From positions 1-37,120 of the forward strand of contig JAFAMM010000178.1 in assembly GCA_019233375.1 (NCBI GenBank): a stretch of DNA of 37,120 nucleotides, in the 5' to 3' direction. The position numbers and the translations under genes were made by a program. Positions within the stretch are counted from its first letter, which is position 1. Each line of letters opens with the position of its first letter. The notes beneath the pieces are model-generated. The model was not told where the DNA came from. It did not search any database and was given only the letters and a program-made list of their open reading frames with translations. This DNA is from Acidobacteriaceae bacterium (lineage in GTDB: Bacteria > Acidobacteriota > Terriglobia > Bryobacterales > Bryobacteraceae). Shown here in pieces: positions 1-37,120 of the stretch.

Positions 1-980
1 TTGGTTCGGTCGTAAAATGCCTGCAGTTGAAAGTTATTGCGCTCATTCAACGTTCGTGTCCAGTGAAAGAGAAGATTTCCGCCAGACAGATCTGCTTCGC
101 CGTTCACAATTTTCGTCAAAGGGGGAGTGTAGGTAGTGAGTGAAACCCGCTCACCGTCCTCCTGCTTATAAACGTCACCTTCGAGGGTAAATGCGTCGCG
201 TGTGCCGGCCGGCCAATCTATTCGGAATCCGCTTTGACCGCCGCTCCAGGAATCAAAGTTGTCGTGGTTGTAGTGATATTCCGGGCCATAGCCGTAAGCT
301 TTCGCATAGAAGCGATAACTGAGCCCCTTGCCATTAGTACCGCCATAGCGGAAGTTGAAGAACCCGAGGGCATAATTACCCCCGCCGCCCGACGCGTATG
401 TGCCCTGCGTGTCTCTGGTGGTTTTCGTGATGATGTTGATGACGCCATTGATCGCGTTCGGCCCCCAGATTGTGCCTCCCGGGCCGCGGATCACTTCGAT
501 CCGCTCAATGTCCTCAAGCAAAGTGTCCTGAACTTCCCAGTACGTGCCGGCGAAAAGGGGAGAGTAGACTGTGCGCCCGTCGATCAAGACGAGGACGGAT
601 CGCGACAGGCGCGTTCCGAAGCCGCGGATTCCGACCGACCACTTACTCGAGTCGATCTGTGCAACTTCGACGCCGGGCACCAAGCGAAGTGCATCGGGGA
701 TGGTGGTCACTCCCGACCGGCGGATGTCCTCGCCCGTAAGTACGTATATCGCCGTTGGCGAGCGAAAAGCGGACGTGGGCTCTCGGGTCGGTGAAGTGAC
801 CTCAATCTGGGAAAGCTGTTCCAGACTCAGGTTCTTGAGTGTCGATGGTGTGATCTGTGGAGTCGCGGCAGCAGGTTGCGGCGTCTGCCCCAATGCCAGC
901 GGGGCCAGAAAAGCCAGCGCGACGGGTAGGTGTAACGTACGACGGCGACCGATGTTCTTCGTGAACGAAGGAGGTGTCAT
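1..980 (-). CDS. TonB-dependent receptor, N-terminal part (signal peptide plus plug domain), truncated by the window edge
   Basis: Manual minus-strand translation from ATG at 980: MTPPSFTKNIGRRRTLHLPVALAFLAPLALGQ...LEQLSQIEVTSPTREPTSAFRSPTAIYVLTGEDIRRSGVTTIPDALRLVPGVEVAQIDSSKWSVGIRGFGTRLSRSVLVLIDGRTVYSPLFAGTYWEVQDTLLEDIERIEVIRGPGGTIWGPNAINGVINIITK; classic plug-domain motifs. Open to the left edge, hence absent from the ORF track. Confidence 0.93.
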   Translation of the reverse strand, partial: MTPPSFTKNIGRRRTLHLPVALAFLAPLALGQTPQPAAATPQITPSTLKNLSLEQLSQIEVTSPTREPTSAFRSPTAIYVLTGEDIRRSGVTTIPDALRLVPGVEVAQIDSSKWSVGIRGFGTRLSRSVLVLIDGRTVYSPLFAGTYWEVQDTLLEDIERIEVIRGPGGTIWGPNAINGVINIITKTTRDTQGTYASGGGGNYALGFFNFRYGGTNGKGLSYRFYAKAYGYGPEYHYNHDNFDSWSGGQSGFRIDWPAGTRDAFTLEGDVYKQEDGERVSLTTYTPPLTKIVNGEADLSGGNLLFHWTRTLNERNNFQLQAFYDRT

Positions 981-1352
981 CCGCTAGGTGTAACCAAGAT
1001 TTCGCATGATCCCGCTTGGCGGAGCCGCGCGCAAAAGGCCGCGTCTAATTGTAAGACAGTTCACTCATAAGATCACTCAGACGATTAGCGTTCACTGGAT
1101 CGGTGAGCAGAGTGACATCCATAGACTCACGCTTTCGAGCCTCCCGGGGCGTCTCCGGTGCATAAGATGTTTGTCAGCCCAGTTACGAATTTCATCGCCG
1201 AGTGACTACAACGTACGCTTCGATCCGATGATGCTGCAACTAGGAAAAGTGATCGTTCGCGCTTGCCGGCAGTCTGAAAAATGCAAGTGCCGCGGGCGCT
1301 GCATGTGGGAGACGGTTCCCGCAGAACCCGATTACTATACGATGAGCTTGCG

Positions 1353-2234
1353 ATGACGAAGACCAGTGCGTTGGCCCAGCGATTCCGTATCACGGAGGGA
1401 AAGGATTTCCGTCTCGAGCAGATTCACGCCGCAGAAACAGCGGGAATCGAGTCAGAGAAACAGGCGAGCGGCATGTTGGCTGAGAGCCTGGGCGAGCTGC
1501 GGGATCGGCAGCAGAAGCTATACGCGCAGCAGGAATGGGCCTTGCTGTTGATTTTGCAAGGGATGGACGCCGCGGGCAAAGACAGCGTCATCAGTCACGT
1601 AATGTCGGGTGTGAATCCAAGCGGGTGCGAAGTATTTTCTTTCAAACAACCATCAAGCGAAGAGTTAAAGCATGATTTTCTGTGGCGGTCGACGTGCAAA
1701 CTGCCGGAACGCGGACGAATCGGCATTTTCAACCGCTCATATTACGAGGAAGTGCTGGTGGTGCGCGTTCACCAGCGGGACTTGCAGGCTCAGCGTCTTC
1801 CGCAGTCACTCGTAACTGAGGAGATCTGGCGGCAGCGCTATGAAGACATCGCGGCGTTCGAGCTGCATTTGGCGCGGAACGGTACTTTGGTTCGCAAGTT
1901 TTTCCTGCATGTGTCGAAAGCGGAGCAGAAGAAGCGCTTTTTAGCCCGGCTGGACACGCCGGAAAAGAACTGGAAGTTTTCAGAGGATGACGTAAAGGAA
2001 CGCAAATTGTGGCCGCATTACATGGCAGCGTACGAACACGCCATTCGCCATACTGCCGCGCCACATGCACCCTGGTACGTGGTACCGGCGGATCATAAGT
2101 GGTTCACCCGGCTTGTGGTTGCGTCGGCTGTGGTGGAGGCGCTTGACGATCTGAACCTGCAGCTTCCGGAGATAACTCGGGAGAGGCGGAAAGAACTCGA
2201 GGCGGCCCGTGCCGCGCTCGAGAATGAATCGTGA
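1353..2234 (+). CDS. ppk2: PPK2-family polyphosphate kinase/phosphotransferase
   Basis: Walker A-like GMDAAGKDS, FKQPSSEELKHDFLWR, RGRIGIFNRSYYEEVLVVRVH and a W-rich C-terminus (HAPWYVVPADHKWFTRL) typical of PPK2. ATG at 1353 preferred over the ORF-track start at 1281. Confidence 0.92.
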   Translation: MTKTSALAQRFRITEGKDFRLEQIHAAETAGIESEKQASGMLAESLGELRDRQQKLYAQQEWALLLILQGMDAAGKDSVISHVMSGVNPSGCEVFSFKQPSSEELKHDFLWRSTCKLPERGRIGIFNRSYYEEVLVVRVHQRDLQAQRLPQSLVTEEIWRQRYEDIAAFELHLARNGTLVRKFFLHVSKAEQKKRFLARLDTPEKNWKFSEDDVKERKLWPHYMAAYEHAIRHTAAPHAPWYVVPADHKWFTRLVVASAVVEALDDLNLQLPEITRERRKELEAARAALENES

Positions 2235-2240
2235 ACTACG

Positions 2241-2276
2241 AATCCAGGATCAGTGCAGAATCCAGGATCAGTGCAG
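2241..2276. repeat. Perfect tandem duplication of an 18-bp unit AATCCAGGATCAGTGCAG (x2)
   Basis: 2241-2258 and 2259-2276 are identical; located between the PPK2 stop and the preferred start of the oxidoreductase. Confidence 0.97.
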
Positions 2277-2292
2277 AAGAGAGAATCAAGTT

Positions 2293-3840
2293 ATGGCACG
2301 AAATGAAATTACCAGACGTCACTTTTTCTACGGCAGCCTCCTCGCAGGTGCTATCCCGATGGCGGGATTCGGCAGTCAACCATCGCTTAAGATGCTGGGA
2401 TACAAATCCCCGAATGAAAAGCTAAATATTGCATCGATCGGCGCTGGAGGAAAAGCGACCAGCGATATCGCAGCGTGCGCACAAACGGAGAACATTGTGG
2501 CGCTGTGCGATGTCGATGAGAATCGCGCCGCTGAAGTATATCAGAAGTATCCAGCGTTGCCGAAGTACAAAGATTACCGCGTCATGCTGGATAAGGAGGG
2601 CGCCGGGATCGACGCTGTAATCGTAACGATTCCCGACCATATGCACGCGGCTGCGGCATTGGATGCCATGCAGCGGGGCAAACATATCTATTTGCAGAAG
2701 CCTCTGGCGCACTCGGTTTGGGAATGCCGCGAGCTGCAAAAGGCCGCGGCGAAATACAAAGTTGCGACTCAAATGGGCAACCAGGGTTACTCGAACGAAG
2801 GCACACGGCAGTGCGCGGAGATGGTGTGGTCTGGCGTAATTGGGAATGTCACGCAAGTGCATGCATGGACGAACCGGCCCGCCTGGCCGCAGGGGGTCGC
2901 AACACTGCCGCCGCCCACGACTCCCATACCGAGCTATCTCGACTGGAACCTGTGGCTGGGCGTTGCTGAAGACCGGCCGTACAGCGAAGACTATCTGCCT
3001 TTCACATGGCGTGGTTTCTATGACTTTGGCTCCGGCGCACTGGGGGACATGGCATGCCACATTCTGGGCGCTCCGAACATGGCACTGAGACTGGGCGCGC
3101 CGACAGCGGTGGAATGTGTCAGCCAGGAAGGGAGAAGCGAGTATTATTATCCGGCGAAGTCAGTAGTGAGGTTCGAGTTTCCGGCGCGAGGGAATATGCC
3201 CGCCGTCACGGTGTTCTGGTATGACGCCATGCGCGACGAGCAGCCCACATTCTCCGGCGCACCGCATGATCAGATTCTAGGAGATGTTCCGCGCTCTCGA
3301 GTGGGAAATCAGCATTGGGACATTGAGCCGGCGGAGAAGCAGGTAATCGGGAGAGTTTTCAACGAGGGATACTTCAAGCCCACAAGCGCTGCTGCGACCA
3401 CGCCGGCCAAGCGGGAGCCGCAGAAGCCGATGACCGAGCACGAGAAAAAGCTCACGGAGTGGATGGCGCTGATCGGTAAAGGCACGAACGGCAGCCTGTT
3501 CGTGGGCGATAAAGGTATGATCACGACCGGAACGTATGGCGAGTGGACACGCCTGATTCCAGTCGAGAAGATGCGCGATTATGAGTTTCCGCCGGAGGTC
3601 CTGACACGCTCTCCCGGGCATTATCGCGATTGGATTCGGGCCTGCAAAGGCGGAGACCCCGCATGTTCGAACTTCGATGTGGCTGCACCGTTCACCGAAT
3701 GGGTGACGCTGGGCGCCATCGCGATCAGGCTGAATACCCGCCTCGAATGGGACGCGGAGAATATGAGCGTGACGAACAATAAGGATGCCGACGAGCTGCT
3801 CAAGCCCAAGTTCCGCAAGGGCTGGGATGTGAGCGTGTAG
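2293..3840 (+). CDS. Gfo/Idh/MocA-family oxidoreductase with Tat-type signal
   Basis: N-terminal TRRHFFYGSLLAGA Tat-like motif, Rossmann KLNIASIGAGGKA, and EKxxAHSVWE-like LQKPLAHSVWECREL. ATG at 2293 (after AAGAGAG) preferred over the upstream extension through the tandem repeat. Confidence 0.9.
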   Translation: MARNEITRRHFFYGSLLAGAIPMAGFGSQPSLKMLGYKSPNEKLNIASIGAGGKATSDIAACAQTENIVALCDVDENRAAEVYQKYPALPKYKDYRVMLDKEGAGIDAVIVTIPDHMHAAAALDAMQRGKHIYLQKPLAHSVWECRELQKAAAKYKVATQMGNQGYSNEGTRQCAEMVWSGVIGNVTQVHAWTNRPAWPQGVATLPPPTTPIPSYLDWNLWLGVAEDRPYSEDYLPFTWRGFYDFGSGALGDMACHILGAPNMALRLGAPTAVECVSQEGRSEYYYPAKSVVRFEFPARGNMPAVTVFWYDAMRDEQPTFSGAPHDQILGDVPRSRVGNQHWDIEPAEKQVIGRVFNEGYFKPTSAAATTPAKREPQKPMTEHEKKLTEWMALIGKGTNGSLFVGDKGMITTGTYGEWTRLIPVEKMRDYEFPPEVLTRSPGHYRDWIRACKGGDPACSNFDVAAPFTEWVTLGAIAIRLNTRLEWDAENMSVTNNKDADELLKPKFRKGWDVSV

Positions 3841-3853
3841 GCAGCGGCCTGAG

Positions 3854-5236
3854 TCACGGGCCGGATTTCATAATTTCGATCGGCCCGTTGTTGTTGGTCA
3901 GGCGCAGCTCGCAAGCGCCGCTTCCGATCTTGCCGCTTATCTCGCCGCCAGAAACGCCGTCCGAGCCGGAGACCAACAGCGGGAAGTCTGTGTGGATCTT
4001 TGCGAAGGAGGTCTTGGCGAATACGGCATAACTGGCATCGCCGGGAAGACGAACGCGAATGGGCGCGAAAGAGGTATGAACGATGACAGGTTGGCACCGG
4101 CCCTGCGCAGCGCTTGACGCCTCCACCGCCCCGTTCTGATTCTCGATCTGGATCGGGCCATCGATACCCTGGATGATAACCGAGGCAAAACTGGTGGCGA
4201 TCTGCGCGCCTTTCGCATGCGCTGCTTCTACGGACCCGTTTTGATTACGTACGGAGAGAAGGCCGCCGACCTCATTGATATGGACTTCACCGAATGAGTT
4301 CCTCACCGTAACCGGGCCGCCGGCGCGCTCCCCTTCGACTTTGGAATTGTTCGTGTGGACGGAAACCTGGCGTCCGATGTCGGCGAATGCGACATGGCTG
4401 AAGGTCGTGTTCAGCTCGGCAGCGCCGCTCACGTGAGCGGCCTCAATCGAGCCGTTGCCGTTGTTGACTGTCAGGTCGCCTTGTATATTGTGCACGGAAA
4501 CGCTGCCGAACGAGTTGCGGACGCTCGCAGGACCGCCGCAGTCATTCACCTCCACGGAACCGTTGTTGTTAGCGATCGTCACGCCTTTGGCGATGTGCGC
4601 GGTATTGATGCTCGCGAACCGGTCACGTACGTTCAACATGCCCTTGATATCTGATGCATCGATCGAGCCGTTTGTATTTTCAATCGAGACATCGCCCGCA
4701 TTGCCTTCCACGCGCACGGACCCGAAAGCATTCTCCAGATGCTCGGTTCCGGCGCCGTTGCGGCTTTCAACATTTCCGTGCGAGTTGGTCAATTGCGCGC
4801 CGCCTTTGACGCCGGTAACCGAGATGCCGCCGAACGAATTCCGCACCTCGAGAGGGGCCGTTTCGGGCATGGTGATCTCGTACCGCATGGAATAGGAGCA
4901 GCTACGGTAATTGAAGAACCCACCGCGTGAAGTGTCCGGGTAACGGGTGCGGATGGAAATTTCGCTCGATGACGGTTCAACAAGTATTTCCACGCGATCG
5001 GCATAGCTCTTCGCCTGATTGGCGTCGGCCGCTGAAACATGGATCACCGCATGTATCACGATTTCGGCCTGGGGATGCGTGCGAACAATGACGTCGCCGA
5101 ACTTATGCTCTACGAATACGCGCTGGCCCGGTTGCAGCGTAAGTGTTTTGTCAAAAGTACGGACATACTCGTCGCGTGCAAATGCCGTGGAAGCAAGCAG
5201 CACGCCCAATATCATCCAACTAATTCGTTTGATCAC
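3854..5236 (-). CDS. DUF4097-type beta-strand repeat protein with signal peptide
   Basis: Signal peptide VIKRISWMILGVLLASTAFA, then a long run of NSFGxVxV / NxNGSVEA repeats. GTG at 5236 preceded by GGAGTT; overlaps the upstream gene end by 17 bp. Confidence 0.85.
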   Translation of the reverse strand: MIKRISWMILGVLLASTAFARDEYVRTFDKTLTLQPGQRVFVEHKFGDVIVRTHPQAEIVIHAVIHVSAADANQAKSYADRVEILVEPSSSEISIRTRYPDTSRGGFFNYRSCSYSMRYEITMPETAPLEVRNSFGGISVTGVKGGAQLTNSHGNVESRNGAGTEHLENAFGSVRVEGNAGDVSIENTNGSIDASDIKGMLNVRDRFASINTAHIAKGVTIANNNGSVEVNDCGGPASVRNSFGSVSVHNIQGDLTVNNGNGSIEAAHVSGAAELNTTFSHVAFADIGRQVSVHTNNSKVEGERAGGPVTVRNSFGEVHINEVGGLLSVRNQNGSVEAAHAKGAQIATSFASVIIQGIDGPIQIENQNGAVEASSAAQGRCQPVIVHTSFAPIRVRLPGDASYAVFAKTSFAKIHTDFPLLVSGSDGVSGGEISGKIGSGACELRLTNNNGPIEIMKSGP

Positions 5237-5903
5237 GGGGGAGTAACTCCTGGAGAGTCTCTTTCTTTTCGCGGTACAAGTCGGCGAGCGCCGTTTGGAG
5301 ATGGATGTTGTATCGGTTGCGATCCAGGTTTGCCCGGGTTTCGGCGATGGCTGCATCGAGCAGTTTCAGCTTTTCACTGTAGTTCATTGCGACTGCATTA
5401 TGCGGATTGCGGAGCTCGGGCGCGGCGAGGTGAGAGAGTTTGTCGATCGAGTCGCGATAGGCGGACTCGGTACGCTCCACTTCAGCAAGGGCCTGCTCGG
5501 TCAGGAAATCGCGATCTGTCGTCTTGCTCTTGTCAGCGGCTGGCGCGGCGATGCTTGCCTGCTGGTTTGCGGTGGGCGCGGCCTGGTTTCGCCAAGGCCC
5601 CAGAAACAAGACAACAATCCCCGCGCACATAGCGAAAGCCGCGGCGATCGTCCACGTTTTGGCCCCCGCCCACCACGGACGTTGCGGTCGAGGCTGAGGC
5701 TGCTGCTTGAGCGCAGTCTGGATCGAGCCCCACAGCTCAGGCGAGGCCCATTCCTCATGGAGTTCCCGACCGACGGTGCTGATATCGTTCCAAAGCCGGT
5801 ACTCCTTTCGGCAGGCCTGGCAATGCTTGAGATGATCGCGGGCCTCCGGCATAAGCTGTCCTTGTTCGAGAGCGCGATCCAGATCTCCGCATTCGAACTT
5901 CAT
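5220..5903 (-). CDS. Anti-sigma factor with ZAS-type zinc-binding N-terminus, one TM segment and a long C-terminal helical region
   Basis: HLKHCQAC matches HxxxCxxC; TM WTIAAAFAMCAGIVVLFLG; start overlaps the stop of the sigma factor gene (5900-5903). Confidence 0.85.
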   Translation of the reverse strand: MKFECGDLDRALEQGQLMPEARDHLKHCQACRKEYRLWNDISTVGRELHEEWASPELWGSIQTALKQQPQPRPQRPWWAGAKTWTIAAAFAMCAGIVVLFLGPWRNQAAPTANQQASIAAPAADKSKTTDRDFLTEQALAEVERTESAYRDSIDKLSHLAAPELRNPHNAVAMNYSEKLKLLDAAIAETRANLDRNRYNIHLQTALADLYREKKETLQELLPRDQTN

Positions 5904-6571
5904 ACTGCGGACTCCGTCAAAAGACGCTTCAATTCGCGTTTCGCCTCGAAGAGCCAGCTTCGCGACGTCCCTTCGGGCACTTGCAGCACGGCGGCGATCT
6001 CAGAGTGCTTCAGGCCCTCCACTTCAAACATGAGAAACACCAGCCGCTGCCGGTCATTTAATGCAGCAAGCGCACTCTTTAGAGCGATTTTGAGAGCAGG
6101 ATCCGAACGGGAAGGACGTTCGTGCGAATAGCTGGCTTCGGCCCGCTGACCTCGTTTGCGCAAAGCGTCGTAACAGCAATTGATCAGGATGCGATAGATC
6201 CATGTCGCGAGCGAGGACTGGCCTTCGAAGCTGTTGAACGCCTTGTGAACCTTCAGGAAGGCCTCCTGAACGGTGTCTTCTGCATCGGCGTGGCTGCCGA
6301 GCAGGTGAAAAGCAAGACTCTTCATACGCGACGCATGCAACTCATAAAGGCGCTCGTAGGCGCGTAGGTTGCCACGCCTGCATTCACTAACAAGCTCGGC
6401 GTCGGTCGGGTTCTCTGGCAGACTAGCGGCGAATCGGAGCGGCAACCCGATCTCCCACACGTTGTAATCCTCTAGGTCTTCGTCGCGCTTTAGACGTTGA
6501 CTAATACCAAAACGTTGGGAAAGGGCAAAAAGTTCAGTAGTAAATGCGGTGTGAATTGTGGCCCAGGTCAA
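5900..6571 (-). CDS. RNA polymerase ECF sigma factor (sigma-70 family)
   Basis: Region 2 (LYELHASRMKSLAFHLLGSHADAEDTVQEAFLKVHKAFNSFEGQSSLATWIYRILINCCYDALRKR) and region 4 (LNDRQRLVFLMFEVEGLKHSEIAAVLQVPEGTSRSWLFEAKRELKRLL). Exact start uncertain. Confidence 0.93.
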   Translation of the reverse strand: MTWATIHTAFTTELFALSQRFGISQRLKRDEDLEDYNVWEIGLPLRFAASLPENPTDAELVSECRRGNLRAYERLYELHASRMKSLAFHLLGSHADAEDTVQEAFLKVHKAFNSFEGQSSLATWIYRILINCCYDALRKRGQRAEASYSHERPSRSDPALKIALKSALAALNDRQRLVFLMFEVEGLKHSEIAAVLQVPEGTSRSWLFEAKRELKRLLTESAV

Positions 6572-8156
6572 GTGAGGTGGTGGTGTGGCCGTACGGACCG
6601 GTAATCTTAAACGGAATGATCTTGACCTTGTCGTGATGTTTCAGGAATGGGGTTAGCGCTTTGAGAAATAACGACTTTGCCCCGGTTTGAGTGTCGGAGA
6701 CGTTGCCACTCGTCATCAGTGTGCCCGCGAAATCAGCCTGAAACGTCCGCAGGCTGTAAGTGCCGGAAAGCCGTGCGTCGGCGCCAGGTATATGAAATTC
6801 CACGTGTGACAGGTGAGCGATCCCGCCGGTAACGGTTGCTTGACCCCGAAGGTCCGAGAGAACCATAGCGACATTGTGCTGAGATTTCTCCTGCTTCCCT
6901 GCCTCCGACGTTTGACTCAGTTTAGTGAGCCCGGCTTCAGTCGACTGGTTGGTAAATTTGCTGCCCGCAATTCCGAAATTCCCGCTGAGCTTCATATCCC
7001 GAATGAACGATTGATACTCAGGAGGCAGGCCGAAGTGAGCTCCGAAGGAAACGTCGCCTGTCATGGGCGGCTCTTTAGAGGAGATGAACAGCTCGAGCAG
7101 GTCCTCAATGCGCGCTTGATTGGAGCTGAGCTGGATGGAAGCAATTTCACCATCGTGGGGGTGCGCCGCTGAAATCGAGCCGGACAGCAGGACCCTGGAA
7201 CGCTCGAACGCGGCGGTGATCGTCTCTAAGCCGATGCTGCCATTCGTCGCGTTCACGGTGACCTTGTAATTGACCGCGAGGGCCCTGGCGTGACTGCTGC
7301 CATGTACTGCGAAGTTCTGAACTTGCGCACTGCCGGTTATGCGAATTGCTCCGAGAGTTCCGTTGAATGCCCCGCGCGAGAACAGCGTGCCAGAGACGGC
7401 CTGAATAGGCGATAGGTCGCCGTGATCATACGTGAACTTGCCGCGTACCGGAGTGTTTGCCGTCTGCTTTGCGTCCCATGGCCCGAGCAGGCCTTGCAAA
7501 CGGATGAGACCAGGAACCTCTGAATTCGACAATTCCGCTAGATAGCGAATGGTCGTTCTGGTGCTGACGTGCTGCGCGGACAACCTGTTGAAAGCGACGC
7601 GCAATGGTTGAGGGTCATTACCGCGGTAGAACTCAAAGAGGCTGCCAGTCGCATCTAAGCGCCCGATCGGCAAAGATGATTCGGAAGCACTGGGCGTTAG
7701 CAGCAGCATCGGACTCGGATTGCCGGGTGGCTCGTTCGCAGGCACGATCAGATGCAATCCCCTCACGCGAACGGAGTCCAGACGGTGCTGGAACGTCAGC
7801 AGCGTGGGATAAGTGACCGAAATGGCGAGCTGCTGGATGGTGATGAGCGGCGGCTGGTTCTTGTGCTTGTACCGCAGAAAAGTGATTCCTTCGGCGACGC
7901 AGCCCGGAGGCAAGTAGGTTACGCGGAAGCGCGCGATCGTGACCGAGCGATGAGAGCGCTCCTGAAGAACGTCAATGAGGGCCTGCTTTTTGAACGGCCA
8001 ATGGATGCTGAACACAATCGCGTAAAACGCCGCAACCGCAATCAAAGCGAGTCCGGTGATGATCCATAGTTTGCGCCGTGAGCGCGTGGCCCGAGGCGGA
8101 TGAGCAGTGGTCTTCACGACCGGTGCCTGTGGCGCGGTGAACTGATCGAATCCCAA
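6534..8156 (-). CDS. AsmA-like membrane-anchored protein
   Basis: N-terminal TM (LWIITGLALIAVAAFYAIVFSI), DVLQERSHRSVTIARFRVTYLPPGCVAEGI, and low-complexity beta-rich body with C-terminal SGTYSLRTFQADFAGTLMTSG...PFKITGPYGHTTTSLDLGH, similar in style to AsmA/DUF3971-like proteins. Confidence 0.65.
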   Translation of the reverse strand: MGFDQFTAPQAPVVKTTAHPPRATRSRRKLWIITGLALIAVAAFYAIVFSIHWPFKKQALIDVLQERSHRSVTIARFRVTYLPPGCVAEGITFLRYKHKNQPPLITIQQLAISVTYPTLLTFQHRLDSVRVRGLHLIVPANEPPGNPSPMLLLTPSASESSLPIGRLDATGSLFEFYRGNDPQPLRVAFNRLSAQHVSTRTTIRYLAELSNSEVPGLIRLQGLLGPWDAKQTANTPVRGKFTYDHGDLSPIQAVSGTLFSRGAFNGTLGAIRITGSAQVQNFAVHGSSHARALAVNYKVTVNATNGSIGLETITAAFERSRVLLSGSISAAHPHDGEIASIQLSSNQARIEDLLELFISSKEPPMTGDVSFGAHFGLPPEYQSFIRDMKLSGNFGIAGSKFTNQSTEAGLTKLSQTSEAGKQEKSQHNVAMVLSDLRGQATVTGGIAHLSHVEFHIPGADARLSGTYSLRTFQADFAGTLMTSGNVSDTQTGAKSLFLKALTPFLKHHDKVKIIPFKITGPYGHTTTSLDLGHNSHRIYY

Positions 8157-8264
8157 GGCCAGGGGCTCCGTTTGAAAGGACCGAATGCGGACGGAAACGT
8201 TTCTCGCTACTTAAATGCGAAGGTATACTGCTACTTCTATTGCTGTCACCGGGAGGGACGATTG

Positions 8265-11200
8265 GTGAGAGGTACGTTCGTCTTCGCGAGCACGATGGGG
8301 CTGCTAACGTTCGCATCAGTGTTCATTACAAGTGCGCAGTCGATCGATCCGAAACTTTTTTCCGACATGCGATGGCGGAACATCGGTCCGTATCGGGGAG
8401 GCCGCACACGCGCCTTAGCCGGCGTACCCAGTCAGCCGAACGTGTTCTACATAGGCGCAGTGAACGGTGGTGTCTGGAAGAGCGATGATTACGGGCGCAC
8501 CTGGGATCCGATCTTCGATCATGAGCCGACAGGATCCGTGGGCGCCATTGCGGTTGCGCCAGATCCGAACATTGTGTACGTGGGAAGCGGCGAGGGCCTT
8601 CAGCGACCGGATCTCTCGACGGGCGACGGAATCTACAAATCCAGCGACGCAGGGAAAACATGGACGCATCTCGGTCTGCGCGAAGGCCAGCAGATCGCGC
8701 ACATTGCGGTAGATCCGCACGATTCGAATCGTTTGTTCGCCGCCGTGCTGGGGCATCCGTACGGGCCCAATTCTGAGCGAGGTGTGTTCCGCTCCACCGA
8801 TGGTGGCCAGACATTCGAAAAGGTTCTCTATAAGGACGAGAACACGGGCGCCAACGATGTGGAGATTGATCCGGCAAACCCCAAGGTTGTGTATGCGTGT
8901 TTGTGGGAATCGCGGCAAGGACCATGGGAGAACGCGGAGTGGAGCGGCACCGGTGGCGGAATTTTCAAATCGACCGACGGTGGTACAACCTGGAACAAAC
9001 TTGGGAAAGGTCTGCCGGCTGATGGCGATCAGGTGGTAGAGGCGAATCTCGCAATCGCGCCGAGCAATTCGAACATTCTGTATGCCGCGGTGGCGGCGAA
9101 AAACGAACTCGGCATCTACCGCTCAGACGATGCGGGCGCGACCTGGGTTAAGACGACCAATGACGAACGGTCGGCGGCGCGCATCGGCGGAGGAGACGCG
9201 CCGGTTCCGGCCGTTGACCCGAAGAATCCGGACGTCGTTTATACCGCGAGCGTGGTGACCTGGAAATCAGTCGACGGTGGAAAGACATGGACGGGAATAC
9301 GCGGAGCTCCTGGGGGCGATGACTACCAGAGCATCTGGATCAATCCGAACAACCCGCAGGTGCTGTTGATTGTGAGTGATCAGGGTGCGATAGTCACCGT
9401 CAATGGCGGCGAGACCTGGAGTTCCTGGTACAACCAGTCAACTGCGCAGATGTATCACGTCAATGCCGATAACGCGTTCCCGTACAGAGTGTGCAGCGGC
9501 CAGCAGGAAAGCGGGTCGGCGTGCGTTGCGACACGTGGGAACGATGGCGCGATTACTTTTCGTGATTGGCATCCGGTGGGTGCGGAGGAGTATGGTTATG
9601 CGGTGCCGGATCCGCTAAACGCGGACTTGGTATACGGCGGGAAACTAAGCCGCTACGACCGGCGAACCGGGCAGACGACGCAAGTAGGTCCGAAGCCGTT
9701 GCGGAGTGCGGATTACCGTGTTGTGCGAACGGCGCCCGTGGTGTTTTCGCCGGTAGATCCGCACATCCTGTATTTCGCCGGTAATACCGTGTGGAAGACG
9801 CAAAACGGCGGCCAAAACTGGCAACAGATCAGCCCAGACCTCACGCGAACGACATGGGAGGTGCCGGCGAGCGTTGGAAAGTATCGTCCGGACGCAAAGG
9901 TCACCAGACGCGGAGTGGTGTACGCGCTGGCGCCTTCACCGCTCGACAGCAACCGCATTTGGGCCGGTACGGATGACGGGTTGCTGCACGTCACCACCGA
10001 TGGCGGCGCGCACTGGACGAATGTTACGCCTCCGCAACTCAGTGCCTGGGACAAAGTGTCCATTATTGATGCCGGACACTTCGACAAGGACACGGCGTAC
10101 GCGGCGATCAACGCATTCCGCCTGGACGATCTGCGGCCTCATATTCTGCGCACACACGACTGCGGAAAGACGTGGACCGAGAGTGTGAAAGGCATCCCCG
10201 ACGGCGCAGCCGTAAACGTGGTCCGCGAAGACCCGAAGCGTAAAGGGCTGCTTTATGCGGGAAGTGAGCGAGAGGTTTACGTCTCGTTCGATGACGGTGA
10301 TCGCTGGCAGAGTCTCCGCTTGAACATGCCCGCGACTTCGATCCGCGATCTGCTTGTCAAAGGTGATGATTTGATCTCGGCGACGCACGGCCGCGGGTTC
10401 TGGGTGCTGGACGATGTGACTCCCTTGCGTCAAGTGAGTGAGTCGATGGCATCTAGCAACTATCTGTTCGAGCCGGAGACCGCGATCCGTGTGCGCTGGA
10501 ACACGAATACCGACACGCCCCTGCCCCCCGACGAGCCCGCCGGCCAGAATCCGCCGGATGGCGCGATCCTCGATTACTATCTGAGTTCGCCGGCAAAGGA
10601 GGCTGTAACGCTGGAGATCGTGAACGCCACCGGGGATGTCATGCGGCGTTATTCGAGTGCGGATGAAATGAGACCAATCGACCCGATGCTCGATATCCCA
10701 AAATATTGGGTTCGACCTCCGCAGGCGCTTTCGGCCGAAGCCGGCATGCACCGGTTTGTGTGGGACATGCATTTGCCTCCGCTGCCGGGTCTCGGAGGCG
10801 AAGAGGAGTTTCCGATGACGGCCATTTATCGCGACACCCCGCCTGCGCCAACTTCGCCCTGGGTTATGCCGGGCGCATATACCGTGACGCTGACCGTGGA
10901 TGGCAAGACGTACAAGCAGCCGTTAACGTTGCTGAAAGATCCTCGCGTGCAAACGACCGAAGAGGGCTTCGAGCAGCAGTACAGGATGTCGAAGGAGTTG
11001 TACGACGACATCAAGGCGACGCTCGCCGCAATGGATGAGATGAGGTCGCTGCGCGAGCAGTTGGGCGCGGCCAAATCCAAGACCGGTACGAGTGAGGCAG
11101 CAGCGGCGGCCGCATTAGATCAGAAAGCGGCGGCGCTCGAAGGCAAAATCCCGCCGAAGTTCGGCGGGGGCGGCCGGGCTCCCTGGACCGGGCCGGATAC

Positions 11201-11414
11201 GATGAATCGCGTTTCGGGGTCGTTGCGAACACTGATGCTGATGCTGCAGGAAGCCGACGTAGCGCCCACCAGCCAGGCCCAAGCCGCGGTCCGGGACGAG
11301 GAGAGCAAGTTCTCCGCTGTTATGGCGCAATGGAATTCAATCAAGATCGCCGATATTCCGAAGCTGAATGCGCAGCTCAAAGCCGCGGGTGTGCAGCAGA
11401 TCACGCTTCACTGA
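8265..11414 (+). CDS. Large secreted BNR/Asp-box repeat protein (VPS10/sortilin-like, often annotated as glycosyl hydrolase)
   Basis: About 11 Asp-box-like motifs (e.g. SSDAGKTWTH, STDGGQTFEK, STDGGTTWNK, SVDGGKTWTG, TTDGGAHWTN, THDCGKTWTE). GTG at 8265 after GGGAGGG gives a signal peptide (RGTFVFASTMGLLTFASVFITSAQS). Confidence 0.85.
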   Translation: MRGTFVFASTMGLLTFASVFITSAQSIDPKLFSDMRWRNIGPYRGGRTRALAGVPSQPNVFYIGAVNGGVWKSDDYGRTWDPIFDHEPTGSVGAIAVAPDPNIVYVGSGEGLQRPDLSTGDGIYKSSDAGKTWTHLGLREGQQIAHIAVDPHDSNRLFAAVLGHPYGPNSERGVFRSTDGGQTFEKVLYKDENTGANDVEIDPANPKVVYACLWESRQGPWENAEWSGTGGGIFKSTDGGTTWNKLGKGLPADGDQVVEANLAIAPSNSNILYAAVAAKNELGIYRSDDAGATWVKTTNDERSAARIGGGDAPVPAVDPKNPDVVYTASVVTWKSVDGGKTWTGIRGAPGGDDYQSIWINPNNPQVLLIVSDQGAIVTVNGGETWSSWYNQSTAQMYHVNADNAFPYRVCSGQQESGSACVATRGNDGAITFRDWHPVGAEEYGYAVPDPLNADLVYGGKLSRYDRRTGQTTQVGPKPLRSADYRVVRTAPVVFSPVDPHILYFAGNTVWKTQNGGQNWQQISPDLTRTTWEVPASVGKYRPDAKVTRRGVVYALAPSPLDSNRIWAGTDDGLLHVTTDGGAHWTNVTPPQLSAWDKVSIIDAGHFDKDTAYAAINAFRLDDLRPHILRTHDCGKTWTESVKGIPDGAAVNVVREDPKRKGLLYAGSEREVYVSFDDGDRWQSLRLNMPATSIRDLLVKGDDLISATHGRGFWVLDDVTPLRQVSESMASSNYLFEPETAIRVRWNTNTDTPLPPDEPAGQNPPDGAILDYYLSSPAKEAVTLEIVNATGDVMRRYSSADEMRPIDPMLDIPKYWVRPPQALSAEAGMHRFVWDMHLPPLPGLGGEEEFPMTAIYRDTPPAPTSPWVMPGAYTVTLTVDGKTYKQPLTLLKDPRVQTTEEGFEQQYRMSKELYDDIKATLAAMDEMRSLREQLGAAKSKTGTSEAAAAAALDQKAAALEGKIPPKFGGGGRAPWTGPDTMNRVSGSLRTLMLMLQEADVAPTSQAQAAVRDEESKFSAVMAQWNSIKIADIPKLNAQLKAAGVQQITLH

Positions 11415-11537
11415 CCTTTGCTTTGATCGCGATCGCAACAGCCGTGAACCCGAAAGCGTACGGCGTACGTATGATTCTGTGATAACTTTGCTTATCCCCA
11501 ATTAGTACGTTCCAGAGTCCATCGCGGAGGTGGAAGT

Positions 11538-12467
11538 GTGGCGCTTACGATTCGCGGTCTTTCGAAGACTTACCCCAATGGCGTCAAAGCACTGAGGAAT
11601 TTGAACCTTTCTATCGGAAACTGCATGTTCGGGCTCCTTGGCCCGAACGGCGCCGGCAAGAGTACTCTGATGCGCACCATTGCGACTCTGCAGGATCCCG
11701 ACGACGGCAGCATCGAGCTCGACGGCATTGATGTGCTCCGTGAGAAAAATGAAATCCGGCGCATTCTCGGCTATCTGCCGCAGGAGTTCGGCGTCTATCC
11801 CAAAATCTCCGCCTTCGAGATGCTCCAGCATCTGGCCATTCTGAAGGGGATGACGCAGACCGGTGAGCGCAAGGACTTCATTGATGCGCTGCTTCAACAA
11901 ACGAACCTCTGGGACGTTCGCAACAAAGCGCTGACGACGTTTTCGGGCGGCATGAAGCAGCGCTTTGGTATCGCGCAGGCGCTGCTTGGAAACCCGCGCC
12001 TGATCATTGTCGACGAGCCGACGGCCGGTCTCGACCCTGCTGAGAGGAATCGCTTCCTGAACCTTCTCTCTTCCGTCGCCAGCGACCGGACCGTCATCCT
12101 TTCAACCCACATTGTCGACGATGTGCGCCAGCTCTGTCCCCGGATGGCCATCATTGTTGAAGGGGAACTGCTCCTCGAGGGTGCGCCCGCGGAGACGATC
12201 GCCGCCCTGAACGGACGTGTTTGGAGCAAGATCGCCGGTAACGATGACGAATTTCGCTCGCTTGAATCGCAGTTCCGCATTCTGAGTACGTACCTGGTGG
12301 CCGGCCAGCGAGCGGTGCGCATTTATTCTGAGAGCGATCCCGGGCAGGGCTTCCATGCGGTGGAATCAGGTCTCGAGGATGTGTATTTTCTCCATCTGCG
12401 GCCGTTCCCTCACGCACGCGCCTCAGCAAGTGGAAATGGATCCTCGAACGGGCAGCCGGTCCAATAA
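11538..12467 (+). CDS. ABC transporter ATP-binding protein
   Basis: Walker A GPNGAGKST, signature FSGGMKQRFGIAQALLG, Walker B LIIVDEPTAGLDP, switch STHIVDD; GTG start after GGAGG. Confidence 0.96.
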   Translation: MALTIRGLSKTYPNGVKALRNLNLSIGNCMFGLLGPNGAGKSTLMRTIATLQDPDDGSIELDGIDVLREKNEIRRILGYLPQEFGVYPKISAFEMLQHLAILKGMTQTGERKDFIDALLQQTNLWDVRNKALTTFSGGMKQRFGIAQALLGNPRLIIVDEPTAGLDPAERNRFLNLLSSVASDRTVILSTHIVDDVRQLCPRMAIIVEGELLLEGAPAETIAALNGRVWSKIAGNDDEFRSLESQFRILSTYLVAGQRAVRIYSESDPGQGFHAVESGLEDVYFLHLRPFPHARASASGNGSSNGQPVQ

Positions 12468-12478
12468 GAGAGTGCACC

Positions 12479-15400
12479 ATGGCCCAGTTCCTCGAATTCT
12501 GCTTTTTTGAGCTGAAATTCCGGTTCAAGAGCATCTCCACCTGGGTTTACTTCCTGGCCTGGTTCTTATTCGCCTTCCTCTCCGTTGCGTCGGAGAGCTT
12601 TGGACCGATCGGGTTTAACAACGGCAAGGTGCTGCTCAATTCTGCGTATGCGAACGCGTTTAATGACGTCGGCGCGGCGCTGTTCGGGATCATCATCGTC
12701 GCGGCGATTTTCGGCACCGCGATGCTCCGCGATTTCCAGCGCGACACCTATCAAATTCTCTTCACCAAACCGATTTCGAAGCTCGCTTATCTCGGCGGAC
12801 GCTGGACCGGCTCGTTTCTCACCACAGTCTTTGTGTTTTCGGGTTTGCTGTTTGGAACGTATTGCGGCACGTTCGCGCCCTGGGCAGATCACACTCGCAT
12901 CGGGCCGAACCATCTCTGGGCGTATCTTCAGCCGTTCTTTTCGATCGTTGTCGTACAGATCTTTTTTGTCGGCTCGGGCTTCTTCGCCATCGCCGCTCTA
13001 ACGCGAAAAATCTTCATTGTCTATCTGCAGGGCGTCGTGCTGTTCATGCTCTACGTCATCGGCATCACCGTCTTTTCGGCGACCCGCTCGCTCGAACGCT
13101 TCTGGTCAGGGATTCTGGATCCGATCGGTTTCATCCTTATTGACGATGTCACCCGCTACTGGACGGTGGTGGAGAAAAATACGCTCTTCGTTACCTGGGC
13201 GCCCTCGCTCGTCAATGGGATCTTCCTCTATAACCGCCTGCTCTGGATCGCGGTGGGAGTGGTTGTCCTGGCGGTGTTATGGATGCTGTTCCCGATGTCA
13301 GCCGAGGCGCTCACCGCGCGCTCGCAGGGCCGCCGCGCCGCCAAAGCCAAGCAGCAGGAAGTCGCAGAGAGCCTTTCTGTCCGCTCGTTCATCAGCGCGA
13401 GGCTCCCCTCAGTGCACCAGGCTTTTGGTCGGGAGACATCGCTTGCGCAGTATCTCTCGTTATCACAACTCCGAACCCGCAGTATCTTGCGCGATGTCCC
13501 ATTTTGGGCTCTCGTGGCGTTGGTAATTGCGTTCGGAGTGAATAATGGCCACTTTGCCGGACGTATCGCAGAGAGAAACGTCTGGCCGGTTACCTATCTC
13601 ATGGTGCAGGCTGTCGAGGGCAGCGCTACTTTATTCCTCTATATTGTCGGGGCGCTCTATGCGGCCGAGTTGCTCTGGCGCGAACGCGATACGCACTTTG
13701 ACGGCATCCATGACGCCCTTCCGCTGAGCGAGTCAGTCGATTGGCTCTCGCGATTCACGGCGATTGTGACTATTGAGCTGATCCTGCTGGCCGTTACGAT
13801 GCTCACCGGCATCTTCATGCAGACGATCGCCGGGTACTACCATTACGAGCTTCTCCAATACTTCAAAGAGCTGTATCTGGTGACGTTCCCGCAGATACTC
13901 ACTTTCACCCTGCTCGCGATGTTCGTGCAGACTATTGTCTCGAACAAGTTTCTCGGCCACGGCATCGTGATCGGGCTGTTTGTGCTGATTCCCATCCTCT
14001 TTAACTTCGGCTGGGAGAATACCCTTTACCTGGTCGGCCAAGTTCCGGCGTACACGTACTCGGATATGAACGGCTACGGTCACTTTGTGCCCGCGCTGTT
14101 CTGGTCGATTACTTACTGGCTTTCGATTTGCGCGTTGTTGGCCGTGATATCCATTGCGTATGCGCGGCGCGGAAGTGACGATTCGCTGCGTGCCCGCACT
14201 CGACTGGCTGTGGCTCGGGCTCCCCGGCTTTTACCCGCCGCAGTTCTGTGTTTCGTCATTGCGATTGGTTCGGGCGCGTGGTATTTCTACAATGCCCACG
14301 TTCTGAACGAATACCGCAACGCGCGCATCCGCCGCCAGATCCAGGCGAGCTACGAGCGGAGTTATAAGCGCTATGAAAACGTTCCACAGCCAAAAGTGAC
14401 CGCGGTTGACGCCACGATCAACATTTATCCCGATCGCCGATCGTTCGACGGCAACATCCGGATCACGCTTCAGAACAAGTATTTAAAGCCGATTGCGCAG
14501 ATCCACATCACGGATCAACACCAGGCGGTATCCAATGTGCGCCTTGACCGCCCATCTCGCCTTCTCAGTTCCGGGCCGCGCAACGTTTACTCGATCTACG
14601 TACTGGAGCAGCCGCTGCCGCCGGGCGAGACTGTTACCCTCACGTGCGATATCGGGCATCAGACTCGCGGCTTTCGCGATGGCGACGAGCCGGCGGAGTT
14701 CGCGTACAACGGAACGTTCTTTGATTCGAGCTATACACCGTATATCGGATACGACCGCTCAATTGAACTGACGGATCCGAGGCGCCGCAGGGAAGAGCAC
14801 CTTCCGAAATTGGAGGAGATGGCCGAGCGCGGCGATCCCGTTCAAACGCTAAATAATCTCTTTTCCGCTGAATCCGACTGGATCACGTATCACACGGTGG
14901 TCAGGACGTCAGCCGATCAGATCGCGCTTGCGCCAGGCTACTTGCAGCGCGAATGGCAGACCAACGGTCGCCGGTTCTTTGAATACAGTATGGGCTCAAC
15001 CCATATACAGGATTTCTTTGCCTATGTCTCGGGCCGTTATAAAGTTCGCAAAGAGACATATCACGGCAAGGATGGCGATGTGGAGCTGGAAGTTTATTAT
15101 GACCCGGCGCACACCTATGACATCGATGATATGCTGGCGAGCACGCGCGCGGGTCTCGATTACTTCCAGCGTATCTACAGCCCGTACCAGTTCACTCAAT
15201 TCCGGATTCTCGAGTTCCCGCGTTATCGAGCCTTCGCTCAGTCCTTTCCCAATACCGTTCCCTATTCGGAAGGCATCGGGTTCATCGGACGCATGCTGAA
15301 GTCCACCGATATCGATTTCACGTACTTCGTCACAGCTCACGAACTCGGCCATCAATGGTGGGGGCATCAACTGATCGGCGCGCAGGTCCAGGGCTCGAAC

Positions 15401-16168
15401 ATGATGTCTGAGAGCCTTGCCGAGTACTCCGCTTTGCAGGTAATGGCGCACAAATACGGGCGCGACAATATGCACCGCTACCTGCGGCACGAACTCGATA
15501 CCTACCTGCGGGGGCGAGGAGGAGAAACGCGCCGCGAGCCGCCTTTGGCGCTAGTACAGAACGAGCCCTACGTCTGGTATCAGAAGGGCGGACAGATTCT
15601 TTACACGCTTGCCGACTACATTGGGGAAGACAAGCTCAATCTCGCCCTGCACAATTTCCTGATGGAATACCGGTACGCGAATGCGACCAATCAAGTGGAT
15701 GCGCGCGATAACGCCCGCGGGTCTGAGGCGATGGACGATCCTTACCCCGATACACGCATGCTGGTAGAAGCGATCCGCGCACAAACGCCGCCCGAGCTCC
15801 ATTATCTGGTCGACGACGGATTTAACCGCATCGTTCTTTATGACAATAAGGCTCTATCCGCGACCTCGGAGAAGACCTCAAACGGCAAGTACAAAGTGAC
15901 GCTCGATGTTCAGGCGCGCAAAGTGCAGGCCGACGGCAACGGCGTGGAGAGTCCGATGCCGCTTGCCGATTACATTGAAATCGGGGTTTTCAAAGGCAAG
16001 AAGGATGAAGAGAAGCCTTTATATCTGAAAAAGGAAAAACTCACACGCGAGCGCGAGACCTTCACGATTGTGGTAGATGAACCCCCTACGCGCGCGGGAA
16101 TCGACCCCTATAACAAGCTCATCGATCGTATTTCCGACGACAATATGATCGATGTGACGAGACGGTAG
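12479..16168 (+). CDS. ABC-2-type permease fused to a C-terminal M1-family metallopeptidase domain
   Basis: Multiple TM segments in the N-terminal half; the C-terminal half has the zinc motif HELGHQWW followed by SESLAEYSALQVM and an EGIGFIGRM segment. Single uninterrupted 1229-aa ORF beginning 12 bp after the ATPase gene. Confidence 0.93.
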   Translation: MAQFLEFCFFELKFRFKSISTWVYFLAWFLFAFLSVASESFGPIGFNNGKVLLNSAYANAFNDVGAALFGIIIVAAIFGTAMLRDFQRDTYQILFTKPISKLAYLGGRWTGSFLTTVFVFSGLLFGTYCGTFAPWADHTRIGPNHLWAYLQPFFSIVVVQIFFVGSGFFAIAALTRKIFIVYLQGVVLFMLYVIGITVFSATRSLERFWSGILDPIGFILIDDVTRYWTVVEKNTLFVTWAPSLVNGIFLYNRLLWIAVGVVVLAVLWMLFPMSAEALTARSQGRRAAKAKQQEVAESLSVRSFISARLPSVHQAFGRETSLAQYLSLSQLRTRSILRDVPFWALVALVIAFGVNNGHFAGRIAERNVWPVTYLMVQAVEGSATLFLYIVGALYAAELLWRERDTHFDGIHDALPLSESVDWLSRFTAIVTIELILLAVTMLTGIFMQTIAGYYHYELLQYFKELYLVTFPQILTFTLLAMFVQTIVSNKFLGHGIVIGLFVLIPILFNFGWENTLYLVGQVPAYTYSDMNGYGHFVPALFWSITYWLSICALLAVISIAYARRGSDDSLRARTRLAVARAPRLLPAAVLCFVIAIGSGAWYFYNAHVLNEYRNARIRRQIQASYERSYKRYENVPQPKVTAVDATINIYPDRRSFDGNIRITLQNKYLKPIAQIHITDQHQAVSNVRLDRPSRLLSSGPRNVYSIYVLEQPLPPGETVTLTCDIGHQTRGFRDGDEPAEFAYNGTFFDSSYTPYIGYDRSIELTDPRRRREEHLPKLEEMAERGDPVQTLNNLFSAESDWITYHTVVRTSADQIALAPGYLQREWQTNGRRFFEYSMGSTHIQDFFAYVSGRYKVRKETYHGKDGDVELEVYYDPAHTYDIDDMLASTRAGLDYFQRIYSPYQFTQFRILEFPRYRAFAQSFPNTVPYSEGIGFIGRMLKSTDIDFTYFVTAHELGHQWWGHQLIGAQVQGSNMMSESLAEYSALQVMAHKYGRDNMHRYLRHELDTYLRGRGGETRREPPLALVQNEPYVWYQKGGQILYTLADYIGEDKLNLALHNFLMEYRYANATNQVDARDNARGSEAMDDPYPDTRMLVEAIRAQTPPELHYLVDDGFNRIVLYDNKALSATSEKTSNGKYKVTLDVQARKVQADGNGVESPMPLADYIEIGVFKGKKDEEKPLYLKKEKLTRERETFTIVVDEPPTRAGIDPYNKLIDRISDDNMIDVTRR

Positions 16169-16212
16169 TAAGCGATTCCACGCTGACCAAACTTCGATTG
16201 TAAGCGCTACCA
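16167..16212 (+). promoter_or_regulatory. Pair of LacI-family/CRE-like 14-mers, 32 bp apart
   Basis: AGTAAGCGATTCCA (16167-16180) and TGTAAGCGCTACCA (16199-16212); each differs from the Gram-positive CRE pattern TGWAAGCGNTTNCA at one position. Confidence 0.4.
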
Positions 16213-16299
16213 CGGTGCTCTCCAGGTTTTACGGCTCCCCGAACTGCACTGCATCAGTCCTTAAGAGTTTAACGACCCGGTCCCCGAACCGGCGCCGCC

Positions 16300-17180
16300 G
16301 TGAACGAAACCACCATTTTGCACTATCACATCCTCGAGAGATTGGGCGGCGGCGATAGCGAATCATCAAAAAAGCGCTAGAGAAGGATCGGAATCTCCGT
16401 TATCAGCATGCTGCCGAGATGCGTGCCGACCTGCAGCGTTTGAAGCGTGATAGCGATTCCGGACGCTCGGCGGCGGTTGTCACGGAATCGGACGAGATCG
16501 AAGCGCCACCTGTAAGGCCATCCTCCAGAAAAGCGAAAGCCGCCCCGTCAAACCAGCCTCTAAGTGCCAAATCCCCACGCCGCTCGCCCTGGAAGGTTCT
16601 TCTGCCTGTTGCTGCCGTAGCCGCTGCGTTGATTGCAGGTGGCTATTACTACTGGCGTTCGCGCGCTACGACGATACTGACGGATAAAGACAGCATCGTC
16701 CTCGCCGACTTTACGAATACAACAGGCGATCCGGTTTTCGACACCGCCCTGCGAGCTGCGCTGGCGGCTCAGTTAGGGCAGTCTCCACTGTTGAACCTCG
16801 TTCCCGACGAGCAGATTGCTAACGCTCTGACGGGGATGACGAAGCCCAACGACACTGGGCTCACTCATCAACTGGCCCGCGAGGTATGCCAACGTCTCGG
16901 TGGTAAGGCAACGCTTGAAGGAGCTATGGCTTATCTGGCTGCTCAACAGGGCACTCCTGCGGCAGCACAGTTCCAAAAGATCCTCGATCATCCTGGCGTC
17001 TTCCGCAACGAGCCCATCGGCGCACTGGCTCGCTTAGGTCTCGGCCGCGCTTACGCGATGGCAGGAGACAACGCCAAAGCAAAAACCGCCTATCAGGACT
17101 TTCTCACTTTATGAAAGGACGCCGACCCTGACGTTCCCATCCTCAAACAAGCCAAAACGGAGTACGCGAAGCTGCAGTAA
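16300..17180 (+). pseudogene. Remnant of a Ser/Thr protein kinase-TPR receptor: catalytic domain and most of the TPR region deleted, plus an in-frame nonsense codon
   Basis: VNETTILHYHILERLGGGD (kinase start) is followed directly by IIKKALEKDRNLRYQHAAEMRADLQRLKRDS (kinase C-terminal end) in another frame; TM LLPVAAVAAALIAGGYYY; GGKATLEG joined to AMAYLAAQQGTPAAAQFQKILDH; FLTL-TGA-KDADPDVPILKQAKTEYAKLQ-TAA. Confidence 0.85.
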
Positions 17181-17275
17181 CTTCGGTCTGTTGCGCCGGG
17201 AGGTGCGAAACTGATCGAAGTACATTACAGGTAGAGGATTCTTAGAGGGAATCACGGGCTGGGGCGCCCAAAACC

Positions 17276-18574
17276 ATGGCCATAAGCAACGTCAGCAGTT
17301 CCACTGTAACTGCTACCAGTACGACTGCCAGCAACACAGGCGCGATGGCGATTGTCACGACGCTATTTTTCATGTGGGGCTTTATCACGTGCCTGAACGA
17401 TATCCTGATCCCCCATCTCAAGAACATCTTTGATCTCAACTACGCGAAGGGGATGCTGGTGCAGTTCGCGTTCTTCTCCGGGTATTTCATTTTTGCTTTC
17501 CCGGCGGGCAAGATCGTAGAGTGGGTCGGGTACAAGCGGACGATGGTCATCGGCCTGCTCACCATGGCGTTGGGAGCGTGGCTGTTTTTGCCTGCTGCCA
17601 GCGTGCCATCCTTTCCATTTTTCCTGACCGCACTCATTATCGTCGCGGCGGGGATGACGGCCCTGCAGGTCTCGGCAAACGCCTATGTCTCGGTGCTCGG
17701 GCCGGCGGATAAGGCATCCAGCCGGCTGAATCTGACGCAGGCGTTCAACTCGCTAGGAACCACAGTCGCTCCTCAATTTGGGAAGGTGCTGATTCTTGGC
17801 ACGGCGGCAGTGGCGATCGAAGCGGTTCGCAAGATGCCTCCTGAGCAGTTACACGCCTATCGTCTCCAGGAAGCCGCAAGCGTGAAGCTGCCTTACACGC
17901 TGATTGCGGTCACGCTGATGCTGTTGGCGCTTGTGATCGGCCTTTATAAGCTTCCGAAAATCGCGACGCTGCACGATGTGGCCGATCATGGCAAGAATCT
18001 CGGAATTAGCATCTGGAAGCAGCGGCATCTCCTACTCGGGGTGGTCGGAATATTTGTCTATGTTGGTGCGGAAGTTTCGATCGGCAGTTTTCTGGTGAAT
18101 TATTTCAGCCAGCCGTATATCGGAGGAATGACTGAGAAGCAAGCCGCCGGATATGTGTCGTTCTACTGGATGTTCGCGATGTTCGGGCGCTTCATAGGCG
18201 CAGCCGTATTACGCAAAGTCAAGACAGGTACGCTGCTGGGGCTCGTGGCGGTGGTTGCATGCGGGCTGGTGATTTCATCCATGCTCAGCCTGGGCGCTGT
18301 CGCGATGTGGACCATTATCCTGGTCGGGCTCTTTAATTCAGTGATGTTCCCGAGCATTTTCACTCTGGGAATCGCCGGACTCGGTCCGCTGACGGGCGAA
18401 GGATCGGGCTTGCTGATCGCCGCCATTGTCGGCGGCGCGATTATTCCTGAAATTCAAGGGGTCCTGGCGGATCACATTGGAATCCACCGCGCCTTCATTG
18501 TGCCGGCACTGTGTTACTGCTTCATCGCGTACTACGGATTCAGAGGATCTAAGCCAGCAGGTGCTGTTGCCTGA
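17276..18574 (+). CDS. MFS sugar permease, FHS family (glucose/galactose or fucose permease-like)
   Basis: ATTLFFMWGFITCLNDILIPHLKNIF-type N-terminus, QVSANAYVSVLGPADKASSRLNLTQAFNSLGTTVAPQFG, C-terminal NSVMFPSIFTLGIAGLGPLTGEGSGLLIAAIVGGAIIPEIQG. Confidence 0.93.
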   Translation: MAISNVSSSTVTATSTTASNTGAMAIVTTLFFMWGFITCLNDILIPHLKNIFDLNYAKGMLVQFAFFSGYFIFAFPAGKIVEWVGYKRTMVIGLLTMALGAWLFLPAASVPSFPFFLTALIIVAAGMTALQVSANAYVSVLGPADKASSRLNLTQAFNSLGTTVAPQFGKVLILGTAAVAIEAVRKMPPEQLHAYRLQEAASVKLPYTLIAVTLMLLALVIGLYKLPKIATLHDVADHGKNLGISIWKQRHLLLGVVGIFVYVGAEVSIGSFLVNYFSQPYIGGMTEKQAAGYVSFYWMFAMFGRFIGAAVLRKVKTGTLLGLVAVVACGLVISSMLSLGAVAMWTIILVGLFNSVMFPSIFTLGIAGLGPLTGEGSGLLIAAIVGGAIIPEIQGVLADHIGIHRAFIVPALCYCFIAYYGFRGSKPAGAVA

Positions 18575-18660
18575 GGTCAGTCCCGGTACTAGCCAATAGG
18601 AGAGGCGCACTAATGGCGCTGATCGCTAGCGTTCTGACGTACTAGAGCTGCTCGAACCCC

Positions 18661-18680
18661 TTCATTTATCTTCCATTTAG
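18661..18680 (+). promoter_or_regulatory. Putative response-regulator operator (11-bp direct repeat of CATTTA)
   Basis: TTCATTTATCTTCCATTTAG, 30-49 bp upstream of the response regulator start; similar element upstream of the histidine kinase. Confidence 0.35.
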
Positions 18681-18709
18681 CGCGTCCGGCAGACACTATT
18701 AAAAGCCCG

Positions 18710-19390
18710 TTGAGATTGCTCCTGATTGAGGATGAGGAAGATGTGGCCCGGTCGATTGCGAAAGGCCTGCGACAGGAATCGTACGCAGTCGATACGGCGG
18801 GCAACGGTCAGGAGGGGTTGGAGAAGGCCCTTGCACACATCTATGACCTGATCATTCTCGATATCCGTCTTCCCGGGAAAGACGGCTGGACGGTATGCCG
18901 GGAACTGCGCGAAAGCGGCAGCCAAACGCCGATTTTGATGCTCACGGCGAGCGACGCCACCGAGGATCGCATTAAGGGTCTTGATCTGGGCGCGGACGAC
19001 TATTTGGCGAAACCGTTCGACTTCCGCGAGCTGCTCGCACGCATACGGGCGCTGCTTCGCAGGAAGCCGCTGATTCAACACCCGGTGATTCGTGTCGATA
19101 CCCTCGAAATCGACACGCGGTCAAAGACGGTCACGCGCGCTGGAAGCTTTGTGCGCCTCACGGCCAAAGAATATGCCTTGCTGGAGTGCTTGGCGCGGGA
19201 TGCGGATACGATTTTGGGCCGCGAGACAATCTCCGAGCGCGTCTGGGATGAGCGCTATGATCCGTTTTCGAATCTCATCGAGGAGTACATCAAGCGGCTT
19301 CGCAAGAAAGTGGATGTCGAGGGACAGAAGCCTTTGATTCACGCGCGCAGAGGTGAAGGCTACATTCTCACCGCGAAAGAGTTTGCGTGA
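18710..19390 (+). CDS. OmpR/PhoB-family response regulator
   Basis: Receiver LLLIEDEEDVARS, DLIILDIRLPGKDGW, LMLTASD, DYLAKPF; winged-helix LTAKEYALLECLARDADTILGRETISERVWDERYDPFSNLIEEYIKRLRKKVD. TTG start. Confidence 0.95.
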   Translation: MRLLLIEDEEDVARSIAKGLRQESYAVDTAGNGQEGLEKALAHIYDLIILDIRLPGKDGWTVCRELRESGSQTPILMLTASDATEDRIKGLDLGADDYLAKPFDFRELLARIRALLRRKPLIQHPVIRVDTLEIDTRSKTVTRAGSFVRLTAKEYALLECLARDADTILGRETISERVWDERYDPFSNLIEEYIKRLRKKVDVEGQKPLIHARRGEGYILTAKEFA

Positions 19391-20793
19391 TCGGTCTGGG
19401 ACGGATCGGGCTCTTCGCTTGAGGGTGTCGAAAGTTCAAAAACCGTACAGCCCGGTCTCGATTCGACCAGAACCAGGCTGCCGCCGTGGCTTTCCGCAAT
19501 GGACTTTGCGATCGGAAGTCCGAGGCCTGCGCCTGCGGCTATCGATTGAGTATTGTCTGCCCGGAAGAAGCGTTCGAAGATGTGGGGCTTCGCCTCCGGC
19601 GGTATACCAATGCCCGAATCTGAGACGCGGCAGACCCAAAAGCGACCGTCGCGCCGCAGGCTGACGCCGACCTTGCCTTCCGGCGGCGTGAACTTGATCG
19701 CATTGTCAAGCAGAATGAGCAGAGATTGCTTCAGCAGGTCCTGATCCCCCCGGCAGCGGGCTTCGGGCAGGGGATCCACGGCGAGTAACACGCTGCGGGC
19801 TTGCGCCAGGCTGCCCGCGATCGAAGCGGCATCGGAGACCACGTCGTCCAGATAGAGCTCAGAAAATTTCGAATTCAGCCCGGAGCCGTCCGTTTGAGCG
19901 AGCAGCAACAGATTGTCGACCAGCTTCTTGAGCCGGAGCATCTGGTTTTCAGCGACAAACAGAGCCGCATCCGAATCCTGCGGCGTCCGCTTCGGGTCGC
20001 GTTGCGTCACCTGTATGGCCGCAAGGGCGATCGTAAGAGGCGTTCGTAATTCGTGAGACGTATCCGCCATGAAGCGGCGCTGCGTATCGAAGCCCTGCTG
20101 TAGTCTGTCGAGGAGGGAATTGAAGCGGGCCGCCAGGCGGCTAATGTCGTCAGAGGCGCGTGAAACGGGCACGCGAGCGCTGAGATCGGATGAGGTAATT
20201 CGCTCTATGGTTCGGGCGAGTGCTGCCAGAGGGGCAAGCGATTTGCGCGCGAGAAAATAGCCGCCAGCAGAGGCGGCAATGAGACCAAGCGAAACGAGTA
20301 GCCAGAGCGCGCGGCGGAGCGAGGCGAGCTGTGCGTCGGTCGCGGCCACCGATTTCGCCGCGTAGATGTTATAAACCGTTTGAAACTTAGGTACAGCGAG
20401 TTCGCGGGCCTGAATACGCCATTTTTGCACCACTGCGCCGGAGCGCAACTTTGATGCGGGCACAGAGCGGAGGTCCAAAGCAGAATCAGATGTATCGCGA
20501 AACGCAATTTGCCGGCCGCCTTCTCTGACGAGGATCTGAGTGCCGGGGAGCGTTGATTCTTGCGCATGCAGTAACACGTCGCGCACGTCTTCTTCGCCAG
20601 CGCCTTTTGCTGAATGTTCCTCCATTTCATGCTGCGCGGACATGGCGGTCGCGTCCACCGCGGCACGCAGCCCGGAATCGAGTTTGGAATACGCATCCTG
20701 CCGGAAGAGGAGATACGTCGCGACCGCGAGGCACACCACGATGCTCCCGAACAAGACCGTGAAGATGAGTGTGAGCCGGGCTCTGGTTGACAT
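19360..20793 (-). CDS. Two-component sensor histidine kinase (HAMP, HisKA, HATPase)
   Basis: FMADTSHELRTPLTIALAAIQ, LLILLDNAIKFTPPEGKV, DSGIGIPPEAKPHIFERFFRAD, GAGLGLPIAKSIAESHGG; two N-terminal TM segments. Confidence 0.95.
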   Translation of the reverse strand: MSTRARLTLIFTVLFGSIVVCLAVATYLLFRQDAYSKLDSGLRAAVDATAMSAQHEMEEHSAKGAGEEDVRDVLLHAQESTLPGTQILVREGGRQIAFRDTSDSALDLRSVPASKLRSGAVVQKWRIQARELAVPKFQTVYNIYAAKSVAATDAQLASLRRALWLLVSLGLIAASAGGYFLARKSLAPLAALARTIERITSSDLSARVPVSRASDDISRLAARFNSLLDRLQQGFDTQRRFMADTSHELRTPLTIALAAIQVTQRDPKRTPQDSDAALFVAENQMLRLKKLVDNLLLLAQTDGSGLNSKFSELYLDDVVSDAASIAGSLAQARSVLLAVDPLPEARCRGDQDLLKQSLLILLDNAIKFTPPEGKVGVSLRRDGRFWVCRVSDSGIGIPPEAKPHIFERFFRADNTQSIAAGAGLGLPIAKSIAESHGGSLVLVESRPGCTVFELSTPSSEEPDPSQTDHANSFAVRM

Positions 20794-20848
20794 TACACTG
20801 TTACTCCTACTTTAAGATGAGTCCGGCGGAGCAGTCTCGCTCTACCGC

Positions 20849-20868
20849 CCGTTTTATCTTTCGGTTAG
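20849..20868 (+). promoter_or_regulatory. Putative response-regulator operator matching the element at 18661
   Basis: CCGTTTTATCTTTCGGTTAG; 13/20 identity to TTCATTTATCTTCCATTTAG, including TTTATCTT and TTAG, with the same 11-bp half-site period. Confidence 0.3.
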
Positions 20869-20946
20869 GATTTGTCTGCCACACGGGGGCAACCGCGGGC
20901 GTTCTCTGAAACGTCCAAATAAGAATAAAGCGGCGACGGTCCAGCC

Positions 20947-21216
20947 TTGCGCCGTTTACCCGTGACTTTCTTCGGCGACATGTCTTCTCTTTTACCGGAA
21001 CTGAACCACGAATTTCACTCCGAAGTCTCCATAAGCATTTCAAAACTGCTCCAGACGAATGTCGAATACCTGCGATGTGCCGGTGTCGGGCCTCTGGCGA
21101 TGCTTGTCGGTGTCGCGGTGCTTGAAAAGTCGGAGATAGAACGGGTGACGAAGCGTGCGGCATCCCTCGGAGAGTATCTTCGGGCGAGGCTGCGGGAGCA
21201 ACTGGGCAAGCGATGA
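20947..21216 (+). CDS. Small hypothetical protein, possibly translationally coupled to the downstream FAD oxidoreductase
   Basis: 89-aa ORF (internal start MSSLLPELNHEFHSEVSISISKLL possible) ending in an ATGA overlap with the next gene at 21213. Confidence 0.5.
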   Translation: MRRLPVTFFGDMSSLLPELNHEFHSEVSISISKLLQTNVEYLRCAGVGPLAMLVGVAVLEKSEIERVTKRAASLGEYLRARLREQLGKR

Positions 21217-22313
21217 CAGACGTGTGTGTCGTGGGAGGCGGACCGGCCGGCTTGGCCGCGGCGCTGGCGTTGCGGCGCGAAGGCGCAAACGTGACTGTCG
21301 TGGACTGTGCGCAACGCGCCACGGACAAAGCCTGCGGGGAAGGCATGATGCCGGATAGTGCGCAAGCCCTAGGCGCTTTGGGTGTTCACTTGCCTGCCGC
21401 CGCGGGGTTCCAGTTTCAGGGCATTCGCTTTGCGGATGGCCAGTCTTCAGTGTACGCACGATTTCCGACCGGGTTCGGAATGGGTGTTCGACGGACCACG
21501 CTCCAGCGGATTTTGGCAGAACATGCGGAGGCCGCGGGCGTGCGCACCATCTGGGGCGCGAAGGGCGTGCAACTCCATCATGAGGGGATCAGCATCGCTG
21601 GATCTTCACTGCCGGCAGGTTTCGTTATCGGCGCGGACGGGCAGAACTCAGCTATCCGGCGGCAAGCAGGTCTCGAGCGCACGCGCATGGAGCGGCGCCG
21701 ATACGCGTTCCGCCGGCATTACCGGGTCGCACCGTGGTCTGATTACGTCGAGCTATTTTGGGGTCCGCGTTGTCAGGCCTATGTCACCCCTGTTGGAAAA
21801 GACGAAGTGTGTCTGGTCGTCATTTCGAGAAAATCAAAGCTGCGCCCCGATGAGGCCATGGGCGATTTTGCCGAGTTACGGCAGCGCTTGCGCGGCGCCG
21901 TGGTCACGTCGACTGAAATGGGCGCGATATCTCTCTCGCTTAAGCTGCGGCGTGTGTATCGGAATAGGGTTGCGCTGGTGGGCGACGCAGCAGGTTCGGT
22001 GGATGTGGTGACCGGGCAAGGTATGTGTCTGGCTTTCAAGCAGGCGAAAGCGGTAGCGAGCGCGCTGAGAGCAGATAACCTCGAGCAATATCAGGCAGAG
22101 CACGAGCGAATCAGCGCGCGACCGCACGCGATGGCAGCGCTGATGCTGATGCTCGAGCGTCACCAGGGACTACAGAGGCGTGCGCTTGCGAGTCTGGCGT
22201 CGCACGCCAGCGTGTTTGAATCCTTGTTGAGCATTCATGTGGGTTCGTCTTCTTTCCTGGACCTGTTTTCATGGAGACTCTTGCCCTTTGGCCTGAAATT
22301 TCTAGCGGCCTGA
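21213..22313 (+). CDS. FAD-dependent oxidoreductase (geranylgeranyl reductase/monooxygenase-like)
   Basis: GxGxxG-type VCVVGGGPAGLAAALALRREGANVTVVD, GADGQNSAIRRQAG, and RVALVGDAAGSVDVVTGQGMCLAFKQA. Confidence 0.92.
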   Translation: MTDVCVVGGGPAGLAAALALRREGANVTVVDCAQRATDKACGEGMMPDSAQALGALGVHLPAAAGFQFQGIRFADGQSSVYARFPTGFGMGVRRTTLQRILAEHAEAAGVRTIWGAKGVQLHHEGISIAGSSLPAGFVIGADGQNSAIRRQAGLERTRMERRRYAFRRHYRVAPWSDYVELFWGPRCQAYVTPVGKDEVCLVVISRKSKLRPDEAMGDFAELRQRLRGAVVTSTEMGAISLSLKLRRVYRNRVALVGDAAGSVDVVTGQGMCLAFKQAKAVASALRADNLEQYQAEHERISARPHAMAALMLMLERHQGLQRRALASLASHASVFESLLSIHVGSSSFLDLFSWRLLPFGLKFLAA

Positions 22314-22320
22314 GGGAGTT

Positions 22321-22920
22321 ATGAGACGGATTTTCGCAGGTAGCGCGCGGGCGGGTCTGGCAGCGTTCATTTCGGCCACGGTTTGCGCGGCCGCGCAGCC
22401 ATTAACGATCGAAATGGACCCGGCAAAAACCCAAATCGAGTGGACGCTCGGCGGCGTGCTCCACACCGTTCATGGAACCTTCCATATGAAGGAAGGACGC
22501 ATCGTTTTCGATCCCGCGAGGCAGAGCCTTTCCGGCCAAATTATAGTTGAGACCGCCACCGGTGACAGCGGAAGCGGAGCGCGCGACCGCCGGATGAAGA
22601 AGGAGATTTTAGAAACGCAACGTTTTCCTCAGGCGACATTTGCGCCGGCGAAGATCGACGGCAACATTGCCCCGAGCGGTCAGTCAGAGGCGCGCGTCAT
22701 CGGTACTTTCGAGCTCCACGGGGCAAAACACGACGTTACGATTCCAATGAAATTTGAGATTTCAGGGACCGAAGTCGAAGCAGCGGGGAATTTCGCGGTC
22801 CCCTATGTGGCCTGGGGCATGAAGAACCCGAGCACATTAGTGCTGCGTGTGGACCAAACGGCGCAAGTGCAGGTACATGCGGTCGGCCGCGTGCTGTCGG
22901 CTAGCGCTGGCGTTTATTGA
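22321..22920 (+). CDS. YceI-family periplasmic protein
   Basis: Signal peptide; TIEMDPAKTQIEWTLGGVLHTVHGTFHMKEGRIVFDP, ARDRRMKKEILETQRFPQATFAP, GTFELHGAKHDVTIPM. Confidence 0.92.
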   Translation: MRRIFAGSARAGLAAFISATVCAAAQPLTIEMDPAKTQIEWTLGGVLHTVHGTFHMKEGRIVFDPARQSLSGQIIVETATGDSGSGARDRRMKKEILETQRFPQATFAPAKIDGNIAPSGQSEARVIGTFELHGAKHDVTIPMKFEISGTEVEAAGNFAVPYVAWGMKNPSTLVLRVDQTAQVQVHAVGRVLSASAGVY

Positions 22921-22994
22921 TGGTTTAGGGAAAAACCGGATTCGGGTATAAAACACCTCCGCGTTCCTCGATACGGAAGCAGGAGAAATAAGCA

Positions 22995-23162
22995 ATGATC
23001 AGCGCGATTTCGAATGTTGCAGACCATTACACTCAGGGGGTACAAGCATCACAATCGAATTCTTCCACGAAGGCAGCCCCTCAGCAGGAGGATTCGGTAC
23101 ACCTGAGTTCGCAAGCAGCCGCCGCGGCGGGTGATGTGGACCACGATGGCGACAGCCATTAG
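22995..23162 (+). CDS. Small 55-aa protein of unknown function with C-terminal DVDHDGDSH
   Basis: Manual translation: MISAISNVADHYTQGVQASQSNSSTKAAPQQEDSVHLSSQAAAAAGDVDHDGDSH*; AGGAG upstream of ATG; below the ORF-track length cut-off. Confidence 0.7.
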   Translation: MISAISNVADHYTQGVQASQSNSSTKAAPQQEDSVHLSSQAAAAAGDVDHDGDSH

Positions 23163-23359
23163 TGAGTTTCCAGTCACAAGTTTCATCTTCGTGGTCAAAA
23201 GCGCGGCTCAAGCTGCGCGGCCTGAACTCCACGATGCACAGGCGCTCCGATGCTCATGTAACCGGCAGCTTGATTAGAGTCGCCGACGCCAGCGCAAGAC
23301 ACGCCTCGAACCCGCAACGATGGAGCCAGCAAACGTATATCCTTCCATGAGGAGGTTGC

Positions 23360-24895
23360 GTGCTCACTCGCCTACTGCTGATCACCTTTGCCGTCCTGCT
23401 GGGGGCGCCAGGCCAAATCGCACCCGAATACGACCAGCCGTACCGCCCGCAATTCCACTTCTCGCCGCGCGAGAACTGGACGAATGACCCGAACGGGCTT
23501 GTCTTTTTCTCCGGCGAGTACCACCTCTTTTTCCAATACAATCCGTTCGGAGACGAGTGGGGGCATATGAGCTGGGGTCATGCCGTAAGCCGCGATTTGC
23601 TGCATTGGGATCAGCGGCCCGTCGCAATCCCGGAGCAGGACGGGATCATGATCTTTACCGGGAGCACCGTGGTGGACGCCCGCAATAGCAGCGGATTTTG
23701 CACGAAGCCGGAGGGCTGCATGGTCGCGGTGTATACCGGACACACGCCGCCCGAGGGCTCGCGGCCAGCACTGCAAACCCAGAACCTCGCATTCAGCAAT
23801 GACCGCGGGCGTACTTGGACGAAATACCCGGGCAATCCGGTTCTAAATCTGCACATGACTGATTTTCGCGATCCTAAAGTCCTGTGGTCCGAGGAAACCG
23901 GTGAGTGGGTGATGGCGGTTTCGCTGCCGAACGAGCACAAAGTGCGGTTCTATACATCACCTGATCTGAAGCACTGGACACACACAACCGATTTCGGGCC
24001 GGAAGGCGCAACGGGCGGCCAGTGGGAGTGTCCTGAGCTTTTTCAATTGCCGCTGGAAGGCAGCACAGAAACGCGCTGGGTCCTTAAGGTCGGCCTGAAT
24101 CCCGGCGGTCTGCAGGGCGGCTCCGGCGAACAATATTTCGTCGGCCGCTTCAACGGCCGGCGTTTTGTGAATGACAACCCCGCAACCTTGCAGCTATGGA
24201 CCGATTACGGCAAGGACTGCTATTGCGCGCTCACGTTCAACGGTCTGCCGCGCACCCAAAGCCCCGTGATGATCGGCTGGATGGACAACTGGCAATACGC
24301 GGCGAAGCTGCCGACCAGACCTTGGCGTGGCCAAATGACGTTTCCGCGAAGTTTATCGCTGCGCAAAACCGCTGATGGAATCCGGCTCATACAGCAGCCT
24401 TACCAGGGTATCGAGCGCCTGCAACAGAAAAGGCTGGAAGCTACGTCCGGCAGTGATCTGGATGCGGTAAATCAGGCACTGCGGGCGCAGCCGCTCTCCG
24501 GCCATTCCTTCCGGCTCCGGTTCGAAATTCAGCTTGGGGATGCGCGTGAAGCAGGCGTGCGCATGCTGGCGAACCACGGATCCTTTACTCTGATCGGCTA
24601 TGATCGGGAAGCCAAGAAGCTGTTTATCGATCGGCGGCATTCCGGTGTGACTGGGTTCAGCGGGGATTTTCCGGCGCGGATTGATGCGCCGCTTCCATTG
24701 ACGGCTGACAAATTGGTGCTGGATGTTCTGGTTGATCGCAACTCGGTAGAGGTCTTCGCGGATAACGGAAGAATTACATGCACCATGTTGGTGTTCCCGT
24801 CATCAGGCGCGAACGGTATAGAGTTCTACGCAAATCGGACGGGACGAGTCAGCGCCAGCGTGCGGAGCGTGGAATCAATTTGGCAGGTTAAGTAG
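23360..24895 (+). CDS. Glycoside hydrolase family 32 (levanase/invertase/fructanase type), secreted
   Basis: WTNDPNGLVFFSGEYHLFFQYNP, FTGSTVVD, FRDPKVLW, WECPELFQLP motifs; GTG start after GAGGAGG; signal peptide. Confidence 0.96.
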   Translation: MLTRLLLITFAVLLGAPGQIAPEYDQPYRPQFHFSPRENWTNDPNGLVFFSGEYHLFFQYNPFGDEWGHMSWGHAVSRDLLHWDQRPVAIPEQDGIMIFTGSTVVDARNSSGFCTKPEGCMVAVYTGHTPPEGSRPALQTQNLAFSNDRGRTWTKYPGNPVLNLHMTDFRDPKVLWSEETGEWVMAVSLPNEHKVRFYTSPDLKHWTHTTDFGPEGATGGQWECPELFQLPLEGSTETRWVLKVGLNPGGLQGGSGEQYFVGRFNGRRFVNDNPATLQLWTDYGKDCYCALTFNGLPRTQSPVMIGWMDNWQYAAKLPTRPWRGQMTFPRSLSLRKTADGIRLIQQPYQGIERLQQKRLEATSGSDLDAVNQALRAQPLSGHSFRLRFEIQLGDAREAGVRMLANHGSFTLIGYDREAKKLFIDRRHSGVTGFSGDFPARIDAPLPLTADKLVLDVLVDRNSVEVFADNGRITCTMLVFPSSGANGIEFYANRTGRVSASVRSVESIWQVK

Positions 24896-24901
24896 ACCGG
24901 C

Positions 24902-25792
24902 TTACGACGACTTCCGCCGCGCCGTCGTGGACCCGGCGGAAACGCCTAGCGCGCGGAGTTGTGAAAGCGCCTTTCTCGCGTCCTCGGTGTGAGGATAGTT
25001 CTGCACGAGCAGACGAAATTCCTGAACAGCGCGGCTGCGCTCGTTAGCCTTCAACAGCGCCATGGCCTTCATGTAATGAGCGTCGGGTGTTTTGGGGTTT
25101 TCGGGATAATGTTCGAGAACCGCGTCGAAGGCTGTAACCGCGCCTTGAAAGTCACCGCGATTGTAAGCAATCTCGCCCAAATAATACTGCGCGTTTGCCG
25201 CCAGTTCAGTATTCGGGAAATATTGAAGATATTGCTGAAACTCCTGTTGGGCAAGGTCGGTTTTCCCGGTTTGTAAGTCACGCAGAGCAGAGGTATAAGT
25301 CTGATCGGCGCTCATGCCAGGCGGCGGGGCGGATTGTCCTTGCGGACCGCCGGGGCCAGCAGATCCAGGCGAGGCGGCGCCGGGCGCGGCAGGCGGGTTC
25401 TGCATGATCTGCATCTGGTTTTTGAGATCTGTCATCTTGGCGTCCATGCGCTCCAGCCGCGTGCTGAGATCGGAGATGGCGGCCTGCAGTGCTTGCAGGT
25501 CGTTCGCCATGCTCTCCACCTTGCTATTCAGGCCAGCGACGGGCCCGAGAGATTTCGCGACGCCATTCGTGACCTGGTCTTGCAAGCTCGCGACCTGATC
25601 GGCGGTCCGCCGCGAATCATTCTGCATGGCCGTCACCATGCCATTCAGCTCACTCAACTTCGAATCCACGTCGTTTTGAAGAGAGTTGAGCTTATCTTCC
25701 AAATCCCGCTGTAACTGCACGAGATCTTTGTTTACAGCAAACGAGAAGCTGGAAAAGGTCAGCAGAAGGGCCGCAAGGCGCAGAAATTTCAT
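24902..25792 (-). CDS. cpoB: Tol-Pal system protein CpoB/YbgF
   Basis: Signal peptide, N-terminal coiled coil, C-terminal TPRs (YTSALRDLQTGKTDLAQQEFQQYLQYFPNTELAANAQYYLGEIAYNRGDFQGAVTAFDAVLEHYP); last gene of the tol-pal cluster. Confidence 0.92.
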   Translation of the reverse strand: MKFLRLAALLLTFSSFSFAVNKDLVQLQRDLEDKLNSLQNDVDSKLSELNGMVTAMQNDSRRTADQVASLQDQVTNGVAKSLGPVAGLNSKVESMANDLQALQAAISDLSTRLERMDAKMTDLKNQMQIMQNPPAAPGAASPGSAGPGGPQGQSAPPPGMSADQTYTSALRDLQTGKTDLAQQEFQQYLQYFPNTELAANAQYYLGEIAYNRGDFQGAVTAFDAVLEHYPENPKTPDAHYMKAMALLKANERSRAVQEFRLLVQNYPHTEDARKALSQLRALGVSAGSTTARRKSS

Positions 25793-25883
25793 TGGCTTAA
25801 CTCCTCAACACAAGGGGACGGACCAGATCCGCCCCCATTTTCGATGTGCTTCCAGTTTACGGGACTGATGCCACTCGCGGGTG

Positions 25884-26675
25884 CTACTGTCCTGCGGAGA
25901 AGTGCGCACGCCGGTTCCGGGCGTAGCACTCTTCGGTAGCATCGGTGCACAGCGGCCGCTCTTTGCCGTAACTGATGGTTCTCAGCCTGTCACCAGGAAT
26001 ACCGAGCGCGATGAGAGCATCTTTCGTCGCCGAGGCGCGCCGGTCACCCAAAGCAAGGTTGTACTCGGCCGATCCCCGTTCATCGCAGTGCCCTTCGACA
26101 GTAATGATGAAATTGGGATCCATCGAGAAGATCGTCTTGAGTGCAACCGCATCGGCTTGTAGGACGGGCTGATCCTCCGGACGGATATCACTCTTATCGT
26201 ACTCAAAGTGAATGTCGTGCACCTGCTGAGTCAGGATCTGTTGGGGCGAGGCCGTCTCCTGCTTGGGTGCGGCCGCGGGAGGAGGCGGCGTGCTGACCGT
26301 AATGGTCGCGGTTGCATGTGCGCTTCCACCCCCGCCGCTGGCGGTGAGCGTATAGGTAGTGCTGCTGGTCGGGTAGACCGCGCGACGGCCATCCGGGCTT
26401 ACGGAGCCGATGCCCTGATCAATCTGCACACTGGTCGCATTGCTCACGGACCAACGGAGCGACGATGGCTGTCCGGTGCTGATTGTATCGGGTTCAGCAG
26501 TGAAAAAGTTGATTGCAGGCTGCGGGGCAGGGGGCGGAGGAGCAGGCGCCGGTGGAGGCGGCGGGGGTGTCGTCTTCTTGTGGCAACCGGCGGCCACGGC
26601 TAATAGAAACGCTGAAGTCAACGTCAGCGCTAGCCTGCGTCTTTGCGTCATCGTGTAAGTCCCTCGCAAATTCAT
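25884..26675 (-). CDS. pal: Peptidoglycan-associated lipoprotein Pal with an added Ig-like domain
   Basis: Lipobox LLAVAAGC, Pro-rich linker, Ig-like segment, then OmpA-like DIHFEYDKSDIRPEDQPVL...ITVEGHCDERGSAEYNLALGDRRASATKDALIALGIPGDRLRTISYGKERP. Confidence 0.95.
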   Translation of the reverse strand: MNLRGTYTMTQRRRLALTLTSAFLLAVAAGCHKKTTPPPPPPAPAPPPPAPQPAINFFTAEPDTISTGQPSSLRWSVSNATSVQIDQGIGSVSPDGRRAVYPTSSTTYTLTASGGGGSAHATATITVSTPPPPAAAPKQETASPQQILTQQVHDIHFEYDKSDIRPEDQPVLQADAVALKTIFSMDPNFIITVEGHCDERGSAEYNLALGDRRASATKDALIALGIPGDRLRTISYGKERPLCTDATEECYARNRRAHFSAGQ

Positions 26676-26709
26676 ACTTTATTTGTTAGTTGATAGTTAT
26701 TGAATCGAA

Positions 26710-28092
26710 TTACTGCTCGGCGTTCACCCAAACCGGCTTTTCATTGCTGCCCGCGGTGGTAAGAGCGTGCTTGCCCGTGCCGTCCGCGTTCATAACCCAG
26801 ATCTGGGATTCGCGGCTCCGGCGCGAGCCATACACGATGTGCGCGCCATCGGGGGCCCAACTCGGGTTTTCGTTGCGTCCTTCATTCGCGGTAAGCTGAA
26901 CGGTCTGCCGCGAAGCAACGTCCATCACGAAAATATTGTAATTTCCGGGCTCAAATCCTTTAGTCCAAGCGAAGGCGATGTGATCTCCGTCCGGATTCCA
27001 TGCCGGATTGGTGGCTTCGCCCGTTCCTGCGGACAGGCGCTCCTGGTTAGCGCCTTCCATATTCATGTGATAGATCTGTGGCAACCCGGTCCGGCCGGAT
27101 ACGTCGACTAGATCCGCGCCTGTTTTGGGGTTGATCTTAGCTTCCACCTCAATGTACCCGGACGAGGTCAGCCGGTGCAGACTCCCGCCGTCTACGCTCG
27201 ACATATAAAGCTGCGCGGCGCCTCCGGCGAGGGTAGAAGAGAACACAATTCGTTTGGAGTCCGGTGTGAAGGTAACGAAGGCATTCATGGATGCGCGCTG
27301 ATTGTAGAAGGGTAGCTTGCGGGCGGTATCGAGAGAAAACATTTGAATGGCCGGATAACCCGGGGCATAGGTCGTGAACGCGACGATGCGGCCGTCGGGT
27401 GAGGCCGACGGAAAAGTGGAAATCGAGCGGTAGCGGGTGATTTGGCGCTGATCGGTGCCGTCCCAATTCATTACCCAAATTTCCTTGCTGCCGGTACGAT
27501 CCGACACGAACACGATGCGCGTCCCTACCAGACTCTTTCCGCCGAATTGAGACAGGATATCAGCGGCGTAGCGGTGGCCCGCGTCGATCGCGCCCGCCTC
27601 GTCGAGAGAAGCGGTGTAAACCTTGCCGAAGATCTGCGCCTGTTGCAGAGCCGGGATGTTCGGAGCACTGGTATAGAACCACCCGAAGACGACCAGCATG
27701 CCTTTGTTCTCCGCTCCATAGCCGATTCCGAGATAGTTCGCTGAGATCGGGGGCAGACTCCAGTCACTCAGCCGATTCCCTTGGGGGTTCGTTGGACGGG
27801 CTCCCGGCTGCGCAACACCTGCTACTAAATCGCTGGGCTGCTGCGGGAGTTGCAGAGGATAAAGTGTCTTCGGAACGAAGTTGATAAGCGGCGATGCCTG
27901 CAGATCTGCCAGGACAGTAGAGTTGAACGCTGTCATCAGCGGAGAGGCGCCGCCTGCACCCCGGAAATCAGGTACCGCGATCAGCGGCTTGCCGGGATGC
28001 GCCACGATGTTCCCTTGAATCTGAGATTGCTGCCCGGCATTCAGCCAATAAAAGCTACTTAGTAATAGGGCAAGAACACTAATTATTCGCAT
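26710..28092 (-). CDS. tolB: Tol-Pal system beta-propeller protein TolB
   Basis: FVSDRTGSKEIWVMNWDGTDQRQITRYRSISTFPSASPDG, NPAWNPDGDHIAFAWTKG, NPSWAPDGAHIVYGSRRSRESQIWVMNADGTGKHALT. Confidence 0.96.
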   Translation of the reverse strand: MRIISVLALLLSSFYWLNAGQQSQIQGNIVAHPGKPLIAVPDFRGAGGASPLMTAFNSTVLADLQASPLINFVPKTLYPLQLPQQPSDLVAGVAQPGARPTNPQGNRLSDWSLPPISANYLGIGYGAENKGMLVVFGWFYTSAPNIPALQQAQIFGKVYTASLDEAGAIDAGHRYAADILSQFGGKSLVGTRIVFVSDRTGSKEIWVMNWDGTDQRQITRYRSISTFPSASPDGRIVAFTTYAPGYPAIQMFSLDTARKLPFYNQRASMNAFVTFTPDSKRIVFSSTLAGGAAQLYMSSVDGGSLHRLTSSGYIEVEAKINPKTGADLVDVSGRTGLPQIYHMNMEGANQERLSAGTGEATNPAWNPDGDHIAFAWTKGFEPGNYNIFVMDVASRQTVQLTANEGRNENPSWAPDGAHIVYGSRRSRESQIWVMNADGTGKHALTTAGSNEKPVWVNAEQ

Positions 28093-28865
28093 CAGCGTAA
28101 GTTGAAAGTGAACTGAGCCGAGATATAACTCTCGGACACCTGCGGCGGCAGCGGCGGCAGCGGACTGGAGTCATAAACCGAGCGCAAGGCGGTATTGTCT
28201 ATATTCGGGTTTCCGCTGCTTTCAATAATCTTCGGGTCACGAACGGTACCGTCTCTCATGATGAAGAAACTCACGATCGCGGGCGAGGTCTGGCTGCGCA
28301 TATCGAGACCGCTGGTATGCCAGTTCTGAGCGATTCTCTGCCGCACGAGCTCCGCATACCAACCGAGGCGGCTGCCCAGCGGCGAATTCGGCCCGATTCC
28401 GACCTGGCCTCCCCCGCTCTGCGGTGCGTACATCGGGTTCGATAACGCCTGCCGTGAATGACTGAACACCTGGTTTGGCGGAGGCGGCTGCGTGTACTGC
28501 TGCTGCTTTTGAGGCCGCTCCGCCTGCTTCTTAAGCTTGTCCGGAACTTCGAAGGCGTTCTTTTCGGGGGCTACCTTTTTCTCCACCTCCTGTTTGGCAG
28601 GGGCGCTGGGCACCATCGACTGAGTGTCGTTAGCCACCGGATTGGGCGTCGCTTCGCGCTGCGGGATAGGAACCGTGTGTACCGGCGAAACGGCGTAGGC
28701 GGGCCCTCCGGCCGGATGGATATCCCCGAGCGTGCTCTTCGGACGGTTCATCCAGAACCAGCCAAAGAAAAGCAAAGCGACGACGCCCGCATGAATCAAA
28801 AGTGCTCCCAGGAACGGAGCCGCGAGCGGATCGCGCTGGTCAAGAATGTCAAGCGGCTCAGCCAT
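28092..28865 (-). CDS. tolA: TolA/TonB-type energy-transducing protein
   Basis: N-terminal TM (FLGALLIHAGVVALLFFGWFWMN), Pro/Lys-rich linker, TonB C-terminal domain (IVSFFIMRDGTVRDPKIIESSGNPNIDNTALRSVYDSSPLPPLPP). ATG at 28865 just after the tolR stop. Confidence 0.88.
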   Translation of the reverse strand: MAEPLDILDQRDPLAAPFLGALLIHAGVVALLFFGWFWMNRPKSTLGDIHPAGGPAYAVSPVHTVPIPQREATPNPVANDTQSMVPSAPAKQEVEKKVAPEKNAFEVPDKLKKQAERPQKQQQYTQPPPPNQVFSHSRQALSNPMYAPQSGGGQVGIGPNSPLGSRLGWYAELVRQRIAQNWHTSGLDMRSQTSPAIVSFFIMRDGTVRDPKIIESSGNPNIDNTALRSVYDSSPLPPLPPQVSESYISAQFTFNLR

Positions 28866-28869
28866 CACA

Positions 28870-29310
28870 TCAGCGGCGGCGGCGCGTAGCGGAATCAATC
28901 GGCGCTGTGACCATTCTTACCTCAAAATGCGCATCGCCGAGCTCCGCCACCACCTGTGCGATCGGGTCCCACGGGGTTTCTTTATCGGCACGAACATACA
29001 CCGCCGTCGCAGAGCGGAAGCGCTGATGGATGCCCTGCGCGAGTAAGTTGATGTTAATGGGTTTGTCATTCAAATAAGACTCGCCGCTCTTGGTGATGCT
29101 GATGACCGGCAGATCCTGCGCGGTATTCTGCACGCGCTTCACTTTGGGGACCTGAATATCCAGACCGAACTCCATGACGTTCGCCGTGATCATAAAAATG
29201 ATCAAGAGTACCAGCACGACGTCAACCAGCGGAACAACATTGATGTCAGACATGGCATTCGGGCCGCCGAAGCGCCGTCTCGGAGTGCCGTTGCTGAATG
29301 AGAAAGCCAT
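28870..29310 (-). CDS. tolR: ExbD/TolR family biopolymer transporter
   Basis: MSDINVVPLVDVVLVLLIIFMITANVMEFGLDIQVPKV; syntenic position. Confidence 0.95.
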   Translation of the reverse strand: MAFSFSNGTPRRRFGGPNAMSDINVVPLVDVVLVLLIIFMITANVMEFGLDIQVPKVKRVQNTAQDLPVISITKSGESYLNDKPININLLAQGIHQRFRSATAVYVRADKETPWDPIAQVVAELGDAHFEVRMVTAPIDSATRRRR

Positions 29311-29352
29311 GTAACTAACTGGTTTTTATTATTAGCGGTTGCTCGATTCCTG

Positions 29353-30030
29353 CTATCCACCGAAATCACGTTCGGCCAGGTTCTGAAATTCGATCGCAAA
29401 ATCTTCCATACGGGTTCCCATCTCTTTTATTCGCGCTCCGTAAACGTTATAGAAGATAGCTGCGGGGATCGCGGCGGCAAGACCGATTGCGGTAGTAATC
29501 AGCGCCTCTGAGATACCAGGTGCAACGGCGCGCAGACTCGCGCTCCCGGCATTGCCGAGACCCTCAAATGCGTCGATGATACCCCAGACTGTGCCGAATA
29601 GTCCAATAAAAGGCGAGACGGTTGCCACGGTAGCAAGCCAGTTCATATGCATCTCGAGCTTTGTGACCTCTTCGCTGATGCCGAGCTGCAGGCTGCGCTC
29701 GATGGCTACTTTGTTCACGAGAGCGCCGCGCTGCTTGATCTGTCGTTCAATCTCGCCGTACCCAAAATCGAACACAGCCACGAGCGGCGCAGAATTGAAC
29801 TGCTCGCTGGCGATGGCCACGGCTTGCAGGCTGTTCGCCTTGCGGAAGGCGCGCAGGAAGTTCCGATTTTCACGGCGTGCGCGGCCAAACACGCTGCCCT
29901 TTGAGAACACGATCGTCCAGGAGAAGAGAGAGAAGAGGATCAGTATGACGATAATCGCGAGGGGAACCGGCCGAAGATTCTGGATGAGGTCCCACAGACC
30001 GATATCCGCGGGAAACAGCACAAAAATCAA
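29353..30030 (-). CDS. tolQ: MotA/TolQ/ExbB proton channel family protein
   Basis: LGISEEVTKLEMHMNWLATVATVSPFIGLFGTVWGIIDAFEGLGNAGSASLRAVAPGISEALITTAIGLAAAIPAAIFYN. TTG start (alternative GTG a few codons in). Confidence 0.95.
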   Translation of the reverse strand: MIFVLFPADIGLWDLIQNLRPVPLAIIVILILFSLFSWTIVFSKGSVFGRARRENRNFLRAFRKANSLQAVAIASEQFNSAPLVAVFDFGYGEIERQIKQRGALVNKVAIERSLQLGISEEVTKLEMHMNWLATVATVSPFIGLFGTVWGIIDAFEGLGNAGSASLRAVAPGISEALITTAIGLAAAIPAAIFYNVYGARIKEMGTRMEDFAIEFQNLAERDFGG

Positions 30031-30055
30031 TAGAGAGATGTCCTTTCGTTACCTC

Positions 30056-30130
30056 GTTACTCATTATAGGGAGACGGCCTTTGAAGGCCGTGCGAAACGG
30101 ATCGCGTAACAGTAATGAGAACCTTATAAT
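30056..30130. promoter_or_regulatory. Divergent tolQ/recN promoter region with nested inverted repeats and two TATAAT hexamers
   Basis: TATAAT on minus (30063-30068) and plus (30125-30130); perfect 8+8 bp inverted repeat ACGGCCTT-TG-AAGGCCGT (30074-30091); outer arms GTTACTCATTA (30056-30066) / TAATGAGAAC (30113-30122). Confidence 0.55.
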
Positions 30131-30138
30131 TCGGTCAC

Positions 30139-31818
30139 ATGCTGCTGGAATTGCTTGTGGAGAATTACGCCGTCGTCGAGCAAGCGCGCATCCGCTTCCA
30201 GGAAGGATTGAACATACTGACGGGTGAAACCGGCAGTGGCAAGTCCATCGTGGTGGATTCCTTGAGCCTGCTGCTGGGTGCTCGCGCCTCGGCTGAAATG
30301 GTTCGTACCGGGGAGGCCCGCGCCCGGGTTTCAGGCATTTTTGCAGTTGCGAGGACTGCCGAGGTTTCAACCTTGCTCGAGGAAGCGGGGATCGATGATC
30401 CTGAAGAGGACCTTATCATCGAGCGCGAGATCTCCGCGAATGGCAAGTCGCGCGCCTTCGTGGCCAATCGTCCGGTGACCACTGCCTTTTTGCGGCAGCT
30501 TGCGCCCGCGCTTGGCGATATCCACGGCCAGAACGAGCAGCAACTGCTCGCAGCGCCGCAACTGCAGCGCGATCTGCTGGATGATTACGCGAACGCGGCC
30601 GGCTTGCGAGCCAGTGTGGCTGCGGCATATGCAGAATGGCGCGATGTGAGCAGAAGACTCGAGGAGCTGGAGATTAACGAGCAGGAGAAGCTGCGATTGC
30701 TCGACCTGTGGAGTTTCCAGCGCAAAGAGATCGAGGCGGTACAGCCGGAGCGTGGCGAAGACGAAGCGCTGGAGGGCGAGCGCAAGATTCTGCAGAACGT
30801 GACGCGCTTGCAAGAGAACGCGAATGCCGCGTTCAGCCTGCTCTATGATTCATCCGAGAGCGCTGCCACGCAAGTCCGGCAAGCCATAAAAAAACTGGAT
30901 GAACTGCTTCGCATCGACGGGACGTTTGAGGAGACCGCGGCAACGCTGCGTCAGGCTGGCGTTCTTATCGACGAGGCAGCATACGCGCTGCGCGATTACC
31001 TGGGTAAGCTGGAAGGCGACCCGGCGCGGCTGGAAGATGTCGAAGCCCGGTTGGAAGCGCTGGACCGCCTGAAGCGTAAGTATGGGCGGACGCTGGAAGA
31101 TGTGATCGCGTTTCGGGAGGATGTGGCGAGGCGCATCGAAGAGGTGGAAAACGCAAGCGAGCATCGCAGCGCGTTGGAGCGGAAGCGGGTAGAAGCCGCG
31201 AATCGTTATGAGAAGCTGGCCAGCGAGCTGAGCCGGAAGAGAAAGGAGGCTGCGGCCACACTGAGCAAGCGCGTCGAGAGTGAGCTGAAAGGGCTTGCCA
31301 TGGCGGGTACGCAGTTTCAGGTTTCAGTGAACGAGAGCGAATGGACAGCGGCGGGGATCGACGAGGTGGTGTTTCTAGTCTCGCCGAATCGCGGCGAGGA
31401 GTTAAAGCCGCTACAGAAGATTGCCTCCGGCGGCGAACTCTCACGTATTGCGCTGGCGCTAAAAACGGCCATCGGCACAACTGTGAGGAACACCGGTATT
31501 CCGACCCTGGTCTTCGATGAAGTGGACGCAGGTGTGGGTGGCGCCGCCGCTGCAGCCGTCGGAAAACGTTTGAAATTGCTCTCGAGGGCCAGCCAGGTTA
31601 TCTGCGTAACCCACCTTGCGCAGATTGCGGGCTTCGCCGATCACCACTACGCCGTTTCAAAGCGTGAGAAAAAAGGACGGATTACGACGCAAATCGAGGA
31701 GCTGGAGCGGGAGCAGCGGGCGCGTGAAATCGGGCGGATGCTTTCCGGCGAACAGATCACTGCCGAGGCTCTGCGCCACGCGGAGCAGTTGATACAGGCT
31801 GGGATGAGTTCTTCGTAG
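30139..31818 (+). CDS. recN: DNA repair protein RecN
   Basis: MLLELLVENYAVVEQARIRFQEGLNILTGETGSGKSIVVDSLSLLLGARA; C-terminal ASGGELSRIALALKTAI, PTLVFDEVDAGVGG, VICVTHLAQIAGFADHHYAVSK. Confidence 0.97.
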   Translation: MLLELLVENYAVVEQARIRFQEGLNILTGETGSGKSIVVDSLSLLLGARASAEMVRTGEARARVSGIFAVARTAEVSTLLEEAGIDDPEEDLIIEREISANGKSRAFVANRPVTTAFLRQLAPALGDIHGQNEQQLLAAPQLQRDLLDDYANAAGLRASVAAAYAEWRDVSRRLEELEINEQEKLRLLDLWSFQRKEIEAVQPERGEDEALEGERKILQNVTRLQENANAAFSLLYDSSESAATQVRQAIKKLDELLRIDGTFEETAATLRQAGVLIDEAAYALRDYLGKLEGDPARLEDVEARLEALDRLKRKYGRTLEDVIAFREDVARRIEEVENASEHRSALERKRVEAANRYEKLASELSRKRKEAAATLSKRVESELKGLAMAGTQFQVSVNESEWTAAGIDEVVFLVSPNRGEELKPLQKIASGGELSRIALALKTAIGTTVRNTGIPTLVFDEVDAGVGGAAAAAVGKRLKLLSRASQVICVTHLAQIAGFADHHYAVSKREKKGRITTQIEELEREQRAREIGRMLSGEQITAEALRHAEQLIQAGMSSS

Positions 31819-31871
31819 CTGCTTGCTTTCACGGCATTCACACGGCCACACATGATGCGTCAGGAGAAAGC

Positions 31872-33005
31872 ATGGCTGAAGGCTTAAGCCCGCAAAAAAT
31901 CGCGGCAGAACGCCGCAATGTGCTGGCATTGAACTGCGGATCTTCTTCCCTGAAGTTCGCAGTCTATGCCTGTCACGCGGCAGGCGCGGAGCTTGTCTGC
32001 GATGGCATGGCGGACGAAGTGGGAGGCGACTCGGCACGCTTCTGGTCTCGCGCCGCAGGCGGCGAGAAACGCGAAGAGCCTGGGCCCATTCCTGATCATC
32101 GGGCTGCCTTGCTGCGAACGGCCGAAGCGTTAGAGCGACACGGACTGCCTGAGCCCGATGCCGTGGGACACCGGCTGGTTCATGGAGGTCCGAAATTACG
32201 GGAGCACCGGCGGCTCGACCCTGAGATCTACAAAGAACTGCAAGCCGCAGCGGACTTCGCACCCCTGCATGTGCCGACGGCTCTTTCCGTCATCGATGGA
32301 GTGAGCAAGAAAATGCCCGGGGCACCGCAGGTGGTGTGTCTCGATACCGCCTTCCATCGTCATATTCCGGATGTGGCCATGACCTTTGCCCTGCCGCAGC
32401 ACGTCCGCGACATGGGCGTGGAGCGCTACGGGTTCCACGGAATCTCGCTCGAATCGATCGTGGCGCAACTGGACCCGGTTCCTGAGCGTCTCGTCGTCGC
32501 CCACCTGGGCAACGGTTGCAGTATCACTGCGGTGCGCGGCGGCGTTTCCGTGGACACGTCGATGGGCCTGACGCCCACGGGTGGGATCATGATGGGCACG
32601 CGTTCGGGCGATCTGGACCCGGGCATCATCGTGTTTCTCATGAGGAATGGGTATAGCGACGCCGCGAAACTGGAGCAGATGCTGGATCACGAGTGCGGCC
32701 TGAAGGGAGTGTCCGGCGAGAGCAATGACGTGCGGGACTTGATGCGTCTTGCCGGTCAGGATGGACGCGCCGCGTTGGCCGTCCGGATGTTTTGTTATCA
32801 GTCGCGCAAAACCATTGCAGCCATGGCGGCAGCGCTCGGCGGGATCGATATGTTAGTGTTCACCGGCGGGATCGGCGAACACGTGGACCAGATCCGCGAA
32901 GAGATCTGCGCAGGACTGAGATTTCTGGGCGACTGCCAGATTCGCGTCCTGCCTGCTCGAGAAGACCTGCAGATTGCACTCACTACCGCAAGGCTTACAG
33001 TTTAA
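31872..33005 (+). CDS. ackA: Acetate/propionate kinase family
   Basis: VLALNCGSSSLKFAVY, GHRLVHGG, FHRHIPDVAMTFALP, VERYGFHGISLESIV, LVVAHLGNGCSITAVRGGVSVDTSMGLTPTGGIMMGTRSGDLDPG, LVFTGGIGEH. Confidence 0.96.
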   Translation: MAEGLSPQKIAAERRNVLALNCGSSSLKFAVYACHAAGAELVCDGMADEVGGDSARFWSRAAGGEKREEPGPIPDHRAALLRTAEALERHGLPEPDAVGHRLVHGGPKLREHRRLDPEIYKELQAAADFAPLHVPTALSVIDGVSKKMPGAPQVVCLDTAFHRHIPDVAMTFALPQHVRDMGVERYGFHGISLESIVAQLDPVPERLVVAHLGNGCSITAVRGGVSVDTSMGLTPTGGIMMGTRSGDLDPGIIVFLMRNGYSDAAKLEQMLDHECGLKGVSGESNDVRDLMRLAGQDGRAALAVRMFCYQSRKTIAAMAAALGGIDMLVFTGGIGEHVDQIREEICAGLRFLGDCQIRVLPAREDLQIALTTARLTV

Positions 33006-34683
33006 GCCTCAGCCCGCGGAAGACAGCCGAAAGAGTATTTTTCGATTCAGGGATGCCCGCATATGCAGCTACCGCGAAGTAAACGATCCCGTAAGCGGGT
33101 AAAACCACTGCCGCGACGACAACCGGATGTGCTGTTTCCACCACAGTTTTGAGCCAATAGCCCAAAGCGGCGGCGAGAACGGCCGCGCTCCAAAGCTTCA
33201 AGGTGAAGGCGACCGGAAGAGGGGTGCGGCCGATGCGCCGGCCAAGGGCATGGCGCAAAAGTGTGAATTCGACCCAGCCCGCAATTCCCGCCGACGCGGT
33301 CAAGCCTGCGACTCCCCACCGCTGCTCGATTCCGAGCCACCGCGGCACCCAGAACGCGAACATCAGGCCGAGTGCTGTCGTCAGCGCTACGCGGATAATA
33401 GCGAAACGTAATGGCGTGCGCGTGTCAAGCAGCGCATAAAACCCGGACGAGTACAGCCGTCCAAGCGAAGTAGCAAGCAATCCGATCGCTGAGCCCGCAA
33501 TCACGGACCAGACGTAGACGGAGCCGGCGTGTTGGAAACGGCCGGTTTGATATAGAGCCGCGACAAGAACATCGCCCAGCGCAAGAAACGCGACGGCCGA
33601 GGGAATGATGAAGAATGCGATGCGGCGAAGCCCGGCGGTCAGGCGCGATCGCAGCGTGGCCGCGACTTCTTCTTCATTCCCGATCGCGCTCGAGAGCGCG
33701 GGTAACTCAGCGGCGGATATCGACATGCTGAACAGGCTGACAGGCAGAATCGAAATCACCTGGCCATAACCTAACGCGGCCACCGCGCCGGTCGGCAAGT
33801 TGCTCGCGATCATCTGGTCAATGTAGGAACTGATCTGCACAACGCCGCGGCTGACGAAGATGGGACCAAAATTCTGCATCACCGTGCGAACATGCTCGGA
33901 GTGCCAGTCGAGCGCTGGACGAAAGTGAGGTAACAGCCTTAGCACTGAGGGCAGCTGCACGAGAAACTGCAAGACGCTGCCGGCGACGTAACCCCACGCC
34001 ACATAAAGCACCAGCGGATCTTCCGGCACGTGGCGGCCGAAATAAATCGACACGGCGATAATGGCGGCATTCAGGGCAACCGGAGCGGCGTAAGAAAGCA
34101 GAAAGCGGCGGTGGCTGTTCAAAACCCCCAGGCACCAAGCGCTCATCACGAGCAGGCCCGTACCGGGAAACAGGATTCGGACGATGTGAATCGTCAGATC
34201 GCGCTTATATCCGTGGAACCCGGGCGCAATGAAATCGATCAAATACGGAGTCGATACCACCCCGAGCGTCACGAGCACGGAACACAAAAGCGCTAAGATC
34301 CCGAAGACGCCGGCGGCAAGATCATCCGCGTCTTCATCTTGCTGGCGCGCCCGCAACTTAGCATAGACGGTAACAAAAGACGCGGACAGAACGCCCTCTC
34401 CGAAGAGGTTTGCCAGCAGATTCGGAATTCGGATAGCTGCTCGAAACGCATCGGCAACAACGGAATCAACGCCAAAATAATGGCCGATCACACGTTCCCG
34501 AATGAGGCCAGAGATGCGGCTGACCAGAATGCCCGCTGCGACTCTGGAGGAGCCGCCACCCGTCCGGCGAGCGGCTGCTCGTTCTGTTTGGGCTGTCGCA
34601 ACGGCAGCCGCTGTTTGCTCCGGAGCAGCCCTGTCAGAGCCGGCTGATTTGCGGCGATTGGGGATTCGGATACGAACTTGCAA
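32995..34683 (-). CDS. murJ: Lipid II flippase MurJ (MviN family)
   Basis: VAAGILVSRISGLIRERVIGHYFGVDSVVADAFRAAIRIPNLLANLFGEGVLSASFVTVYAKL; about 14 TM segments; LYSSGFYALLDTRTPLRFAI. Confidence 0.96.
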   Translation of the reverse strand: MQVRIRIPNRRKSAGSDRAAPEQTAAAVATAQTERAAARRTGGGSSRVAAGILVSRISGLIRERVIGHYFGVDSVVADAFRAAIRIPNLLANLFGEGVLSASFVTVYAKLRARQQDEDADDLAAGVFGILALLCSVLVTLGVVSTPYLIDFIAPGFHGYKRDLTIHIVRILFPGTGLLVMSAWCLGVLNSHRRFLLSYAAPVALNAAIIAVSIYFGRHVPEDPLVLYVAWGYVAGSVLQFLVQLPSVLRLLPHFRPALDWHSEHVRTVMQNFGPIFVSRGVVQISSYIDQMIASNLPTGAVAALGYGQVISILPVSLFSMSISAAELPALSSAIGNEEEVAATLRSRLTAGLRRIAFFIIPSAVAFLALGDVLVAALYQTGRFQHAGSVYVWSVIAGSAIGLLATSLGRLYSSGFYALLDTRTPLRFAIIRVALTTALGLMFAFWVPRWLGIEQRWGVAGLTASAGIAGWVEFTLLRHALGRRIGRTPLPVAFTLKLWSAAVLAAALGYWLKTVVETAHPVVVAAVVLPAYGIVYFAVAAYAGIPESKNTLSAVFRGLRLKL

Positions 34684-34762
34684 TAGCGATCTTCTGTGAG
34701 GTTAGCAAGTCTTGCGAATTTTACGTGAGGTGGTTAGCATCCAAGCAGTAAAGGAAGGCAGG

Positions 34763-36232
34763 ATGAACTTGAGAGCCGTCTGGCGCAGTGTGTTGGCGCT
34801 GACTATCGTGGGATTTCCTCTTACGGCGGGACAGGCGAGCGGAGGAGCAAGCCACCCACAGACGGATGCCGGACCGGCCGTGCCGAGGCCGGAGAAGATG
34901 GATGTTCTGAAACAGTTCAGCAGCTCGTTTGAAGAGTTGTCACAGCGTTCAGGACGGGCCGTCGTGCAGATCTTCGTTCGCAGCTACAGCACCGCGGGTG
35001 ATGAAGGCGAAAACAACGGCCAGCTTCTGACTGCCGAAAACAGCAGCGGGTCAGGGATCATTCTCACGGCCGATGGATACATTCTCACGAACGCGCATGT
35101 AGTCAAGAATGCGCATGCGGTGAAGGTTCAACTGAATGTTCGGGCCGAGGCGGAAGCGCGGGAACTCGGAGACCGAACGCTGAAGCGGCCGCTCGCCGGG
35201 CACATCGTCGGAGTCGATCGCGATAGCGATCTGGCCGTGATCAAAATAGACAAAACGAATCTGCCGTACCTGTCGTTCGGGAACTCAGACGAATTGAAGC
35301 AGGGCGAGATTGTGCTGGCGCTCGGGAACCCGCTTGGCCTCGACAACTCCGTCAGCATGGGCGTGGTGAGTGCCGTTTCGCGGCAGGTCAAGCCTGACGA
35401 TCCCATGGTCTACATACAGACTGACGCCCCGATCAACCCCGGCAATAGCGGCGGCCCGTTACTCGATACAGACGGGCGCGTGATCGGCATCAACACCTTC
35501 ATCCTCACTCAATCGGGCGGGAGCGAGGGCATCGGCTTCGCCATCCCGAGCAACATCGCCAAAGACGTCTACACTCAGCTGCGGACGCAGGGGCATGTGC
35601 ATCGCTCACAACTCGGAATCGTCGCCGAGACAATTACGCCCGCCATGGCGGACGGCCTGTCGCTCGAAACGGATCACGGTGTCATCGTTTCCGACGTATC
35701 GCCCGATGGCGCTGCGGCCCACGGCGGACTGAAAGCAGATGACATTGTCGTTGGGCTTAATGGCAAGCCGGTCACAAGTCTCCATCAACTCGAAGCGAAC
35801 GTGTACCGCATGACGCCCGGTACGAAGATCACCATACGCGTCCAGCGCGGAGCAGAGCAGCTCGACGTACCGATCGTGACGGAAGAGCAGGAGGGCGCGC
35901 AGTTGGATGCGCTGGCCGACATGATGGACCCGGTGCAAAACGTCGTGCCACAACTGGGCATTGTTGGCTTAAATATCACGAAAGAAGTGCTCGCGTTGAT
36001 GCCCGAACTCCGGCGCCCGTCCGGCGTAGTTGTGGCTGCAAGACAGGCCAGTGCACCATATTCCGGCCCGGCGCTTCAAGTGGGCGATGTTGTTTACGGC
36101 GTGAACCGCCAGGTGGTGACCAGCGTTGCAGCCTTGAAACAAGTCTTGCAGAACTTGAAGCCGGGTGCGCCGGCGGTGTTGACGGTCGAACGCGAAGGCC
36201 GCCTTCTATACGTGCCGTTGGAACTTGATTAG
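34763..36232 (+). CDS. DegP/HtrA-type periplasmic serine protease with two PDZ domains
   Basis: His in LTNAHVVKNA, Asp in DRDSDLAVIKI, Ser in INPGNSGGPLLD, IGFAIPSN, two PDZ-like regions. ATG at 34763 after AAGGCAGG with a signal peptide; ORF-track start at 34712 is longer. Confidence 0.94.
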   Translation: MNLRAVWRSVLALTIVGFPLTAGQASGGASHPQTDAGPAVPRPEKMDVLKQFSSSFEELSQRSGRAVVQIFVRSYSTAGDEGENNGQLLTAENSSGSGIILTADGYILTNAHVVKNAHAVKVQLNVRAEAEARELGDRTLKRPLAGHIVGVDRDSDLAVIKIDKTNLPYLSFGNSDELKQGEIVLALGNPLGLDNSVSMGVVSAVSRQVKPDDPMVYIQTDAPINPGNSGGPLLDTDGRVIGINTFILTQSGGSEGIGFAIPSNIAKDVYTQLRTQGHVHRSQLGIVAETITPAMADGLSLETDHGVIVSDVSPDGAAAHGGLKADDIVVGLNGKPVTSLHQLEANVYRMTPGTKITIRVQRGAEQLDVPIVTEEQEGAQLDALADMMDPVQNVVPQLGIVGLNITKEVLALMPELRRPSGVVVAARQASAPYSGPALQVGDVVYGVNRQVVTSVAALKQVLQNLKPGAPAVLTVEREGRLLYVPLELD

Positions 36233-36282
36233 CGCGTGGCAAGTGCTTCAATCACCCACTGCGCTAGGGTAGAAGCAGAAGA

Positions 36283-37120
36283 ATGAGCACCGGTCCTGTT
36301 TCCACCTTCATCAAGCATCATTTTCGCCACTTCAACGCCGTAGCTCTTGTCGAGGCATCACAGGCTTACATCGATCACTTGGGGAGAGGCGGGACAATGT
36401 TTCTCACGCTCGCGGGAGCGATGAGTACGGCGGAGCTGGGTGTTTCTCTTGCCGAGATGATCCGCCGGGATAAGATTCACGGAATTTCATGCACCGGGGC
36501 CAACCTCGAAGAAGACGTGTTCAATCTAGTTGCGCATGACTTTTATGAGCGCGTACCGCACTGGCGCGATCTGAAACCCGAAGATGAGCAGCAGCTGCTC
36601 GATCGTCATATGAATCGTGTGACCGACACTTGCATTCCTGAAGAAGAGGCCATGCGGCGCATCGAGAGTGTCATTCTCGAGGAGTGGGTAAACGCGGATA
36701 AGAAGGGCGAACGTTCCTTCCCACACCAATTCTTCTATCGCATCCTCCGCTCCCCTGATTTGCAGAAGAGCTTCCAAATTGACGTGAAGGACAGCTGGCT
36801 CTACGCTGCTATGGAGCGGAATCTGCCAATCTTCGTGCCCGGATGGGAAGATTCTACGCTCGGCAATATGTATGCCGGCCATTGCATCGCGGGCGATGTA
36901 AAAAACGTCCATACGGTACGCACGGGCATTGAATATATGATGGCCCTGGCCGAGTGGTATCAAACTGCGGTGAAGAACAGTTCTATCGGCTTCTTTCAGA
37001 TCGGCGGCGGCATCGCGGGCGATTTCCCGATCTGTGTCGTGCCCATGCTCCGCCAGGATCTCGCAAGACGAGATACGCCGCTGTGGGGCTATTTCTGCCA
37101 GATCAGCGATTCAACGACCA
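36283..37120 (+). CDS. Deoxyhypusine synthase family protein, N-terminal part, truncated by the window edge
   Basis: Manual translation MSTGPVSTFIKHHFRHFNAVALVEASQAYIDHLGRGGTMFLTLAGAMSTAELGVSLAEMIRRDKIHGISCTGANLEEDVFNLVAHDFYERVPHWRDL...DSWLYAAMERNLPIFVPGWEDSTLGNMYAGHCI...IGFFQIGGGIAGDFPICVVPMLRQDLARRDTPLWGYFCQISDSTT. Absent from the ORF track because it is open to the right edge. Confidence 0.92.
   Translation, partial: MSTGPVSTFIKHHFRHFNAVALVEASQAYIDHLGRGGTMFLTLAGAMSTAELGVSLAEMIRRDKIHGISCTGANLEEDVFNLVAHDFYERVPHWRDLKPEDEQQLLDRHMNRVTDTCIPEEEAMRRIESVILEEWVNADKKGERSFPHQFFYRILRSPDLQKSFQIDVKDSWLYAAMERNLPIFVPGWEDSTLGNMYAGHCIAGDVKNVHTVRTGIEYMMALAEWYQTAVKNSSIGFFQIGGGIAGDFPICVVPMLRQDLARRDTPLWGYFCQISDSTT

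Follow-up and report, generated by a model that had tools for sequence, protein, structure and literature searches.

A probable Toastrack-type beta-solenoid with alternating coils, encoded with an ECF sigma/anti-sigma pair in Acidobacteriota

Results

The sigma/anti-sigma operon

The window, that is, the whole stretch of 37,120 nucleotides that was analysed (Acidobacteriaceae bacterium, contig JAFAMM010000178.1), carries on its minus strand three genes in the order ECF sigma factor, anti-sigma factor and solenoid protein, joined by short overlaps. The sigma factor (5900–6460, minus strand), identified with Pfam and NCBIfam, contains sigma70 regions 2 and 4 only (PF04542, 1.9e-19; PF08281, 1.4e-14). 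Its likely start is GTG 6460 (VWEIGLP...), and the gene shares 4 nt with the beginning of the anti-sigma gene. The anti-sigma factor (5220–5903, minus strand) is a membrane protein with an HxxxCxxC (ZAS) motif, the columns of which (H24, C28, and C31) are invariant across the alignment. A transmembrane helix is predicted at 77–101, and a periplasmic three-helix domain at 128–220. The NCBIfam anti-sigma match (3.5e-10) was below its own cut-off, Pfam zf-HC2 gave no match in this protein, and a fold search with the periplasmic domain returned no significant match.

When the regions upstream of the sigma genes were aligned, a conserved ECF-type promoter, CCAACGTT-N14-CGTCTAA, was found at 6490–6518 on the minus strand. 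It can also be written as CCAAC-N17-CGTCTAA, and is probably autoregulatory. The exact form occurs once in the own genome, at the sigma operon, and the motif is absent from the own-genome paralogue L004. The looser form AAC-N17/18-CGTC was present at 27 of 44 loci, compared with 4% of shuffles.

Directly upstream of the operon lies an AsmA/DUF748-like gene (6534–8156, minus strand), a neighbour that, among the compared loci, is common only to the closest relative, L034. A large repeat protein, putatively sortilin/VPS10-like by its sequence, is encoded at 8100–11414 (plus strand); at L034 it is 88% identical over 523 residues.

The solenoid gene and its parts

The third gene (3854–5236, minus strand; stop codon at 3854–3856) encodes a predicted secreted protein of 460 residues of the Toastrack/DUF4097 type, as judged from sequence, homologue alignment and a structural model. 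Its start codon is most likely GTG 5236, which has an AGGAG site upstream and agrees with the starts of the homologues; the product then begins with a signal peptide. The open reading frame of 500 residues that begins at ATG 5356 is probably overextended, as GTG 5236 is the start that fits both the AGGAG site and the homologues.

The predicted signal peptide (VIKRISWMILGVLLASTAFA, followed by RDEY; 5177–5236, minus strand) belongs to an N-terminus that is conserved in orthologues. After it comes a non-repeat, strand-rich cap domain (4853–5176, minus strand), also conserved in orthologues. DSSP of the model gave about six strands and one helix ahead of the array; the published Toastrack cap is seven-stranded. 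The regular array (4205–4852, minus strand) is followed by irregular coils and a C-terminal cap (3857–4204, minus strand), where alignment and model place two cysteines, C381 and C442, that are invariant in 13 aligned sequences. Because of the signal peptide and these two cysteines, the protein fits a periplasmic location. Neither a surface anchor nor an autotransporter domain was detected by sequence inspection and Pfam, there being no lipobox, C-terminal anchor or barrel.

The repeat array

A sequence-only reading of this DNA had described twelve consecutive 18-residue units, without mention of the strand. Translation of the minus strand from 4852 to 4205 reproduced all 216 residues exactly. 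At position 7, the residues of the twelve units are F,H,F,N,F,N,F,N,F,N,F,N, so that Phe alternates with Asn (His once). The units beyond the array had been called irregular. They do show small changes in length, but the position 7 series still continues through them as F,N,F,F,N.

Self-similarity of the protein gave scores of 171, 244, and 290 at offsets 18, 36, and 72, respectively (z of 10.0, 13.0, and 15.0 above composition shuffles), against a best score of 9 at any offset in 200 shuffles. At offsets 17 and 19, self-similarity fell below the shuffle mean. When the units of the window protein alone were partitioned by whole-unit identity, the alternating split ranked 6 of 462, a moderate degree of support. 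It is the homologues, not the window protein alone, that supply the decisive evidence for alternation.

Alternation and array length in relatives

A first contig scan found no relatives; a second, carried out with alignment, found relatives that are all Acidobacteriota, mostly Bryobacteraceae/Bryobacterales. To parse the units, we used an 18-column profile and masked its positions 6 and 7. Among 28 Bryobacteraceae orthologues, one of which is the window protein, 328 pairs of adjacent units changed from F to non-F or back and 3 pairs did not, none of them F-F; these counts are not independent, owing to kinship among the orthologues. In other Acidobacteriota families, the alternating pair is F/N, F/S or Y/S, and in part Y/N; as many as 20 units alternate in succession. 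Ordinary Toastrack paralogues repeat one residue at position 7 (NNNN, GGGG, TTTT). Identity of adjacent units at this position was 0–1% in the alternating proteins, compared with 98, 79, and 77% in three sets of such single-type paralogues.

The array spans between fixed landmarks fell into classes near 218, 255, and 290 residues. The classes are separated by 36 residues, and all 24 of the 24 measurable spans belong to one of them, with no intermediate value. The lengths of single-type paralogues hardly vary, and thus are uninformative on 18-residue indels. With the alternation kept and the spans 36 apart, homologues behave as the sequence-only reading had predicted: the number of units varies, while the 18/36-residue period and the register of the two types are maintained.

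Distant Acidobacteriota solenoids (L139, L141, L143, L147, L150, L151, L154) have mixed Y/H/R/F at position 7, and alternation in them is unclear; such proteins may illustrate the origin of the rule or its decay. The single-type TSNG paralogues (L175–L204, L024, L027, L031) frequently carry a lipobox and are near-constant in length, unlike the alternating type.

Duplication is a common origin of internal repeats, and all the orthologues share ancestry, so the alternation might be a functionless legacy of a 36-residue unit that was duplicated recently. The DNA of the array units, however, is only about 42% identical (22.7 of 54), which excludes a recent tandem duplication; by this sequence measure the array is old. 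Moreover, other positions are free to vary, while the alternation at position 7 outlasts the change of residues (F/N, F/S, Y/S) across families. A functionless origin of this kind is highly improbable.

Fold and family

The Toastrack domain corresponds to Pfam PF13349 (DUF4097), together with DUF2154 and DUF2807 (PMC11237479). With PF13349, the window protein gave no match in Pfam even at E<1, and it was absent from a PF13349 scan of its own genome in which three other proteins were matched. The orthologue L016 was matched at 5.4e-15, above the cut-off, and NCBIfam gave a partial LiaG match of the window protein at 5.9e-9. When a profile of 13 orthologues was compared with that of DUF4097 lipoprotein paralogues from the same bacterial family, the two matched over their full length (prob 99.9, E=3.7e-32). 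One of these paralogues, L024, is itself PF13349-positive. Searches of PDB sequences with phmmer and a profile yielded compositional or chance matches only.

The AlphaFold2 model of the protein had a mean pLDDT of 90.8 and two strands per 18-residue unit. Foldseek against the PDB returned, as top matches, DUF4097/DUF2807 group structures, most of them under the title 'putative adhesin' (first 4qrk, E=1.8e-7), with low TM-scores of 0.15–0.24 of the query. AlphaFold2 over-predicts confident beta-solenoids for repeat sequences (PMC11795689). In view of this bias and the low TM-scores, we based the fold assignment on homology first and on the model second. The protein is, almost certainly, a divergent, ribbon-like Toastrack/DUF4097 beta-solenoid. 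The regular beta-solenoid that had been proposed from the sequence is borne out by the model and by its nearest solved structures, which are DUF4097/DUF2807 beta-helices. Toastrack has been predicted to be intracellular (PMC11237479); for the present protein such a placement is disfavoured by the predicted signal peptide.

Like Toastrack proteins, the alternating type has 18-residue strand-turn-strand units, an N-terminal strand-rich cap, a predicted beta-helix and a full-length profile match, and the C-terminal cap (TSFGKI...DFPL...G.IG.G....NG.I.I) is also common to both. It differs at position 7, where aromatic and small polar residues take turns, whereas Toastrack has one residue throughout. 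The variation of length in steps of 36, the signal peptide and the ECF/ZAS operon are further differences, and the score of the window protein is too low for detection by Pfam. The DUF2807 'head GIN' adhesins (3LJY, 3PET, 4OPW, 4YGU; PMC10949514) belong to the same beta-helix superfamily according to Foldseek, but no alternation has been reported for them, and their genomic context and phylum are different.

Conservation of the operon

A sigma factor adjoins the solenoid gene at 23 of 24 Bryobacteraceae loci and at 20 of 20 loci from other Acidobacteriota (43 of 44 in all). For single-type paralogues, a sigma factor was near the gene at 1 of 44 loci, the search in this case having been done with shorter flanks (~1.5 kb). 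That single locus is L023 (G056), a GGGG paralogue.

Promoter copies with two mismatches were no commoner than those of a reversed-pattern control. Two such copies were seen in Acidobacteriaceae bacterium KBS 96 (G024), which has the sigma/anti-sigma/solenoid operon as well. One is placed before a single-type (TVNGG) Toastrack gene, L218, the start of which is 51 nt from the first base of the copy, and the other ahead of a MacB/FtsX-like permease gene, L231. As the counts do not exceed the control, these are regulon leads only.

Discussion

Meaning of the alternation

Each unit supplies two strands in the model, and two extended sheets make up the published fold (PMC11237479). One coil would therefore most simply be one 18-residue unit, and F and N would take turns along a single ladder. 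The sequence-only reading had favoured separate Phe and Asn ladders, i.e. a 36-residue coil having Phe along one edge and Asn along the other. Such a coil would agree with indels of 36 only and with an autocorrelation that is higher at 36 than at 18. But the two sheets are already accounted for by the two strands of one unit, and the single-type paralogues are built from 18-residue units and give no indication of a 36 period at position 7. A 36-residue coil with two ladders is hence unlikely.

Position 7 sits immediately before a conserved Gly turn (G8). It should point inward, because its strand parity is the same as that of the hydrophobic positions 1 and 3. This does not suit the surface-exposed binding face that had also been suggested, in which aromatic rings on every second coil would stack on a polysaccharide and the protein would be a glycan-binding adhesin or a cell-wall binder. 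For an 18-residue coil with a rise of 4.8 A, the ring spacing would be about 9.6 A, near the disaccharide repeat of about 10 A. On the aromatic platforms of CBMs, such a spacing would suit a disaccharide repeat. The aromatic class is also retained, as F, Y or H, and a Porphyromonas DUF2807 relative acts as an adhesin (PMC10949514). However, apart from the inward parity, F is nearly invariant within Bryobacteraceae, the protein is without an anchor or lipobox, and the operon is a regulatory one. A ligand face therefore appears quite unlikely.

We consider it probable that the alternation reflects core packing at an inner position along one ladder. A bulky ring (F/Y) on one coil would be followed, one coil further on, by a small residue capable of hydrogen bonding (N/S), with F/Y and N/S of successive coils filling the same inner corner ahead of the G8 turn. 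Under this packing rule, the gain or loss of a single coil would not be tolerated, and units would therefore come and go in pairs.

Proposed circuit

Comparison of the sequences establishes the fold family, the strict alternation, the growth by two units, and the conserved operon with its promoter. As the solenoid gene almost always lies behind a sigma/anti-sigma switch in Acidobacteriota, its product is suggested to be a dedicated envelope-stress component, and its functional coupling to the sigma/anti-sigma pair is very probable. We lean towards a periplasmic scaffold that is both the main output and a feedback partner of this envelope-stress circuit. The membrane anti-sigma factor would detect an envelope signal by means of its predicted periplasmic three-helix domain. 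The sigma factor would be set free and would then transcribe its own operon, and the solenoid, the chief product of the circuit, would build up in the periplasm. There it would serve as a rigid scaffold, protecting the envelope and/or docking on the anti-sigma factor and thereby setting or resetting the switch. Direct contact with the anti-sigma factor, of which conserved adjacency is no proof, is possible, albeit somewhat doubtful.

The solenoid may instead be purely an effector, a member of the ECF regulon that protects the envelope or is adhesive and exerts no feedback on the pair. A conserved operon promoter, of which the genome has few if any further strong copies, would make the solenoid the main output, but its place as third gene directly behind the anti-sigma gene, at nearly all loci phylum-wide, is one that regulators typically take too. 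The protein could fill both roles, and an effector without feedback does not seem very likely.

The feedback scaffold has counterparts among known systems. RseB-type proteins are co-regulators of ECF anti-sigma factors and form a third, periplasmic partner encoded with the sigma/anti-sigma pair. The solenoid is likewise a third (predicted periplasmic) partner encoded with such a pair, but its fold is unrelated. With LiaX of Enterococcus and LiaG/YvlB of Bacillus it shares a beta-rich domain tied to an envelope-stress circuit. Theirs, however, is the LiaFSR two-component system, in contrast to the ECF sigma and ZAS anti-sigma factors here, and the solenoid protein is without the N-terminal helical domain of the LiaX type. 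LiaX is extracellular (PMC10269926). By analogy, the solenoid may work like LiaX or RseB while being a member of neither family.

A bolder view is that one large Acidobacteriota Toastrack subfamily uses a two-letter coil code in which aromatic coils have to alternate with small polar ones, the paired ladder being a read-out surface or ruler for sensing of the periplasm by the sigma/anti-sigma pair. This we regard as a long shot; if it is true, the solenoid lengthens or shortens by coil pairs only.

Significance

The fold is already known, and so, in general terms, is the connection between Toastrack and envelope stress. The literature covered, which lay largely outside subscription journals, described neither the operon nor any solenoid with an alternating ladder; the strict alternating subfamily, the two-unit growth, the phylum-wide sigma/ZAS operon and the promoter are not found there. 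Involvement of Toastrack proteins in envelope stress is widespread (Lia, PSP). Here, an uncharacterised Toastrack subfamily is tied to a regulatory circuit and a predicted promoter, and its function is therefore directly testable in a cultured Acidobacteriota strain. The alternating solenoids also offer a clean natural example of a coil-by-coil packing rule that outlasts the change of residues across diverged families.
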